Positions 1 to 64,000 of a DNA stretch of 64,000 bases are shown here, piece by piece. The notes below the pieces were generated by a model, which was not told the DNA's origin, searched no databases, and saw only the letters and a list, made by a program, of their open reading frames with translations. Both the position numbers and the translations under genes were made by a program. This DNA comes from Mycobacterium barrassiae (GTDB lineage: Bacteria; Actinomycetota; Actinomycetes; Mycobacteriales; Mycobacteriaceae). The stretch is from assembly GCF_025822765.1 (NCBI RefSeq), contig NZ_JACKUK010000044.1, positions 115,915 through 179,914 on the forward strand, given 5' to 3'. How positions within the stretch are numbered: position 1 is the stretch's first letter; each line of letters begins with the position of its first letter.

Positions 1-1151
1 AGCTCGGGATCCTGCGTACTGATCCCCGCCGGGTCGGTGCCGTCCTGGAAGTCGTCGAAGAACCCGGCTGCGCTGCCGAGCTTCTCGTATTCGGCCGCGT
101 ACCGCGGGTGGTTGTCGCCAAGGGCGATCAGCGCGGCCGTGCCAATGGCGACCGCGTCGGCTCCCAACGCCAGGGCCTTGGCCACGTCGGCGCCCGTCCG
201 GATGCCGCCCGACACGATCAACTGCACTCCTGCTCTTCCCGTCGTTCCGCTCGCCCCGGTGCGATGTACTCCGAGCTCCTGCAGCGCCTGCACCGCCTGC
301 GGTACCGCCGCGAGTGTCGGTATGCCGACGTGCTCGATGAACACCTCCTGGGTCGCCGCCGTGCCGCCCTGCATGCCGTCGACCACCACCACGTCGGCGC
401 CCGCGTGCACCGCGAGCTTGACGTCGTAGTACGTGCGGGTGGCGCCGACCTTGACGTAGATCGGCTTCTCCCAGTCGGTGATCTCCCGCAGCTCGTTGAT
501 CTTGATGGTCAGGTCGTCGGGACCGGTCCAGTCGGGATGCCGGCACGCCGACCGCTGGTCGATGCCCTCGGGCAGGGTGCGCATGTCCGCGACGCGTGGC
601 GAGATCTTCTGCCCCAACAGCATGCCGCCGCCGCCGGGCTTGGCACCCTGGCCGAGAACGACCTCGATCGCGTCGGCCTTGCGAAGATCGTCGGGATTCA
701 TCCCGTACCGCGACGGGAGATATTGGTAGACCAGGTATTTGCTCTGACCCCGCTCCTCAGGGGTCATCCCGCCGTCACCCGTCGTCGTGGACGTGCCGAC
801 CTCGCTGGCGCCGCGACCGAGCGCCTCCTTCGCCGGGCCGGACAGCGCCCCGAAGGACATGCCCGCGATCGTCACCGGGATATCAAGGTGCAGTGGATGT
901 TTGGCGTAGCGATCACCGAGCACCACGTCGGTGTCACACCGTTCGCGGTACCCCTCCAGCGGATACCGCGACATCGACGCCCCGAGGAACAACAGGTCGT
1001 CGAAGTGGGGCAGTGACCGCTTGGCGCCCCAGCCGCGGATATCGTAGATGCCGGTGTCGGCGGCGCGGTGGATGGCCGCAATCGTCGACCTGTCGAACGT
1101 GGCTGATTCGCGCAGGCCCAGGCGGGCGCGATCGTCTGCGGTGTAGCTCAT
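1..1151 (-). CDS. FMN-binding glutamate synthase family protein (partial, runs off the left edge)
   Basis: I translated this from the minus strand: it starts with ATG (Met-Ser-Tyr-Thr) at 1151 and stays open to base 1, giving 383 codons with no stop. Visible glutamate-synthase features are GMSFGALSGPAKEALG in the FMN/active-site region, GQGAKPGGGGML, KVGATRTYYDVKLAVHAGAD and the phosphate-binding SGGIRTGADVAKALALGADA. The 3' end, where a 3Fe-4S cysteine cluster is expected, lies outside the window. It is the synthase-domain subunit of a split glutamate synthase (GlxD / MgsC type) and starts on the last base of the GXGXG gene upstream. It would use ammonia released by the amidotransferase subunit to aminate 2-oxoglutarate, or methylamine-type chemistry in N-methylglutamate synthases. 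Confidence 0.9.
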   Translation of the reverse strand, partial: MSYTADDRARLGLRESATFDRSTIAAIHRAADTGIYDIRGWGAKRSLPHFDDLLFLGASMSRYPLEGYRERCDTDVVLGDRYAKHPLHLDIPVTIAGMSFGALSGPAKEALGRGASEVGTSTTTGDGGMTPEERGQSKYLVYQYLPSRYGMNPDDLRKADAIEVVLGQGAKPGGGGMLLGQKISPRVADMRTLPEGIDQRSACRHPDWTGPDDLTIKINELREITDWEKPIYVKVGATRTYYDVKLAVHAGADVVVVDGMQGGTAATQEVFIEHVGIPTLAAVPQAVQALQELGVHRTGASGTTGRAGVQLIVSGGIRTGADVAKALALGADAVAIGTAALIALGDNHPRYAAEYEKLGSAAGFFDDFQDGTDPAGISTQDPE

Positions 1152-1840
1152 CAGTACGCCGCCGCGTTGTCGACGTGGAAGTGGTAGAGCGAACGGGCCG
1201 AACCATAGCGGGTGTAGTCGTTGGTGTCGTCGTCGAAACCCGCTGCCGTCAGGAGAGACTCGAGTTCGGCGTGGTGCTCTGGGCGCATCTCCTTGGGAAC
1301 ACAGTCGGCACCCAGCGATGCGACGTCGCCGCGGACGTAGAGGCGGGCCTCGTAGATCGAGTCACCGAGCGCCTCGCCGGCGTCGCCACGCACGACGAGT
1401 CGGCCCGCCTGCGCCATGAAGGCACTCATGTGCCCGACGTCACCGCCCACCACGATGTCGACTCCCTTCATCGAAATGCCGCACCGTGCAGCGGCTCTGC
1501 CCTCGATCACCAGCAGTCCGCCGTGCGCTGTGGCGCCTGCGGACTGGGATGCGCTGCCCTTGACCCAGACGGTCCCGCTCATCATGTTCTCCGCGACGCC
1601 GGTGCCCGCATTGCCGTCGATCGTGACGTGGGCCTGCTGGTTCATCCCGGCGGCGTAGTAGCCGACGTGGCCGTCGATGCGCACCCGGATCGGCGCATTG
1701 AGTCCGACGGCGACGTTGTGTGCGCCGTCGGGATGCGCGATGACGAAGTCGCCCGAGAGGCCGGGTGCATGCAGTGCGGCGTTCACCTCGCGCAGCGGAG
1801 TGGTCGCCAGGTCGAACGCGGTCGCTGTCACCGTCGCCAC
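1151..1840 (-). CDS. Glutamate synthase alpha-subunit GXGXG domain protein
   Basis: A 229-aa protein read from a GTG at 1840 (Val-Ala-Thr-Val-Thr). That start overlaps the end of the amidotransferase gene by 13 bases and its stop overlaps the start of the synthase gene, so the three are translationally coupled. The sequence is a right-handed beta-helix type repeat rich in glycine (VRIDGHVGYYAAGMNQ, VTIDGNAGTGVAENM, VVVGGDVGHMSAFM), the hallmark of the GltB C-terminal GXGXG domain. In full-length glutamate synthases this domain is structural and links the amidotransferase and synthase domains. Here it is a free-standing subunit (GlxC / MgsB type). I chose the GTG because the longer open frame upstream is only the antisense frame of the neighbouring gene. 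Confidence 0.88.
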   Translation of the reverse strand: MATVTATAFDLATTPLREVNAALHAPGLSGDFVIAHPDGAHNVAVGLNAPIRVRIDGHVGYYAAGMNQQAHVTIDGNAGTGVAENMMSGTVWVKGSASQSAGATAHGGLLVIEGRAAARCGISMKGVDIVVGGDVGHMSAFMAQAGRLVVRGDAGEALGDSIYEARLYVRGDVASLGADCVPKEMRPEHHAELESLLTAAGFDDDTNDYTRYGSARSLYHFHVDNAAAY

Positions 1841-2706
1841 GCGTAGATCACCTCCGGTTCGGGCTCCCAGATCCTGGCCGTCTCCACACCGGGAAGCCCT
1901 GCCAGGGCGCGGTATTCGCTGCCCATCGCCACCCAGTCGTCGGTTTCGGCGATGACCGCGGGCTTGCATGCGATGGCGTCGCGGACCACGGCGAACGAAT
2001 CCCGGTTCGACACCAGCAGCGTGTAGAAGCCGTCGAACACCGCGCACAGCTCCTTGAGTGCGGACTCGACGTCCCGACCGTCGGCAAGCTGCTTGGCGAT
2101 GAAGCGGGCGCCGACCTCGGTGTCGTTCTCGCTGTCGAATGTCACTCCCGCCGCGCGCAATTCGCGGCGAATGGTGGCGTGGTTGGCGAAGGACCCGTTG
2201 TGCACCATGCACTGCTCGGGCCCGACGGCATACGGGTGGCAACCCGCGGGCGTCACCGCCGACTCCGTCGCCATCCTGGTGTGACCGACGCCCTGCCAGC
2301 CCTGTGCCTTCGCCAGTCCCCACCGTTCGGTGAGCAGTCGCGGATGGCCGACCCCCTTGAGGACGGCGAGGTCGGCGCCGAAACCCGCGACGAGTGCGTC
2401 CGGATAGGCGACTCGGGCGGCGGCCAGGATCTCCTCCGAAGGAGCCTGCGCGGTAAGGAGATACGTGGCGTCGAGCTGGGTGACCGAGACGCCGAGCGTC
2501 GCGGCCACCTCGTCCGGAGTCGCGTCGACCTCGAGCAGCGAAACGCAACCGTGTCCCGGCGGCGACCACGTCGGATCACCGTAGATCGCGACACCGGACG
2601 AGTCGCTGCCGCGATCGCCCATCTCGCACAACATGCCGGTCACCAGCTCCCCGAGCTGCGGGTGCAGGTCGGGGTTGCGCAGGTGCAGGCCCACAATGCC
2701 GCACAT
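1828..2706 (-). CDS. Class II glutamine amidotransferase (glutamate synthase amidotransferase subunit)
   Basis: A 292-aa protein beginning MCGIVGLHL. Cys2, exposed after Met removal, is the Ntn-hydrolase nucleophile of class II amidotransferases. Further family marks are GVGHTRMATESAVTPAGCHPY and MVHNGSFANHATIRREL (substrate-binding Arg and the oxyanion Asn/Gly), followed by NDTEVGARFIAKQL. It hydrolyses glutamine and passes ammonia to the synthase subunit. It is the first of three coupled genes that together equal the large subunit of glutamate synthase, lying directly downstream (15 bases) of a type III glutamine synthetase. GlxB and MgsA are the nearest named families. Confidence 0.9.
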   Translation of the reverse strand: MCGIVGLHLRNPDLHPQLGELVTGMLCEMGDRGSDSSGVAIYGDPTWSPPGHGCVSLLEVDATPDEVAATLGVSVTQLDATYLLTAQAPSEEILAAARVAYPDALVAGFGADLAVLKGVGHPRLLTERWGLAKAQGWQGVGHTRMATESAVTPAGCHPYAVGPEQCMVHNGSFANHATIRRELRAAGVTFDSENDTEVGARFIAKQLADGRDVESALKELCAVFDGFYTLLVSNRDSFAVVRDAIACKPAVIAETDDWVAMGSEYRALAGLPGVETARIWEPEPEVIYAWRR

Positions 2707-2721
2707 CGCGAATCCTCTCGT

Positions 2722-4035
2722 CTAGAAGGCGGTCAGGTAGTGGTCGATTTCCCACGGCGTGACGGCGCTGTGGTAGGCGAAGAACTCGTCGCGCTTGATG
2801 CTCGCGAAGTAGCTGGCCACGCCCTCACCCGCGGCGTCGAGCACCCCGATGACGACGGGGTCGGCCTCGAGCTCGTCGACGGCGTGCAGCAGCGTCGGCG
2901 GTAGCGCTGAACGGCCCAGGGAGCCAACATCTCCGGGATCGCTGCTTCGCTTGATGCCGTCGATGCCGGCACCGAGTGCCGCAGCGATCGCCAGGTACGG
3001 GTTCGCCGACCCGTCGCCACCGCGCAGTTCGACGCGCTGATCGTCGGGCACCCGGATGTAGTGGGTGCGGTCGTTGCCGCCGTAGCTCGGGGTGTTGGGC
3101 GACCACGAGGCGCCCGACGCCGTGCCGGTCGCGCGGGTCCGCTTGTAGGAGTTGACCGTTGGCGCGACGACGGCCTGCAACGCGCAGGCGTGATCGAGGA
3201 TGCCGCCGATGAACGCGTACGCGGTCTCTGACAGTCCCAGGCCGCGCTCGTCGGGCACATCCGCTCCGGCGGGAAACACCGGCGACCCGCCGCTCGTCAG
3301 CGAAAGATGAAGGTGCAGACCGCTTCCCGTGCGGTCGGCGAACGGCTTGGGCATGAAGGTGGCGATCATGCCGCGCTCGGCGGCGATCATCGACAGCAGA
3401 TAGCGCAGCGTGACGACTCGGTCGGCGGTGGTCAGCGCGTCGGCGAACTGGAAGTTCTGCTCGAACTGGCCGTTGCCGTCCTCGTGGTCGTTGGCGTAGT
3501 TGGACCAGCCGAGCCGGTTCATCGCCGTCGAGACCGCGGTGAGGTGGTCGTACATCCGGGTGACGCCGCGGGCGTCGTAGCACGGCTGCGCGGCGGTGTC
3601 GGCCGCATCTGCGGTGGACAGTGTGCCGTCGGCACCGCGATGCAGCAGGAAGTACTCGACCTCCGCGCCGACCCATGGTTCGAAACCGGCATCGGATGCC
3701 TGCTCGATGATCGCCTTGAGGATGACCCGGGGTGCGTAGGGCCACGGTTCGCCGTTGACGTGTGGGTCGCAGTGCACGATCGCCAGTCCCTCCTTGAGGA
3801 ACGGGATCGGCGTGAAGGAGCCGGGGTCCGGGATGGCCATCAGGTCGGGGTCCTTGGGCTCCTGGCCCATGGCGCCGACGGCGTACCCCGCGAACCCGAC
3901 GCCCTCGGTGGCGAGCAGGTCGACGGCCTCGACCGGCACCAGCTTGGCGCACGGCTTGCCGCGCAGGTCGATGAACAGCGCGAGGATGAACTTCGTCCCG
4001 GACTCTTCGGCCAGAGCTGCGAGATCGTTGGACAT
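2722..4035 (-). CDS. glnT: Type III glutamine synthetase-like ligase (GlnT / GmaS family)
   Basis: A 437-aa protein starting MSNDLAALAEESGTK. An in-frame Met lies 11 codons upstream, but this ATG gives the family-like N-terminus. Glutamine synthetase signatures are present: WVGAEVEYFLL (metal-binding Glu), DHEDGNGQFEQNF, PKPFADRTGSGLHLHLS (ATP/metal His), NSYKR, and RVELRGGDGSANPYLAIAA near the C-terminus. Length and pattern fit the GlnT subfamily, which includes gamma-glutamylmethylamide synthetases, rather than GlnA. It sits between the ammonium transporter and the split glutamate synthase on the same strand, so its role is ammonium (or methylamine) assimilation with glutamate as co-substrate. 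The sequence alone does not settle which amine is preferred. Confidence 0.88.
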   Translation of the reverse strand: MSNDLAALAEESGTKFILALFIDLRGKPCAKLVPVEAVDLLATEGVGFAGYAVGAMGQEPKDPDLMAIPDPGSFTPIPFLKEGLAIVHCDPHVNGEPWPYAPRVILKAIIEQASDAGFEPWVGAEVEYFLLHRGADGTLSTADAADTAAQPCYDARGVTRMYDHLTAVSTAMNRLGWSNYANDHEDGNGQFEQNFQFADALTTADRVVTLRYLLSMIAAERGMIATFMPKPFADRTGSGLHLHLSLTSGGSPVFPAGADVPDERGLGLSETAYAFIGGILDHACALQAVVAPTVNSYKRTRATGTASGASWSPNTPSYGGNDRTHYIRVPDDQRVELRGGDGSANPYLAIAAALGAGIDGIKRSSDPGDVGSLGRSALPPTLLHAVDELEADPVVIGVLDAAGEGVASYFASIKRDEFFAYHSAVTPWEIDHYLTAF

Positions 4036-4122
4036 TGTGCGGAAACCTTGTCTCTTATCAGGAAACACGATACAGGTGGGCCGGCCGGCGCGGTCAGGTA
4101 GACCGCGCCGGTCGGCTACGGG

Positions 4123-5379
4123 TCAGGCAGGCTGCAGTTCGTACGACGATTCGCGATGGAACTTGGCGTCGATGCCCTCTTCTTCTTCCTCGGGCGAGAT
4201 GCGAATGCCCACCGTCTTCTTCATGACGAAGGCGATCGCGAACGCGATGGCGAACGAGTACACCATGACCGCGCCCGCGGCCACCGCCTGCTTCCACAGC
4301 TGGTCGACGCCGCCGCCGTAGAACAGACCGTTGACACCGTTCGGCATGCCCTCGCTGGCGAAGAAGCCGATCAACAGCGTGCCGATCAGGCCGCCCACCA
4401 GGTGGACGCCGACGACGTCAAGCGAGTCGTCGTAGCCGAAGCGCTCTTTGAGGCCGACGGCGTACACGCAGACCGCACCGGCGATGCCACCGACGAAGAT
4501 CGCCCCGATCGGGGTGACCGCGCCGCAGGCCGGGGTGATCGCGACCAGGCCGGTGATTGCACCCGACGCTGCGCCGACACCCGTGACGTGGCCGTCCTTG
4601 ATCTTCTCGACGGCGATCCAGGCCAAAACCGCTGCGCAGGTGGCGACGAACGTCGTGACCATGACCATGGCCGCCGAATCGCCGGCCGACAGGGCCGAGC
4701 CACCGTTGAAGGCGTACCAACCGGCCCACAGCAGACCCGCGCCCAGCAGTGTCAACGGCACGTTGTGCGGCTTGCGCTTACCGAACATCGCGGACTCGCC
4801 GAGCACGATCGCGACGGCCAGCGCCGCAGCGCCTGCGTTGATGTGCACCGCGGTGCCACCGGCGAAGTCGACGGCGCCCAGCTTGTTGGCGATCCAGCCG
4901 CCGACCGAGTTCTCGGTCACCACGCCGTCGAACGAGAACACCCAGTGCGCGACGGGGAAGTAGACCAGCACCGCCCACAGCGTGGCGAACCCCATCCAGG
5001 CGCCGAACTTCATCCGGTCGGCCACCGCACCCGAGATGAGCGCGACAGTGATGCCCGCGAACAGCGCTTGGAACACTGCGAAAAGGCTGATCGGCAATCC
5101 GAGGACGGTGGTCTGCGCTTCGAGTAGGTCGGTCAGGCCCGCGAACTCGGTCGGATTACCGACGAACCCGCCGTACGAGGTGCCGAACACCATCGAGAAC
5201 CCGAAGAGCACCCACAGCAGGCCCACGATCGCGACCGCGCCGAAGGTCATCATCATCATGTTGGTCGAGCTCTTCACGGACACCATGCCGCCGTAGAACA
5301 ACGCGAGCCCGGGAATCATCAGCGTGAGGCCGATGATGCAACACAGCATGAATGCCGTGGTGCCTGTGTCTACGTCCAT
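4123..5379 (-). CDS. amt: Ammonium transporter
   Basis: A 418-aa membrane protein starting MDVDTGTTAFML. The start is supported by an AGGAGA ribosome site a few bases upstream; 19 extra codons upstream are rejected. About eleven hydrophobic segments are visible. Amt/Rh signatures are DFAGGTAVHINAG (first pore His and the conserved Asp-Phe-x-Gly-Gly) and DVVGVHLVGGLIGTLL (second pore His). The last 30 residues form a charged cytoplasmic tail (SPEEEEEGIDAKFH), where PII proteins usually dock. No glnB/glnD follows here. Instead the gene leads into the type III glutamine synthetase and split glutamate synthase, suggesting one uptake-and-assimilation unit. Confidence 0.93.
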   Translation of the reverse strand: MDVDTGTTAFMLCCIIGLTLMIPGLALFYGGMVSVKSSTNMMMMTFGAVAIVGLLWVLFGFSMVFGTSYGGFVGNPTEFAGLTDLLEAQTTVLGLPISLFAVFQALFAGITVALISGAVADRMKFGAWMGFATLWAVLVYFPVAHWVFSFDGVVTENSVGGWIANKLGAVDFAGGTAVHINAGAAALAVAIVLGESAMFGKRKPHNVPLTLLGAGLLWAGWYAFNGGSALSAGDSAAMVMVTTFVATCAAVLAWIAVEKIKDGHVTGVGAASGAITGLVAITPACGAVTPIGAIFVGGIAGAVCVYAVGLKERFGYDDSLDVVGVHLVGGLIGTLLIGFFASEGMPNGVNGLFYGGGVDQLWKQAVAAGAVMVYSFAIAFAIAFVMKKTVGIRISPEEEEEGIDAKFHRESSYELQPA

Positions 5380-5509
5380 GTACGTCTCCTGGAGTGAGGC
5401 GGCCCGCCAGACGGGCCGTTCACTGTCAGTAACCAATGTTTCTGTTACGTAGACTCACGTGCGATGTTGCCTGCAGGTTAAAAACTGACGGGTCGCTAGA
5501 GTTTCTGCG

Positions 5510-5965
5510 ATGAGACTTGATCGACGGTGGTGGGTCGCCATCGGCGTCGTGGTCGTCGTCGCCATCGCGGTCGTGGCGTCCAATACGTTCTTCAACCGGA
5601 CGCCCGAGGAGTGCAAGCCCGTCCAGGCCTTCCTCGAATTCAACAAGTCGCAGGGTGACTTGATCGACTCGAAGGCCAGCGACAGCGACCCGGCCGTGCC
5701 GACCGTCGCCGAGGACGCCGTCTACCAACAGTGGGCCGATGGCCTGGCGCAGCGCGCCCAGGAGATCAGTGACCTCGACCTGGCGGCCACGGCGATCCAG
5801 GTCGCCCACTCGGCCTCACAGTTCGTCGCGATGCTGCCGCGGATGCGGGTCGAAGCCGAACACCACAAACAGGGCACGCCCGCACCGCCGGTCTACTTCG
5901 AGATGACGATGCTCAACAAGCGCATCACCGACGGGCTCACCGAGCTGGCTGACGCCTGCGACTGA
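5510..5965 (+). CDS. Membrane-anchored hypothetical protein
   Basis: A 151-aa protein with an N-terminal basic stretch (MRLDRRWW) followed by one hydrophobic segment at about residues 8-24, then a helical, mostly polar domain with two conserved-looking cysteines (CKPV near residue 36 and the penultimate Cys). It is probably anchored by the single segment with the rest outside the membrane. It is transcribed divergently from the ammonium transporter and lies 126 bases upstream of aspartokinase. I do not recognise a named family; it looks like a mycobacterial conserved hypothetical. Confidence 0.75.
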   Translation: MRLDRRWWVAIGVVVVVAIAVVASNTFFNRTPEECKPVQAFLEFNKSQGDLIDSKASDSDPAVPTVAEDAVYQQWADGLAQRAQEISDLDLAATAIQVAHSASQFVAMLPRMRVEAEHHKQGTPAPPVYFEMTMLNKRITDGLTELADACD

Positions 5966-6091
5966 CGGTCGCGGACGCCCGAGATTCGCCGGGACGACCG
6001 GCGGAGTAAATGGGATGCACCAAGCCCTTATCCTTGATGGGACTGTGCTGGACCGATAGGCGCGGTCCCGACCATTTGAAAGGCATCAACA

Positions 6092-8391
<2,300 letters not shown>

Positions 8392-8396
8392 CGCCC

Positions 8397-9515
8397 TTGC
8401 GCCGGTCAGCAGGTCTCCTCTCGGTTGTTCTCTGCTGCAGTCTGGTCACGGCGACAGTCGCCAACGCCGACCCGCCGGTGCCCGCGCCTGACCCGATCCT
8501 GCATCCCCTCGCCCCTGGCCAGGTTGTGCGGATCGCTCCCACAGCCGGAACAGGCACCCCTACAAGGGATTACGGCATCGGTGCGACGGACCTCTGCGAG
8601 TTCATGGAGTTCCCGAGTGGCATCCTGCAGGTCTGCGGCGACAGCTTCGCCGGCCAGGCCGTCGGCTTCGGCGGCTGGCACTCACCCATCGCGTTGCATG
8701 TCGAGACGGATTCGATCGACGACCCGAGCGGGGTGCGGTACGACGGCGTCACGGGAACAGACCGGCCACTGCTGGCGGACCCCACCGAGCCCGGTACGTC
8801 GCAGTTGCCTGCCGGCGTCGTGCAGATCAACCGTGAGAACTACCTGATGGTCACCACGGTCCGCGACCTCAATCCATTGACTTCTCGATTGGTGAAAGCC
8901 GATCCGGCGCGGGGCAATTGGCCGACGCTACCGGGTTCCGAGCGCGATGCCTCCTACGCGGACTCGCGGCAGTCGCAGATCAGCGGATATTACGACCCCA
9001 TCCCCAGGTCGGATTCCAAGACCGGCTGGGTGTACATCGTCGCCAACAACTTCGACCGCACCGGACCGATGGTGCTGTACCGCGCCCGGCCCGAGACCTT
9101 CACCGACCGCTCCAGTTGGCAGGGCTGGTCGCAGGAACTGGGCTGGGGGCATGCGCCGACGCCGTTGTGGCCGGACATGACCGGCGAGATGAGCATCCGA
9201 CAGATCGACGGTAAGACCGTGCTGTCGTACTTCAACGCCACCACCGGAAACATGGAAGTACGTGTGGCCCACGATCCGACGGGTCTGGGGACCGCACCGG
9301 TGACCACCGTCGTCGTCGCCACGGAATGGCCGGACCCCGTGGAAGACCTTGGGCCACCGGAGCACAACCGGCTGGCGCAGCCCTATGGCGGATACATCTC
9401 GCCCGGCTCCACACTCGACGAGCTACGGGTTTTCATCAGCCAGTGGAACACCGCTCCCCGCGGCGGGGCGCCGTACCGCGTCATCCAATTCGCGGTGAAC
9501 CCGTTCAAGCCCTAG
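8397..9515 (+). CDS. Secreted DUF4185-type protein
   Basis: A 372-aa protein with a TTG start five bases after asd. The N-terminus is a clear Sec signal peptide (MRRSAGLLSVVLCCSLVTAT) with a likely cleavage after VANA. The mature part has repeated short motifs of a beta-propeller-like fold (SGYYDPIPRSDSKTGWVYIV, GPMVLYRARPETFTD, YGGYISPGSTLDELRVFISQ). It matches the DUF4185 proteins that follow asd in mycobacteria (Rv3707c position). The fold suggests glycan or surface binding, but no function is established. The 3' end overlaps the convergent GAF-ANTAR gene by four bases. Confidence 0.8.
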   Translation: MRRSAGLLSVVLCCSLVTATVANADPPVPAPDPILHPLAPGQVVRIAPTAGTGTPTRDYGIGATDLCEFMEFPSGILQVCGDSFAGQAVGFGGWHSPIALHVETDSIDDPSGVRYDGVTGTDRPLLADPTEPGTSQLPAGVVQINRENYLMVTTVRDLNPLTSRLVKADPARGNWPTLPGSERDASYADSRQSQISGYYDPIPRSDSKTGWVYIVANNFDRTGPMVLYRARPETFTDRSSWQGWSQELGWGHAPTPLWPDMTGEMSIRQIDGKTVLSYFNATTGNMEVRVAHDPTGLGTAPVTTVVVATEWPDPVEDLGPPEHNRLAQPYGGYISPGSTLDELRVFISQWNTAPRGGAPYRVIQFAVNPFKP

Positions 9516-10210
9516 TCGGCACCCACGCCGCGTTCGTGTTCTTCGACCAGCCAGCGGGCCACATCGGCGAGCTTCATGTTGACGTCCTGTGAGGCGCGGG
9601 TCAGCATGGCGAACGCCTGCACACCCGTGAGGTTATTGCGCTGCATCAGCAGCCCTTTGGCCTGACCAATGATGTCGCGACTGGCCAGGCCGGCCTGGAA
9701 CTGGTGCTCGGCGGCCGCACCCGCCATTGCGACCGCGGCGTGCTGAGCCAGGATCAAGCCGATATCCAATGAATCCTCGGTGAACCCGCCGGTTTCGGCG
9801 CCGTACAGGTTGAGGGCGCCAAGATTGTTGCGACGCACGAACAGTTGAAACGACAACAGGCTGCGGACACCCAATTGCAATGCCGCAGTGGCGAACTGAG
9901 GCCAGCGGGTGTCGGTGCTCATGTCGGTGATGTGCACTGTGGTTTGCTCTTTGAGCGCCGAGAGCGAAGGCCCGTCGCCCAGCTCCGTTTGCAGGTCGTC
10001 GAGTTTTGCCACAACTGGATCGGTCGGTACCTCGGGCACTACCCGGTTGCCTTCGATGAGCGAGATGCCGGCCCACTGGGCCCCGGGCACGATCTTTGCG
10101 GCCGCGTCGACGATCGCGCGCAAGGTGTCGGTGGTATCCCGCTGGCCCTGCATTTCCACCGCGAGATCGCCCAGCGTCTGGGCGAGTCGGTGACCGGCTT
10201 CTTCCGGCAT
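9512..10210 (-). CDS. GAF and ANTAR domain regulator
   Basis: A 232-aa cytoplasmic protein. Residues about 20-165 form a GAF domain (TTDTLRAIVDAAAKIVPGAQ, LLSFQLFVRRNNLGALNLYG). Residues about 175-228 form an ANTAR RNA-binding domain (RDIIGQAKGLLMQRNNLTGV, FAMLTRASQDVNMKLADVA). ANTAR proteins bind paired hexaloop hairpins in nascent RNA and prevent termination; the GAF part would sense a ligand. No paired ANTAR hairpin target was found near the gene by eye. It is monocistronic between convergent and tandem neighbours. Confidence 0.88.
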   Translation of the reverse strand: MPEEAGHRLAQTLGDLAVEMQGQRDTTDTLRAIVDAAAKIVPGAQWAGISLIEGNRVVPEVPTDPVVAKLDDLQTELGDGPSLSALKEQTTVHITDMSTDTRWPQFATAALQLGVRSLLSFQLFVRRNNLGALNLYGAETGGFTEDSLDIGLILAQHAAVAMAGAAAEHQFQAGLASRDIIGQAKGLLMQRNNLTGVQAFAMLTRASQDVNMKLADVARWLVEEHERGVGAD

Positions 10211-10251
10211 GAGTTCAGGTATACCCCGAACCGGGGTCGTCTAGTCAAACC

Positions 10252-11343
10252 TCACTGCGCAGGTCTGCGTCGTTCCTGCTGGTAGGAGACCATGAACTCG
10301 GTGAGGACTGTGACCATTGCAGGGATCGCATCGCGTGCGATGACCTCGTAGCCGTGTGTGCTCAACGTGGGCAGACACAGCAGACCGGCCTTCGGCGAGA
10401 GGCCGGAAGCTTTCGCATGAGAGGCGTCCGACTCGAACGCCCCCAGTACTGCCGGCTGCGGTGCGAGGCCACGCTCGGCGGCGATCTGCATCAGCCGGTC
10501 CGCGACGTTCTTGTCGTACACGCACTCGGCGTCGCTGTAGGCGATGATCGGGCCACCGGTGACACTCGTGCCGTACTCCGCCTCGGTCGGACCGACCTCC
10601 AGCGCCAGCGTCAAGTCGCCGGGCAGCGAACTGCTGGCATAAGAGCCGCCGACACCGCCGATCTCCTCGCCGGTGGTGAAAACGACGTACACATCGGCGT
10701 TCGGTCGCCGGCCACCGGCGCGCAGCTCTCGTACCGTCTGCAGCAATGCGGTTGCGGGCGCGCGATCGTCCATGAAGTACGAACCGAGGTACTCGCCGAC
10801 CTCCACCAGTGTGCGCCTGCTGCTTTCGATGCACACCCGGGTCCCGGGCCGCACGCCCGCCTCCGACAGCTCGTCGGTGGTGCGGCCGGTGAAGACGTAG
10901 ACGTGGGACCAGTCCAATGCCTTATCGCCCTGATCGGGTTTGGTCTCCCAGATCCGTTGGCTTTCCTTCGTAGTGTGTTCCGAGCCCAAAGACAGGACAC
11001 CACAAAGGGTTTGACGATCGCCGAGGATCGCGACGGGGCCGAGACCGAAGTTGGCGGGGTACATGGTGCCCAGTTGGCTCATGTGCAGCGTGCCATCGGG
11101 CTCCACGCGTTTGACGAGCATCGAAAGTTCGTCCATGTGCGCCATGACCCTCAGTGCTGAGGCACCCCCACTGCCGCGGACGAGGCCGACCACGTTGCCG
11201 GCCTCGTCGATCCACGACTCATCGACGGTGGAGGCCAGTTCGCGCAAGCACACCTCGCGTACCGCGTCCTCCTGGCCGGATGGCCCGTACGCCCACAGGA
11301 GCTCTTGCAACAGGTCGCGGTCCAGCTCGGTTTGACCGGTCAC
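10252..11343 (-). CDS. M42-family metallopeptidase (aminopeptidase)
   Basis: A 363-aa protein with the di-metal M42 pattern in order: RVMAHMDELSMLVKR (first His/Asp pair), SYFMDDRAPATALLQT (bridging Asp), VFTTGEEIGGVGGSYA (catalytic Glu-Glu), LALEVGP (metal Glu/Asp position), and LPTLSTHGYEVI (last His). M42 enzymes are TET-type cytosolic aminopeptidases that trim peptides. Start ATG at 11343 abuts the stop of the upstream small gene (same base), so the two genes are probably co-transcribed. Confidence 0.88.
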   Translation of the reverse strand: MTGQTELDRDLLQELLWAYGPSGQEDAVREVCLRELASTVDESWIDEAGNVVGLVRGSGGASALRVMAHMDELSMLVKRVEPDGTLHMSQLGTMYPANFGLGPVAILGDRQTLCGVLSLGSEHTTKESQRIWETKPDQGDKALDWSHVYVFTGRTTDELSEAGVRPGTRVCIESSRRTLVEVGEYLGSYFMDDRAPATALLQTVRELRAGGRRPNADVYVVFTTGEEIGGVGGSYASSSLPGDLTLALEVGPTEAEYGTSVTGGPIIAYSDAECVYDKNVADRLMQIAAERGLAPQPAVLGAFESDASHAKASGLSPKAGLLCLPTLSTHGYEVIARDAIPAMVTVLTEFMVSYQQERRRPAQ

Positions 11344-11558
11344 TAGCTGGACTTCTTGCCGCCTTTGCGCCCGGCTGCCTTCTTCTGCGACTGGTTGCCG
11401 CCGCTGCCGCTACCGCTGCTTCCAGAACTCTTGCCGCCCCTACTCGAGGCGCCCGGTGAGTTCGAGATCGCCGCTGCGCGCGACTTGCTCATGCCCTGCT
11501 TGCGCAGTCCCTCGTATTGCTTGTCGTTCTTGACGCTGGATCCGTGGTCTTTGGCCAT
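11343..11558 (-). CDS. Small Lys/Ser/Gly-rich protein
   Basis: A 71-aa protein starting MAKDHGSSVKNDKQYEGLRK. The ribosome site AAGGAG lies 7 bases before this ATG; an adjacent ATG is only 4 bases away, so I take the second. The N-terminal half carries the motif KNDKQYEGLRKQGMSKSRAA, which recurs in small proteins of mycobacteria and haloarchaea (a DUF7218-like pattern, from memory). The C-terminal half is low-complexity serine, glycine and lysine (SSGSGSGGN, KKAAGRKGGKK), suggesting a nucleic-acid-associated basic tail. Function unknown. Confidence 0.75.
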   Translation of the reverse strand: MAKDHGSSVKNDKQYEGLRKQGMSKSRAAAISNSPGASSRGGKSSGSSGSGSGGNQSQKKAAGRKGGKKSS

Positions 11559-11620
11559 CATCCCGCTCCTTCCGAACGAGGGACGGATACCCGATTTCGA
11601 CGTGGGCACACGCTCGGCGG

Positions 11621-13138
11621 TCACGGTCGTGCTGTGAGCCCCTTTGTGGCAGGCCCCTCGATGAGGGTTCCGTCGGGCGCGAAGCGGGAGCCGTGCAGCG
11701 GGCAGTCCCACGAGCAGTCGGCGTCGTTCCACTTCACGATGCCGCCGAGATGCGGACACACCGGCGAGACGATGCGGGTCGTGCCGTCGACCACGCTCTT
11801 GGCCTGCAGGTGCCACGGCGGCCCGCTGACCAGGCCTTGTCCCTCACTCGGAGTCACGCCGGACGCGGTGATCGGCGAGACCCATCCCTTCGCCAGGTTG
11901 AAACCGACCTCGAGGTTCGCCATCAGCGCGGTGCTGATGCCTGCGGCTTCGTGTGGGCTCCAACTCGCGAACGCGCGCCGCCAGTCCATCCTGCCGCCGA
12001 GTATCTGAGACGAAAGCGCCAGTGCCGCAGCGACACCATTCGACATGCCCCACTTGTCGAACCCTGTGGCAACGAAGATCTTGTCGAACCTGGGCAACAG
12101 CGGCCCGACATAGGGGAGTTCATCCACCGGGTGGTAGTCCTGCGCGGACCAGAAGTGAGTCTGAACCGCGCCGGGATAATGCAGGGCAGCCCATTTCGCG
12201 AGGTCCTCGATATCCGAAGCGGGCGAATCGGCACGGCCGACGGTGTGCCCCGCGCCGCCGACGACGAGCTTCTCTCCTTCGGCGGTCGGCGCGTAGCGCA
12301 CCGACCGGGTCGGGGAGTCGACGGAGATGAACATCGGCCGCGTGATGTCCCCGGGTACGTCGAAGGCCAAACAGTAGGACCGCTGCGGTTTCACCCGCGC
12401 GAAGAATCCGCCGCGGTCCAGAATCGGAATCCCGGTGGCCAACACACACTGCGCGGCGGATAGCGAAATCTGTTGTTGCTGTGGACCTTCGGCCGATGCT
12501 GGCACGCGGACCGAGATCCGTAGTGGCCCTGTGCCGGAAACCGACGCGACGCGCACACCTTGTAGCAGCGTGCCGCCGTGGGATTCGAGTTCGGTCACGA
12601 GGCTGTTCAGATACGGCATGGGGTCGAGCTGCGCCTGGTCGCGCAGTCGCACGCCGCCGCGGAACGGAAAGGGCACGTCGGCGTGCTCTACCCACTCGGC
12701 GCCGTCGAGGCCCGCCTCGCGGCACGCCTGCAGCACCGACTTGGCGGTGTCCAGGCCGTCCGCGTTCTGCGCGTACGCGTAGTCGTCTTCGCGCTGCACA
12801 TGCAGGCCGTGGTCGTCGTAGTAGCGGAGCAGCCAGTCGCGGCCTTCGGTGTTGCCGGTGACGTAGTCGCGCAGAATCTCCTGCCCGTGTTTGGAGGCGA
12901 TCCGCGACAACTTGGTCCCTTGCAGCAGGCTGACTTTCCCGGTGGTGTTGCCGGTCGCGCCTGCCCCGACGTGGCGGGCTTCGACGACGGTCACCCGCTT
13001 TCCCGCCTTGGCGAGCAGCACAGCTGTTGTCAGGCCGGTGATTCCGGCGCCGACGACCACCACGTCCGAGGATGCTCCGTCGACATCGGGCGGGGTCGTG
13101 ACGGGTTCGGTCTGATCGTCGAGCCATAGCGAGGACAT
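11621..13138 (-). CDS. FAD-dependent oxidoreductase with C-terminal Rieske 2Fe-2S domain
   Basis: A 505-aa protein starting MSSLWLDDQTEPVTTPP; the longer frame upstream is not supported. An N-terminal dinucleotide-binding motif is VVVVGAGITGLTTAVLLAKAGK at about residues 25-46. The DAO-fold body continues to about residue 400 with FVATGFDKWGMSNGVAAALA, the FAD-closing motif. The C-terminal Rieske domain holds CPHLGGIVKWN and CSWDCPLHGSRF, i.e. the Cys-x-His and Cys-x-x-His cluster ligands. These fusion proteins are common in actinobacteria; substrates are mostly unknown. It could be a sarcosine/glycine-oxidase-like amine oxidase using the Rieske centre as electron outlet. Confidence 0.87.
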   Translation of the reverse strand: MSSLWLDDQTEPVTTPPDVDGASSDVVVVGAGITGLTTAVLLAKAGKRVTVVEARHVGAGATGNTTGKVSLLQGTKLSRIASKHGQEILRDYVTGNTEGRDWLLRYYDDHGLHVQREDDYAYAQNADGLDTAKSVLQACREAGLDGAEWVEHADVPFPFRGGVRLRDQAQLDPMPYLNSLVTELESHGGTLLQGVRVASVSGTGPLRISVRVPASAEGPQQQQISLSAAQCVLATGIPILDRGGFFARVKPQRSYCLAFDVPGDITRPMFISVDSPTRSVRYAPTAEGEKLVVGGAGHTVGRADSPASDIEDLAKWAALHYPGAVQTHFWSAQDYHPVDELPYVGPLLPRFDKIFVATGFDKWGMSNGVAAALALSSQILGGRMDWRRAFASWSPHEAAGISTALMANLEVGFNLAKGWVSPITASGVTPSEGQGLVSGPPWHLQAKSVVDGTTRIVSPVCPHLGGIVKWNDADCSWDCPLHGSRFAPDGTLIEGPATKGLTARP

Positions 13139-13392
13139 GAGGCCACACCTACCCGGCGTACGTCCGCTCAAACGCGAGACGCCGGTTGTAACCGCACGGC
13201 GGGAATTCGGCCGCGATCGCACCATGGCGTTACGCACGCCGCGGTGTGCGGATCGCCGCCTTGCCCGACGGATAGCAAAACCTTCCCCGACAGAAGCGAA
13301 GTCTGTCTTGCGAGCGATTACGGTCGGCCCGCCATCTCGGGACTATTTCTTCAGCAACGACGCACCGAATCCCACTCCCGACAGGAACTCCA

Positions 13393-13773
13393 ATGACCAA
13401 GTCGATAAAGAGCTTCAAGTACGCTGCGACGCTCGTCGGTGCGCTGGCCGTGCTCGCCATCGCGCCGGCGACCGCCTTCGCCACAGACAATGACGATTCC
13501 GGCCCCGGCGGCTGCAACTACACCGACGCCGACGGCTACAACATCCCGATCCACAACGGTGAGGACGTCTTCGTTGACGGCAAGATCGTCTCGTGCCGTA
13601 ACGGCTCGGTCGTCGTCACCACGGCCCCCGCGCGGGATTCGGACGTGCGCGGCCCGCTGGCAGGCGGCAACCTGCCGGTGCTGACCGAAGCCGGACCTTC
13701 GGAGCCCTCCAGGCCGGTGACTCCGAAGCGTCCGCTGTTCGACAAGGCGCCGATCCTGATCGCCACGCCCTGA
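13393..13773 (+). CDS. Secreted hypothetical protein
   Basis: A 126-aa protein starting MTKSIKSFKYAATLVGALAV, a typical Sec signal peptide with a probable cut after ATAFA. The mature chain has two cysteines (GGCNYTDADGYN and IVSCRNGS) that could form one disulfide, then a proline-rich unstructured tail (GPSEPSRPVTPKRP). No recognised domain. It is followed directly by a strong hairpin. The 254 bases upstream (13139-13392) hold no other gene that I can support. Confidence 0.72.
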   Translation: MTKSIKSFKYAATLVGALAVLAIAPATAFATDNDDSGPGGCNYTDADGYNIPIHNGEDVFVDGKIVSCRNGSVVVTTAPARDSDVRGPLAGGNLPVLTEAGPSEPSRPVTPKRPLFDKAPILIATP

Positions 13774-13784
13774 CACCCCCATAT

Positions 13785-13819
13785 GTTCGGCCCGCCATCT
13801 GCACGGTGGCGGGCCGAAC
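13785..13819 (+). terminator. Stem-loop terminator candidate
   Basis: GTTCGGCCCGCCA (13785-13797) pairs perfectly with TGGCGGGCCGAAC (13807-13819) around a 9-base loop, 12 bases after the stop of the secreted protein. No T-tract follows, as is usual in mycobacterial terminators. Confidence 0.7.
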
Positions 13820-13897
13820 TCATGTCGCAGGGCTTACACAGCGGATTCATAGGTGATACATGACTCGCACATCAATACGGTCTGCATGATCTTGGCC

Positions 13898-14281
13898 ATG
13901 AGTGAAACACCGACGTCCTCTCCCGAACCTGCGACCGCCCCGGTCGCCGCCCCGCCACCCGTCGTTCGCGACGAACCGCGCCGCAGCAAGCTGACCGCAG
14001 CCGCCGCCTGGGTCGGCATCGTCGCGGGTGTGGTGTTCATCGTCGCCGTGATCTTCTTCTCCGGCTTCATCCTCGGAGCGCACAGCGGCGGCCACCGCGG
14101 AGGTGGTGGGCACAAGGGCGACCACGGGTTCGTGCAGTTCCACCGCGGTCCGCCGCCGTTCATGCTCCCGCCACCCGGCGGTCCGGGCTTCGGCCCTGGC
14201 GGACCGAGGTTCACACCGCCACAGCAGCCCGGCGGTCCGCAGGGCCCGGGCCAGACGACGCCCCCGCCCCGCCCGTCCTGA
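13898..14281 (+). CDS. Proline/glycine-rich single-pass membrane protein
   Basis: A 127-aa protein starting MSETPTSSPEPATAPVAAPP; in-frame ATGs at 13853 and 13886 are possible but less likely. A Pro/Ala-rich cytoplasmic N-terminus is followed by one hydrophobic segment (AAWVGIVAGVVFIVAVIFFS), then a histidine/glycine stretch (HSGGHRGGGGHKGDHG) that could bind metal. The C-terminus is proline-rich (GGPGFGPGGPRFTPPQQPGG). It matches the proline-rich protein found in the Rv3706c position of the conserved gene order. Function unknown. Confidence 0.75.
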   Translation: MSETPTSSPEPATAPVAAPPPVVRDEPRRSKLTAAAAWVGIVAGVVFIVAVIFFSGFILGAHSGGHRGGGGHKGDHGFVQFHRGPPPFMLPPPGGPGFGPGGPRFTPPQQPGGPQGPGQTTPPPRPS

Positions 14282-14317
14282 GTCATGTTTTGATCGGCTC
14301 CAGTTCGGGTCATTCTT

Positions 14318-14352
14318 CTCGACGAGGCCCGGCCCACACGGCCCTCGTCGAG
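14318..14352 (+). promoter_or_regulatory. Hairpin overlapping the katA ribosome site
   Basis: CTCGACGAGG (14318-14327) is perfectly complementary to CCTCGTCGAG (14343-14352). The 3' arm ends inside GAGGAG (14350-14355), the only good ribosome site for katA, whose ATG is at 14366. It may be a terminator for the upstream gene, a translation control element, or both. Confidence 0.55.
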
Positions 14353-14365
14353 GAGATGACACCCG

Positions 14366-15817
14366 ATGACTGACAACTACACAACCAACGACGCCGGCAA
14401 TCCGATCCCCAGTCTCGAACATTCGCTGACGGTGGGCTCGGACGGCCCGATTCTGCTGCAGGACCACTACCTGCTGGAGCAGATGGCGAATTTCAACAGG
14501 GAGCGCATCCCGGAACGCCAACCACACGCCAAGGGTGGTGGCGCGTTCGGCACCTTTGAGGTGACCGCCGACGTCAGCGCGTTCACCCGAGCGGCGTTCC
14601 TGCAGCCCGGAACGAAGACCGACATGGTCGCGCGATTCTCGACCGTCGCCGGTGAGCGCGGCAGCCCGGACACCTGGCGTGATCCGCGCGGCTTCGCGCT
14701 GAAGTTCTACACCAGCGAAGGCAATTTCGACATGGTGGGCAACAACACCCCGGTGTTCTTCGTCCGAGATCCGATGAAGTTCCAGAACTTCATCCGCTCG
14801 CAGAAGCGGATGGCCGCCAACAATCTTCGCGACCACCACATGCAGTGGGACTTCTGGACGCTGTCACCGGAGTCGGCACATCAGGTCACCTGGCTGATGG
14901 GCGACCGCGGTATCCCCAAGAGCTGGCGGCACATGAACGGCTACTCCAGTCATACCTACAGCTGGCTCAACGCGGCCGACGAGTTGTTCTGGGTGAAGTA
15001 CCACTTCAAGACCGACCAGGGCATCGAGTTCCTGACCCAGGAGGACGCCGACCGGATCGCCGGTGAGGACGGTGACTACCACCAGCGTGACCTCTTCACG
15101 TCGATCGAGGAGGGCAACTTCCCGACGTGGACGCTGTTCGTGCAGATCATGCCGTTCGAGGAGGCGAAGACCTACCGATTCAATCCGTTCGACCTGACCA
15201 AGGTGTGGCCGCACGGCGACTATCCGTTGCGCGAGGTCGGCAAGATGACCCTCAATCGCAACGTGGAGGACTACCACGCGCAGATCGAGCAGGCCGCGTT
15301 CGAGCCGAACAACATCGTGCCGGGCACCGGACTCAGCCCGGACAAGATGCTGCTGGCCCGGGGGTTCTCCTACGCCGACGCCCACCGTGCGCGGCTCGGG
15401 GTCAACTACAAGCAGATTCCGGTCAACGAGCCGCACGTCGAGGTCCGCGCATACTCCAAGGACGGAGCGATGCGGATCCGCCACGCGACGGATCCGGTGT
15501 ATGCGCCGAACTCGATGGGTGGTCCGGAGGCCGACCCGAAGCGCGCCGCCGAGGTGCACTGGGCGTCCGACGGCGACATGGTCCGCACGGCCTATGCCTT
15601 GCGTGCCGAGGACGACGACTGGGGTCAGGCCGGCACCCTGGTGCGCGAGGTGCTCGATGACGACCAACGGAATCGACTGGCCCACAACATCATCGGCCAT
15701 GTGCTCGATGGTGTCCGTGAGCCGGTGCTCTCGCGGGTGTTCCAGTACTGGACCAATGTCGACCCCGACCTCGGCAAGAAGGTCGAGGAAGGGGTGCGCG
15801 CCAAACAAGGCGGCTAG
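14366..15817 (+). CDS. katA: Haem catalase (clade 3 small-subunit type)
   Basis: A 483-aa monofunctional catalase converting hydrogen peroxide to water and oxygen in the cytosol. Catalytic His is in [17 protein letters not shown], the distal Asn in [19 protein letters not shown], and the proximal haem-ligand Tyr in [17 protein letters not shown]. Length and the absence of a C-terminal flavodoxin-like domain indicate a small-subunit enzyme. The gene is followed by ohr, another peroxide-defence gene. The start is fixed by GAGGAG 10 bases upstream, which lies partly in a hairpin. Confidence 0.96.
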
Positions 15818-15831
15818 GGGCGCTCGACAGG

Positions 15832-15899
15832 CTCGCCGAGTGCACGCTTGTTTTCGGGTCTTCGCGCGATTTGCGTATAACAAGCGTGCGTTCGGCGAG
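15832..15899. repeat. Long inverted repeat between katA and ohr
   Basis: Bases 15832-15852 and 15879-15899 are 21-base arms complementary at 19 positions, the left arm beginning CTCGCCGAGTGCACGCTTGT. The 26-base spacer is asymmetric. It begins 14 bases after the katA stop and ends before ohr. It is probably a terminator for katA or a dispersed intergenic repeat of the kind frequent in mycobacterial genomes. Confidence 0.7.
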
Positions 15900-15944
15900 C
15901 ACGGGCGTCTTGCCCTCTGAACCACGGCTGGCATGATCGAGCCC

Positions 15945-16373
15945 ATGAGCATCGAAGTCGTATTCACGTCAGAGTCCACCGCAACCGGAGGCGGCCGTGA
16001 GGGCCACGTCAAGTCCTCGACCGGCAGGATCGATCTGAACACCAACCACCCGAAGGAGATGGGTGGCAGCGGCGAGGGCACCAACCCCGAGGAGCTGTTC
16101 TCGGCCGGCTACTCCGCGTGCTTCCTCGGCGCACTTCGGCTGGTCGCCCGCAACGAGAAGATCGACCTCGACGACGCCACCGGGATCACCGCACAGATCG
16201 GCTTCGGTAAGGACCCCGCGGGCGGATTCGCGATCAACGCGCACCTGATCGGGTACCTGCCCGGCCTCGAGCAGAGCGCAGCGGACGAATTGATGGAGAA
16301 GGCCCACCAGGTGTGCCCGTACTCCAAGGCCACGCGCGGCAACATCGACGTCAAGCTGTCGGCGAAGGTGTGA
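15945..16373 (+). CDS. ohr: OsmC/Ohr-family organic hydroperoxide resistance protein
   Basis: A 142-aa protein starting MSIEVVFTSESTATGGGREG (an in-frame ATG four codons upstream is the alternative). The two peroxidatic cysteines are in YSACFLGALRLVA and KAHQVCPYSKATRGN, and the catalytic Arg is supplied by the GGGREGHVKS region. Ohr proteins reduce organic and lipid hydroperoxides using dithiols. The pairing with katA gives a peroxide-defence pair. The stop codon overlaps the start of the next gene (GTGA). Confidence 0.9.
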   Translation: MSIEVVFTSESTATGGGREGHVKSSTGRIDLNTNHPKEMGGSGEGTNPEELFSAGYSACFLGALRLVARNEKIDLDDATGITAQIGFGKDPAGGFAINAHLIGYLPGLEQSAADELMEKAHQVCPYSKATRGNIDVKLSAKV

Positions 16374-17059
16374 CCGTGACGGCCCGGCGGGCGCACAGCG
16401 GTCTCGGCAGAACTCTCGCAGTCCTGGCCGGCGTCGGTGTCGGCACGGGCCTGTCACTGGCGGCGCCGGCCGCCGACGTCTCAGCCAGGCCCTCTGATCC
16501 GGGCGTGGTGAATTACGCCGTGCTGCCGAAGGGTTCGGTGAGCAACATCGTCGGCGCGCCGATTCGGTTCGAGTGGACGTACAACTCTCCATTCCAGTCG
16601 TTCTGGGTCGACAACCCGTCGTGCAACAACTGGGCTGACATCGGGTTGCCCGACGTCTATGCCGACCCGGATCTGGCGTCGTTCAACGGTGCGGTGGCGC
16701 AGACGGGGCCGAACGACCAGAGAACATTCGTCAAGCAGGCGGTCGGCGTCTTCGCCACCAGCGACGCCGCCGACCGGGCCTTCCATCGCGTCGTCGACCG
16801 CACGCTCGGCTGCAACGGCCAGACCACCGCGATGCACCTGGACAACATGGCGACCCAGGTGTGGACGTTCACCGGTGGACCGGCCACCGCGACCGACCTC
16901 GACTGGGTAAAGCAGGAGGCGGGCACCGACCGCCGATGCTTCAACACGACCCGGAAACGCGAGAATGTTCTGCTGCAGGCGAAAGTCTGTCAATCCGGCA
17001 ATGGCGGTCCGGCGGTGAACGTGCTGGCCGGCGCCATGCAGAACACCTTGGGACAGTAA
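16370..17059 (+). CDS. Exported protein with PknH-like sensor domain
   Basis: A 229-aa protein read from GTG at 16370 overlapping the ohr stop; another GTG two codons later is equally possible. The N-terminal hydrophobic segment (GRTLAVLAGVGVGTGLSLAA) is a signal peptide or anchor. The exported domain contains four cysteines (PSCNNW, LGCNGQ, RRCFN, KVCQSG), the two-disulfide pattern of the PknH C-terminal sensor domain. WTYNSPFQSFWVDNPSC and VKQAVGVFATSDAADRAF support this. It occupies the position of Rv3705c immediately upstream of egtA. Ligand unknown. Confidence 0.82.
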   Translation: MTVTARRAHSGLGRTLAVLAGVGVGTGLSLAAPAADVSARPSDPGVVNYAVLPKGSVSNIVGAPIRFEWTYNSPFQSFWVDNPSCNNWADIGLPDVYADPDLASFNGAVAQTGPNDQRTFVKQAVGVFATSDAADRAFHRVVDRTLGCNGQTTAMHLDNMATQVWTFTGGPATATDLDWVKQEAGTDRRCFNTTRKRENVLLQAKVCQSGNGGPAVNVLAGAMQNTLGQ

Positions 17060-17084
17060 GGGCGGGCGCATTCCGGCAGACCTA

Positions 17085-17124
17085 ACCGACGAAGTCACGA
17101 AAAAAACCATGGGACTTTGTCGGT
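17085..17124. promoter_or_regulatory. Inverted repeat upstream of egtA
   Basis: ACCGACGAAGTC (17085-17096) and GACTTTGTCGGT (17113-17124) pair at 11 of 12 positions (the twelfth is G opposite T) around a 16-base A-rich spacer. It lies 26 bases after the upstream stop and 62 bases before the egtA start. It could be a terminator of the upstream transcript or an operator for the ergothioneine operon. Confidence 0.55.
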
Positions 17125-17185
17125 GTGGTCTGGAAGATGTAGGGGAGGACGCGATCATTCCCTACCCGGAAGGGGCCGGAAAGAC

Positions 17186-18475
17186 ATGACCTTCGCCATG
17201 ACGTCCGCTGTGGACGACGCGTATTCAACCACTGAGCTTGAGTTCACCAGCGCAAACGACGCTGCCGGCTACGTCGGCGAGACGTGTCTGGACGACGGCC
17301 CGGTCGGCCGGGTGGGCCTCGAGGTCGAGGCGCACTGCTTCGATCTGACCGACCCGATGCGGCGGCCCGGCTGGGATGAGATCAACGCGATCACCGCAGC
17401 GGTGCCGCCGTTGCCCGGCGGCAGCGCCATCACGGTCGAACCCGGCGGAGCCGTCGAGTTGTCGGGGCCCCCGCTGGACGGACCGGTGCCGGCCATCGCC
17501 GCCATGCAGGCCGACCGCGCCGCGCTACGAGCGGCCTTCGCGCAGGCGGGCCTCGGGTTGGTGCTGCTCGGCGCCGATCCACTGCGGCCCGCCAAACGCG
17601 TCAACCCTGGCGCCCGTTACCAGGCGATGGAGACGTTCTTCACCGCCAGCCAGACCGGCGCTGCCGGTGCGGCGATGATGACGTCGACGGCCTCGATCCA
17701 GATCAACCTCGACGCCGGGCCACAGGAAGGCTGGGCCGACCGGGTGCGGCTCGCGCATGCGCTCGGGCCGACCATGATCGCGGTCGCGGCGAACTCGCCA
17801 CTACTCGGCGGCAAGTTCGCGGGCTGGCGTTCCGCGCGCCAACACGTTTGGAGCCAGCTCGATTCGGCGCGCTGCGGACCTGTCCTCGGCGTCAACGGTG
17901 ACGACCCCGCCAGTGACTGGGCGCGGTACGCGTTGAAGGCACCCGTGATGCTGGTCAACACTCCCGCCAAAAATCAGGTCACCCCGGTGACCTCGTGGGT
18001 GCCGTTCGCCGACTGGGCCGACGGCCGCGTGATGCTCGGCAACCGCAGGCCGACGGCGGCCGACCTCGACTACCACCTCACCACGCTGTTCCCGCCGGTG
18101 CGACCACGCCGCTGGCTGGAGATCCGGTACCTCGACAGCGTCCCCGACGCGGTGTGGCCGGCGATCGCGTTCACGCTTGTCACCCTGCTCGACGACCCGA
18201 TCGCCGCCGATATCGCCGCCGAGGCCACCGAATCGGTCGCCACCGCGTGGGACCGTGCCGCCCAGATCGGACTCGGCGACCGCAGGCTGGCCGACGCCGC
18301 GACACGATGCGTGACGGCCACCGCCGAACGGGCTCCCGCCGAACTCGAGGAATCCATGCGGCAGTTGGTGCGTTCGGTCGAACAGGGTCGGTGCCCGGCC
18401 GACGACTTCTCCGATCGGGTCGTCGAGCTTGGAATCGCACCGGCGGTCACCCAACTGGCGCAAGGGGAGCTGTGA
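17186..18475 (+). CDS. egtA: Glutamate-cysteine ligase of ergothioneine biosynthesis
   Basis: A 429-aa GCS2-family ligase making gamma-glutamylcysteine, the sulfur donor of ergothioneine synthesis. Start ATG at 17186 ([16 protein letters not shown]); the 23 codons before it are not supported. Family marks are [19 protein letters not shown] (metal/ATP Glu), [30 protein letters not shown] and [14 protein letters not shown]. It begins the five-gene operon; its TGA overlaps the GTG of egtB. Confidence 0.95.
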
Positions 18476-19773
18476 GCCAACGCGAGACACTCGCCCGCGA
18501 ACTGACGACCGCCCGTGACCGAACCCTGCGGCTGGTCGACTTCGACGACGCCGAACTGCACCGCCAGTACGACTCACTGATGAGCCCGCTGGTGTGGGAC
18601 CTCGCGCACATCGGCTGGCAGGAAGAGCTGTGGCTGCTGCGCGGCAACGACCCGGCCCGCCCCGGACTCCTCGAACCGCAGGTCGAGCGGTGTTACGACG
18701 CATTCCTCAACCCTCGCGCCAGCCGCGTCGAACTCCCATTGCTGTCGCCGATTGAAGCCAGGTCCTACTGCGCGACCGTGCGCAACAAGGCACTCGACCG
18801 TCTCGACGCCCTGCCCGCCGACCACGGTGACGAGTTCACATTCGGGCTGGTGATCAGCCACGAGAACCAGCACGACGAGACGATGCTGCAGGCGCTGAAT
18901 CTGCGCGCCGGTCCCGCGTTGTTGAACCGCGGAGCGCCGCTACCGTCCGGCAGGCCGGGAGTCGCGGGCACGTCGGTGCTCGTCCCGGCAGGTGAGTTCG
19001 TCCTCGGCGTGGACGCGGTGACCGAACCGCACTCGCTGGACAACGAGCGCGGGCCGCACGTGGTCGACCTGCCGGCCTTCCGCATCGGCACGGTGCCGGT
19101 GACCAACGGTGAGTGGCGGCAGTTCATCGACGACGGCGGGTACGACGAGCGCCGCTGGTGGTCCGATGCCGGCTGGTCCCACAAGCAAGCGGCGGGACTG
19201 ACAGCACCGCAGTTCTGGAACGACGGCGACCTGGCCGGCACCCGGACCCGGTTCGGCCATGTCGAGGACATCCCGGACGACGAACCCGTACAGCATGTGA
19301 CGTTCTTCGAGGCCGAGGCCTACGCGAAGTGGGCGGGTGCCCGATTGCCCACCGAGCAGGAATGGGAGAAGGCCTGCGCCTGGGATCCCGCCGCCAATGC
19401 GCGACGCCGTTATCCATGGGGTTCATCGGAGCCGACGGCGCATCTGGCCAACCTCGGCGGTGACGCCCTGCGCCCCGCCCCGGTGGGCGCCTACCCGGCA
19501 GGCGCGTCGGCCTACGGCGCCGAACAGATGCTCGGCGACGTTTGGGAGTGGACCACGTCGCCGCTGCGGCCGTGGCCGGGGTTCACGCCGATGCTCTACG
19601 AGCAGTACTCGGCGCCGTTCTTCGAAGGCACCGGAGCTGGTGACTACAAGGTGCTGCGCGGCGGCTCGTGGGCGGTCGCGTCGAACATCCTGCGGCCGAG
19701 CTTCCGCAACTGGGACCACCCGATCAGGAGGCAGATCTTCTCGGGTGTGCGGCTGGCGTGGGATGTCGACTGA
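18472..19773 (+). CDS. egtB: Ergothioneine sulfoxide synthase (hercynine oxygenase)
   Basis: A 433-aa non-haem iron enzyme that joins hercynine and gamma-glutamylcysteine with oxygen. It starts with GTG overlapping the egtA stop. N-terminal DinB-like domain: [16 protein letters not shown] and the iron-binding [18 protein letters not shown] (His-x3-His plus the earlier His). C-terminal FGE/sulfatase-modifying-factor domain: [40 protein letters not shown] and [13 protein letters not shown]. Full family length. Its TGA overlaps the ATG of egtC. Confidence 0.96.
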
Positions 19774-20462
19774 TGTGCCGACATCTCGGCTGGCTCGGTA
19801 AACCGGTCTCCGTCGCATCGCTGGTACTGGAACCGGCCAATGGTCTTCTGGTGCAATCGTATTCACCGCGCAAGCAGAAGCACGGCTTGATGAATGCCGA
19901 CGGTTGGGGCGTCGGATTCTTCGACGGCGCCACCCCGCGACGCTGGCGCAGCGCCGCCCCGCTGTGGGGGGATACGTCGTTCGCATCGGTGGCACCGGTG
20001 TTGCGCAGTGGGTGCATCGTCGCGGCCGTGCGGTCGGCAAGCGTCGGGATGCCGATCGAAGCATCGGCGTCCGCACCCTTCACCGACGGTCACTGGCTGC
20101 TGTCGCACAACGGCCTCGTCGACCGCGGCGCCCTTCCGCTCTCCGCGAAGGCCGAATCGACCTGTGACAGCGCGTTGTTGGCTGCGCTGATCTTCGACCG
20201 AGGGTTGGACGCGCTTGGGGACACCATCGTCGAGGTCGCCGCCGCGGATCCGGACGCTCGGCTGAACATCCTGGCGGCCAACACCTCTCGGCTGCTCGCC
20301 ACCACGTGGGGCGACACCCTCTTTGCGCTGCGATGCCACGACGGCGTTGTGCTCGCCAGCGAACCGTATGACGACAACCCCGACTGGCGGGAGATTCCCG
20401 ATCGCCATCTGGTCTCCGTCCTCGGCCGAGATATCGAGCTGGTCCCGCTGAAAGGATCGTGA
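19773..20462 (+). CDS. egtC: Gamma-glutamyl hydrolase of ergothioneine biosynthesis
   Basis: A 229-aa class II amidotransferase-fold hydrolase that removes glutamate from gamma-glutamyl-hercynylcysteine sulfoxide. The nucleophile is Cys2 in MCRHLGWLG. Supporting motifs are [30 protein letters not shown] and the C-terminal [18 protein letters not shown]. Starts ATG at 19773 inside the egtB stop and ends overlapping egtD. Confidence 0.95.
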
Positions 20463-21427
20463 TGACGTTCGCACTGTCGAACTACCTGTCTGCGAACTCG
20501 GCGGGCGACGCCCTGCGCCGTGACGTCCTCGAAGGGTTGACGCAGACACCGAAGACGTTGCCGCCCAAATGGTTCTACGATTCCGTCGGCAGCGATCTGT
20601 TCGATCAGATCACCCGCCTGCCCGAGTACTACCCCACCCGCACCGAGGCGCAGATCCTGCGGGAGCGGTCGGCCGAGATCGCCGCGGCGTCGGGCGCGGA
20701 CACCCTCGTGGAGCTGGGCAGCGGCACGTCGGAGAAGACCCGCATGCTGCTCGACGCCCTGCGCGACAGCGGATCCCTTCGCCGGTTCATCCCGTTCGAC
20801 GTCGACGCGTCGGTGCTCAGGGCGGCCGGAGCCGCAATCGAGCAGGAGTATCCGGGCATCGAGATTGATGCGGTGTGCGGTGATTTCGAGGAGCATCTCG
20901 GCAAGATTCCCCGCGTCGGCCGCCGACTGGTCGCCTTCCTCGGCTCCACGATCGGCAATCTCACGCCGGGGCCGCGTGGTGAGTTTCTGACCACGCTGGC
21001 GCAGACCCTGCAGCCAGGCGACAGCCTGCTGCTGGGCACGGATCTCGTCAAGGACGCCGATCGATTGGTGGCGGCCTACGACGACAGCGCGGGCGTCACC
21101 GCCCAGTTCAACCGCAACGTGTTGGCCGTGGTCAACCGCGAACTGGACGCCGATTTCGTGCTGGACGCCTTCGACCACGTCGCCAAGTGGAACACCGACG
21201 AGGAACGCATCGAGATGTGGTTGCGCGCCAACCACGCACAGCGCGTCCACGTGAAGGCACTCGAGTTGACCGTCGACTTCGAAGACGGCGAGGAGATGCT
21301 GACTGAGGTCTCGTGCAAGTTCCGCCCCGAGGGGGTGGCCGCCGAACTGGCCGACGCCGGCCTGCGCCGCACGCATTGGTGGACCGACGACGCGGGTGAC
21401 TTCGCCCTGTCACTGGCGACGCTGTGA
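20462..21427 (+). CDS. egtD: Histidine N-alpha-methyltransferase
   Basis: A 321-aa SAM-dependent enzyme that trimethylates histidine to hercynine, the first step in ergothioneine synthesis. I choose ATG at 20462 ([20 protein letters not shown]) over a GTG one codon upstream because it matches the family N-terminus and length. The substrate loop is [20 protein letters not shown] with [14 protein letters not shown] motif I is [17 protein letters not shown], and [14 protein letters not shown] follows. Overlaps egtC upstream and egtE downstream. Confidence 0.96.
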
Positions 21428-22554
21428 CGTCCGAAGCGGGAAGCCTCGGCGAGCAGTGGCGGGCAGCCAGGCCTGCCGTCGCCGGCCTGCACCTCGACAG
21501 CGCGGCGTGCTCCCGGCAGAGCTTCGCGGTCATCGACGCCGCGGCGCAGCACGCCCGCCATGAAGCCGAGGTCGGCGGATACGTCGCCGCCGCAGCCGCC
21601 GCTCCGGTGCTCGACGCGGGCCGCGCAGCGATTGCGGCGCTCACCGGCTTGGAGAGCAGTGGTGTCGTCTTCACCACCGGCGCCAACAACGCGCTGGACC
21701 TCCTGCTGTCCAGCTGGCCCGGTGAGCGCACCGTCGCGTGCCTGCCCGGCGAGTACGGACCCAACCTTGCAGTCATGGCGGCCAACGGTTTTACGGTGCG
21801 CGCATTGCCTGTGGACGGCGATGGCCGGCTCGACGTCGACGCCGCGGGCCGCGCCCTCGCCGACGACCTTCCCGCGCTGGTACACCTGACGGCACTGGCC
21901 AGCCACCGAGGTGTCGCTCAACCGATGGCTGGGCTTGCAGAGGTCTGCCGGGATCTGAACCTGCCATTGGTGATCGATGCGGCGCAGGCGCTGGGACACC
22001 TCGATTGCGCGGTGACACCTTCGGCGATCTACAGCTCGTCGCGTAAATGGGTCGCCGGCCCGCGCGGAGTCGGGTTTCTGGCGGTGCGCGGCGATCTGGC
22101 CGATACGCTGCGGCCGCGGCTACCACCGCCGGAGTGGGGCTTGCCGTTGACAGTGATGGAAAGGCTGGAACAAGGCGAAGCCAATGTCGCTGCGCGCGTT
22201 GGCTATTCGGTTGCGCTCGGCGAGTATCTGGCCGCCGGGCCCAAGCGGATCGGTGAACGGCTGGCCGAGGTGGGCAGGATGACACGCGAGGCGCTGAGCG
22301 ACGTCAAGGGTTGGCGGGTCGTCGAGGCGGTGGAGGAACCGACGGCGATCACCACGCTGGTGCCCGTCGACGGTGCGGACCCGCAACAGGTGCGCGCGCA
22401 ACTGATCGCCGAGCACGCCATCGTCACCACCTATGCCGAAACTCTGCGGGCCCCTTTCGAGATGGCGTCGCCAGTGCTGCGGGCGTCGCCGCATGTCGAC
22501 GTCACCGCCGAGGAACTCGGCCAGTTCGCCAAGGCGCTGGCCGCGGTCACCTAA
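21424..22554 (+). CDS. egtE: Ergothioneine C-S lyase (PLP-dependent)
   Basis: A 376-aa class V aminotransferase-fold lyase that cleaves the sulfoxide intermediate to give ergothioneine. The GTG start overlaps the egtD stop. The PLP lysine is in [17 protein letters not shown]; the cofactor Asp/His region is [33 protein letters not shown] binds phosphate. It ends the operon and overlaps the convergent methyltransferase gene by four bases. Confidence 0.94.
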
Positions 22555-23231
22555 CCCTCTTTGTGCGCGGCGAGAAGGAAGCCAGGCATCTTGTCCCGGT
22601 CCTTGTCGTCCTTGTCAAAGGCCGGCATCGTGAAGGGTGCCTCGGCCGGAATCGCCACCGCCATCTTCGCGTGGATGAATGCGGGACGAATCTCGTCGAT
22701 GGTCCAGTACTTCGACACCGCGTCGCGCAACTCGTCCTCCGTCACGGTGTGCGGGCCGAACCCTTCAGGGAAAGCACCCTTTTCGAACACCAGGATGTAG
22801 AGGACCGACCCCGGTGCCGCCGCCCGGTGCACGGCACGCAGGTAGGCGTCGCGCCCTTCGACCGGCAACGAGTGGAACAAGGTGCTGTCGATGATGGTGT
22901 TGAACCGCCCGTCGAATCCGGTGAACGACGTGATGTCGTCCTGGACGAACGTGGCGTTGGTCAAGCCGCGCTCGGTCGCGGCCTTGGTGGCGGCCGCGAC
23001 GGCGGTCGGTGACAGGTCGATGCCGACGACGGTGTGACCAGCCGCCGCCAGCGCCAGCGACAACTCGGCGTATCCGCAGCCGGCGTCGAGCACGTCGCTG
23101 CGGACCTTGCCACTCTCGACCACTGCGGCCAGTTCGGGCTGCGGCTCGCCGATGTTCCACGGCGGCGGCCCTTCGAAGGGGCCGTGTTCCTGGTAGGCGT
23201 CGTCCCACTCCATCACGTCTTCTGCTGCCAT
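22551..23231 (-). CDS. Class I SAM-dependent methyltransferase
   Basis: A 226-aa cytoplasmic protein. SAM-binding motif I is [20 protein letters not shown], with acidic motif VVGIDLSP and motif II-like [20 protein letters not shown]. The N-terminal [20 protein letters not shown] and the C-terminal [19 protein letters not shown] are typical of thiopurine-methyltransferase-like small-molecule enzymes. It lies convergent to the ergothioneine operon in the Rv3699 position. Substrate unknown; a link to thiol chemistry is only positional. Confidence 0.85.
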
Positions 23232-23277
23232 GGCCCCAACCTACGCCGGGTTCCTGTGAGCGACGAAAGAGCCTGCT

Positions 23278-23715
23278 CTAGGCCGACTTTCGCACCAGCA
23301 GCGTGGCGTTGTAGGCGGTGAGGGCCGGTGCATCGTCGGGCGTCTGCGGATATGGGTCCAGCGATTTCAGCTCGACGATGTAGTCGCCTACCTGCACCGT
23401 CTGCTTGTTCTGCCCGGGTGCCGGGTTGGTGTTGAACTCGACGGTCGTCGATGGGCCCTGGGCCTGCTCCGCGACGACGGCGATGCGCGCCTGGCCGGTC
23501 CAGAAGCATTCGACCTGCGTGGGGCAGCGCGAATCCTCCAGCACGTCAGTGAAGCGCAGTCGCAGGTCAGTGCCGCGAACCGTGGCGGCCTGACCACCGT
23601 GCAGAACGAACTCCTGATCGAGGCCGGCCTCGATGGGGTCCGCCTGCGCCGGGTGGCTCTGACACCCCGCCAGGGCGAATACCAATGCCGCGAACACGAC
23701 CCAGAATCTGGTCAC
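23278..23715 (-). CDS. Small lipoprotein
   Basis: A 145-aa protein with a lipoprotein signal: hydrophobic segment VVFAALVFALAGC with the lipobox LAGC at residues about 15-18, so it should be lipidated and anchored on the outer face of the membrane. The mature part has a pair of cysteines (DSRCPTQVECFW) and beta-rich sequence. Its ATG overlaps the stop of the upstream GCS2-family gene (ATGA), so the two are co-translated. Function unknown. Confidence 0.83.
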   Translation of the reverse strand: MTRFWVVFAALVFALAGCQSHPAQADPIEAGLDQEFVLHGGQAATVRGTDLRLRFTDVLEDSRCPTQVECFWTGQARIAVVAEQAQGPSTTVEFNTNPAPGQNKQTVQVGDYIVELKSLDPYPQTPDDAPALTAYNATLLVRKSA

Positions 23716-25199
23716 GGTCCGTCCCAGGTGTGCACGGGCTCGTTGCTGTGCATGCGTTCACAGTAAATTCGCAGCATCTCGGCCAGTGCGTTCGGCCGGG
23801 ACAGCCCGCGGTTCTGCAGCGCCTGCACGGTGGCGACCTGCCATGCGGATCCGTTGCGTCCGGTCTTCGCGCGGCCCTCGATGACGCCGAGGTAGCGGTC
23901 ACGTACCTCGCCGGCGACCTCCCACCGCCGCAGTCCCTCGTCGGCCATTGGCAGCAACTGCCGCAGCACCAACTCGTCCGGCGTCACCTCGCCGAGGCCG
24001 GGCCAGTACAGTCGCGCACTCATTCCGTGCTGCGCGGATTCGGTGAAATTATGTTGTGCCGCAGCGAAACTCATCTTCGTCCACAGCGGCCGGTCATCCT
24101 CGGCCAGTGTCCGCAGTACGCCGTAATAGAACGCGGCGTTGGCCATCATGTCGACGACCGTCGGTCCCGCGGGCAGCACACGGTTCTCCACGCGCAGGTG
24201 GGGGCGGAGGACACCGTCCTGCTCGACGATGTCGTAGACCGGACGGTTCCACCGGTAGATGGTGCCGTTGTGCAGCCGCAGCTCGGAAAGCCGAGGCGTG
24301 CGGCCTTCGGCGAGTTCGCGCACGGGGTCCTCGTCGGACATCTCGGGCAGCAGCGACGGGAAGTAGCGGACGTTCTCCTCGAACAGGTCGAAGATCGAGG
24401 TGATCCATCGCTCGCCGAACCAGACCCGCGGGCGGACGCCCTGCGTCTTGAGCTCGTCGGGGCGGGTGTCGGTGGCCTGGGTGAACAGTTCGATACGGGT
24501 CTCCGCCCACAGCTGGTGGCCGTAGAAGTACGGCGAATTGGCGCCGAGCGCCAGCTGCGGCCCGGCCAGCACCTGGGCGGCGTTCCAATTGTGGGCGAAG
24601 TCAGCGGGGGACACCTGCAGGTGCAATTGCATGCTGGTGCACGCGGACTCCGGAGCGATCGACTCGGTCTGCAGGCTCAGCCGTTCCGGCCCGCTGATGT
24701 CGATCAGGATGTCTTCCCCGCGGGCGGTGAAGATCGAATCGTTGAGTGCCCGATAGCGCGTCGACTCGCTCATCCAGCGGCCCGTGAGATGCTCGGGCAT
24801 CAGGGTCGGCAGGATGCCGATCATCACGATGTGCGCATCGTGCTCGTGGGCCTTGGCTTCGGCCGCGTTGAGGCTGGCTCGCACATCGGACTCGAGTTCG
24901 AGCGCCGCTCGACCGGGCAACCGGCGTGGCGGGACGTTGAATTCGATGTTGTAGGCACCTAGTTCGGTCTGGTACGCCGGGTCGGCGATCGCCTGCAGCA
25001 CTTCGGAATTGGTCATGGCGGGCTGATAGGCGGAGTCGACGAGATTGCACTCGATCTCCATGCCGGTCAGCGGCCGCTCGAACTCGAAACTGGACTCCTT
25101 CAGCATGGTTTCGAAGACGTCGAGGCACTGCTGAACCTTGCGCCGATACTCGCGGCGGTGCGCGCGGGAGTACTCGGTGTCCTGCACTTCTTCGCCCAC
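23712..25199 (-). CDS. GCS2-family carboxylate-amine ligase (EgtA/GshA relative)
   Basis: A 495-aa protein of the glutamate-cysteine ligase 2 superfamily, longer than EgtA. Motifs: RPLTGMEIECNLVDSAYQPA (catalytic Glu region), AYNIEFNVPPRRLPG, SACTSMQLHLQVSPADFAHN and HLRVENRVLPAGPTVVDM near the C-terminus. It corresponds in position to Rv3698. The ligase fold predicts ATP-dependent peptide-bond formation with glutamate, but the partner is unknown. Its proximity to egtABCDE is suggestive only. The downstream lipoprotein is coupled to it. Confidence 0.85.
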   Translation of the reverse strand: MGEEVQDTEYSRAHRREYRRKVQQCLDVFETMLKESSFEFERPLTGMEIECNLVDSAYQPAMTNSEVLQAIADPAYQTELGAYNIEFNVPPRRLPGRAALELESDVRASLNAAEAKAHEHDAHIVMIGILPTLMPEHLTGRWMSESTRYRALNDSIFTARGEDILIDISGPERLSLQTESIAPESACTSMQLHLQVSPADFAHNWNAAQVLAGPQLALGANSPYFYGHQLWAETRIELFTQATDTRPDELKTQGVRPRVWFGERWITSIFDLFEENVRYFPSLLPEMSDEDPVRELAEGRTPRLSELRLHNGTIYRWNRPVYDIVEQDGVLRPHLRVENRVLPAGPTVVDMMANAAFYYGVLRTLAEDDRPLWTKMSFAAAQHNFTESAQHGMSARLYWPGLGEVTPDELVLRQLLPMADEGLRRWEVAGEVRDRYLGVIEGRAKTGRNGSAWQVATVQALQNRGLSRPNALAEMLRIYCERMHSNEPVHTWDGP

Positions 25200-25208
25200 G
25201 GTCGAAGC

Positions 25209-25970
25209 CTATCGGCGGGTGGCCACCACGACCTGCGGATTCAACAGTCCGCCGCGTAACTCCACCTCGATCGTCGGGTCGGCGTATTCGGCCAGCGCGC
25301 GCAGCGCCGACGGACTGTAGGTGCGCAGCGAGCTGATGACCCCGTCGTGAATGAACGGAATGAACGGGGCGAATGGCAGCATCGTCGCGAGCCGGACGAG
25401 ATGCAGCGGCGCCGGCGGTCGGGGCAGATCGATGATCACCAGCTTGTCGGCCGCGCGCGTGCCCTCCGCGAACACCCGCGCTGCCGTTGCCGGCGGCAGA
25501 TGGTGAAACGACAGGACGAAGACCGCCACATCGAAGTGCCCGTCGGGTGTGTCGATGGCGACGGCGTCCATCTCCCGAATCGTGGCGCGCGGGTGCTCAC
25601 CCAGATCGCTTGCGGCCATCGCCGCCACCGATGACGCGTCGATGTCGGTCACCGTCACATCGGCGGTGGGGTGCCACTCCAGCAGTTTTCGGGACAGACC
25701 GCCGTGTCCGGCGCCGAGCTCGAGGATCTTGGGGTCGGCGACGTCGGCGACCTCGTCCATCACGATCTGGGCGAAGCGCTCGGTGTTGCCGAAGAACTCG
25801 CCGGTCCGCTCGAGTGCCCTGATCACGCTGCGCTTGACGTCGTCCGCCACGTCGTCCCGGTCCAGGTATTCCAGCCGGTCGGTCTCCAACAGCCGGTCAA
25901 GGCACGACGCCTTGGGCCCGCCGCGGGGCATGCGGTCAATGTCGACTGCTTCGGGAGCCACGTGGACCAT
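25209..25970 (-). CDS. Class I SAM-dependent methyltransferase
   Basis: A 253-aa protein read from ATG at 25970 ([20 protein letters not shown]); the much longer open frame upstream is the antisense of glpK. SAM motif I is [20 protein letters not shown], followed by [15 protein letters not shown] and [20 protein letters not shown] (motif IV/V region). The C-terminal part [20 protein letters not shown] looks membrane-associated or substrate-binding. It is transcribed away from glpK with a 39-base gap. Substrate unknown. Confidence 0.82.
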
Positions 25971-26009
25971 GATGGACGATTGCAGGGCCGTCCGGAGGGA
26001 GCACGTAGG

Positions 26010-27536
26010 TTGGCAGATCTTGGTGAGTTCATAGCCGCCATCGACCAGGGCACCACCAGCACCAGGTGCATGATCTTCGACCACGACGGCGCCGAGGTCG
26101 GGCGTCACCAGCTCGAACACGAACAGATCCTGCCCAAGGCCGGGTGGGTGGAGCACAACCCGGTCGAGATCACCGAACGCACCGCGTCGGTCATCCAGTC
26201 GGCGCTGAACAAGACCAACCTGTCGGCCACGGACCTGGCGGCGCTGGGCATCACCAACCAGCGCGAGACGTCGCTGGTGTGGAACCGTAAGACCGGACGG
26301 CCGTACTACAACGCGATCGTCTGGCAGGACACCCGCACCGACCGCATCGCCTCGGCGCTGGACCGCGACGACCGCGGTGATGTGATCCGGCGCAAGGCCG
26401 GACTGCCGCCCGCGACGTATTTCTCCGGCGGCAAGCTGCAGTGGATTCTGGAGAACGTCGACGGGGTGCGCGCCGACGCCGAAAAGGGCGACGCGATCTT
26501 CGGCACCGCCGACACCTGGGTGCTGTGGAACCTCACCGGCGGTGCACGCGGCGGTGTGCACGCCATCGATGTGACCAATGCCAGTCGCACCATGCTGATG
26601 AATCTCGAAACGCTGGACTGGGACGACGAACTGCTGTCGTTCTTCGGCATTCCGCGAAAGATGCTCCCGGAGATCAAGCCGTCGTCGTACCCGGAGTCGT
26701 TCGGCGTGACGCGTGACGACGGTCCGGTCGGCGGCCAGGTGCCGATCACGGGCATCCTCGGCGACCAGCAAGCCGCGATGGTGGGGCAGGTCTGCCTCGA
26801 CGCGGGCGAGGCCAAGAACACCTACGGCACAGGCAATTTCCTGCTGCTCAACACCGGAGAGAAGATCGTCCGCTCGGAGAACGGATTGCTCACGACGGTG
26901 TGCTATCAGTTCGGTGACTCGAAACCCGTTTACGCCCTTGAGGGTTCGATCGCGGTCACCGGATCGGCCGTGCAGTGGCTCCGTGATCAGCTCGGCATCA
27001 TCAGCGGTGCGTCGGAGAGCGAGGCGTTGGCGCGTCAGGTCGAGGACAACGGCGGCGTCTACTTCGTCCCCGCGTTCTCGGGACTCTTTGCGCCATACTG
27101 GCGTTCGGACGCGCGGGGCGCGATCGTCGGGCTGTCCCGGTTCAACACCAACGCGCACCTGGCGCGCGCGACGCTCGAGGCGATCTGCTACCAGAGCCGC
27201 GACGTCGTCGACGCGATGGAGGCGGACTCCGGTGTGCACATGGAGGTGCTCAAGGTCGACGGCGGTATCACGGCCAACGATCTGTGCATGCAGATCCAGG
27301 CCGACGTCCTCGGCGTCGACGTGATCAAGCCCGTCGTCGCCGAGACCACCGCGCTCGGCGCCGCCTACGCCGCGGGCCTCGCGGTCGGATTCTGGGAGAA
27401 CCCCGACGACCTGCGGGCCAACTGGCAGGAGGACAAGCGCTGGACGCCGGCGTGGACCGACGAGCAGCGCGCCGCCGGATACGCCGGTTGGCAGAAGGCG
27501 GTGCAGCGCACCCTCGACTGGGTCGACGTTTCATAG
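26010..27536 (+). CDS. glpK: Glycerol kinase
   Basis: A 508-aa FGGY kinase that phosphorylates glycerol to glycerol 3-phosphate. The start is TTG at 26010, 10 bases after a strong GGAGGGA site (25993-25999). Motifs: [20 protein letters not shown] (phosphate loop), [40 protein letters not shown] and a second nucleotide segment [20 protein letters not shown]. Length is normal. It ends in a large hairpin shared with the convergent reductase. Confidence 0.96.
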
Positions 27537-27588
27537 CGATTTGTGTGCGTTTTCGCGCGCTCAGCGCTCGCGAACGCACACAAATCGC
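27536..27588. terminator. Bidirectional terminator between glpK and an aldo/keto reductase
   Basis: Bases 27536-27561 and 27563-27588 form a long near-perfect inverted repeat. The outer part GCGATTTGTGTGCGTT pairs with AACGCACACAAATCGC, and the inner part is GCGCT against AGCGC. It sits right at the 3' ends of the two convergent genes. Confidence 0.8.
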
Positions 27589-27590
27589 AA

Positions 27591-28481
27591 TTATGCGGCC
27601 GCGTCGAGCTGGCGTTTGACGTCCTCGTCGAGCTCGATGTCGCGCACCGCGGTGTTCTCCTCGAGATGCGCCACCGACGACGTGCCGGGGATCAGCAGTA
27701 CGTTGGGCGCGACGGACAGCGTCCACGCGAGCGCGATCTGCGCCGGTGTGCGGCCCAGCTTCTCCGCCTCGCTCTTGACGGCGGGATGACCGAGCACCGG
27801 GTTGTCGGACGTGAACGCCGAACCGAGCGGAAAGAACGGCACGAACGCGATGCCGTGTTCGATGCAGGCGTCCAGTACCGGCTGCGACGTTCGGTCGACG
27901 AGGTTGTAGGCGTTCTGCACGCACACGATCTCGGTGCGGTCCAACGCGATTCGCAGATGCTCGAGCGTAACGCTGCTCAACCCGATGCCGTCGATCAGCC
28001 CTTCGTCGCGGGCCTTGATCATCGCGGTGAGCTGACGGTCGAACAGTTCGCGGTTCACGGGACCCGGACGACTGGGATCGCCGTCCTCGTCGTGTATCCG
28101 CAGGTTCACCGCCGCGAGGCGATCGGTCTGCAGCGTCGCGAGGTTCTCCTCGATCCCGGCGCGCAGTTCGTCGGGCTGCTGGGCGGGCAGCCACTCTCCG
28201 GCGTCGCCGCGCTTGCCGCCGACCTTGCTCACCAACGCCAAGTCGGCGGGGTAGGGGTGCAGAGCTTCGCGGATCAGCTCGTTGGCCACATTCGGTCCAT
28301 AGAACTGAGACGTGTCGATGTGGTTGATGCCCAACTCGATTACGCGCCGCAGCACCGCGATCACCTGGTCGTGATCGCGCGGCGGACCAAACACACCCGG
28401 TCCAGGGAGTTGCATGGCGCCGAAGCCGACGCGGCCGACATTGAACGAGCCCAGCGGGAAGGTTTGCATAGGTTTACCCAT
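27591..28481 (-). CDS. Aldo/keto reductase
   Basis: A 296-aa NADPH-dependent TIM-barrel oxidoreductase. The catalytic tetrad can be read as Asp and Tyr in GINHIDTSQFYGPNVAN, Lys in LALVSKVGGKRGD and His in AAVNLRIHDEDGDPS. The cofactor region near the C-terminus is NVLLIPGTSSVAHLEEN. MQTFPLGSFNVGRVGFGAMQ is a normal AKR N-terminus; the start could be Met1 or Met5. Substrate unknown. Confidence 0.9.
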   Translation of the reverse strand: MGKPMQTFPLGSFNVGRVGFGAMQLPGPGVFGPPRDHDQVIAVLRRVIELGINHIDTSQFYGPNVANELIREALHPYPADLALVSKVGGKRGDAGEWLPAQQPDELRAGIEENLATLQTDRLAAVNLRIHDEDGDPSRPGPVNRELFDRQLTAMIKARDEGLIDGIGLSSVTLEHLRIALDRTEIVCVQNAYNLVDRTSQPVLDACIEHGIAFVPFFPLGSAFTSDNPVLGHPAVKSEAEKLGRTPAQIALAWTLSVAPNVLLIPGTSSVAHLEENTAVRDIELDEDVKRQLDAAA

Positions 28482-28526
28482 ACCTGTCCGTACACGCTTC
28501 CCGCTGGGCTTATTCCGGATGATCGG

Positions 28527-29246
28527 CTATTCGGCCTCTCCGAGGATGTGGTAGATCTCGCGGCGGGCGTTGTTGATGATGTCGACGATGCGCTGCTGTT
28601 GGTCAGCCGATGCGGCGTGCGCGGACTGCGCGACGGCGCCCATCAATTGCCCGACGGCACTGCGCAGGCTGATGGCACCTGGATCGGCCCCCTCGGTGAT
28701 CTCGTCCCACGGCGCCGTCTCGATCTTCTCGGCGGCGGCGCGGCCCTCCTCGGTGAGCTCGAAGAGTTTCTTGCTGCCCTCGGATTCGGTGGAGACGAGG
28801 AGGCCCTCGTCGACCAGCAGTTGCAGCGTCGGGTACACCGAGCCGGGGCTGGGCTTCCACAATTGCTGACTGCGTTCGTTGATCTCCTGGATCATCTCGT
28901 AGCCGTGCATCGGCCGATCGGTGAGCAGCTTGAGGATCGCGGCCCGCACGTCGCCGCGCCTGCCGCGTCCGCCGCCACGGGGTCCGCCGCGACGCCCGCC
29001 ACGGGCGAAGCCGGGTCCGAACCCGAAGCCGGGGCCGAAACCGGGTCCGAAACCTGGGCCGAAGCCGCCAGGTCCGAAGCCACTGAAGCCGGCGTCGCCG
29101 CGGTGCTCGCGGATGTGGTCACGGAACTCGCGACGGGCTTGGCGACGGTGTTCGTGCAGCGCACGGCGGTTTTGCGGGCCGAATCCGGCGCCGAAGCCGA
29201 AGCCCTGGAACGGGCCGCCGGGTGGGGGTGTGAATGGGGTGTCCAT
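28527..29246 (-). CDS. PadR-family transcriptional regulator with Gly/Phe-rich N-terminus
   Basis: A 239-aa regulator starting MDTPFTPPPGGPFQGFGFGA. Roughly residues 1-100 are low complexity: PPGGPFQGFGFG, then a run of about four GFGPGFGP units and an Arg/Gly stretch (RGGRRGGPRGGGRGRRGD). The PadR winged helix follows: AILKLLTDRPMHGYEMIQEI, then KPSPGSVYPTLQLLVDEGLL and KLFELTEEGRAAAE. The C-terminal helix (QQQRIVDIINNARREIYHIL) is the dimerisation segment. It is likely autoregulated through the inverted repeat just upstream. The disordered N-terminus is unusually long for PadR. Confidence 0.88.
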   Translation of the reverse strand: MDTPFTPPPGGPFQGFGFGAGFGPQNRRALHEHRRQARREFRDHIREHRGDAGFSGFGPGGFGPGFGPGFGPGFGFGPGFARGGRRGGPRGGGRGRRGDVRAAILKLLTDRPMHGYEMIQEINERSQQLWKPSPGSVYPTLQLLVDEGLLVSTESEGSKKLFELTEEGRAAAEKIETAPWDEITEGADPGAISLRSAVGQLMGAVAQSAHAASADQQQRIVDIINNARREIYHILGEAE

Positions 29247-29287
29247 GGTCGTGTCCTTGTTTTCGACAGGAGGCGCGATCTGCGCTT

Positions 29288-29321
29288 CCGATACGTTGAC
29301 GATATATCGGAAACTATCGCG
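29288..29321. promoter_or_regulatory. Candidate PadR operator
   Basis: CCGATA (29288-29293) and TATCGG (29305-29310) are inverted, enclosing the perfect palindrome CGATATATCG (29300-29309). A further TATCG follows at 29315-29319. This AT-rich nested repeat lies 42 bases upstream of the padR start, where an autoregulatory site is expected. Confidence 0.55.
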
Positions 29322-29336
29322 ATGCAACGCCGATTA

Positions 29337-29561
29337 TCAGTTGGCCACGGTGACGTCGACGGACAGGTACTCGCCGAGGGCGCGTGCCGCGGGCCAGTCG
29401 CCGGCGTGGACAGCCTTCTCGAGATCGTCGGCCAGCGGACTGTCGGCACCGAGTTCGGCGAGCCAAGCCGCGACGGTCGCGGCGATCGCGTGGGCAGGCA
29501 CCTCGACCGTCAGCCCACCGCGCAGGCGTTGGGAGACGCGGTAGATGGTCGGGCGCTGCAT
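29337..29561 (-). CDS. Small hypothetical protein
   Basis: A 74-aa open frame starting MQRPTIYRVSQRLRGGLTVE, on the same strand as the AraC and PadR genes and between them, 41 bases downstream of the AraC stop. The composition is that of a real alpha/beta protein (AAWLAELGADSPLADDLEKA) and not of a shadow frame. No ribosome site is obvious and I recognise no family. Confidence 0.55.
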   Translation of the reverse strand: MQRPTIYRVSQRLRGGLTVEVPAHAIAATVAAWLAELGADSPLADDLEKAVHAGDWPAARALGEYLSVDVTVAN

Positions 29562-29602
29562 ACACGGGATTCGGAGCCGACGGGCCCGTGGATGCGTTCG
29601 GA

Positions 29603-30568
29603 CTAGAGCGCTGACGAATCCAACTCGTCCGCCAGTCGAGCGGCGTTGGCGCGGTGGGTGTTCGGGCTGACCCCGTATGCCCGCTTGAATGCACTGCTCA
29701 ACGCGAATGGTGTGCTGTACCCGACCTGGCGGGCGACCGCCCCGATGGTCACGTCGCTCGACCGCAACAGATCGGCGGCGACCGCGAGTCGCCAGCTCGT
29801 CAGGAACGCGATCGGCGGTTCGCCCACCTGCTCGGTGAACCTACGCGCGAAGACCGCGCGGGAACAGCCAACTGCCGCAGCCAGATTCGCCACTGTCCAG
29901 GGGTGCGCCGGATCGTTGTAGATCAGCGTCAACGCCGGGCCGACCACCGGGTCCTGTTCGGCGGTCCACCACGCGGGAGCGTTGCCGTCTCGGCCGAACC
30001 AGACCCGCAGCACCGCGATCAGCAGCACATCGAGCATCCGGTCCAGGTATGCCTCCTGGCCGGCGCCGTCGCAGCCGGCCTCACGAGCCAGCAGGTCCAC
30101 CAAGGTCGGGTCCAATTCCTCAGCGCACACCACCAGCACTGTCGGCAGTACGTCCAGAAGCCGCGCGCTCACCTCACTGCGGCCCTCATATGCGCAGATC
30201 ACCGATCGCATCGCTCCCGACCGGCTGTTGCCCCACGTTCGCACGCCAAGCGACAACTCGAATTTCAGTGTCTCACCCGCCAGCGTCGTGCAGCGGTTCC
30301 CGGGATGGATGACGGCCGTCGGTGCGGTCGCCGGGTCGTCGGCGAACACGTAGTGCTCGGTGCCCCGCGTCAAGGCGACGTCACCGGGGTGCAGCCAGGT
30401 GGCTCCCGCACTCTCGCCGACGATGACGGCGCTGCCGTGCGTCTGGCAGATCAACGTCAGCGGCGCATCGTCGCGGATGCTCAACGACCAGGGTGGATCC
30501 ATCATCATTCGCAAGACGAAGGCGCCGCGTGCTCGCACACCGTCGAGCAGGCCGACCAGGGCGTCCAC
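29603..30568 (-). CDS. AraC-family transcriptional regulator
   Basis: A 321-aa protein with an N-terminal cupin-type sensor domain (AraC_binding_2-like: LTLICQTHGSAVIVGESAGA, WLHPGDVALTRGTEHYVF). A C-terminal double helix-turn-helix occupies about residues 215-310 (WTVANLAAAVGCSRAVFARR and VTIGAVARQVGYSTPFALSS, ending FKRAYGVSPNTHRA). It probably controls a nearby or unlinked oxidoreductase operon. Same strand as the TetR gene 30 bases upstream. Confidence 0.9.
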   Translation of the reverse strand: MDALVGLLDGVRARGAFVLRMMMDPPWSLSIRDDAPLTLICQTHGSAVIVGESAGATWLHPGDVALTRGTEHYVFADDPATAPTAVIHPGNRCTTLAGETLKFELSLGVRTWGNSRSGAMRSVICAYEGRSEVSARLLDVLPTVLVVCAEELDPTLVDLLAREAGCDGAGQEAYLDRMLDVLLIAVLRVWFGRDGNAPAWWTAEQDPVVGPALTLIYNDPAHPWTVANLAAAVGCSRAVFARRFTEQVGEPPIAFLTSWRLAVAADLLRSSDVTIGAVARQVGYSTPFALSSAFKRAYGVSPNTHRANAARLADELDSSAL

Positions 30569-30598
30569 GACTTGAGCCTATCGTCGTGCGCAGCTCGA

Positions 30599-31222
30599 TC
30601 AAGGTCGGTAACCGGCGAGAAAAAGCGCAACCCCGGCACGGACGTGACGGTCGACATCCATCCCTTCAAGCACTTGCGGTCCTCCGCAGAACAGCGCTTG
30701 GTCGATGCAGCGGCCCACGACGAGGAATGCGAAATGCTCTGCGGCAACAGCGGGTTCAGGGGCCGACAACAGACCGCGATCGTGCAGACGACCGATGCAA
30801 TCGGCGAAGGCGGCGAGCACCCTCGCCGGAGCCTGGTCGTAATACAGCTGTGCCAGCTCGGGCACTCGATTCGCTTCGCCGACCACGAGCCTGCGCAATT
30901 GCACGACAGGCTCCGCCAACACCGCGCGCAGATACTCGCCGGCCAACGCGGTGAGGTCCGCTTCCAGATTGTCGGTGTCGGCCAGTTGCGCGATCCGACC
31001 GAGGAACGGTGTCACGGTGCTGCTCAAGGCCTCGTCCACGATCGCCAGCAGCAGTTCGTGTTTGTCGCCGAAGTGTTTGTACACCGTCTGCTTGGACACC
31101 TCAGCCGACGCGGCAACCTGGTCGACGCTGGTGCCCTGATAGCCATTGGCGAGGAAGAGCGCCTGACCCGCAGACAGGATGGTCGCGCGTTTCCGGGCAG
31201 AACGGCCGAGCGCCTGAGTCAT
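30599..31222 (-). CDS. TetR-family transcriptional regulator
   Basis: A 207-aa regulator. The N-terminal helix-turn-helix is ATILSAGQALFLANGYQGTS, then VDQVAASAEVSKQTVYKHFG (recognition helix). The C-terminal ligand/dimer domain begins near DKHELLLAIVDEALSSTVTP. It is transcribed divergently from a DUF998 membrane protein, and the 87-base gap between them contains a duplicated 19-bp operator candidate. Expected role: repressor of the divergent gene and itself. Confidence 0.92.
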   Translation of the reverse strand: MTQALGRSARKRATILSAGQALFLANGYQGTSVDQVAASAEVSKQTVYKHFGDKHELLLAIVDEALSSTVTPFLGRIAQLADTDNLEADLTALAGEYLRAVLAEPVVQLRRLVVGEANRVPELAQLYYDQAPARVLAAFADCIGRLHDRGLLSAPEPAVAAEHFAFLVVGRCIDQALFCGGPQVLEGMDVDRHVRAGVALFLAGYRP

Positions 31223-31237
31223 ACCGCCCCTTACTTC

Positions 31238-31289
31238 AGTACTGGACAGTCTAGTTCTACAGAAACTAGAGTACTGGACAGTCTAGTTT
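31238..31289. promoter_or_regulatory. Twin TetR operator in the divergent promoter region
   Basis: The 19-mer AGTACTGGACAGTCTAGTT occurs exactly twice, at 31238-31256 and 31270-31288, 32 bases apart (about three helical turns). The second copy also forms a perfect inverted repeat AAACTAGA (31263-31270) / TCTAGTTT (31282-31289). It lies between the tetR-type gene and the divergent membrane gene. Confidence 0.75.
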
Positions 31290-31309
31290 TGATCGGCGGA
31301 AGAGATGCC

Positions 31310-31969
31310 ATGACCACGACGGAACGCCCCCCGTTACCTGTGCGGATCACCAAGTCCCTACTCGGCTACGGCGTCATCGCGGGTCCGATCTACATCGTCA
31401 TCGCCGCAGCTCAGATGTTCACCAGGGACGGATATGACCCAACGAGGCACGCCGTCAGCCAACTGTCGAACGGCGACTTGGGTTGGGTTCAGATCGTCAA
31501 CTTCCTGCTCACCGGCGCGATGACGATTGCGGCGGCGGTCGGAGTGCGACGTGCGCTCGGGCCGGGGCGCGTGTCCGCGTGGGCGTCCGGTCTGCTCGGT
31601 GCGTACGGCCTCGGCGTGTTCTGCGCGGGAATCTTCCGTGCCGACCCGTCTGATGGATTCCCTCCCGGCACGCCACCGGGTATGGGCGAGGTCAGCTGGC
31701 ATGGGCTGGCCCACTTTGCAATCGCAGGTCTTGGCTTCCTCTGCCTCGTGGCGGCCTGCCTGGTGATGGGCACCTGGTTCGGACGGCGTAGCGAGGCCGG
31801 TTGGGCGTGGTACTCGCGGATCACCGGACTCGTGTTCTTGGCGAGCTTTCTGGCGCTGTCCTCCGGATCCGGCGGAGCCGCCGCGATTTTGGTGTTCACT
31901 GCGGCGGTCGTCGCGGTGTGGGTGTGGTTGTCGGCGGTGTCGGTGAAGCTCTACAGAACGATCGAATAA
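31310..31969 (+). CDS. DUF998-type membrane protein
   Basis: A 219-aa integral membrane protein starting MTTTERPPLPVRITKSLLGY; longer upstream frame is antisense to the regulators. About six hydrophobic segments are visible (YGVIAGPIYIVIAAAQMF, IVNFLLTGAMTIAAAVGV, GLLGAYGLGVFCAGIF, LAHFAIAGLGFLCLVAAC and others). GYDPTRHAVSQLSNGDLGW is the DUF998 signature loop. Likely controlled by the divergent TetR regulator. Function unknown. Confidence 0.85.
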   Translation: MTTTERPPLPVRITKSLLGYGVIAGPIYIVIAAAQMFTRDGYDPTRHAVSQLSNGDLGWVQIVNFLLTGAMTIAAAVGVRRALGPGRVSAWASGLLGAYGLGVFCAGIFRADPSDGFPPGTPPGMGEVSWHGLAHFAIAGLGFLCLVAACLVMGTWFGRRSEAGWAWYSRITGLVFLASFLALSSGSGGAAAILVFTAAVVAVWVWLSAVSVKLYRTIE

Positions 31970-32044
31970 ACCGCAGACGCATGCGTATGCGGTCAGGACG
32001 GCCGACGATGGACCGTCGATGTCGGTGGCGGTTGACTCCGAATC

Positions 32045-32539
32045 ATGAACATCAGCCCCTTCGTGGTTCTCACCTCACTGGCCGCGCTGGCCGCGGCTGC
32101 CGCCGGCGGAATGATGTATGTCTTCTCGACATTCGTGATGCGGGGTCTGGACCGCACCGGTCCCGTCGAGGCGATCACGGCGATGCGCGGAATCAACGCC
32201 GTCGCGAATTCCAGTCCGGCATTCCTGCTGGCGTATTTCGGTGCGGCGGTCCTGGCGCTGGTCGTCGGCATCATGGCGGTGGTGCAGCTGGGGCAGCCGG
32301 GCAGCGGGTGGATCCTCGTGGGCGCGGTATTCGGAATCCTCGCGGCGATCATCACGATGGTGTTCAACGTGCCGCTCAACAACCACCTCGACTCCGTGGA
32401 CCCGGCCGGAATCTCGGTTGCCGACGCGGCCCGGGAGTGGCAGGCGTACCTGTCCACGTGGACGGGGTGGAACCACGTTCGCGCCGCGACGAGCATCATC
32501 GCGGCGGCCTTGATGCTCGTCGGCCTCCGATACCGTTGA
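32045..32539 (+). CDS. DUF1772 (anthrone-oxygenase-like) membrane protein
   Basis: A 164-aa protein with four hydrophobic segments. The signature of the family, FNVPLNNHLDSVDP followed by WQAYLSTWTGWNHVRAAT, is present. DUF1772 members are found beside regulators and oxidoreductases; a few are linked to anthrone oxidation, but most are uncharacterised. It follows the DUF998 gene on the same strand after 75 bases. Confidence 0.85.
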   Translation: MNISPFVVLTSLAALAAAAAGGMMYVFSTFVMRGLDRTGPVEAITAMRGINAVANSSPAFLLAYFGAAVLALVVGIMAVVQLGQPGSGWILVGAVFGILAAIITMVFNVPLNNHLDSVDPAGISVADAAREWQAYLSTWTGWNHVRAATSIIAAALMLVGLRYR

Positions 32540-32545
32540 GGCCGA

Positions 32546-33511
32546 CTACCTTTGGATCACCGAGACCGAGTTGTCCTGATAGTTGACGACCCAGGCGGTA
32601 TGGGTGGACGGGTCGGCGGCGACGGTCTGCGGTCCTTCGCCCACATCGACGGTGTCGGTGACGGTCTGTGTCTGTGTGTCGATGACCGATACCGAGCCAC
32701 TGCCGTTGTTGGTGACGTAGACGGTGTGCGAATCGGAGTCGACGGTCGCTGCGGTGGGTCGGTCACCCACGGCGATCGTCTCGACCACCGCGCCCTTGTC
32801 GAGGTCGACCACGGATACCGAATCATCGTCGGCGTTGGGCACGAACGCGGTATGGGTCGGCGGATCGATCGCCGCATCCCCTGGCCCCTTGCCGACGGGA
32901 ATGGTCGCGACCACAGCGGATTTCGTGGGATCGACCACGGAGATCGATCCGCCGCCCCGGTTGGCCACATAGAGCAGGTGAGTTTCGGGATCGACGCCCA
33001 TCTTGTCCGGAGAAGCGCCGACCGCGATCGTTGTGGTGACTTTCCGGGTCCTGGCATCGATCACCGAGACCGAATCATCTTGGGAGTTCGCGACATAGAC
33101 GGTCTGGGTGTCGGAATCGACCTCGATGCCGTCGGGACCGTGGCCGACCTCTATCGTGCCGGCGATCGCGCCCGACGAGATGTCCACGACCGACACGGTG
33201 TTGCCACTCGTGACGTATGCGGTCTGAGTGCCCGGATCGACGGCGACGAATCCGGGTGACGGCGCGACTTTGATTGTGGAGATCCGGCTTTCGGCATCGA
33301 GGACATACAGCGAGTCGTCGCCGCTGCTGGTCACGTAGGCCCTGTTGGTGGTCTGATCCGACGCGACATCGGGCAACGGACCGGCGCCGACGTCGAATGT
33401 GGTCGCGACTCGGGGAGCGCCGAGGGGGCCTTCGCCCGATTCGCTTGCGCACGCGCTCAAGCCGAGAACAAGTACGCCCACCGCCAGCCCAACGCGGTCC
33501 ACTACGGTCAA
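32546..33511 (-). CDS. Beta-propeller lipoprotein (YncE-like)
   Basis: A 321-aa protein with a lipoprotein signal (VGLAVGVLVLGLSAC; lipobox LSAC). The mature part consists of about seven repeats of roughly 42 residues with the core (TxYVTN)...(SVSVIDxxT)...(VGxGPxxVAVD). Examples are TVYVANSQDDSVSVIDARTR and TVYVTNNGSGSVSVIDTQTQ. This predicts a seven-bladed propeller on the outer face of the membrane. Such YVTN propellers act as binding platforms; partner unknown. Convergent with the DUF1772 gene (6-base gap). Confidence 0.88.
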   Translation of the reverse strand: MTVVDRVGLAVGVLVLGLSACASESGEGPLGAPRVATTFDVGAGPLPDVASDQTTNRAYVTSSGDDSLYVLDAESRISTIKVAPSPGFVAVDPGTQTAYVTSGNTVSVVDISSGAIAGTIEVGHGPDGIEVDSDTQTVYVANSQDDSVSVIDARTRKVTTTIAVGASPDKMGVDPETHLLYVANRGGGSISVVDPTKSAVVATIPVGKGPGDAAIDPPTHTAFVPNADDDSVSVVDLDKGAVVETIAVGDRPTAATVDSDSHTVYVTNNGSGSVSVIDTQTQTVTDTVDVGEGPQTVAADPSTHTAWVVNYQDNSVSVIQR

Positions 33512-33527
33512 GGCTCCCCCTGGAGTG

Positions 33528-34412
33528 TCAGCTCGGCGGCGTAAATCCGCCGGGGTCGGGTGTGGGTGGCGGAAGCTGCTGTGGTGGCGGAACCTGCTGT
33601 GGCGGAGGCGGATACCCGGCGGGTTGGTTCACCGGCCACTGCGGCGCGACGGGGGCAGGCACGGGCTGCAGCCGCGCGAGTTCCCTGCGGTGACGTTCGG
33701 CCAGCACCGCGGCGAGTACGTATTGCGGGGGTGCACCGGGCGGCGGTGGCGGCGATATCTGGGCGACAATCTCGCCGGCGACCCGGTAGGCCATCTGGTC
33801 GCGGAGTTGTGGATCCAGTTGCGGTGCGCGGGAGAGGAATTGGCGGGCCAGCTCGGCCTGCTCGGGACGTAGTCCGGACAGCTGCAGAGTCGACGCCCAC
33901 CACGCGAGCTGCGGTGGCATCGGCGGTGGTGGTGACAGTCGCGGCGCGCGCTCGCTGATGACCAACGTGCCTGCGAAGACGTCGCCGATCCGCTTTCCCT
34001 TCGAGGACACCAGGCTGCAGATGACCGCGGGCCCGCCGGTGAACATCCAGATCTCGATCACGCCGGCCAGCGCGCGAAACAACGCCTGACGAAAGCGTTC
34101 CGGGCCTCCGTCGTCGGAGACGACCCGTAGCCCCAGCGCCATCTTGCCCAACGAACGGCCGCGCGTGGCGGTCTCGAAGATCACCGGATACCCGACGATC
34201 GTCAGGACGGTGAAGATGATCACCACGGCCCCCGACAGCGCCGGATCGAACTGCGTGAGGGTGGCCGCCCACAGCACGATGCCCGCGATGTAGAGGATGA
34301 ACACCACGGTGACGTCGATGATCGCCGACAGTGCGCGCACCGGAAGCTGGGCGATCTGGATATCCAGGACCACCGCGTCGCCGGTCACCACCGGTTCTTG
34401 CTGGCTGACCAT
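33528..34412 (-). CDS. RDD-family membrane protein with proline-rich tail
   Basis: A 294-aa protein starting MVSQQEPVVTGDAVVLDIQI. The RDD domain spans about residues 15-150 (AQLPVRALSAIIDVTVVFIL, ETATRGRSLGKMALGLRVVS, FRQALFRALAGVIEIWMF) with three hydrophobic segments. The C-terminal half is cytoplasmic and proline-rich (PPPPQQVPPPQQLPPPTPDP). It is divergent from the SpoIIM-like gene and matches the Rv3695 position of the conserved MoxR neighbourhood. Confidence 0.87.
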   Translation of the reverse strand: MVSQQEPVVTGDAVVLDIQIAQLPVRALSAIIDVTVVFILYIAGIVLWAATLTQFDPALSGAVVIIFTVLTIVGYPVIFETATRGRSLGKMALGLRVVSDDGGPERFRQALFRALAGVIEIWMFTGGPAVICSLVSSKGKRIGDVFAGTLVISERAPRLSPPPPMPPQLAWWASTLQLSGLRPEQAELARQFLSRAPQLDPQLRDQMAYRVAGEIVAQISPPPPPGAPPQYVLAAVLAERHRRELARLQPVPAPVAPQWPVNQPAGYPPPPQQVPPPQQLPPPTPDPGGFTPPS

Positions 34413-34439
34413 TGGGCCAACGCTACTAGGATTCTCCAG

Positions 34440-35432
34440 GTGGATGTCGACGCGTTCGTGGTGGCGCATCGCCCGACGTGGGAACGGCTGGAGCAGCTGG
34501 TCAAGCGGCGCCGGAAGCTGACCGGCGCCGAGGTCGACGAGCTGGTCGATCTTTACCAGCGGGTGTCCACCCATCTGTCGATGGTGCGCAGCTCGTCCAC
34601 CGACGCGGTCCTCATCGGACGACTGTCGGGTCTGGTGGCGCGGGCACGGTCGGTCGTGACGGGTGCGCACTCACCGCTGTGGAGCGAGTTCATCAGGTTC
34701 TGGACGGTGTCGTTCCCGGTGGTGGCGTACCGCGCGTGGCGTTGGTGGCTCGGGACGGCGATCGCGTTCTTCTTCGTCGCCGTGCTGATCGCCGTGTGGG
34801 TGGCGACCAACCAGGAAGTGCAGTCGGCCCTCAACACCCCAAGCGAGATCGAGCAATTGGTGAACCACGAGTTCGCCGAGTACTACAGCGAGAATCCCGC
34901 CGCATCGTTCGGCCTTCAGGTGTGGGTCAACAACTCCTGGGTGGCCGCACAATGCATCGCATTCGCCATCCTCGGCGGAATCCCCATCCCGTACATCCTC
35001 TTTCAGAACGCACTCAATCTCGGCGTCATTGCCGGCTTCATGTTCAACGCGGACAAGGCAGACGTCTTCCTCGGCCTACTCACACCGCACGGCCTCATCG
35101 AACTGACCGCGGTGTTTCTCGCCGCAGCGGTGGGCATGCGGGTCGGGTGGTCGGTGGTGTCGCCGGGCCACCGGCCCCGCACCCAGGTGCTCGCAGAGCA
35201 GGGCAGGGCCGTGGTCGCGGTGGCCGTCGGCCTGGTGGTGGTGCTGCTGGTGGCCGGATTGATCGAGTCGCTGGTGACGCCGTCGCCCCTGCCGACGTTC
35301 GTGCGCATCGCGATCGGCGTGGCTGCCGAGATCGCCTTCCTGACATACGTGATCTATTTCGGCCGCAGGGCCGCGGCCGCGGGTGAGACCGGCGATGTCA
35401 GCGACGCGCCGGATGTGGTGCCGACGCGTTAG
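34440..35432 (+). CDS. Stage II sporulation protein M-like membrane protein
   Basis: A 330-aa protein from a GTG at 34440 (Val-Asp-Val-Asp-Ala-Phe); an alternative ATG at 34398 would overlap the divergent gene. Five or six hydrophobic segments, e.g. WWLGTAIAFFFVAVLIAVWV, IAFAILGGIPIPYILFQNAL and LTAVFLAAAVGMRVGWSVV. GLLTPHGLIELTAVFLAAA is the conserved SpoIIM/DUF95 motif. In non-sporulating actinobacteria these proteins accompany RDD, DUF58 and MoxR genes, as here (Rv3694c position). Confidence 0.87.
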   Translation: MDVDAFVVAHRPTWERLEQLVKRRRKLTGAEVDELVDLYQRVSTHLSMVRSSSTDAVLIGRLSGLVARARSVVTGAHSPLWSEFIRFWTVSFPVVAYRAWRWWLGTAIAFFFVAVLIAVWVATNQEVQSALNTPSEIEQLVNHEFAEYYSENPAASFGLQVWVNNSWVAAQCIAFAILGGIPIPYILFQNALNLGVIAGFMFNADKADVFLGLLTPHGLIELTAVFLAAAVGMRVGWSVVSPGHRPRTQVLAEQGRAVVAVAVGLVVVLLVAGLIESLVTPSPLPTFVRIAIGVAAEIAFLTYVIYFGRRAAAAGETGDVSDAPDVVPTR

Positions 35433-36751
35433 AGCCGGCCGGTGGCCTTCATCGCGAGGTAGTGGTCCGCCAGGTCTGGCGCCAGTTCATCCGGCGGTGC
35501 GTCGACGACGTCGACGCCTGCGGCCCGCAGCCGCGATGCCATCGAGCGCCTGTCGTTGCGCGCACGTTCGGCCGCCGCCGCGTCGTAGACCTGCGCGGCG
35601 TCGGCGCGGCCCGCCGCCAGCGTCTGCACCCGAGGATCGGCGACGGCGGCAAGCAGCACCTGATGTTTGGCGGACAGTTGGGGCAGCACCGCCATCAGAC
35701 CCTCGTCGAGTGCTGACGCGTTCAGGTCGGTGAGCAGCACCACCAGCGCGCGTCGGCGGACGCGACGCTGGATCGCGGCGACCATCGCCCTGGCGTCGGA
35801 TTCGATCAGGGCCGGTTCCAGCGGCGCCATCGCGGTGACCAGCTGCGCGAGAAGTTCGGTGCGCGAGGCGTTGAACACGCCCGCGCGGGTGACGCGGTCG
35901 TGGGCGAGGAAGTCGACGTGGTCGCCCGCACGCGCCGCCAGCGCCGCCAACAGAAGCGCAGCGTCCATGGACCAGTCCAGCCGCGGCCACCCACCGGGGT
36001 CGTTGGCGGTGGGATCGACGCCGACGCGGCCTGCCGACGTGCGACCGGTGTCCAGGACGATCACCACCCGGCGGTCCCGCTCCGGTCGCCACGTCCGCAC
36101 GACAACGTCGGCGCGACGGGCGGTGGCACGCCAGTCGATCGATCGGACGTCGTCGCCGATGACGTACTCGCGCAACGAATCGAACTCGGTGCCCTGACCG
36201 CGGATCAGGACCGGCGTATTGCCTTCCAGCTCACGAAGTCTGGCGAGTCGGGAGGGCAGGTGTTTGCGAGACAGGAACGGCGGCAGGATGCGGATCTCCC
36301 ACGGCACCCGGTGTGAGCTCTGTCGTCCGGCCAGGCCCAACGGGCCGACCGACCGGGCCGTCACCAACGCCGACCTCTGGTCGCCCCTGCGTACCGGCCG
36401 CAGCCTGGTGACAAATTGAACCTGTTGTCCCGGCGCGATATTCACGGTGTGCATTCGGGGCTCGGCGCGTGCGCTCGGTGACCACGCGTCGCGGACCATA
36501 CCGTGAAAGCGCCGCCGCCCGGGATTCGTCACCGCCAGCACAGCGTCGACGGACTGGCCCAGCCTGGCCGCGGTGTCGCCGGAGCGGGTAAAGACCAACT
36601 GGCGCGTGCTTGCGGCCAGGGCGACGTCGAGCGCCACCGCGGCGGCGAGCGCGCTCAGCAGAACCACGAATGCGATCGCCGGCCACGGCGAGAACGCGAC
36701 CGGCAGCACCCCGAGGAGCGCCACCAGCCCGGCGCGGCCGGTGAGGATCAC
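35429..36751 (-). CDS. DUF58 (vWA-like) protein
   Basis: A 440-aa protein from GTG at 36751, overlapping the moxR-type stop (TAGTG). Two N-terminal hydrophobic segments (AGLVALLGVLPVAFSPWPAI and following) anchor it. The DUF58 motif is GTEFDSLREYVIGDDVRSID with WRATARR. A vWA-like fold follows (RRVVIVLDTGRTSAG at the MIDAS position, RALVVLLTDLNASALDEG). It is the canonical partner of the MoxR ATPase encoded just upstream. Confidence 0.9.
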   Translation of the reverse strand: MILTGRAGLVALLGVLPVAFSPWPAIAFVVLLSALAAAVALDVALAASTRQLVFTRSGDTAARLGQSVDAVLAVTNPGRRRFHGMVRDAWSPSARAEPRMHTVNIAPGQQVQFVTRLRPVRRGDQRSALVTARSVGPLGLAGRQSSHRVPWEIRILPPFLSRKHLPSRLARLRELEGNTPVLIRGQGTEFDSLREYVIGDDVRSIDWRATARRADVVVRTWRPERDRRVVIVLDTGRTSAGRVGVDPTANDPGGWPRLDWSMDAALLLAALAARAGDHVDFLAHDRVTRAGVFNASRTELLAQLVTAMAPLEPALIESDARAMVAAIQRRVRRRALVVLLTDLNASALDEGLMAVLPQLSAKHQVLLAAVADPRVQTLAAGRADAAQVYDAAAAERARNDRRSMASRLRAAGVDVVDAPPDELAPDLADHYLAMKATGRL

Positions 36752-37734
36752 TAGCGTGGCACCGGCACGGCCGAGAGGATGCCGTCCAGCACTCCGTCGG
36801 GATTGGCGCCTTCGAGTTCGGCCTCCGGCCGCAGCTGGATTCGGTGTCGCAACGTGGGCCGCGCCATCGCCTTGACGTCGTCGGGGGTGACGTAGTTCCG
36901 GCCCGACAGCCAGGCCCAGCATCGGGCCGTGGCGAGCAGTGCGGTCGCTCCGCGCGGTGACACGCCGAGCTGCAGCGACGGGGAATGCCTTGTGGCACCG
37001 GCGATATCGACGATGTAACCGAGGACCTCATCGGCGACGAGCACCTGCTGCACGGCGGCGCGTCCTGCGGCCAGTTCGGCGGGCCCGGCGACGGGACGCA
37101 CCGCGGACAGGTCGCGCGGGTCGAACCCGTGTGCGTGTCGATGAAGGACCGCGATCTCCTGGTCCCGCGGCGGCAGCGGAACGTTGAGCTTCAGCAGGAA
37201 CCGGTCGAGCTGCGCTTCCGGTAGCTGATAGGTGCCCTCGTATTCGATCGGGTTCTGCGTCGCGGCGACGATGAACGGGTCAGGCAGCTTGCGCGCCTCA
37301 CCCTCGACGCTCACCTGCCGTTCCTCCATGGCCTCCAGCAGCGCGGCCTGGGTTTTGGGCGGTGTCCGGTTGATCTCGTCGGCCAGCAGCAGATTGGTGA
37401 ACACCGGCCCGGAGCGGAACTCGAATTCGGCTGTGCGGGCGTCGTAGACGAGCGAACCGGTGACGTCGCCGGGCATCAGATCGGGGGTGAACTGGACCCG
37501 TTTGAAATCCAGTTGCAGCGCGGCGGCGAGGGTGCGCACCAACAGCGTCTTGGCGACACCCGGCACGCCCTCCAGCAGCACGTGGCCGCGGCACAGCAGT
37601 GCGATCACCAGCCCGCTGACCACCGCGTCCTGACCGACGACCGCCTTGCCGATCTCGGTGCGCAGCGACAGCAGCGCTTGTCGTGCCGAATCGCCCGGCG
37701 CCGTGGCACTTTGACCTGGGTATGGCTGCGTCAC
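36751..37734 (-). CDS. MoxR-family AAA+ ATPase
   Basis: A 327-aa ATPase. Walker A is LLEGVPGVAKTLLVRTLA, Walker B is LLLADEINRTPPKTQAALLE, sensor 1 is FIVAATQNPIEYEGTYQLPE, and the C-terminal lid includes GVSPRGATALLATARCWAWL with sensor 2 arginine. MoxR proteins act as chaperones that remodel or activate vWA-containing partners, here the DUF58 protein with which it overlaps. It also overlaps the upstream DUF4350 gene by four bases. Confidence 0.94.
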   Translation of the reverse strand: MTQPYPGQSATAPGDSARQALLSLRTEIGKAVVGQDAVVSGLVIALLCRGHVLLEGVPGVAKTLLVRTLAAALQLDFKRVQFTPDLMPGDVTGSLVYDARTAEFEFRSGPVFTNLLLADEINRTPPKTQAALLEAMEERQVSVEGEARKLPDPFIVAATQNPIEYEGTYQLPEAQLDRFLLKLNVPLPPRDQEIAVLHRHAHGFDPRDLSAVRPVAGPAELAAGRAAVQQVLVADEVLGYIVDIAGATRHSPSLQLGVSPRGATALLATARCWAWLSGRNYVTPDDVKAMARPTLRHRIQLRPEAELEGANPDGVLDGILSAVPVPR

Positions 37735-38870
37735 GATTGTGCGACCTGCCTTTCGATGTTGTCGAGTTCACGAGCGAGGTTGACCAAATCGTCGTCGCTT
37801 TGCGGCGGTGGGCCGAACAGCGTGTGCGCCAACGTCTCTGGGCTGGTACCAGCGCGCTGCGCGATCGCAGATACGATCGCCGGCGGTGCGGCGTTGTTGG
37901 CGAGGCCGAGGCGCGGCAACATCCGCTGAAGCGCGGCGGTGCGCAACGCGTCCGCGGCGCGGTCCCGGGCTCGGCGCGAACGGTACAGCCTGCCGCGGCC
38001 TTCGACGGTCTCCGATGCGCGCACCACGACCGGCATTCGTTCTGCGACAAGGGGACCGAGGCGCCTGCCCTTCCACAGCGCGACGAGCGCGATGGCCACA
38101 CACAGCTGGAAGATGATCCATTTCACCGCAGGAGGAATCAGATCGCCGATCTCGACGCCGGAGTCGGAATAGCCTTCGCGCTGCTGCGGCGCGTACCAGA
38201 TCACTCGCGGGTGAGTGCCCGCAAGGTTCAAGGCCAATGCGGCGTTGCCCGCCGCCAGGAGTCCGCCGTTCGTCATGAAGTCGGAGCTGCCGACGACCGT
38301 GATCGTGCGCCCGTCGTCGGAGTACCGAACCAGCGCTCCGCCATAGCAGCTGGTGATCGGAAAATCGTCGGCGGACATGAACTTGTCGCTCATGCCCAAC
38401 TGAACGTCGCCGGCCCGGATGGCCTCCCGCAGGTCGCAGCCGGGGTCGGCACCGCCGAAGGGCACCGCTCCGGCGAGACGAACGCGAGGTGCCAGCGCCT
38501 CACGCGTCGCCGATGTCGGTGACACCAGGAGGCGGTCGCCGGGCAGGTCGGTCAGCCTGTGTAACACGTCTTCGTCGAGCAGCTGGAACGTCTGCAGCAC
38601 CGCGATGAGTGTGTCCGGCCGAGCGGCACGTTCGGCGGTGGCGATGTCCGGTGCCTCGATGACCTCGACGCCGCCCTCGCGGAGCAGGGTCACCAGGGCG
38701 CGGGCGCCGTCCGGAGAGGTGGACGTCGGATCCATGGGGCCGCCGGGCCGAGGCGCGGTGAGATAGGTGCTCAGGGCGGCGATGCCGACGACGACGACGA
38801 GCGCCAACAGCACCCATCGCACCACGCTCCACCGTTGCCGCAACGGGGTGCCGACAGCCGTATCGGTCAT
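37731..38870 (-). CDS. DUF4350 membrane protein
   Basis: A 379-aa protein starting MTDTAVGTPLRQRWSVVRWV. One N-terminal hydrophobic segment (VLLALVVVVGIAALSTYL), an extracytoplasmic domain (TSTSPDGARALVTLLREGGV is the DUF4350 signature), a second segment at about residues 255-275 (WIIFQLCVAIALVALW), and a cytoplasmic helical C-terminus. It is part of the MoxR operon, overlapping both neighbours by four bases. Function is unknown beyond this association. Confidence 0.87.
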   Translation of the reverse strand: MTDTAVGTPLRQRWSVVRWVLLALVVVVGIAALSTYLTAPRPGGPMDPTSTSPDGARALVTLLREGGVEVIEAPDIATAERAARPDTLIAVLQTFQLLDEDVLHRLTDLPGDRLLVSPTSATREALAPRVRLAGAVPFGGADPGCDLREAIRAGDVQLGMSDKFMSADDFPITSCYGGALVRYSDDGRTITVVGSSDFMTNGGLLAAGNAALALNLAGTHPRVIWYAPQQREGYSDSGVEIGDLIPPAVKWIIFQLCVAIALVALWKGRRLGPLVAERMPVVVRASETVEGRGRLYRSRRARDRAADALRTAALQRMLPRLGLANNAAPPAIVSAIAQRAGTSPETLAHTLFGPPPQSDDDLVNLARELDNIERQVAQS

Positions 38871-39520
38871 CGCACCTCCGCCCAACCGGCAGGTGACGCG
38901 GTGGCTGCGGTGGCATCCGCCGTTGCCTGCGTCCGGAAGCGCAGGTGATCGTCGAGGTCGGCGATCATCCGGTAGGCGGACTCCGTCCCCGGCCTCTCGC
39001 CATACGTCACGTCGTTGAAAGCGGTTGCCGCCTGGGTCAGTTCGGCGGAAAGGGCCGGCAGTGCCTTTCCGGCGTCGCGTGCGAGTTCGGTGGCCGTGCG
39101 GCCGGGGACGGCGTCGAGCACGCCGGTGTCCTCCAGCTGGCGAGCGACGGCTCGCAGCCGGTGCCGGATGGCCGCGGCCCAATTGCCCACGGCGGCAAGT
39201 TGTTCGGCGGTGGCCCGGTGCTCGTCGGCGCTGAGGTCGTTGTCGCCGAACAGTGCGTACGTGGTGCCCCGATTGGTCCGCATCGTGCGCCGCGCTATCC
39301 GAATCGCGACGACGACCGCGACCACGAGCAGGATCAGCAGGATCGAGAGCGTGAACCAGCCGCCGGGAAATGTCGAGCCCGCGCTGGCCAGCCGGTACAC
39401 CAGCTCGTTGATCCACTCGACGAGACGTTCGGTCAGGGAAGGCTTGGGGTAGATGGGTTTCTGCAGTTCGCGTTGCGCGGCTTCGTGAGCGGCATCGCTG
39501 TCGATGTCTATCGTCGGCAC
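38867..39520 (-). CDS. DUF4129 membrane protein
   Basis: A 217-aa protein. One hydrophobic segment at about residues 55-75 (WFTLSILLILLVVAVVVAIR), with flanking helical sequence. The C-terminal domain TAEQLAAVGNWAAAIRHRLR then AVARQLEDTGVLDAVPGRTA is the DUF4129 pattern. It starts the coupled set DUF4129-DUF4350-MoxR-DUF58 together with the gene upstream. In related bacteria DUF4129 is fused to transglutaminase domains; here it stands alone. Confidence 0.86.
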   Translation of the reverse strand: MPTIDIDSDAAHEAAQRELQKPIYPKPSLTERLVEWINELVYRLASAGSTFPGGWFTLSILLILLVVAVVVAIRIARRTMRTNRGTTYALFGDNDLSADEHRATAEQLAAVGNWAAAIRHRLRAVARQLEDTGVLDAVPGRTATELARDAGKALPALSAELTQAATAFNDVTYGERPGTESAYRMIADLDDHLRFRTQATADATAATASPAGWAEVR

Positions 39521-39521
39521 G

Positions 39522-40745
39522 TCAGGCTTGGCGGGTCAGCCACAGATGGTCAGTGGAGTCGGACGGTGAGGCGGGACCGTATGCGGCACCGGTCTGCAGC
39601 ACGAGATCGAATGCCTCGGAACGGATCCGGCGGTCGGTATAGAGCAGGACGGCGACACCTGCGCTGAACGGGGCGGTGATGATCTGCGCGATGACACCGC
39701 CCACCGACAGCAGGACGAATGCCAACAACGTCATCGCCGTGGACGAGGCCGCCATCAGCAGGAGCTGACCGCTCAGGCTGAACGGCATCGTCACCGCGCC
39801 TGCGACGAACTGAACCGCGATCGTCGCGAGAAGCAGGATGCCGAAGACCCGCCAGAAGTCGTTCTTCACCAACCGGAACGAGCGGGCGATCGCGGCGAAG
39901 ACGCCGAGGCGCTCCAGCACGATGAGCGGAGGTGCGAAAGCCAGGTTCACCCACACGTAGATGAGCCCGGCCACCAGGGCCAGACCCAGCGGGAGCCCGA
40001 CGATGACGGCAGCGGTGCCGTTGACCGCGGCTCCGATGGCGAAGACGAGGCCGACCACCACGACGATCGCGACGGCGATACCAAGACCCTCGAGAACGGC
40101 CAGGCCGATCAGTGCCCAGATCCGCCCTTTGAGCCGTTGCCACGCTTCACCGATGGTGATGCCTGCGCCGAACACGGATCGTCCGACGACGACGGTGAGC
40201 ATCCCGCTCAGCAGGATCGCGGTGAACCAGGTCGCCACGCCGCCGGCGATGCTCGACAGCGACGAGCCGATCAGGGCGCCGGTCGACACCTCTTCCCCGG
40301 AGAACGACTGGGCGAGCGCTCCGGTCGCTGCGAGCGGGCCGACCGAGAGCACCAGCGCCAGGAGCTGCGTCGCGACGACGACGATGGTGGTGAAGCCCAG
40401 CGTCGCTTTCGGGTTGGCGCGTATGTAGGCGACCGCGCCGTTGAAGATGTCCGACAGAGTCAGCGGTCGCAGCGGGATGACGCCGGGCTTGAGCGCGGGC
40501 GGCATCGGCGGTGGGCCGTATCCGTAGCCGGGCGGCGGGTATCCCGGCGGGGGCCCGTAGCCCGGTGGCGGAGGATAGCCGGGCGGTGGTCCGTAACCAG
40601 GGGGTGGTCCGTAACCGGGCGGTGGTCCGTAACCAGGGGGCGGATAGCCGGGCGGAAGTGTGTACCCCGGCGGTGCATAGCCAGGTGGCGGATAGCCCGG
40701 GGGCGGCGGCCCGGCCATACCGGGTTTGCCGGCCTCGGTGCTCAT
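39522..40745 (-). CDS. Multi-pass membrane protein with PPGY-repeat N-terminus
   Basis: A 407-aa protein starting MSTEAGKPGMAGPPPPGYPP. Residues about 10-80 are a cytoplasmic low-complexity run of (P)PPGY units (GPPPGYGPPPGYGPPPGYPP). From about residue 95 there are six or more hydrophobic segments (TIVVVATQLLALVLSVGPLA, ILLSGMLTVVVGRSVFGAGI, AVAIVVVVGLVFAIGAAV and others). This resembles the GDPD-membrane-domain family. It heads the MoxR operon (next gene begins 2 bases after its start-side neighbour ends). Confidence 0.85.
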   Translation of the reverse strand: MSTEAGKPGMAGPPPPGYPPPGYAPPGYTLPPGYPPPGYGPPPGYGPPPGYGPPPGYPPPPGYGPPPGYPPPGYGYGPPPMPPALKPGVIPLRPLTLSDIFNGAVAYIRANPKATLGFTTIVVVATQLLALVLSVGPLAATGALAQSFSGEEVSTGALIGSSLSSIAGGVATWFTAILLSGMLTVVVGRSVFGAGITIGEAWQRLKGRIWALIGLAVLEGLGIAVAIVVVVGLVFAIGAAVNGTAAVIVGLPLGLALVAGLIYVWVNLAFAPPLIVLERLGVFAAIARSFRLVKNDFWRVFGILLLATIAVQFVAGAVTMPFSLSGQLLLMAASSTAMTLLAFVLLSVGGVIAQIITAPFSAGVAVLLYTDRRIRSEAFDLVLQTGAAYGPASPSDSTDHLWLTRQA

Positions 40746-40830
40746 GGCCACCATCCTGTCGATCATGATGAGAATTGACAACGTTCTCGCACCACCCTGC
40801 CAGCCGCGACATCCCCGTTACGGTGGCGGT

Positions 40831-41508
40831 ATGTCGACCGAGATCACAGTGCGCGGTTCGTTCTCCGCGTTTCGTCCCGCCGAACGCGGCACCGTCCACG
40901 CGAGCGTCTCCTATGAGGGTCCGGGGATGGAGGCGGTCTACGCCGCTGTGGCCAGTGACTTGGCGGTGCTGAAGGACTCGATCGCCGCCCTCAAGGAACA
41001 GGGCGCTGTGACCTGGTGGTCGGCGGATCAACTGCGCACCTGGTCGAACCGGCCGTGGAACGACAAAGGCAAGCAGCTTCCGCTGGTGCACCACGCGGCC
41101 GTCGGCGTCGAGGTGAAGTTTCGGGACTTCGCCGCGCTCTCGGAGTGGGTCGGTCAACGAATCGCCGACATGGAAGGTTTTCGGGTGTCGCAGGTCAGGT
41201 GGGCGCTGACCGATGAGCAACGGAAGTCGCTGCTCGCCGAGGTGCGCACCCGCGCGGTTCAGGATGCGGTGACCCGAGCACAGCAGTACGCCGATGCGCT
41301 CGGCCTCGGCACGGTCGCTCCGGTAGCCATCGCCGACGCGGGGATGCTGAACACCCGCCCGGAGGCCGGAGCCCAGGGCGAGCACATGCGGCTGATGGCG
41401 GCGCCTGCCGCGGCCCCGGTCGCTGAATTCGTGCCCGAGCACATCGAGGTGTCGGCGACGGTCGACGGGCGATTCATCGCGGGTCCGACAGCAGGCGGTG
41501 CGGCGTAG
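40831..41508 (+). CDS. SIMPL-domain protein
   Basis: A 225-aa protein starting MSTEITVRGSFSAFRPAERG. The start TEITVRGSF with repeated beta strands (TVHASVSYEGPGMEAVYAAV) and the long helix RTRAVQDAVTRAQQYADALG fit SIMPL (DUF541). Family members form oligomeric rings; cellular role is unclear. No signal peptide here, so it appears cytoplasmic. Divergent from the MoxR operon. Confidence 0.82.
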   Translation: MSTEITVRGSFSAFRPAERGTVHASVSYEGPGMEAVYAAVASDLAVLKDSIAALKEQGAVTWWSADQLRTWSNRPWNDKGKQLPLVHHAAVGVEVKFRDFAALSEWVGQRIADMEGFRVSQVRWALTDEQRKSLLAEVRTRAVQDAVTRAQQYADALGLGTVAPVAIADAGMLNTRPEAGAQGEHMRLMAAPAAAPVAEFVPEHIEVSATVDGRFIAGPTAGGAA

Positions 41509-41517
41509 GTTTGCGGC

Positions 41518-41991
41518 ATGCCTGAAAAGCCAGAACTCAAGGATCGGCTGCGCGCAGACCTCACCGCGGCGATGAAGTCGCAGGACAAGCTGCGGACGGC
41601 AACGCTGCGGATGCTGCTCGCAGCGATCCAGACCGAGGAAGTGGCAGGCAAGGGTCAGCGAGAGCTGTCCGACGCCGACGTGATCAAAGTGCTGTCCAGG
41701 GAAGCCAGAAAGCGGGCGGAGGCGGCGGAGATCTACACGCAGAACGGCCGCGGTGAGCTGGCCGCCAACGAGCACGCCGAGGCACGCGTCATCGATGAAT
41801 ACCTGCCCGCCCCGCTGAGCGAGGCCGAAGTCGCCGATGTGGTCGACACCGCGATCGCCCAGGTGGCCGAGGAAATCGGCGAGCGGCCGGGCATGAAGCA
41901 GATGGGGCAGGTGATGAAGGTCGCCACCGCGATCGCCGCAGGTAAGGCCGACGGAGCCCGGCTGTCTGCGGCCGTCAAAGCCAGGCTGTAG
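41518..41991 (+). CDS. GatB/YqeY-domain protein
   Basis: A 157-aa protein with the YqeY pattern: LKDRLRADLTAAMKSQDKLR, RTATLRMLLAAIQTEEVAG and a C-terminal GMKQMGQVMKVATAIAAGKA. It resembles the tail domain of GatB that binds tRNA, and is a stand-alone protein found in most bacteria (Rv3688c position here). Starts 9 bases after the SIMPL gene. Confidence 0.93.
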   Translation: MPEKPELKDRLRADLTAAMKSQDKLRTATLRMLLAAIQTEEVAGKGQRELSDADVIKVLSREARKRAEAAEIYTQNGRGELAANEHAEARVIDEYLPAPLSEAEVADVVDTAIAQVAEEIGERPGMKQMGQVMKVATAIAAGKADGARLSAAVKARL

Positions 41992-42027
41992 CCGTTTCGG
42001 CAACTGGTACCCGGGTACCCGAGCGCC

Positions 42028-43014
42028 ATGACGCGTTTCGGCTACACCCTCATGACCGAGCAGAGCGGTCCTAAAGAACTTGTCCGTTATGCCGTTTCGG
42101 CGGAGCACGTGGGTTTCGACTTCGAAGTCTCGTCCGATCACTACTTTCCCTGGCTGTCGTCACAAGGGCACGCCCCGTACGCGTGGTCGGTGCTCGGGGC
42201 GGTCGCGCACGCGACCGAACATGTCGAGCTGCTCACCTACGTCACCTGCCCGACGATGCGCTATCACCCTGCGGTCGTGGCGCAGAAGGCCGCCACCATG
42301 CAGATCCTCGCGGACGGCCGCTTCACTCTGGGGCTGGGCAGCGGCGAGAACCTGAACGAGCACGTCGTCGGCAAGAGATGGCCGACGGTGGCCCGACGCC
42401 AGGAGATGTTGCGCGAGGCCATCCAGATCATCCGCGAGTTGTTCACCGGCGAACTGGTCGACTGGAAGGGCGAGCATTTCGAAGTCGACTCCGCCCGCCT
42501 CTGGGACCTTCCGGAGACGCCGGTCGCCATCGCCACCGCGGTTTCGGGTGAGCGGTCGGTGGAGACGTTCGCACCGCTGTCGGACCATTTGATCGCCGTG
42601 GAGCCGAACAAGGATCTCGTCGACGCATGGCACGACGCCAGGCGTGCGACGGGGCTACCGGGTGAGGTCCGAGTCATCGGTCAGATCCCCATCTGCTGGG
42701 ATCCCGACCGCGATGCCGCCGTCGCCAGGGCACATGACCAGTTCCGCTGGTTCGCAGGGGGCTGGGCGGTCAACGCCGATCTGCCCACGACAGCCGGTTT
42801 CGACGGTGCGACACAGTTCGTGCGGTCCGAGGACGTTGCCGAATCCATCCCGTGCGGACCGGATCTCGACGCGATCGTCGATGCGGTGCGCGAGTACTGG
42901 GAGGCCGGATTCACCGACATCGCCCTCGTGCAGGTCGGCGACGAGGGCCAGGATCTGTTCCTCAAAGAAGCGGCGGGACCACTGTTGGAAAAGCTGAGAA
43001 GCGAATCGCACTGA
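42028..43014 (+). CDS. F420-dependent LLM-class oxidoreductase (TIGR03557 type)
   Basis: A 328-aa TIM-barrel enzyme related to F420-dependent glucose-6-phosphate dehydrogenase. N-terminal TRFGYTLMTEQSGPKELVRY, then SDHYFPWLSSQGHAPYAWSV (active-site His/Trp region), RFTLGLGSGENLNEHVVGKR (cofactor phosphate loop) and IATAVSGERSVETFA. Conserved length. Substrate unknown; mycobacteria make many F420 enzymes, which supports the taxon. Confidence 0.9.
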   Translation: MTRFGYTLMTEQSGPKELVRYAVSAEHVGFDFEVSSDHYFPWLSSQGHAPYAWSVLGAVAHATEHVELLTYVTCPTMRYHPAVVAQKAATMQILADGRFTLGLGSGENLNEHVVGKRWPTVARRQEMLREAIQIIRELFTGELVDWKGEHFEVDSARLWDLPETPVAIATAVSGERSVETFAPLSDHLIAVEPNKDLVDAWHDARRATGLPGEVRVIGQIPICWDPDRDAAVARAHDQFRWFAGGWAVNADLPTTAGFDGATQFVRSEDVAESIPCGPDLDAIVDAVREYWEAGFTDIALVQVGDEGQDLFLKEAAGPLLEKLRSESH

Positions 43015-43024
43015 AAGGCGAATC

Positions 43025-43183
43025 ATGCCCAAAGGCAAGGGAATTTACGACGACGAGCCGAACAAGGACTCGGACAAGAAGGGTGGCCGGCCCGGCCCGA
43101 CCGACCAAGGCAAGGAAGGCGGTATGGCGACTCGGGAGAACGCGCCGGACGTCGCCGAGACCGGGAGCGAACCCACGGCCTGA
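43025..43183 (+). CDS. Small charged protein
   Basis: A 52-aa protein starting MPKGKGIYDDEPNKDSDKKG, ten bases after the oxidoreductase stop with a GAAAGG site in the gap. It is hydrophilic and acidic/basic mixed (GGRPGPTDQGKEGGMATREN), with no hydrophobic core, so probably disordered. The arrangement suggests co-transcription with the F420 enzyme. Function unknown. Confidence 0.6.
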   Translation: MPKGKGIYDDEPNKDSDKKGGRPGPTDQGKEGGMATRENAPDVAETGSEPTA

Positions 43184-43186
43184 CCG

Positions 43187-43990
43187 CTACTGCGCGTCAC
43201 GTCCTTCCCGGCTGCGCCGGTAGGCGGCACGTCGAAAATCGGCAAGCCAGCGGGGGACCAGTTGCACGTCGCAATCACTGTGCAGTGCAGGGTCGAACGC
43301 GATGTCGTCGCGGCTGGGATCGACGTGCCGTAGCGTCAGCCGGGCCAGCGGACGGAACTCGCCGCGTCCTGGTGCCTGCTCGATGTCGAATTGGATTCCT
43401 CGGGAATCGATTTCAGTCTCAATGGTGTCGAGCGCGAGGCCGTCGGCGCCGATGTCGGACGAGAGCCGTGCCCGCACCCACCACACGCGGCCGCGGTATC
43501 GCAACGGCATCAGGCTGGAAAGCGTGGCACCGCACCATGATGTGGCCGGCGCAAGGATGACGCGGCTACCACCGAAGGTGGATGCCAGCAGTACATCCCA
43601 GGGTCCGCATGAGCTCAGATCCTGCGGCGGCGGGATGCGGAACGCCAACCCTAGGACGTCGGGCCCACCGCCGGGCACTCCGACGCCCTTGGACACCCGC
43701 GCGATGACGTCGCAAGACCTCATCGGCAGACCGTCGCTGTCGACTGCGGTGCGTTCCAGAACACCGTTTGCGAGCACGCCGGCGGGATGGAAGAGGCGAC
43801 TGCCGCGCACCGCGGCGCCGAGCCTCACGGGCAACGCTGTTACATCGGAAACCTGCACAGATCCGGAGTGCCCAATACGAACGCGCCGTAAAACCGCGTG
43901 CGGGAGTTTAACCAGCCGAATACGGGGCATTAATCCACGGCACTGCTGCGAAGTGGCAGCAGCACTTGTCGAAAGGTCTATGTGTGACAA
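43187..43990 (-). CDS. Uncharacterised protein, possibly catalase-fold-like
   Basis: A 267-aa protein that I do not securely recognise. The segment RGSRLFHPAGVLANGVLERT, then DVIARVSKGVGVPGGGPDVLGL with AFRI and DVLLASTFGGSR, follows the outline of a catalase-like beta barrel (similar proteins are sometimes annotated as phosphodiesterases). Haem-binding residues of catalase are not evident. It is divergent from the methyltransferase gene and their 5' ends overlap slightly, so its start may lie downstream, for example at the Met in position 21. Confidence 0.6.
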   Translation of the reverse strand: MSHIDLSTSAAATSQQCRGLMPRIRLVKLPHAVLRRVRIGHSGSVQVSDVTALPVRLGAAVRGSRLFHPAGVLANGVLERTAVDSDGLPMRSCDVIARVSKGVGVPGGGPDVLGLAFRIPPPQDLSSCGPWDVLLASTFGGSRVILAPATSWCGATLSSLMPLRYRGRVWWVRARLSSDIGADGLALDTIETEIDSRGIQFDIEQAPGRGEFRPLARLTLRHVDPSRDDIAFDPALHSDCDVQLVPRWLADFRRAAYRRSREGRDAQ

Positions 43991-44676
43991 CCGCTTACAC
44001 CGACGCAGATAATGTGATCGCGTCGGCGGGCGTCTACGCCCCGCAGGAAGACACCCAATTCCTCGTCGATGTGATTGAGAAGACCGGGCTGGCCGTCGGC
44101 CGCCGGGTCGCAGATTTGTGCACCGGTAGTGGTGCGGTCGCGATCGCCGCGGCGGAGCAGGGAGCGTTACAGGTCACGGCATTCGACGTGTGTCCGCGCT
44201 CCGTCCGGTGTGCGCGAATGAACGCCTTGCGCGCTGGCGTTGACTTGGATGTTCGCCTCGGCTCGTGGGCCCGCGCTGCGGAGTTCGGCCCGTTCGACCT
44301 CATTGTCAGTAATCCGCCCTATGTCCCGCACGATCCCGACGCCGGATGTGCCCCGCTGTCGGCGGACGTTGGACCGGCGCGGGCATGGGATGCGGGCCGT
44401 GACGGCCGTCTCGTCCTGGATCCGATGTGCGCCGAGGTACCTGATCTACTGGCTCCCGGTGGCACCTTTCTAGTGGTGCACTCCGAATTCGCGGTCCCGC
44501 GTCAGACGCTGGCTGCGTTGGCCGAGGCCGGTCTGGACGCGGAAATCGTGGCATACCAATGGATTCCGTTCGGCCCCGTGTTGACGTCGCGAGCAGGGTG
44601 GCTGGAGGAGACCGGCAGGCTCGAGCCTGGCCGACGCGAGGAAGAACTCGTGGTGATCAGGGCGGAGAGGCCATGA
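43984..44676 (+). CDS. HemK2/MTQ2-type methyltransferase
   Basis: A 230-aa protein from GTG at 43984, 7 bases after GAAAGG. The SAM motif is VADLCTGSGAVAIAAAEQGA; the catalytic NPPY motif is FDLIVSNPPYVPHDPDAG, typical of enzymes that methylate glutamine in GGQ peptides or exocyclic amines of nucleic acids. The N-terminus GVYAPQEDTQFLVDVIEKTG matches archaeal/eukaryal HemK2 better than bacterial PrmC. It overlaps the CDGSH gene (ATGA), so substrate may be specific to this small cluster. Confidence 0.85.
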   Translation: MTTAYTDADNVIASAGVYAPQEDTQFLVDVIEKTGLAVGRRVADLCTGSGAVAIAAAEQGALQVTAFDVCPRSVRCARMNALRAGVDLDVRLGSWARAAEFGPFDLIVSNPPYVPHDPDAGCAPLSADVGPARAWDAGRDGRLVLDPMCAEVPDLLAPGGTFLVVHSEFAVPRQTLAALAEAGLDAEIVAYQWIPFGPVLTSRAGWLEETGRLEPGRREEELVVIRAERP

Positions 44677-44891
44677 CCGATACGCAGATGCGCACCGTGC
44701 GGATCGTCCCCGCCGGGCCTTTGATGGTGGAAGGCCCGGTGCGCATCGAAATGCCCGACGGCAGCACCGTGGAATCCGACCGGTTCATGGTCGCCATCTG
44801 CACGTGTCGTCGCAGCAAGGACTATCCGATGTGCGACACCAGCCACCGCTGCCGTCCGCGCAGCAAGTCGTCAGCTCAGCGGGCGACGTAA
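44673..44891 (+). CDS. CDGSH-type iron-sulfur protein
   Basis: A 72-aa protein starting MTDTQMRTVRIVPAGPLMVE. The cluster-binding motif is CTCRRSKDYPMCDTSHRC: Cys-x-Cys, Cys and His in the order of the CDGSH family, with Thr replacing Gly. These proteins bind a redox-active 2Fe-2S cluster. Translationally coupled to the methyltransferase and overlapping the 3' end of the convergent diiron-oxidase-like gene by 21 bases. Confidence 0.88.
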   Translation: MTDTQMRTVRIVPAGPLMVEGPVRIEMPDGSTVESDRFMVAICTCRRSKDYPMCDTSHRCRPRSKSSAQRAT

Positions 44892-45890
44892 CGACGAGCG
44901 GTCCGCCGTCCAGCACTCCATCAGACGATCCGCCAAGCGCTCCTCGACGAGGTCGCGCGCCCTGATTCCGAACACGACGTCCGCCTCCAGATGCGGTTCG
45001 CGGGCGACGAGCTCGCCGACGACGTCGGTGCGCACCACTTGTTCGTGCACGGCATCCGCCACGACGTGCTCCGCGTAGAACGTCACACACGGGTCGGGGG
45101 CGTTCATCCGGCGCAGCGCGTCCACCAGCCTCCGTGAGCCAGGCGAGGACGTGATCTCCGTCGACGCGAAATGACCGATCGCTGCACCGCGCAGCTCGCG
45201 GTGCAGCCCGAACAACGACATCAGGTTGACCGACGCCAACGCCTCGGCCGGAACGTAGTCGAGATAGCCCAGGTAGGAGGCATCCAAACCGGCGGCGTCC
45301 ATCAGCTCGGCGTACAAGTGCTGGTGGACCTGATCGCTGCGCCCGCCGCCGAACTCGTCGAACTCGACCGCAACGAATGCCGCCTTCGCCGGCCCGTTGA
45401 GGCGGGGAATCGCCCACGCGTGCGGGTCACCTTCCTTGAGGTGATAGAGCGAGCGGTGCACGAAGTACTCCTGCATCTGTTCCCAGGAGCCGTGATCGCG
45501 CAGGAAGTAGGAGGGACCTGTCCCGTCTGCGGGCTCGCGCGAGATGGCGTCCATTTCCGCTTCTGCGGTGTCATCTGGGGTGATGTCGCCGAGGTCGCGC
45601 TGCACGGCAGCCAGGAACGTGTCCTCGAGGCGTCCGCGCAAATGCAGGAGCGACGGATTCCATTCCCAGCGGGGATTGACCGAGGCAAATCCGCGGTAGT
45701 GCAACTCGTAGCAGACGTACAGCGCGAGTTGCAGGTCCAGTCCGTAGGGATCCGCCTCGGAGATGGGAACGTCGATAGGGCGCGAATGCAGGCCTGGCCG
45801 CTGACGCGCGAGGGTGTCCAGGATCATCGCTGACACGGGACCGACGGCGTGCGGCAGGGCGGGTTCGATCAAAGTCGACGGCAAAGTCAC
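44871..45890 (-). CDS. Iron-containing redox enzyme, haem-oxygenase-like fold
   Basis: A 339-aa protein of the haem-oxygenase-2-like (HDO) family. Metal-ligand candidates are spread over helices: EQMQEYFVHRSLYHLKEGDP, FVAVEFDEFGGGRSDQVHQH and FYAEHVVADAVHEQVV. N-terminal DPYGLDLQLALYVCYELHYR is typical. Several HDO enzymes are diiron oxidases in natural-product or lipid pathways. Together with the convergent CDGSH protein it may form a redox pair; this is inferred from position. Confidence 0.82.
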   Translation of the reverse strand: MTLPSTLIEPALPHAVGPVSAMILDTLARQRPGLHSRPIDVPISEADPYGLDLQLALYVCYELHYRGFASVNPRWEWNPSLLHLRGRLEDTFLAAVQRDLGDITPDDTAEAEMDAISREPADGTGPSYFLRDHGSWEQMQEYFVHRSLYHLKEGDPHAWAIPRLNGPAKAAFVAVEFDEFGGGRSDQVHQHLYAELMDAAGLDASYLGYLDYVPAEALASVNLMSLFGLHRELRGAAIGHFASTEITSSPGSRRLVDALRRMNAPDPCVTFYAEHVVADAVHEQVVRTDVVGELVAREPHLEADVVFGIRARDLVEERLADRLMECWTADRSSLRRPLS

Positions 45891-45948
45891 AGGTCATAAA
45901 TGCCCGACCTGATAGCGCGTCAAACTAGTCAGCGAGAATTTCGCCCGC

Positions 45949-46851
45949 TTATTTGGCGGTGACTTCCTTCGTCGTGCGCCGCCGTCTGACGGCCGATCCG
46001 ACCTTGGTGAGGAGGATCTCCAAGCGAGTCATCCCGATTCGGGAGACCGACTCGACGATGGGGTAAGCACTGGCCGGTGCGATACGCGAGAGTTTGTCGA
46101 ACATGAAGGCATCGGGTCCGATCAGGATCCGCGCCTTACCCTGCTCCACACCGCGGTGGATGACCTCGGCGGCCTTGTCCGGTTCGGTCATCGTGATCGC
46201 CGCGAACTGTTCGGCCATCTCGTCCTTGCTGGGACCGTTGGGGTCCACCTTGACCCGCGAGTTCCGGACGATGTTGGTGTTGACCCCGCCGGGATGCACG
46301 GTGATGGCCGTGACGCCGGTGCCCCGCAACTCGTGACGCAGCGAATCGGTGTAGCCGCGTACCGCGAACTTCGCTGAGCAGTAAGCACTTTGGTTTGGCA
46401 CCGCCATCAGGCCGTAGACGCTGGAGGTGTTGACGATAGCGCCGTCGCCCTGCTCGACGAGGATGGGCAGAAAGGCCCGGGTTCCGTTGATGACACCACC
46501 GAAGTTGATGTCCCACAGCCACTGGTCGTCCTCCGGCGCCCCGTCGAGCACGGTGCCGGCGACCGCCACGCCGGCGTTGTTGAACACGGCAGCGATCGGG
46601 GTCGGCGCCCATTCGCGGACCTCGGCGGCGAACTCGCGCTGCGCTTGGGCGTCACGGACGTCGAGCACGCGCAGCAGGGTGGGCCCGTTCAGCAAGTCGG
46701 CGGTCTCCTTCAGGCCGGCCTCATCGATGTCGGCGATGGCGACGGCGCAGCCGTGTGAGGACAGACGTCGCGCCAGAGCGCGGCCGATACCGGATGCCGC
46801 TCCGGTGATGACGACGGTACGGCCGCTGATCGTGCGCTTGGACTTGCTCAT
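45949..46851 (-). CDS. Short-chain dehydrogenase/reductase
   Basis: A 300-aa SDR starting MSKSKRTISGRTVVITGAAS (the longer frame upstream is rejected). Cofactor motif TGAASGIGRALARRLSSHG, NNAGVAVAGT, and the catalytic Ser/Tyr/Lys in IVNTSSVYGLMAVPNQSAYC followed by SAKFAVRGYTDSLRHEL. The C-terminal tail is basic (VRRRRTTKEVTAK). Likely acts on a lipid or steroid-like alcohol given the size and genus; substrate not determined. Confidence 0.9.
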   Translation of the reverse strand: MSKSKRTISGRTVVITGAASGIGRALARRLSSHGCAVAIADIDEAGLKETADLLNGPTLLRVLDVRDAQAQREFAAEVREWAPTPIAAVFNNAGVAVAGTVLDGAPEDDQWLWDINFGGVINGTRAFLPILVEQGDGAIVNTSSVYGLMAVPNQSAYCSAKFAVRGYTDSLRHELRGTGVTAITVHPGGVNTNIVRNSRVKVDPNGPSKDEMAEQFAAITMTEPDKAAEVIHRGVEQGKARILIGPDAFMFDKLSRIAPASAYPIVESVSRIGMTRLEILLTKVGSAVRRRRTTKEVTAK

Positions 46852-47007
46852 ACTTGCTGTTCCTGGCCTTACGTGTGGTAGCGGGGGTCCGATGGATTCT
46901 TGACAGCGTAACTGGTCGCTGCGCCCGCGGGTCTGGCCAACTTCGTCCATCGGTATCCAGAGCACCGCGGGTCACCGGCTGGTGTGGTCAAGTGTGCCGA
47001 AATCGCA

Positions 47008-47042
47008 GAAAGCCCTCACCGGTCGAACCGGTAAGGGCTTTC
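47008..47042. terminator. Terminator hairpin next to the tRNA 3' half
   Basis: GAAAGCCCTCACCGGT (47008-47023) pairs with ACCGGTAAGGGCTTTC (47027-47042) at 15 of 16 positions around a 3-base loop. It lies 10 bases beyond the 3' end of the tRNA-Pro half on the minus strand, so it is the natural terminator of the tRNA gene. Confidence 0.75.
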
Positions 47043-47052
47043 CAGCTGCGGA

Positions 47053-47098
47053 GTCGGGGTGGCGGGATTCGAACCCACGACCTCTTCGTCCCGAACCA
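47053..47098. other. Attachment site copy 1: 3' half of tRNA-Pro(CGG)
   Basis: 46 bases identical to 60920-60965. On the minus strand they read as the anticodon loop TTCGGGA (anticodon CGG), 3' anticodon stem, variable loop, T arm GTGGG-TTCGAAT-CCCGC and acceptor strand CACCCCG plus discriminator A. The 5' half of the tRNA is absent; beyond 47098 the sequence is element DNA. This is the left junction (attL) of integrated DNA. Confidence 0.85.
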
Positions 47099-47199
47099 TG
47101 CCACCAGGGCGTTTGATGGAGGCAGTTCTGTTGGCTGCGTGAGATTCCCAAGCTCAAGCGTGTTGGCGGTGTTGGCCGACGCTGATTGGTGATACTCCT

Positions 47200-47220
47200 A
47201 CTGCGGACCAACTGCGGACC
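47200..47220. repeat. Tandem 11-bp repeats, integrase arm-site candidates (copy 1)
   Basis: ACTGCGGACCA followed directly by ACTGCGGACC, starting 102 bases right of the attachment core. The same arrangement recurs at 61070-61091. Bases 47099-47199 hold no gene; together this is the P' arm of the element's attachment site. Confidence 0.65.
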
Positions 47221-47274
47221 GATCTGTGCGCTCTGTACGTCTCTACCAATGAGCAAGGACACTCAGGAAGGCTG

Positions 47275-48147
47275 ATGACGACCGGGGGGAACACCGAAGG
47301 CGGTTGGATCCGCAAGACCGGTCGCTGGGTGTGGAGCGTCGCGGTCAAGTCGCGGCGGATTCTCCTGGGGGCGCGATTTCCGACATGGATGAGGGAATGC
47401 CCCGACTGGGTCGCAGGTGCGCTCACGATCGGGACCGGCTTCACCGGCATCTTCACCGGCCTCAGCTCCGGCACGGCGCGTGTCATCTGGATCATCGGCA
47501 CGGCCGTTATGGCATTCTGGGCGATCCTGCTCGCCGCGGCGCGCGACATCCAGCGGCGAAGCACACGCGCCATCATCGAGAAGGTAAGTGGAAGGCACCG
47601 CGCGCATCTCGAGAACCTTCTGGGCAACCAGCTGCACAGCTTGATACAGCTGGTCGCTGAAGCGATCGCCACGGAAAATCGCCAAGCACGCTGTGCACTC
47701 GCGCAAGCCTCGCGAGCGGCCTTGATCTCCGCTGCTGCCAACCTTGTGGGGCAGAGTGCAGCCGGCACCCGCGCGAACCTCTTCCGACTCTCCGACGATG
47801 GGACGGAGATGCGTCTTGCACCCGGCGGGTTCGCTGGGCGCGGCACGCGATCCAGTCGCGTCTTTCAAGCTGGCGACAAGACATTCGACCTCGCCCTGGT
47901 CGAGCAAGGACGGTTCGTTCACTCAGCAAAGGATGAATTGGTGGGTGCGGAACGCGATGTCCCCTATGAAACGTTCATCACCTATCCGGTATCAGTTGGT
48001 CGAGAACGCCTCCACGGGGTACTCACGGTAGACAGTCTTCATACCGGTGATCTCGAGAAGAAGCGTGACCAGCCTGTGATGGCAGTAATATCGGCACTCA
48101 TCGCCGCGACATACGAATGCGAGAAGTACCAGGATGCGCCGGAATAG
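47275..48147 (+). CDS. Membrane protein with cytoplasmic GAF-like domain
   Basis: A 290-aa protein. The basic N-terminus is followed by two hydrophobic segments at about residues 45-63 (WVAGALTIGTGFTGIFTGLS) and 67-85 (VIWIIGTAVMAFWAILLAAA). A helical linker with KVSGRHRAHLENLLGNQLHS leads to a GAF-like C-terminal domain (about 130-285: RALISAAANLVGQSAAGTRA, TFITYPVSVGRERLHGVLTV, DSLHTGDLEKKRDQPVMAVI). Probably a membrane-tethered ligand sensor. First gene inside the left end of the island, followed by a 48-aa protein. Confidence 0.75.
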   Translation: MTTGGNTEGGWIRKTGRWVWSVAVKSRRILLGARFPTWMRECPDWVAGALTIGTGFTGIFTGLSSGTARVIWIIGTAVMAFWAILLAAARDIQRRSTRAIIEKVSGRHRAHLENLLGNQLHSLIQLVAEAIATENRQARCALAQASRAALISAAANLVGQSAAGTRANLFRLSDDGTEMRLAPGGFAGRGTRSSRVFQAGDKTFDLALVEQGRFVHSAKDELVGAERDVPYETFITYPVSVGRERLHGVLTVDSLHTGDLEKKRDQPVMAVISALIAATYECEKYQDAPE

Positions 48148-48205
48148 TCGGTGGGCTGAGTACGCTGATATTTGCGGGAGTTCGCAGCAAAGAGGGGAGG
48201 CAGTC

Positions 48206-48352
48206 ATGAAGGATAGTACTGAGCAGGTGTTTGACGCCCGGGACGCCGAGGCGATCAAGCTGCTGAAGACTGACCCCGACAAGTATTTCGCACAGACAAA
48301 GCAGCGTCTTCCCTTTGGGTTCACGACACAAGATGAGCACGACGAGGCGTAG
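48206..48352 (+). CDS. 48-aa small protein downstream of the GAF protein
   Basis: Starts MKDSTEQVFDARDAEAIKLL with a clear ribosome site (GGGAGG, 5 bases before ATG). Hydrophilic, helical; ends FGFTTQDEHDEA. The good ribosome site and 58-base distance suggest it is co-expressed with the GAF membrane protein. No family recognised. The 221 bases that follow (48353-48573) hold nothing I can support. Confidence 0.6.
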   Translation: MKDSTEQVFDARDAEAIKLLKTDPDKYFAQTKQRLPFGFTTQDEHDEA

Positions 48353-48573
48353 ATCTACGCTCTCCGCATAGCGGCTCGTGTGGCGCACACAAGCGAGATC
48401 TTCCTCTGGCGCCTTGGTGCCTCCAACCACCCGCGCAGGCGGCGTTGCCTCGCTGATGAGGCCGCGCGGCGCCTGAGCCAGCCAGGTCGATGAGGTCACT
48501 CATGATTCTCCGCTTCCGACTGTGCGGCGGCTCATTGATCGGACGCGCGATCGTGGCCGTTTAGGGCAGCGGT

Positions 48574-49302
48574 TCACGCTGGTTCATTTTGGGCCCAGAC
48601 GTGTTCGCAGCTTCGGCAGATCCGCACCACGCCCGCCTCGGGATGGTCGATCGCGGGTTCGGTGTCCGCGGCACCCCCCGCGGAGTCCTGCGGCTCGGAC
48701 TTAAACCAGCTCGACACGTCCCACCAGGACGTGTCCGACGTCTTCAACCCCTCGGTTTGGCCAGGTCGGTCCGCAGCGTCACTGTCCGCGTCTGCAAACC
48801 AGCCGACGACCGAGTCCCACCACGACTTGTCGTCGGTGCGGATCGCTTTCCCCACCGCGGGCTCGGGCGGGGCGGGCCGAACTGGGGCGCGCAGGTCGTG
48901 GGTGTCGTACGCCCCGCAGTGCGGACACGCGCACACCAGCTCGAAGCCGTGAGTGGGCGGCAGCGTCGCGAAACCGATCTGTTTGGGACGCCTCTGCTTT
49001 GCGGGATTCGCCAGCTTCTGCGGCGAAGTTGCCTGGGCCCCTTGCGGTTTGGTTCCGTTGGTACGTGTCGCCGCCCGTGCGGTGCGTGCGGGCGGTTTCG
49101 CGGTTGATGGTGTGCCGGGGCCTTTGACCGGTACCACTGGGGCGTGGCGGCGTTGCAGGTCCTCAAGTTTCCGGGGCTCCTCCTGCGCCACAGCCCGTTG
49201 CTGGATGCTCGTACGTACGGCGTCGACGATCCACGCGATCGCCACGGCCGTGAGGAAGAGCAAGACCACTGCGACCGCGATGAGTACCAGAATGAGCTTC
49301 AA
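48574..49302 (-). CDS. Single-pass membrane protein with split zinc ribbon
   Basis: A 242-aa protein. N-terminal hydrophobic anchor (LILVLIAVAVVLLFLTAVAI), basic Pro/Ala-rich linker, then a cytoplasmic-looking part with two cysteine knuckles: CACPHCGAYDTHDL at about residue 125 and CRSCEHVWAQ at the very C-terminus. The cysteines are about 100 residues apart and enclose two Trp-rich repeats (KSWWDSVVGWF, TSWWDVSSWF). This would bring both ends together around one zinc. No known family recognised. Confidence 0.65.
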   Translation of the reverse strand: MKLILVLIAVAVVLLFLTAVAIAWIVDAVRTSIQQRAVAQEEPRKLEDLQRRHAPVVPVKGPGTPSTAKPPARTARAATRTNGTKPQGAQATSPQKLANPAKQRRPKQIGFATLPPTHGFELVCACPHCGAYDTHDLRAPVRPAPPEPAVGKAIRTDDKSWWDSVVGWFADADSDAADRPGQTEGLKTSDTSWWDVSSWFKSEPQDSAGGAADTEPAIDHPEAGVVRICRSCEHVWAQNEPA

Positions 49303-49385
49303 GTCAGTGCCACCCGCCTAGGTCTCGCCATCGTAGGACGGCGGTGTGACGAGTTCGTATGGAGGCGGCGCATGGTCGCGATGAT

Positions 49386-50306
49386 TCACCCGTGGGGCGA
49401 TGACTCCAGCGCCGACGGCTCCTCGGAGTCGGGCGGTGGTGGCGTCCACTTCTTGGGTCGGATGCCGCGAATCTTCCGCGACACCAAGTACGCGCCCAAA
49501 CCGGCGACACCCGCCACCACCGCGGGCGCGGCCGCCACCGCAACGGTTCCGGCGACCATCCCGCCGCCGACGACACCGCCAATGGCGGCCAGACCGCTGG
49601 TAATGCCTGCGGCGCTCATGCCGGTGACCCCCGCCGTCGCGATCGCCGCCATTCCGCCCGCGCCGGCTGCGCCGGCGCCCGCTATGGATGCGAGGCGTCC
49701 GTCTCGACGGGCGTCGTTCTCGTCCTTGGGCAGCGTCTTGTCGCCGCGCAGGCCAACCTGCACCGCGCCCACCGATACGACCGCTGGCGCGAGCGCCAGG
49801 ACGAGCGGTCCGGCCGCGGCGCCCGCACCGACCAGTGAGCCCGCGCTTGCCAGGCCCGACATAACCCCCGCACCGCTCACTCCGGCCACGGATCCGACCG
49901 CCGACACGACCGCTGCCGTCGTGCCGAGTGAGGTCGTCGCGGCCGCCCCCGACGAGGTCAGCGAACTCACCATCCGCACCTGCTGGCTCGCGATTCGGCC
50001 CGTGCAGCACCACGTTGCGAAATGCTCGCAATTGTTGGTGACCAGGTTGTACTCCTTGCTGCCCAGCTTGGATTCCGCTCTGCCGACGACGGTGTTTGGG
50101 TCGTCCTTGTCGCTGTACTCCCGGACATGAACGATGGAGTCCAGCGCGAAATCACCCATCGAGGTGCGGGCCACTGTCGTCGATTCGTTTCTACGACGAA
50201 GAGTGTGGCAATGCCTATATAACCTCGGCATCCGAGATCGCTTACCGGCCATCCGCTTTGACCTTGCTCGACCGCCTGTCGAGCGCATGCGACCTTGTCC
50301 CAGCAA
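49386..50306 (-). CDS. LRAT-like protein with Gly/Ala-rich hydrophobic tail (N-terminus incomplete)
   Basis: A 306-aa open frame. The LRAT/NlpC-P60-like domain is visible from about residue 44: VARTSMGDFALDSIVHVREY, VGRAESKLGSKEYNLVTNNC and EHFATWCCTGR, with the NCEHF catalytic cysteine motif. The preceding part of the domain, with the catalytic His, is not in this frame, and the first 45 residues look random. After it come about 190 Gly/Ala-rich residues with three or four membrane-inserting segments, ending in a basic tail. The true start may be the Met of MGDFALDS at 50159; the gene seems 5'-truncated. Confidence 0.6.
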   Translation of the reverse strand: MLGQGRMRSTGGRARSKRMAGKRSRMPRLYRHCHTLRRRNESTTVARTSMGDFALDSIVHVREYSDKDDPNTVVGRAESKLGSKEYNLVTNNCEHFATWCCTGRIASQQVRMVSSLTSSGAAATTSLGTTAAVVSAVGSVAGVSGAGVMSGLASAGSLVGAGAAAGPLVLALAPAVVSVGAVQVGLRGDKTLPKDENDARRDGRLASIAGAGAAGAGGMAAIATAGVTGMSAAGITSGLAAIGGVVGGGMVAGTVAVAAAPAVVAGVAGLGAYLVSRKIRGIRPKKWTPPPPDSEEPSALESSPHG

Positions 50307-52256
50307 GAGTTGTCAAAGCGCCTTGCCGACAATGGGCAGCAGCGCCCGGAGTTGCCGTTACTCGACGAAGGCACCAAGGCGGGGGCATTCCTCAACGCGC
50401 TCAATGCACGCACCACTCAAGCGGAGATCGACGCGGCGACATTACTTGCCGCCGACCACGATGTCGTCCTACCCGAAAAGCTCCAGGAGGTGGCGCGGCT
50501 CCAGAGCAGCGATCCGAACAAGGAGAAGGCTCGGCTATCGCAACTGGCCGCTCAGTGGAACACCGTGCAGGCGCACGTCAATCGAGTTGCGACCATGGTC
50601 GATGCCGAGGCTCTTAGCCAGATCGCCGAGGAGAAGAACCGGGCAGGAGAACTCCGACAGGCGGCAGAGATCGCGTCGGCGAGAAACTTCGACGCCGAAC
50701 CGGTGACGGGCGTTGGATCGGCGACCTGGCGCGCATTGTGGGAGGCGGCACGCCAGTACTCGGTCAGCGAGGCGTATCACGGGCATGAGTTCCCGTTCGT
50801 TGGAGACGGCAGCGTGTGCGTTCTCTGCCAGCAGTCGCTGTCGGACGACGCTGCCGCCCGACTGACACGATTTGAAGACTTCATCGAGGACACCACCTCA
50901 CGGGATGCCGAACGGGCCGAGAGGCAACTTGCTACGCGTCGGGATCAAGCCGCAGGGCATCAGACCCAACCCGTCTCGGTGACAAGTGCTGTCACCCACC
51001 TTCAGGCTGGTGGTCAGGATGTGTCGACTGCGGAGGCGTGGATAGCTGCTGCAGCAACGGTCGCAGGGCAGATCGTCGAATGGATCGATGGGACGAGGGC
51101 AGTTCTCCCGAGTCCACCCTCCCCGGCGCCGCGCGCCGCGATTGATGAGCGCCGACAAGCGCTCCTGATCGCCAGCGAGGCAATCGATGCGACGACCTTC
51201 AATGACCACCTTCGCGACCTGAAGACCGAAGTCGCTGATCTCCAAGCGAGAGCACAGCTATACGCCGCCAAGCAGAACCTCGCCGTCGAGGTGGAGCGCT
51301 TGAAGGCGCGTGCCAAGATCGATGAGGCGAAGCGTCTCGCGGACACCACTGGGATCACTCGCAAGTCAACCGCGCTCACGACGGAGCATGTAACCAGTGT
51401 GGTCAGAGACCAGTTCACCCGCGAGACTGAGCGGCTCCACCTTCGCAAGGTCACGCTCGACCCGACACGCGGACGGCGAGAAACGACGTTGGAGCATCGC
51501 CCTAAGCTGCTGGGCGCAACGGTCGACGCAAACATCGGCCACGTCCTGAGCGAGGGAGAGCAGACCGCTCTCGGACTCGCTGGTTTCCTGACTGAAGTCG
51601 AGTTTGATGAATCTAGGTCTGGAGTGGTCCTTGACGATCCCGTCTCCTCACTCGACGCCGGTCGACGGTCTCGGGTTGCCAAACGGTTGGTCGAACTTGC
51701 GCAGGATCGCCAAGTCATCGTGTTTACGCATGAGGCGACCTTCGTCAACGCGCTCAATAGGGAAGCACGTGACCTCGGCATCGAGGTGACTGAGCGCGCG
51801 ATTCTTCGGCACGGTGAGCGCCCCGGCCTGGTCTCGGACAAGCATCCGTGGAACGTGAAAGATATTCCGTCACGGATCGATTGGCTGACGGCGGAACTGA
51901 ATCGGATACGAAACGACCGAAGCGAACTTGACTCCGACGAGTACACAAGGCGTGCCCAAGAGTGGGGTGGGAGGTTGTCGCAGGCGTGGGAGCGCGCGGT
52001 GAACCTAGACGTGGTTAACGAGCTGGTCGACCGTGGAACGAACGAAGTCAGACCGCGCATGTTCAAGATGCTGGTCGGCATAACAGAGCAGGACAACAAT
52101 GACTACCAGTCTGGCTACGCCAAGGCCTCTGAATGGGCACCGCGCCATGACCAGGCGCCCGAAACTAACTTCATTGCTCCGGAACCGGACGAGCTTGAGG
52201 CCGAGTTAGTTCGGTTCAAGGACTGGGTCGCCCGCATAAAGAGGTGCAAGAAGTGA
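50262..52256 (+). pseudogene. AAA/ABC-type ATPase lacking its N-terminal P-loop
   Basis: The frame is open from 50262; the first usable start is TTG at 50295 (653 aa). The C-terminal half has the ABC signature LSEGEQTALGLAGFLTEVEF, Walker B with D-loop GVVLDDPVSSLDAGRRSRVA, and the H-loop QVIVFTHEATFVNAL. There is a coiled-coil-like middle with a zinc-hook-like CVLCQQSL at about residue 175. This is the pattern of AAA_13/RloC-type ATPases, but the N-terminal Walker A lobe is missing. The open frame begins only 12 bases before the LRAT-like frame on the other strand. I read it as a 5'-truncated gene. Confidence 0.7.
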
Positions 52257-52331
52257 CGAGCCACTGAGTGGCTCGCAGAAGCCCGGAGCCATCGGGAGCC
52301 TAGGCCTGGGGGAGGCGCCGCTCAACAAGGA

Positions 52332-53735
52332 TTGCCTGATCCGCGCCTTGACCAGGTGCCGTGCCGCTCCTTCCAGATGGCCGCGTCCCGTATTGGACGG
52401 ACAGGGTGGGCGGGCATCTTCACAACGATCGGTGCCGATCTTCGAATTCCTACCCAACTCAGCTATACGTTTCTGGGCGTGGATGAGCCGATACCGCCCG
52501 CAAGTGCAGAAAATGTTCGTGAGACCGCATCTGCTGTAGCCCTGGAGCTCCTCGATGAGGTCGCCGTACGGCTGCTGGAGTGCCGACTGGTGTTGGAGGC
52601 CTTGCACGACGAAGTCGACCTGAACTTCGACGAGTTCATTGGGAACATAAGTGTGGTGGAGCGGTCAGCGCAGGAGGCGTTCGGCGCGGCAAGTCTGCTT
52701 AACAAGGGTGCGACACTCGACGAACGTTGGGGCTACAACCTGTCCAGGCCTAAAGCGATTTTCGCCCGCCACAATGCTGCGGCCAGGCGAGGAGTGCCGG
52801 CCCTTCTTCCCGAGCCATCGACCGTCGATGTGTTCAACGACAGCTTCCGCGACCTGACCCGGCTGGACCGCATTCAGGACATGACCGGGCCTAGACCAAT
52901 CTGCGCGACCGAAGCGCGCGACGGATCCCGTTGTGGCAGTTCGGCTATCTATTTGGGAGCCGGAGTCTTCGGACCGAACTGCTACGTGCACTCCACTCGT
53001 GCCGAACGCGACCAGTACCGGCAGCATCAGGAAAAGATCGCCGCAAAGGTCGAGGAGGAACGCTACTCGTACGCGCGGCACACGGCAGCGTCGCTGGCCA
53101 TCAGCTCCGGCGCTAACGTCAAAGCGGTGCAGACGATGCTCGGCCACGCATCTGCGGTGCTCACGTTGGACACCTACGCCGACTTGTTCCCGGACGATCT
53201 GGAGCTCGTCGCAGCGGCGCTCGATTTAGCACGGCGGGACGCTCTGGGAACAGGTCCGCAGACCTACTGCGGATTGACCTCAGCGCGTGACGCCGAAACA
53301 CGAAGCGGGAGAAGACAGATGCACACACCGGCCGACGACGATGATCAGTCGTCAGACCTAACGAAGTACGCCTTCCACATGGAGCCGCAGCTTGAACGGA
53401 GCGATGAATCATGGACTGCTTCCTATCCTGGGGCGGACTGGTCTGTGTCGGCACCCAACAAGGAATCGGCCTTGCAACGGCTCGGAGAGGAGTTCATTCG
53501 TCGGCAGAATGCTGGTGAAGATCCCCTCGCCTACGCCGACGCTGTTTACCGTCGACATTTACGCGAACCGGTCCAGGGTGTATCTGCCGTCGATAACGAG
53601 CTCTACCGTGAACTGGTGCACGCACCCGAGGCCGAACGGAAGCGCGCGATTGAAGAAGCCGAGCGGAGACGCAGGCTTGGGCAGCCCTACACCAAGAGCG
53701 ACTATCTGCGACACCGCGAGAAGCCCGAACAGTGA
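52332..53735 (+). pseudogene. Chimeric ORF: unknown N-domain, integrase C-terminus, HicB-like C-domain
   Basis: One 467-codon frame (TTG start) joins three unrelated parts. Residues about 1-240 are an unknown protein with Cys/His-rich PICATEARDGSRCGSSAIYL and NCYVHSTRAERDQYRQHQ. Residues about 244-290 are the C-terminus of a tyrosine recombinase: ARHTAASLAISSGANVKAVQ, then TMLGHASAVLTLDTYADLFP, which includes the catalytic His-x-x-His-like and Tyr region but lacks the rest. Residues 330-467 form an independent-looking gene. The normal HDLRHT context is replaced by ERYSYARHT, so the junction is a recombination scar kept in frame. Confidence 0.6.
53319..53735 (+). CDS. HicB-like hypothetical protein (C-terminal part of the chimeric frame)
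   Basis: An ATG at 53319 with GGGAGA 6 to 8 bases upstream could start a free 138-aa protein. The first 70 residues (KYAFHMEPQLERSDESWTAS, then WSVSAPNKESALQRLGEEFI) follow the HicB antitoxin-like beta-beta-beta-alpha outline. The C-terminus is charged and helical (EAERKRAIEEAERRRRLGQP). No HicA toxin is adjacent. It is the likely intact gene behind the chimeric frame. Confidence 0.5.
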   Translation: MHTPADDDDQSSDLTKYAFHMEPQLERSDESWTASYPGADWSVSAPNKESALQRLGEEFIRRQNAGEDPLAYADAVYRRHLREPVQGVSAVDNELYRELVHAPEAERKRAIEEAERRRRLGQPYTKSDYLRHREKPEQ

Positions 53736-53854
53736 AAGCTATTCCAGGCTGCCGTTGCTCCGTTACCGCCGCGATATGCGAAATATGCTGTTACACAAGC
53801 GGCTTCATTACAAATACCGCCAAATCCTAACTCACGTGTGGTGTTCCACGTGGC

Positions 53855-54037
53855 TCAGCCTTGATTGCGGAGACGACGTGCGATTTCGGCCTCGACCTGT
53901 TGCAGAGAGGCCTTGGGGTGATTCCTCACGATTGGCTCTGCAGCTTTGGCGATGTCCGCTTGAGTCACGCTTGCCGCCATACCAGCGGCAACGATGAGAC
54001 CCTTAACCGCCTCTTTGATATCGATGTCCATACTCAT
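53855..54037 (-). CDS. Small hypothetical protein (60 aa)
   Basis: Starts MSMDIDIKEAVKGLIVAAGM with GGGAGG about 7 bases before the ATG. Amphipathic helices (ASLQQVEAEIARRLRNQG). No family recognised. The strong ribosome site and clean composition support expression. Confidence 0.6.
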   Translation of the reverse strand: MSMDIDIKEAVKGLIVAAGMAASVTQADIAKAAEPIVRNHPKASLQQVEAEIARRLRNQG

Positions 54038-54464
54038 CTGGCTGCCTCCCCGTCGGTCCTGTTCTGCCGGTCTTCCGGCGACGCCAAACAGTAGCGTGTT
54101 TGACCAGGATAGTTGCGAAAATCGTCAGCTCCGGCAAATGTCATGGCAGATCGGTTACGGGCAACACCAGAGACGTTTGATCTACGTCACCAGCGACGCC
54201 ACGCCCCGGTCAAACCCATGTCGCCATCAACCCAAAGCCCGCCGCAACCATGCAGCCGAACGCCTGCCAGCTCAGGGCCTCGGCAATCGAGATGCAATCT
54301 GTTTGCGAACGCGGCTAAGGATTTGCTGAAGTTGGCCGTTGTCTGAAGGGTGGCCGATACTCTCGCACAAAGCAGCGCGGTCGCTTGCATGGGAGCGTAA
54401 CAAGCTTGCGGAGAATCAGAGGCGCGTCGATTCCGTAGTTCTACCGCATTGAGGGAGCAGTTGG
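54038..54464. other. Gap with no supported gene
   Basis: 427 bases between two divergent genes. Short frames exist on both strands but none has a convincing start, ribosome site or protein-like composition. The promoter of the 240-aa gene and of the small minus-strand gene must lie here. Confidence 0.6.
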
Positions 54465-55187
54465 ATGCCCAACTTGGCCACTTACGAAGCCAGCAGCATT
54501 GATTGGGATCGTCTCAACAAGTACGCACGACGGGTCGCGAACGAGACGCGGCGCCCGTCTGAATCGCCAATCAAGTACACCACGACCGAATATGTCGACG
54601 TGCCGAAGACGGTCGCGGCCCCCGGCCTACGCGGTCTGTTGGGCCGAACGGAGACAAAGGCTGCACGACAGCAGCAGCAACGGGAGGTCGTGGTGGTCGG
54701 CAAGCACTGGCTCTTGGACCGTAGGCATCACCACATCGAGCGCAACGGCCGAGGCAAGGACTACACCAATCAGGAGACGACACATGAACAGCACTATTAC
54801 GTGCTCCTGCCGGACGGCTCCCTGAAGCATGTGATTCTGTGGGAGGAAGAGTTCACGCTGACCAGCTTCGGCAGGACAACTTTCAGGTTGGAGAAAGATC
54901 ATTTGGTTTCAGATTTCGGCGACGGCGAAATCAAGGCTTTCGACTTCGAGAAGCGCTACAGCGAGTGCGGCACACACGGTCATGGGACCAAGACGTGGGG
55001 TGACCGAGAGCCGGGTAGACGACTTCTTGTTCACGTCAAGGGTGTCGGCTTGTCACGTGCGCTGAAACGGCTGGTTCCCCAGACGGAGCAGCGGGCAGCC
55101 AGTGCATCTAGTCCGCCTTCGCCGCCAAGCCGGCTTCGCGGAAGTGCCATTAACCGCACACGAGGGACGCGCCGCCCGAGTGGCTAA
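54465..55187 (+). CDS. Unknown 240-aa protein with SRLRGS C-terminal tail
   Basis: Starts MPNLATYEASSIDWDRLNKY. N-terminal helical region, then a beta-rich central domain (REVVVVGKHWLLDRRHHHIE, HYYVLLPDGSLKHVILWEEE, GRTTFRLEKDHLVSDFGDGE). After a Ser/Pro linker (SASSPPSPPS) the C-terminus reads SRLRGSAINRTRGTRRPSG. This tail resembles the C-terminus of the protein kinase encoded 3 kb downstream (SRLRGSLTRRTYRGKH). The two probably share a binding partner or modification. It may be a substrate or effector of the triad. No family recognised. Confidence 0.7.
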   Translation: MPNLATYEASSIDWDRLNKYARRVANETRRPSESPIKYTTTEYVDVPKTVAAPGLRGLLGRTETKAARQQQQREVVVVGKHWLLDRRHHHIERNGRGKDYTNQETTHEQHYYVLLPDGSLKHVILWEEEFTLTSFGRTTFRLEKDHLVSDFGDGEIKAFDFEKRYSECGTHGHGTKTWGDREPGRRLLVHVKGVGLSRALKRLVPQTEQRAASASSPPSPPSRLRGSAINRTRGTRRPSG

Positions 55188-55584
55188 CGGAGCCCCGTTT
55201 GAGACTGTCTTGATCAATGAGGCACGACCGAGTAGGTAGCCCCAGGCATTCCCCTGCGTATTCGCGACGGTTCACCAGACTACGAATGCGCGAGACATCC
55301 GGGGACTACTACGTCAGGTCTATGACCTTTGCCCGGCTTTCAGCCGTCTATGGATCGACAATCGACAGGGTGCAGTCTTCGCAGTTTGACGCACGTGAGC
55401 GGGCTGCTTCATGCAGAATCCTGGTAGCAGCGTAAGGAGGTTCGATTTGCCGGCACGGGGAGCCGGCTCAGGCTGAGGGGTGGAACCCGCGGCATCGCCG
55501 CGGGCGATGCGTCGCACAATTCACCACTCATTCGCGCTGCCGAAGAACCGACCTATGCACACAAATCAAGCCAAGAGGTGAGAC
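55188..55584. other. Leader region of the vWA-PP2C-kinase triad
   Basis: 397 bases. A strong AAGGAGG (55434-55440) precedes a 9-codon TTG-initiated leader (MPARGAGSG) at 55447-55476. Two hairpins follow: GCCGGC (55449-55454) against GCCGGC (55462-55467), and the perfect CCCGCGGC-ATC-GCCGCGGG (55486-55504). The triad starts 80 bases later. A 72-codon frame at 55217-55435 is not convincing as a gene. Confidence 0.45.
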
Positions 55585-56277
55585 GTGACAGCAGGACAAC
55601 AAGTTGATTATGCGGTGGATATCGTGCTTTGTATTGATCAAACCGGAAGCATGGCGCCGATAATCGAAAGCGTAAAACATCATGCATTGTCCTTTAGTGA
55701 TGAACTTCGCTCGGCCCTTGAAAAGAAAGACAGATACGTCGACGTTCTACGGGTTCGGGTCATCGGATTCCGGGACTATTACTACGACGGGCAAGAAGCA
55801 ATGGACGCGTCCGAATTCTTCACTTTGCCTGACGAAAGCACCAAGTTCGAGGCATTCGTCTCTGGACTGACTCCAAAGGGAGGGGGCGACGAGCCCGAAA
55901 GCGGTCTGGAGGCGCTGGCGCTCGCGATCAAGTCACCCTGGACAACGGCAGGCACTAAGAAACGCCAGGTCATCGTCGTTTGGACTGATGCGAGCGCTCA
56001 TCCGCTCGAGAAGTCCTCCTCCACTCCGATTGAGGCATATCCAGGAGGCATGCCGAAGGATCTGGACGAACTTACAGATTGGTGGGAGGACCCGCAAAGC
56101 GGCTCTGTCGACCCTAGGGCCAAACGGCTGATCATCTATGCGCCGGATTCGGCTGGTTGGTCGGAGATAGCGTCTAGCTGGGAAGAGACGGTCCATTTTC
56201 CCTCAACTGCGGGAGAAGGTTTACGCGACATTGAATATCAAGAGATTCTTTCGTCGATCGTCGAGAGCATCAAATAG
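55585..56277 (+). CDS. von Willebrand factor A domain protein (TerY-like), triad member 1
   Basis: A 230-aa protein from GTG at 55585, preceded by AAGAGGTGAG. It is almost entirely one vWA domain. The MIDAS metal motif is VLCIDQTGSMAPIIESVKHH (Asp18-x-Thr-x-Ser order), with later acidic/Thr positions in PKGGGDEPESGLEALALAIK and VIVVWTDASAHPLEKSS. This is the form found in TerY-like proteins. Its 3' end abuts or overlaps the PP2C gene. In published TerY-P triads such a vWA protein works with a PP2C phosphatase and a kinase, as here. Probably a cytoplasmic scaffold or phosphorylation target. Confidence 0.88.
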   Translation: MTAGQQVDYAVDIVLCIDQTGSMAPIIESVKHHALSFSDELRSALEKKDRYVDVLRVRVIGFRDYYYDGQEAMDASEFFTLPDESTKFEAFVSGLTPKGGGDEPESGLEALALAIKSPWTTAGTKKRQVIVVWTDASAHPLEKSSSTPIEAYPGGMPKDLDELTDWWEDPQSGSVDPRAKRLIIYAPDSAGWSEIASSWEETVHFPSTAGEGLRDIEYQEILSSIVESIK

Positions 56278-56284
56278 TCCGAAG

Positions 56285-57301
56285 ATGCTGCCACAGGGCC
56301 CCCTAGCGTACTTGAACATACCCAAAATTGCGGATGAGGGCGAAGACGCAGACCCCTTGTTTCACACAGTCGGGCAAACCCAATGGATCGGCGTTTTTGA
56401 CGGGCTCGGTGGCGCCGGAGCGACGGTATACAACATGCCGGACGGTCATAAGAGATCCGGCGCCTATATTGCATCGCGCGTCGCCTGCGCGGCCTGCGCT
56501 AGATGGGTAGAAGGTGAAGCTCCACAGGCTACGCCAGGGAAGCGTGCCATCGGTTTACGGGATGCACTGATGAGCCGGTTTGCCGAGGCGAAGAATGACC
56601 TTGCGGAGCCGACGTCCCGCCTAAGGGGCCGACTAATCAAGGCGCTCCCAACTACCCTGGCATTGGCGGGCATACATGACGTCCGACAAGATCATGTCGA
56701 GTGCGACGTGCTGTGGGCCGGCGACTCCCGGGTCTACTACATCACTCCAGACGAGGGGCTTGTTCAAATTTCGGTCGACCAACTGAAGGAGCCGTTGGAC
56801 GCGCAAGAAAACTTGACTGCGGACAGCCCGATGAGCAATTGCATAGCCGCTGACGAAGAGTTCTATATCGACGAGATATTCGTCACGCTCAAGAAGCCCC
56901 TTATTGTTCTTGCGGCAACGGATGGCTGTTTCGGTTACGTGCCCACCCCAACTCATTTTGAACATGTTCTGCTGTCGGCAATGGTCGGCGCTGAGACGTA
57001 TTCCGAACTTCAAACTCGACTCCGGGAGAGCATCTCATCCTACACAGCAGACGACGCGAGCATTGCGATGACGCACAGCGGTTGGGAAACCTACGGTTCC
57101 CTGAAGTCCTCCTTTAAACGCCGGATGGCGAAGGTAGAAAAGTATGTCGATGCGTTCGACAAGGCCCGATTGCAGCGCGAACAGGCGCGCGATCAGTTGA
57201 GAGAGGCCGATATCCAGTTTGCACACGTGAGAGACAAGATATGGGCTGAGTATCGTCAAGGATATGAACCCAAATTTGAGCGGACCCGAACACCGCTATG
57301 A
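56285..57301 (+). CDS. PP2C-family protein phosphatase, triad member 2
   Basis: A 338-aa protein from ATG at 56285 (MLPQGPLAYLNIPKIADEGE), 7 bases after the vWA stop; a TTG at 56231 would overlap and add 18 residues. PP2C metal motifs: WIGVFDGLGGAGATVYNMPD (Asp-Gly-x-Gly-Gly), LWAGDSRVYYITPDEG, LAATDGCFGYVPTPTHF and SYTADDASIAM (last metal Asp). It also contains SRLRGRLIKALP in the middle. The C-terminus is a coiled-coil (DKARLQREQARDQLREADIQ). Expected to dephosphorylate targets of the kinase. Its stop overlaps the kinase start (ATGA). Confidence 0.88.
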   Translation: MLPQGPLAYLNIPKIADEGEDADPLFHTVGQTQWIGVFDGLGGAGATVYNMPDGHKRSGAYIASRVACAACARWVEGEAPQATPGKRAIGLRDALMSRFAEAKNDLAEPTSRLRGRLIKALPTTLALAGIHDVRQDHVECDVLWAGDSRVYYITPDEGLVQISVDQLKEPLDAQENLTADSPMSNCIAADEEFYIDEIFVTLKKPLIVLAATDGCFGYVPTPTHFEHVLLSAMVGAETYSELQTRLRESISSYTADDASIAMTHSGWETYGSLKSSFKRRMAKVEKYVDAFDKARLQREQARDQLREADIQFAHVRDKIWAEYRQGYEPKFERTRTPL

Positions 57302-58350
57302 CGAAGATTGGCGATTATGAGCTCTTAACGGACTTCACCACCGTTGGCGGTGGTCAGTGCCGTTGGGCTTTTGCTGAGCGCGGTGGCGAAGAGTTCTTCT
57401 TAAAGGAATTCTTGAGCCCCACTTACCCGCTACCTACCTCACCTGGATCCGAAGCGACGAAACAAAAGAAGCTCAAACGGTGCCGGGCCTTTGAACACCA
57501 TCACGAATCCATCATGAGCGCACTCAAGGGATTGGCTGCGCCGGGTGGAAACTTGATCATCGCTCATAAGTTCTTTCTCCATGGAACCCACTATTACAAG
57601 GTCACTGACAGAATCAACGTGAGCTCTGTACCTGTAGATATGGTTCACACGCTCGACGAAAAGCACCGTATCCTCGTTGCAATGACGGCTGCTCATAGCG
57701 TTCAATTACTGCACCGGGTCGATCTCGTCCATGGCGATATCAAGCCACCGAATGTGTTGTTGAAAGAAACGGCAAGGAGGGCCTATGCCGCTAAGCTCAT
57801 CGATTTTGACAACGCGTATTTCAGCGGTCGCCCCGCCCCACCAGAGGATTTAGTTGGCGACCCAGCCTATTATTCTCCGGAAACGCTGCAGTATGTAGAG
57901 GGAAAGATTGACGGAAATCAACTTGGAACGAGCTCGGACATATTTGCATTGGGCATCCTATACAACGAGTACTTCATCGGAGCTAAGCCAAAATTTGGCG
58001 ATGCAAAATCGGTTGCCCTGGGCATTCTGAATGGCAGATCATATACTACGGGGCTGGAGCGATCTTGGTCGAGCGTCGACAAGCTTATCCGCCGGATGCT
58101 CAGAAAAGATCCTTCTAAGCGGCCAGATATCGCGAGGGTCATATCTGACCTTAAGGTCATAAGAGATACACCGAGGACTGCTCCCGAAGAAGGTATCCCT
58201 AGCGGCTCACGGCTTCGCGGGAAGGGGCTCCAGTCACTACCTGTTCCAGCCGATTCGGCGCCTCCCAGTAGCGCGGGACCACCCGTTTCGTCGACGGAGA
58301 GCCGGCTACGGGGCTCGCTCACGCGACGGACGTATCGAGGAAAGCACTGA
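57298..58350 (+). CDS. Serine/threonine protein kinase, triad member 3
   Basis: A 350-aa kinase. The Gly-rich loop is TTVGGGQCRWAFAERGG, catalytic Lys36 is in EFFLKEFLSP, the catalytic loop is LVHGDIKPPNVLLKE (HGD for HRD), the metal motif is KLIDFDNAYFSG (DFD for DFG), and the APE-like segment is PAYYSPETL. The C-lobe RMLRKDPSKRPDIARVI is normal. After residue 295 comes a disordered tail with SRLRG at 304-308 and SRLRGS at 335-340, ending RRTYRGKH. No TM or sensor domain, so it is soluble. It overlaps the phosphatase gene. Confidence 0.9.
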   Translation: MTKIGDYELLTDFTTVGGGQCRWAFAERGGEEFFLKEFLSPTYPLPTSPGSEATKQKKLKRCRAFEHHHESIMSALKGLAAPGGNLIIAHKFFLHGTHYYKVTDRINVSSVPVDMVHTLDEKHRILVAMTAAHSVQLLHRVDLVHGDIKPPNVLLKETARRAYAAKLIDFDNAYFSGRPAPPEDLVGDPAYYSPETLQYVEGKIDGNQLGTSSDIFALGILYNEYFIGAKPKFGDAKSVALGILNGRSYTTGLERSWSSVDKLIRRMLRKDPSKRPDIARVISDLKVIRDTPRTAPEEGIPSGSRLRGKGLQSLPVPADSAPPSSAGPPVSSTESRLRGSLTRRTYRGKH

Positions 58351-58714
58351 TCAGGAGCCCTAAGCGGCACAGAAAACACCGCGGGAACAAATCAACGCGG
58401 CCCAGAGATCAAGGATGGCCCACTGATGACAATGGAAGCCGTGGCCATCGCCCCGGAGCCAAATGCCTGTCTTACGCGACAGTGGCCTAAGCGCGGCCCC
58501 TTCCGAGGCTGCGATGGTATGGAACCAGTAGTTCCTGCACTGGGACCCGAGCAGGTCGCTGGATAGCAGGATTCCGGCAATCTTGCGCGACGGCGGGTGA
58601 ACTGTGGCCCGCAAAGTCCCGGCCGCAGTAGCCTTCTGGAACCGGCCCGAACCAAGCCCCGTTCGTGCATTGCACGCTTGGAAGGGCCTCAAGGGCTATT
58701 ACGGAGGGCTCGAC
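58351..58714. other. Long leader upstream of the cold-shock fusion gene
   Basis: 364 bases without a supported gene on either strand. Cold-shock genes often have long structured 5' leaders, and this could serve the fusion gene, whose ribosome site GGAGGG is at 58703-58708. Confidence 0.4.
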
Positions 58715-60088
58715 ATGCCTGTTGGCATGGTGAAGTGGTTCAACCCCGAATCGGGCTACGGCTTTATATCTCAAGAATCCGGCGGCGAGGACGTCTTCGT
58801 CCACCGCTCGGAGCTGGTCTCAGGCGCGCAGTTGACCGTTGGACAGCGAGTCGAGTTCTGTCTGACGTCGGGCGCACGCGGGCCTAGGGCCACGCACGTG
58901 ACCGTTTTGCCGCCGCTGCCCACACGCACCCCTGCCGCAGTAAAAGGGTGCGTGCGGGTGCACGAATTGGCAAAGGAACTCGGTGTCACCAGCAAGCAGG
59001 TGCTCGCCCGGCTGAACGAACAAGGCGAATTCGTTAAGTCTGCCTCCTCGACCGTCGCTGCGCCGGCGGCGGAGCGACTGCGTGTGTCATTCCGCTGTCG
59101 AGCGGTACGGCCGCAGGGCGATCGACCAACCGGCAGTAGATCAGCGCCCCCTCCTACAGCTTCGATGGAGGAGTTCGCCCTCGGCGAATGCGAAATCTGC
59201 ACGAACGAGAACGATGCGGGTGTAACACAGTGTGAATGGTGCGACACGGACATTCCTCGTCCGAAGCCGATCGAAGTGTGCGGTCCCACTGCATCATCCG
59301 CGTCCGATAATGCCGTTGAAAAGCTGGTCGAGAGAACTGCCGACGCGTTCGCGGACCGGCGCACGACAGCATCCACGTTGCCGGAGATGGCCGCATCTAT
59401 AGTCGAGCCCGAGACGGCCGCACGTACTGCCGAACCCGAGACCGCTGCACCTACAGCAGAACCCGACACCCGCGGCCCCCGCGACGATGCGGGAGATCCG
59501 CCTCATGAGCTCTGGAAGTCAAGCACTACATTCGTCGTTAACGCGACCATTCCATTGGGCCTCGGGATTGTCGGCGCCTTTCTTGCGCTAATCACCTACG
59601 GCCAGTGGGTGGACAATGCCGCCGGAATGACACTGGGGGATTACATAGCCGCACGTTGGTGGATGCCTGGATTCGTCGTGGCATTTCAGGGATTATTATG
59701 GATGTGGCGGCCTCAAGACGAGCGTGATACGTATGTCATTGTCGGCCTATCATCTTGGATTGGCGCCGTGGCGGCTGGATATGCGGGCTATGTGTTCTTA
59801 TTCTCTAGTGTGCGAGTACAGGGTAACTTGTCGCAGGAGGATTGGATTTCACCTGCGTGGGTTGGCTTCCTTTCAGAGGCTATACCGATAACGGGCATAG
59901 CCATGACAACATCTGCGTTCACGATGAAGGCATTGTGGACATGTTTTGATTACCCAAAGGGTGAATGGTGGCGCAAAACATCGTTTCTTGCATTAATTCT
60001 CGGTCCGGCATTAATCGGCTTCGGCGTCTTACAGCTTCTACCCGACCTGGATCACGTTTCGGGGATTGTCCTGACCGCAGGCGGCTGA
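58715..60088 (+). CDS. Cold-shock / IF2-N / zinc-ribbon / multi-TM fusion protein
   Basis: A 457-aa protein from ATG at 58715, 6 bases after GGAGGG; frame continues upstream but without coding character. Residues 1-64 are a cold-shock domain ([30 protein letters not shown]). Residues about 79-125 match the IF-2 N-terminal domain ([20 protein letters not shown], then [15 protein letters not shown]). A zinc ribbon has Cys159/162/173/176 ([18 protein letters not shown]). Residues 228-252 repeat EPETAA-like units. From 271 on there are four or five membrane segments. It would tether an RNA-binding head to the membrane. Same strand as the triad. Confidence 0.8.
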
Positions 60089-60270
60089 GCGCTAACCGGC
60101 AAGGATCGAAGCCAACGGCGAAGGTATCGATGATTACCCAAGCTGCGCCGAGCTGCACGATGGCCGACAGCACGCGCAACCAGCGATTCGGTGAACAGCG
60201 AGGGCAAGACCTTTGGGGGTCGCTCGAAGTTAGAGATTGATCCTAGCCACGTTACGGTGCCCTGCCGCGG

Positions 60271-60378
60271 CTAAAGCGCTGTACCGCAGCCGATGCAGGT
60301 CTTGTTGTTCACGTTATTAGTGGCTCCGCATTTCGGGCATTCCTTAGTCTCGCGGAACGCGCGGTAACGCCTCGACAT
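60271..60378 (-). CDS. 35-aa zinc-ribbon mini-protein
   Basis: Read from the minus strand: MSRRYRAFRETKECPKCGAT, then NNVNNKTCIGCGTAL, with AAAGGAG seven bases before the ATG. The Cys-x2-Cys and Cys-x2-Cys knuckles are spaced 13 residues apart, giving a minimal zinc ribbon. It is convergent with the fusion gene. Too short for ordinary ORF calling, but the ribosome site and motif support it. Confidence 0.65.
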   Translation of the reverse strand: MSRRYRAFRETKECPKCGATNNVNNKTCIGCGTAL

Positions 60379-60739
60379 GACGCTCTCCTTTGGTGCTCGG
60401 TTGCATGTCTGCGAACGCGGCGCTTTCTTTAGGCCATCTCCGGGTCTGCCGATCTAGGAGCGCCGCGGCAGCATGCGTATGGCAATACTGCATGATCGCG
60501 GCACGCGATGATGTCTAATCCGCCCGATGTTGAAGCGGACCATCCTGTTTCACAACGCCAGAGGGCGGCCTCCTGAGGGTGTCACTCTGGCGGCCGCGGC
60601 TGTTCGCAGGCCGCCAATGCCTTGTCGCCGAGAGTAAGACGCGCGAGGACAACGGCCCTGTCGAGTTCCTGGTCGTGACACCACACGGGTCTCCGGCAGA
60701 TGGTCGCCGCTGGCGACAGCTCCAGCGCGACCGTCCGAG
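60379..60739. other. Gap, mostly decayed sequence
   Basis: 361 bases with no supported gene. An inverted repeat CGCCAGAG (60556-60563) / CTCTGGCG (60585-60592) is visible. The right part may be older integrase sequence too decayed to recognise. Confidence 0.4.
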
Positions 60740-60919
60740 GCGGCAGATGATGTTCAGCCACGCCTCGGCGCTGCGGACCATGGACACGTAGGCGGACTGT
60801 TCCCAGACCACCTAGAGATGGTCACGGCGCTCGAACAGGCTCGCGAATCTACTGCGGACTGGAAATCAGAAGGGCCCAGCCGGATCGACCGGCCGAGCCC
60901 TCTGATCTGCTCTAATGCT
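60740..60919 (+). pseudogene. Decayed 3' end of a tyrosine integrase
   Basis: Frame 1 reads RRQMMFSHASALRTMDT and then hits TAG at 60789-60791, where related integrases continue with TYADLFPD. One base appears lost near 60798: afterwards a second frame gives (FPDHLE)MVTALEQARESTAD and runs into the attachment core. So the integrase has at least a nonsense change and a frameshift, and its N-terminal part is missing. The position directly before the attachment site is that of an integrase gene. Confidence 0.65.
60868..60903. terminator. Hairpin left of attachment copy 2
   Basis: GGGC and GCCGG on the left (60872-60883) pair with CCGGC and GCCC on the right (60889-60901). It lies 17 bases left of the tRNA half, like the hairpin next to copy 1, and would terminate a tRNA read from the right. 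Confidence 0.5.
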
Positions 60920-60965
60920 GTCGGGGTGGCGGGATTCGAACCCACGACCTCTTCGTCCCGAACCA
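60920..60965. other. Attachment site copy 2: 3' half of tRNA-Pro(CGG)
   Basis: Identical over 46 bases to 47053-47098. Again only the 3' half from the anticodon loop is present, so this is a junction between two elements and not the rebuilt tRNA gene. The following bases resemble those after copy 1 (CACCAGGG-x-GTTTGAT pattern). Frames translating it (AGFEPTTSSSRT) are artefacts. Confidence 0.85.
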
Positions 60966-61069
60966 CGACACCAGGGAGTTTGATTGAGTTGGCGTCGTTG
61001 GACAGCGTGAGAAACTGCAGGTCAGCAGTTGTTGGTTGGGTTGGGTGTCACGGACGGCATGCGGATGTG

Positions 61070-61091
61070 CTGCGGACTGACTGCGGACTGG
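61070..61091. repeat. Tandem 11-bp repeats, integrase arm-site candidates (copy 2)
   Basis: CTGCGGACTGA followed directly by CTGCGGACTGG, 105 bases right of the attachment core. Single CTGCGGAC sites also occur on the left arm at 60771-60778 and 60852-60859. Confidence 0.65.
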
Positions 61092-61147
61092 CGGCCGCAT
61101 GATTGGCCCGGTTATCCACAATCAGTGTTACCTCGACGACATCGGGA

Positions 61148-61208
61148 TTGACCGTGTCGCCACCGCCGAGTACTGTCATCTGTGACATCTAGAACTTTTA
61201 TGACATCT
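61148..61208 (+). promoter_or_regulatory. Promoter and repeated motif of the HTH gene
   Basis: TTGACC (61148-61153), 17 bases, TACTGT (61171-61176) form a reasonable -35/-10 pair. TGTCATCT (61174-61181), TGACATCT (61183-61190) and TGACATCT (61201-61208) are spaced 9 and 18 bases, overlapping the -10 and the start region, and may be binding sites for the HTH protein itself. Confidence 0.5.
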
Positions 61209-61221
61209 GTGGACGGTTGGC

Positions 61222-61617
61222 ATGGAGACCATCGAAACCTCGAACATTCCGGCAGAGCAGCTCACCGCTCTGGACGCTTACGCCCAGACCGCTGGCGTCG
61301 AGCTGCGCGCCGTCCTGCTTCACGTCACACGTTGCGTGCGTGAGGGCGCCAAGCTCGCTGTCATCGACCAGAGCGAGACACTCACCCCGAATGAAGCCGC
61401 GAAGCGTCTGGGGATGAGCCGGACTCACTTCTACAAGCTGCTTGATCGCGGTGAGATCCCGTTCGATCGCGTTGGACGTGACCGCCGCATTCGCGTGCAC
61501 GATCTACTCGAATTCGAGTCCCGTCGCGAGCGTGACCGCCGCGAACTTGCGCAGCGATTCGCCTCCCAGCCGAAGACGCGCGATGGAGCCATCGACGAGG
61601 TCGCCGACCTGTTGTGA
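61222..61617 (+). CDS. Excisionase-family HTH DNA-binding protein
   Basis: A 131-aa protein. N-terminal helical region (LTALDAYAQTAGVELRAVLL), then a MerR/excisionase-type winged helix at about residues 53-98: ETLTPNEAAKRLGMSRTHFY, KLLDRGEIPFDRVGRDRRIR and VHDLLEFESRRERDRRE. Such proteins act either as recombination directionality factors or as antitoxins of PIN-domain toxins; no PIN gene follows here. Being the first gene inside the second element, an excisionase or master regulator role is likely. Confidence 0.8.
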   Translation: METIETSNIPAEQLTALDAYAQTAGVELRAVLLHVTRCVREGAKLAVIDQSETLTPNEAAKRLGMSRTHFYKLLDRGEIPFDRVGRDRRIRVHDLLEFESRRERDRRELAQRFASQPKTRDGAIDEVADLL

Positions 61618-61630
61618 ATCGATGGACGGT

Positions 61631-61676
61631 CGGGTGCGTCGGGCATCATGCTGTGCATGCACAGCCGACGCACCCG
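61631..61676. promoter_or_regulatory. Nested palindrome spanning the start of the DUF3039-like gene
   Basis: CGGGTGCGTCGG (61631-61642) is perfectly complementary to CCGACGCACCCG (61665-61676). Between them lies the perfect 14-bp palindrome CTGTGCATGCACAG (61651-61664). Both candidate start codons (61648, 61657) are inside. It could be an operator, a start-codon-sequestering hairpin, or a terminator for the HTH gene. Confidence 0.6.
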
Positions 61677-62661
61677 ACCAACCATCCGCCTGCTGGTCGA
61701 AGACCTTCGCGACGGCTGGTCGTCACCGTATCCGCGCCGGATGTTGGACGCCGGTGATTACGACGCGCTTCACCCCCTGAGCGAACTACCGCACCCGATC
61801 ATCGCCAAGGCGACGGAAACCTTCGGCATGGTTGCCGCCGACGACAACCCGGTCGGGCCGATCGCCAGCAGCACGCAGCTGCGACTCATGGAGGTCAAGG
61901 TTGCGCAGTGGCGAGGTGGCGTGTGGGTCGATCCGGAAACGGGCGTGCATTGGCTGGTCGTCGCGGGCTTGGCCAAGGGCGGTCACGAGGATCATGACGA
62001 CTTCTACATGCGCGTCGCGGCCGACAACGCAGGCAACGCACCGCAGCGATGGTTGCCCACCGAACCGGATCGACGACTCCTCAAGCGAGAGACGGCAGCT
62101 CGACTCATCACAGAGTGGGAGCTGACGGTGCAAGTCCGGGTGTTAGAGGCACTGCGCAGGGTTCACGCAGGCGGAACCGACCGCTTCACCATCGACCACC
62201 CACTACCCGGAAAGGTACCCCTGGCCACCTTGACGGTGACGGTCAACCCGGTCCGTGAACCGGACTACGAATCCGACGACATCGTGGTCGAGATCGATCC
62301 CGTCGCCCAGTACGCCGGACAACACCTTTTATGGCAGCTCACGGTCCGCGTCCTCGCGGCGTTGAATCCGCCCCAGGAAGGTTGGGACCGATACGGAGAC
62401 ACCTACTCCAACATCGCTGAACCGGGGAGTTGGACAGCCAGGCTCGCTGAGTTGGAGACCTATGTTGAACGGCACGAACTCGTTGAATCCGAACCGGGTC
62501 AACACTGCCACTACACCCACCGCAAGCACATTGCCGGCAGCACCATCGAGGGCTCGGCCGTACGTGCACTTTGCGGTGTCTACTTCGTGCCGTGCCGAGA
62601 CCACACGGACATGCCTGTATGTCCGGAATGCCAGCAGCACTACAACGATCTCCCGCGGTGA
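61648..62661 (+). CDS. Protein with C-terminal DUF3039-like zinc-binding domain
   Basis: A 337-aa protein; the start is ATG at 61648 or 61657, neither with a clear ribosome site. The N-terminal part has PTIRLLVEDLRDGWSSPYPR and a possible catalytic or binding region (GVHWLVVAGLAKGGHEDHDD). The C-terminal 55 residues match DUF3039 in outline: HCHYTHRKHIAGSTIEGSAV, then RALCGVYFVPCRDHTDMPVC with CPECQQ, i.e. two cysteine pairs for zinc. Larger fusions of this domain are found in mobile DNA of actinobacteria. Function unknown. Confidence 0.65.
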   Translation: MLCMHSRRTRPTIRLLVEDLRDGWSSPYPRRMLDAGDYDALHPLSELPHPIIAKATETFGMVAADDNPVGPIASSTQLRLMEVKVAQWRGGVWVDPETGVHWLVVAGLAKGGHEDHDDFYMRVAADNAGNAPQRWLPTEPDRRLLKRETAARLITEWELTVQVRVLEALRRVHAGGTDRFTIDHPLPGKVPLATLTVTVNPVREPDYESDDIVVEIDPVAQYAGQHLLWQLTVRVLAALNPPQEGWDRYGDTYSNIAEPGSWTARLAELETYVERHELVESEPGQHCHYTHRKHIAGSTIEGSAVRALCGVYFVPCRDHTDMPVCPECQQHYNDLPR

Positions 62662-62784
62662 GCGCCGCACTGCAGCTCCTGCGGAATGTTGGTGAGATCG
62701 GAATCGGGTTGGCCATCCGGCATAGCCGTCCCGAACACGAAGCATGGCGTCGTTAGCCCGTCGGAACACGGCGCGGTTGACGGC

Positions 62785-63276
62785 ATGGACAATAGACCTA
62801 TGCGGGCTGCGGGGTTCAACGTCGAGGCAGGGACGCTGTTGCTGGCCGTCGTGGAACGCCGCGATGAAGGACCAGCGACCCCAGTGCCCGTTACGAGCCC
62901 AAAGCTGACACCTGCCGACTTGCCCGAAGCGCAGAGTCTCCGCGACCTCGCCAAGCGCGTGAAGCAGGAGCTCGAGGCCGCCCGGGTAGACGCGGTGGGG
63001 CTCGTCCAGACGCGCGCTTTCAGGAATCTGCAGTACAACCAGGTCTACGCCCGCGTCACAGCTATATGCGCGGTCATGTTCGCGGCCGCCGAACTCAACG
63101 TCGCCTACGAAACCCTAACTACGGAGACGATTGGAACGGCGATCAGCTGCTTACCGAAGTCGCTCGATACATTCGACTTCGCTGTACTGGGTTTCGCGCA
63201 ACGACCGACGTTCTGGACGACAGGATTAGCCGAGGCGTACGCCGCTGCCTACACATTGGTCGGGGGCACGACGTGA
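62785..63276 (+). CDS. Hypothetical protein, possibly RNase H-fold
   Basis: A 163-aa protein read from ATG at 62785 (MDNRPMRAAGFNVEAGTLLL). The order beta strand (AAGFNVEAGTLLLAVVE), helix (DLAKRVKQELEAARVDAVGL), then QTRAFRNLQYNQVYARVTAI is reminiscent of RuvC-like RNase H folds. The first catalytic Asp position is Asn (GFNV), so if related it may be inactive. Overlaps the next frame (GTGA). Low certainty about the fold. Confidence 0.5.
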   Translation: MDNRPMRAAGFNVEAGTLLLAVVERRDEGPATPVPVTSPKLTPADLPEAQSLRDLAKRVKQELEAARVDAVGLVQTRAFRNLQYNQVYARVTAICAVMFAAAELNVAYETLTTETIGTAISCLPKSLDTFDFAVLGFAQRPTFWTTGLAEAYAAAYTLVGGTT

Positions 63277-63509
63277 CGGTGCCTGCTCAGATGCCGAGTG
63301 AACCCAGGATCCCCGGCCTCGAGCGCTCCCGTCCACTCCGCCTGGCCTTCGAGTGCCTGCAGACGCTGCCCGAGGGCTCCAACCCGGTGCGCGTCTGGTG
63401 GGATGAGAATCTGCAGTGCGAGCAGGTCGGAAAGCGGGTCGACCTCTCGAATCTCGATGACGTGGGTTGCGTCCAGCAGAGTGGTGTACGAGTCGGACCT
63501 GATCAGTAG
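63273..63509 (+). CDS. Small hypothetical protein, 3' end inside a duplication
   Basis: A 78-aa frame from GTG at 63273 overlapping the previous stop. MTVPAQMPSEPRIPGLERSR, then RLAFECLQTLPEGSNPVRVW, ending GVRVGPDQ in the first copy of the 124-bp repeat. Hand count over 64 codons before the repeat gives GC of about 72, 44 and 83 percent at codon positions 1, 2 and 3, a coding-like pattern. The minus strand of the same region is also open and protein-like, so the assignment is not certain. Confidence 0.45.
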   Translation: MTVPAQMPSEPRIPGLERSRPLRLAFECLQTLPEGSNPVRVWWDENLQCEQVGKRVDLSNLDDVGCVQQSGVRVGPDQ

Positions 63510-63711
63510 CGCCGGCGTGTCGTAGCCGAGTGATTGAAGGTCATCGCGTGATTCTTCGAGAGACCCGTCAAAGTCACTCGAGCAAAGGGGTTGCGTCCAG
63601 CAGAGTGGTGTACGAGTCGGACCTGATCAGTAGCGCCGGCGTGTCGTAGCCGAGTGATTGAAGGTCATCGCGTGATTCTTCGAGAGACCCGTCAAAGTCA
63701 CTCGAGCAAAG
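63464..63711. repeat. Exact 124-bp tandem duplication
   Basis: Bases 63464-63587 and 63588-63711 are identical 124-base units starting GGGTTGCGTCCAGCAGAGTG and ending CACTCGAGCAAAG. The unit length is not a multiple of three, so any gene crossing it is shifted. It ends 11 bases before the transposase start. Confidence 0.9.
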
Positions 63712-63722
63712 GAATCAACGCG

Positions 63723-64000
63723 ATGACCACTGCCCACGATATCGACCTGCCCGCGGTGCTGGCCGAACGACTCACCACCTGCCACCCAGATGTCCTGCGC
63801 GAGCTGCTGGCCACGTTCATCCACACCCTGATGGGCGCTGAAGCCGACGCCTTGTGCGGTGCGGGATACGGCGAGCGCAGCGCCGAGCGCACCAATCAGC
63901 GCAACGGCTATCGGCAGCGCCAGTTTGGCCGCTGGGGAACGACGACGTCGTCGAGTAGCGCCTGCAGGATCGGTGGATGCCATCGTGCAACCTTGTTCTG
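63723..64000 (+). mobile_element. IS256-family transposase, 5' fragment
   Basis: ATG at 63723 opens MTTAHDIDLPAVLAERLTTC, then HPDVLRELLATFIHTLMGAE and CGAGYGERSAERTNQRNGYR, the standard N-terminus of actinobacterial IS256-type (mutator) transposases. After GYRQRQF (about base 63926) the family sequence, which normally continues with a DTR-x-G-x-(I/L)-x-L-x-(I/V)-P-K-L-R pattern, is lost and replaced by unrelated residues up to the window end. So the copy is truncated or rearranged and lacks the DDE residues. Confidence 0.75.

Follow-up and report, generated by a model that had tools for sequence, protein, structure and literature searches.

Analysis of the window, the whole 64,000-nucleotide stretch of Mycobacterium barrassiae DNA considered here, demonstrated three genes with overlapping or nearly overlapping ends. 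An earlier note had described them as a vWA protein, a PP2C phosphatase and a kinase with HGD and DFD motifs, and the open reading frames, their order and their Pfam domains agreed with that description.

55585..56277, forward strand: P0001, vWA protein of the VWA_4 family, 230 aa, GTG start (PF25106, 4e-11)
56285..57301, forward strand: P0006, PP2C phosphatase, 338 aa, ATG start (PF13672, PP2C_2, 2e-6)
57298..58350, forward strand: P0002, Ser/Thr kinase, 350 aa (PF00069, Pkinase, 4e-21)

The PP2C ATG lies 7 bp downstream of the vWA stop, and the kinase start overlaps the PP2C stop by 4 bp. P0001 was 43–54% identical to nine family members and has a variant MIDAS, DQTGS. When its profile was compared with solved structures, none was close, the best being integrin beta-8 (E 0.036). 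P0006 keeps acidic residues of the metal-site type, and its AF2 model (mean pLDDT 86.6) had tPphA (2y09; E 8.3e-12) as the top Foldseek match. The AF2 model of P0002 showed a kinase domain mostly above pLDDT 90 and a C-terminal tail (residues 299–350) below 50, which is predicted to be disordered. Both HGD and DFD were found in P0002. Among 14 compared kinases, DFD was present in 13 (DYD in locus L016) and HGD in eight, the middle residue elsewhere being S, A, T or L.

The triad is located on a 13.9-kb stretch bounded on each side by a 69-bp repeat derived from the 3' end of tRNA-Pro, together with the following features.

47053..47121, forward strand: left direct repeat, att-like, derived from the tRNA-Pro 3' end, 94% to the right copy
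50295..52256, forward strand: AAA_13-type ATPase, PDC-S06-like candidate defence gene (PADLOC PDC-S06, 2.2e-124)
52332..53735, forward strand: P0005, C-terminal remnant of a tyrosine integrase (Phage_integrase, 1.3e-4; 22.2 bits, cut-off 27.1)
54465..55187, forward strand: P0003, 240 aa, with an extra C-terminal tail bearing a shared motif
58604..60088, forward strand: P0004, cold-shock (OB) domain, IF2_N, RanBP2-like zinc-finger pattern and hydrophobic segments (CSD 5e-21; IF2_N 8e-11)
60920..60988, forward strand: right direct repeat, att-like, 69 bp

The tRNA-linked island proposed earlier is upheld in part. Of its right repeat, 44 bp match the 3' terminus of tRNA-Pro(cgg), of which another contig has an intact copy, but ARAGORN found no tRNA in the window and the integrase is only a remnant. 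The PDC-S06-like gene covers positions 221–855 of the 858-position profile and lacks about the first 220. The membrane RNA-binding fusion (P0004) and the protein of unknown function (P0003) reported beside the triad do exist as described. P0004 could start at GTG 58604 or ATG 58715. Its zinc-finger pattern, at 59189, lacks the usual Trp and had no Pfam match, and its hydrophobic segments, like those of the other zinc-finger proteins below, were judged by eye.

It has been described that the vWA, PP2C and Ser/Thr kinase genes of TerY-P adjoin and may stand alone (excerpts of PMC11090510 and PMC7699616). The window has the same three neighbouring genes, and PF02342 (TerD) had no match in the genome assembly, in line with the reported absence of TerD. 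The resemblance to TerY-P noted earlier is right as to composition, namely a vWA, a PP2C and a soluble kinase without TerD, but at the family level the vWA is not TerY-like. The window vWA showed no BLASTP similarity to one TerY-type vWA (E 0.87), and hhalign against four of them gave 48% probability and 19% identity over 114 columns covering the vWA core only (E 1.9e-4). The top Pfam family was VWA_4 in four tested members of the window family and VWA (PF00092) in three TerY-type proteins, with VWA_2 matched by both kinds. Likewise, the window PP2C belongs to a distant subfamily: BLASTP found no similarity to one TerY-P phosphatase, hhalign against two gave 52% probability, and its PF13672 match of 2e-6 compares with 1.5e-40 and 3.3e-33 for the TerY-P enzymes. 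TerY-P kinases end in a zinc ribbon (CoCoNuT type) or an OB fold (stand-alone type), whereas neither was found at the C-terminus of P0002 by Pfam or in the AF2 model; the window kinase has the disordered, motif-bearing tail instead, and the zinc-finger pattern and OB domain are in the separate protein P0004. PADLOC models matched neither the vWA nor the PP2C of the window, nor those of a TerY-type triad (L012). In organisation the triad is TerY-P-like; judged by sequence, it is not a TerY-P member.

If the triad were simply of the TerY-P type and worked on its own against phages, with P0003 and P0004 as unrelated cargo and the shared peptide as a sequence quirk, the identical three-part composition and the PDC-S06-like gene on the same island would be accounted for, and antiphage activity has been reported for TerY-P and TerY-P-like triads or modules (excerpts of PMC7699616, PMC11090510 and PMC10889362). 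We consider this reading rather unlikely, as the vWA and PP2C belong to distinct subfamilies and as both the zinc finger and the kinase tail motif recur with the triad (see below).

Co-occurrence of the three genes elsewhere, which the earlier note had suggested testing, was found: of 20 loci carrying this vWA, the window included, 15 had the complete triad. The 14 further loci are from Herpetosiphon, Calothrix, Clostridia including Lachnospiraceae, and genomes of the window's own phylum. In L015, PP2C and kinase were not found in the 778 bp up to the contig end; L051–L054 have the vWA with no PP2C match and at most a weak kinase match. At family-level similarity, the vWA was found among 301 genomes of the family in the window's own genome only, and in the class in nine of 394 genomes, own included. 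The vWA family also occurs on plasmids of two other phyla. The gene set is rare and scattered in bacteria, and is probably an on/off protein-phosphorylation switch.

Instead, the cassette could signal in cellular housekeeping or under stress (of the cell envelope, by metals or by cold) and play no part against phages. The cold-shock domain of P0004 is consistent with this, as is locus L047, where the cassette is not in a defence island but between core-type genes (mnmA-like and methionine-synthase-like). Viral contigs, too, yielded no relatives with P0001 and only four weak matches (26–29% identity) with the vWA alignment. The patchy spread given above and the GmrSD/UvrD surroundings of L049 argue against it, and we regard this explanation as unlikely. 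By analogy with TerY-P and TerY-P-like triads, an antiphage or defence role of the cassette is plausible.

A candidate zinc-finger partner, overlooked in the earlier note, was newly seen. A RanBP2-type pattern, defined after the first examples had been seen, occurred in 13 of 15 loci, no more than about 2.5 kb away from the triad, and in none of 19 control loci (229 kb). P0004, previously listed as no more than a neighbour, carries a pattern of this kind. One protein passed the Pfam RanBP cut-off (L049; 30.1 against 27 bits), and that of L017 fell below it. In four loci (L007, L026, L027 and L047), the zinc-finger ORF overlaps the stop of the kinase gene. Hydrophobic segments were seen in eight of the 13 proteins, with none in L027, L036, L037, L050 or the cut L014. 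The finger was absent near the triad in Calothrix (L008) and in L016, a 5.4-kb contig. P0004 is proposed to be a membrane-anchored zinc-finger partner.

In archaea, ArnA uses its RanBP2-type finger to bind a vWA protein, ArnB (excerpt of PMC12852372); here the finger and the vWA appear associated at the level of gene neighbourhood. The Arn network (ArnA/ArnB/ArnC-ArnD/PP2A) similarly combines a vWA protein, a RanBP2-type partner, a Hanks-type kinase and a phosphatase. However, as far as the excerpted descriptions go (PMC12852372; PMC6509490), ArnA has an FHA domain, which Pfam did not detect in P0004; ArnB has a beta-sandwich and a helical domain, whereas the window vWA has just 230 aa; the Arn phosphatase is PP2A rather than PP2C; and the archaeal network governs motility.

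The second feature overlooked earlier is a peptide, SRLRG, common to the kinase, the PP2C and P0003.

55128..55142, forward strand: SRLRG in the P0003 tail
56615..56629, forward strand: SRLRG in a PP2C loop ahead of PTT, residues 111–115 (mean pLDDT of block 111–120, 63)
58207..58221, forward strand: SRLRG, motif 1 of the kinase tail
58300..58314, forward strand: SRLRG, motif 2 of the kinase tail

These four are the only copies in the window's open frames of at least 60 aa. When five proteins were shuffled (n = 4000), any 5-mer reached four copies in none of the shuffles and three copies in six. The codons differ among the four copies, those of P0003 and the first kinase copy sharing 3/5. An over-inclusive genome-wide search with an SRLRGS codon pattern gave 99 matches against 246 for the reversed pattern, indicating no genome-wide enrichment.

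A similar tail motif was found in 10 of 14 kinases and in none of 130 other ORFs of at least 150 aa, with a pattern drawn up after the tails had been seen and the L014 kinase tail left out of the 14. At most three of the ten motif-bearing tails reached the motif after shuffling. It was not found in three Lachnospiraceae kinases and the Calothrix kinase. The exact SRLRG is absent from the PP2Cs of the relatives, whose loops resemble it without being identical (SRLRSSM, SRLTGRM, ALRSKLV, SKIKSAL and others). Outside the kinases, the tail pattern matched 13 open stretches of at least 70 aa over 14 loci, window included, some of them long frames dropped as overlapping from the 130-ORF list; these scattered matches were taken as chance. 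Only in this window is there a convincing case for a tag on a protein besides the kinase and PP2C.

We infer that SRLRG serves as a docking peptide; the binder shared by its carriers would most likely be the vWA protein and less likely the kinase. The motif might otherwise be the kinase's own phosphosite, as a consensus for autophosphorylation and for substrates, or form an amphipathic helix that binds RNA or membranes: Ser or Thr often stands just ahead of it, and second-copy tails such as RLIGKLLTRLKD appear amphipathic. Either reading seems improbable. The phosphosite was ranked after docking on account of the variable Ser/Thr, which L047 lacks at this place and L036 has displaced; the PP2C copy, moreover, sits in a loop that is part of a folded domain.

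P0003 shares 45% identity with two proteins from Rhodococcus plasmids, both without the tail. Neither a fold nor a catalytic domain could be recognised in it: Pfam and PHROG gave no matches, and PDB no usable one (best E 1.8). No relatives were found in 396 genomes of the phylum beyond its own, or in viral contigs searched with P0003 and its alignment. On one Rhodococcus plasmid the homologue lies near the TerY-type triad L012, whereas the sister plasmid L011 keeps it with no TerY-type triad in the fetched stretch. Co-transfer of P0003 with triads was therefore rejected, and its association with them may be due to chance. P0003 is proposed to be a client or effector.

Two further systems show partial likeness. 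In the KKP kinase-kinase-phosphatase module, the kinase/phosphatase balance acts as a toxin-antitoxin and antiphage switch, but KKP has two kinases against one kinase gene in the window triad, and a vWA and a zinc finger are not named in the excerpted description (PMC11341870). In GAP1-N2 conflict systems, an actinobacterial kinase, often fused to a zinc ribbon or TM segment, stands beside PP2C and a standalone vWA; according to the excerpt (PMC7159879), those genes accompany GTPase-centred systems.

At the sequence level, the parts co-recur across phyla, a motif is repeated in the predicted disordered kinase tail, and the same five residues occur in the window PP2C and P0003. We propose a mobile four-part phospho-switch whose kinase, phosphatase and client are docked through the motif and whose logic is like that of ArnA/ArnB and TerY-P; we hold the chances of this model to be evenly balanced. 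Its parts would be the adhesion-type vWA protein P0001 as the proposed scaffold, the PP2C, the Ser/Thr kinase and the RanBP2-type zinc-finger partner, often membrane-anchored. A common binder of the motif would keep these two enzymes and the client together on a single scaffold. At rest, the client would be kept dephosphorylated by PP2C. The zinc finger, fused to the OB domain and membrane segments, might act at the membrane as a sensor of nucleic acid or of damage and then change the vWA complex, as the ArnA finger binds ArnB. Once the balance tips, the kinase would phosphorylate the tagged P0003 and perhaps other targets, leading to a stress response or an abortive, antiphage-type response. 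More tentatively, and less likely than not, the cassette may represent a new class of mobile prokaryotic phospho-switch, with one short linear docking motif common to kinase, phosphatase and plug-in clients, the unrelated protein P0003 brought under control via a gained peptide tag, and a fourth part in the form of a RanBP2-type zinc-finger/OB sensor anchored in the membrane. It would then be the bacterial counterpart both of the Arn switch of archaea and of the kinase circuits that eukaryotes build on docking motifs.

A peptide shared by several proteins may show how defence or stress switches pick their targets. The recurrent docking-type motif of the kinase tail, shared in the window with the phosphatase and one neighbour, offers a candidate client and a mutable handle, and the recurrent zinc finger offers a candidate sensor that ties such bacterial triads to the structurally solved archaeal ArnA-ArnB logic.

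Pfam analysis bore out the trio of tightly spaced genes that the earlier note had described, with a domain match for each product:

55585-56277, + strand, vWA gene (Pfam VWA_4, 4e-11)
56285-57301, + strand, PP2C phosphatase gene (Pfam PP2C_2, 2e-6)
57298-58350, + strand, Ser/Thr kinase gene (Pfam Pkinase, 4e-21)

The HGD and DFD motifs reported for the kinase were both present; DFD was kept in 13 of the 14 kinases compared (DYD in that of locus L016) and HGD in eight. Because Lys36, Asp147, Lys149 and Asp169 were invariant in a 13-row alignment, the window kinase is expected to be an active enzyme. Asp39, Asp213, Asp256 and Asp257 were invariant in an 8-row PP2C alignment, and the structure nearest to the PP2C AlphaFold model was the phosphatase tPphA. 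The absence of TerD also held, none being found in the genome assembly.

The likeness of the vWA protein to TerY, also claimed earlier, was not borne out by sequence. A Rhodococcus plasmid (L012) holds a TerY-type triad of vWA, PP2C and kinase, the vWA of which matched 2269 plasmid records at E 1e-10; among the 60 matches listed, two were annotated TerY. BLASTP similarity to the L012 counterpart was absent for the window vWA (E 0.87) and PP2C. Profile–profile comparison with the TerY-type proteins gave 48% probability (E 1.9e-4) for the vWA family and 52% (E 1.4e-4) for the PP2C, pointing to a remote relation in both cases. The top Pfam model was VWA_4 for all four family vWAs tested versus VWA for all three TerY-type vWAs; VWA_2 was matched by both kinds, and family member L017 also exceeded the VWA cut-off. 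No PADLOC model matched the tested vWAs or PP2Cs, whether of this family or TerY-type. By its vWA and PP2C sequences, the triad is set apart from TerY. On L012 (3617-5223, -; 7992-8630, +), a homologue of P0003, the 240-aa protein encoded beside the window triad (54465-55187, +), lies near the TerY-type triad; the kinase frame of this triad includes one hydrophobic segment and one stretch rich in Cys. The sister plasmid L011 carries the P0003 homologue (7986-8624, +) without this triad in the stretch fetched.

The vWA family of the triad is rare and scattered. Among 301 genomes of the taxonomic family, a family-level vWA was found in the own genome only, and four further genomes gave weak partial matches (31–35%). 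With the own genome counted, it occurred in 3/396 genomes of a phylum draw and 9/394 of a class draw, and in 3/66 genomes of the class of another carrier, G572, itself counted. Twelve plasmid records matched, two being family members (Herpetosiphon, 54%; Calothrix, 47%) and the remaining 10 vWAs at 24–28%; a genome-contig scan gave six vWA loci, including the Herpetosiphon plasmid already found. The earlier note had made its reading depend on the three genes co-occurring elsewhere, and they were seen together in 15 of 20 family-vWA loci, window counted (window, L007, L008, L014-L018, L026, L027, L036, L037, L047-L054). PP2C and kinase were not found in the 778 bp up to the contig end in L015; within the 15.5 kb fetched, PP2C was not found in L051-L054, nor kinase in L051, and L052-L054 gave only weak kinase matches (45–54 bits). 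The L054 vWA is split in two pieces. The gene order was vWA-PP2C-kinase in 10 triad loci, PP2C-kinase-vWA in four (L014, L048, L049 and L050) and vWA-kinase-PP2C in the Calothrix locus L008.

Large proteins, 41% related, are encoded upstream of the PP2C gene in L048 (63-2477, +) and L049 (13167-15410, -), with weak HEAT-repeat matches and, in L048, also a weak STAND match; this HEAT-like protein is possibly a further component of a sub-group. A UvrD-type helicase and a GmrSD_N protein (2945-7378, +) form a defence-type neighbourhood near the L049 cassette. The Herpetosiphon triad (L007) is preceded, at a distance of some 3 kb, by the gene of a large protein (2772-5948, +) that is TPR/CHAT-like by eye and gave no PADLOC match.

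A RanBP2-type zinc-finger pattern (Cx2Cx3[N/D]x5-7Cx2C), written after the first examples had been seen, occurred in 13/15 triad loci (200 kb) versus 0/19 control loci (229 kb; L015, L051-L054, TerY-type loci and other fetched vWA loci), at most about 2.5 kb from a triad gene in all 13. It was not found in L008 or in L016, a 5.4-kb contig. The L049 protein exceeded the Pfam Zn_ribbon_RanBP cut-off (30.1 vs 27 bits) and the L017 protein fell below it; those of L007, L026, L027 and L047 and the window protein P0004 gave no match. In L007, L026, L027 and L047 the zinc-finger open frame overlaps the kinase stop. Hydrophobic membrane-type segments were recognized by eye in 8/13 proteins (window, L007, L017, L018, L026, L047, L048 and L049). 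In P0004 (58604-60088, +), the pattern at 59189 has a CSD/IF2_N part on one side and several hydrophobic segments on the other. RanBP2-type zinc fingers usually have a tryptophan that the P0004 pattern lacks; with no Pfam match either, its assignment rests on pattern and position. In TerY-P a zinc ribbon or an OB fold is fused to the kinase C-terminus; in the window the two domain types sit together in P0004, a protein of its own.

Exactly four copies of the peptide SRLRG were present in window open frames of at least 60 aa: in the P0003 tail, a PP2C loop and, twice, the kinase tail. When five island proteins were shuffled, four copies of any 5-mer arose in 0/4000 shuffles and three copies in six. 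All copies differ in codons somewhere, those of P0003 and kinase copy 1 agreeing at 3/5. Similar kinase tails were found afterwards in relatives: the L027 kinase has, a little before its C-terminus, PPSRLRGKLLGRTRD, which resembles the PPSRLRGSAINRTRG of the P0003 tail, L047 carries two motif copies, and the kinases of L048, L049 and L050 end in SRLRINL, SRVRINWS and TRLRINMGTA. A tail pattern written after seeing these tails, and scored in the last 60 residues, matched 10/14 kinases versus 0/130 other ORFs of at least 150 aa from the same ten loci (L014 kinase left out); shuffled tails of the ten motif-bearing kinases matched in at most 3/10. A looser listing of open stretches of at least 70 aa in 14 loci gave 13 non-kinase matches, some being long frames dropped as overlapping from the 130-ORF set. 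The P0003 tail does not match the tail pattern, having Ala at a position for which the pattern requires Leu, Gly, Met, Val or Ile, and the three Lachnospiraceae kinases and the Calothrix kinase lack the motif. The loop before PTT is similar in relatives' PP2Cs (SRLRSSM, SRLTGRM, ALRSKLV, GLRSKLV, SKIKSAL, TRIKGAL, LKLRGAM and others), with exact SRLRG in none of those compared. AlphaFold pLDDT was below 50 across kinase residues 299-350, which hold both motifs, except at one residue, and averaged 63 in the SRLRG-bearing PP2C loop. Two P0003 homologues align in the body and lack the tail. A role of SRLRG as a docking peptide would fit, since the motif is predicted to be disordered, is repeated and is common to unrelated proteins of one locus.

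The earlier note had placed the triad on a tRNA-linked island. The 69-bp stretch 60920-60988 has a second copy, 94% identical, at 47053-47121. Of the former, 44 bp match the 3' end of a tRNA-Pro(cgg) gene that is intact and lies on a different contig; the link stands through repeats derived from a tRNA-Pro 3' end, but no intact tRNA lies inside the window. The 13.9 kb between the repeats hold an integrase remnant, P0003, the triad, P0004 and a PDC-S06-like ATPase:

50295-52256, + strand, AAA_13-type ATPase (PADLOC PDC-S06, 2.2e-124; about the first 220 profile positions missing)

The element looks decayed. A 35-aa ORF on the minus strand, facing the end of the element (60271-60378, -), bears a zinc-finger-like pattern (CPKCGATNNVNNKTCIGC) and was counted among the matches of the pattern scan.

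The three-gene theme is already known, because published accounts describe such loci: neighbourhoods of actinobacterial GTPase systems that combine a kinase and a PP2C with a standalone vWA (PMC7159879) and a TerY-P island in Helicobacter pylori (PMC4978471). In the sections of literature covered by our search, neither a gene for a zinc-finger partner nor a tail motif common to several proteins was described for triads of this kind. Beyond the observed gene content, recurrence, motif and predicted disorder, we propose that the vWA protein would bind SRLRG and gather kinase, phosphatase and P0003, and that the zinc-finger protein may act as sensor and anchor. The closest worked example is the archaeal Arn network, in which ArnA uses its RanBP2-type finger to bind ArnB, a vWA protein, in a complex tuned by the kinase ArnC and the phosphatase PP2A (PMC12852372, PMC6509490). 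The parallel lies in the parts and not in the interface, because the finger contacts the beta-sandwich and C-terminal domains of ArnB, not its vWA domain (PMC12852372). An antiphage role of the module is plausible given two precedents: in KKP, phosphatase inhibition can release a toxic kinase against phages (PMC11341870), and TerY-P protects Pseudomonas, the phage group given being Autographiviridae (PMC10889362). The interest of the locus lies in a testable, putative docking motif and a named candidate client, P0003.
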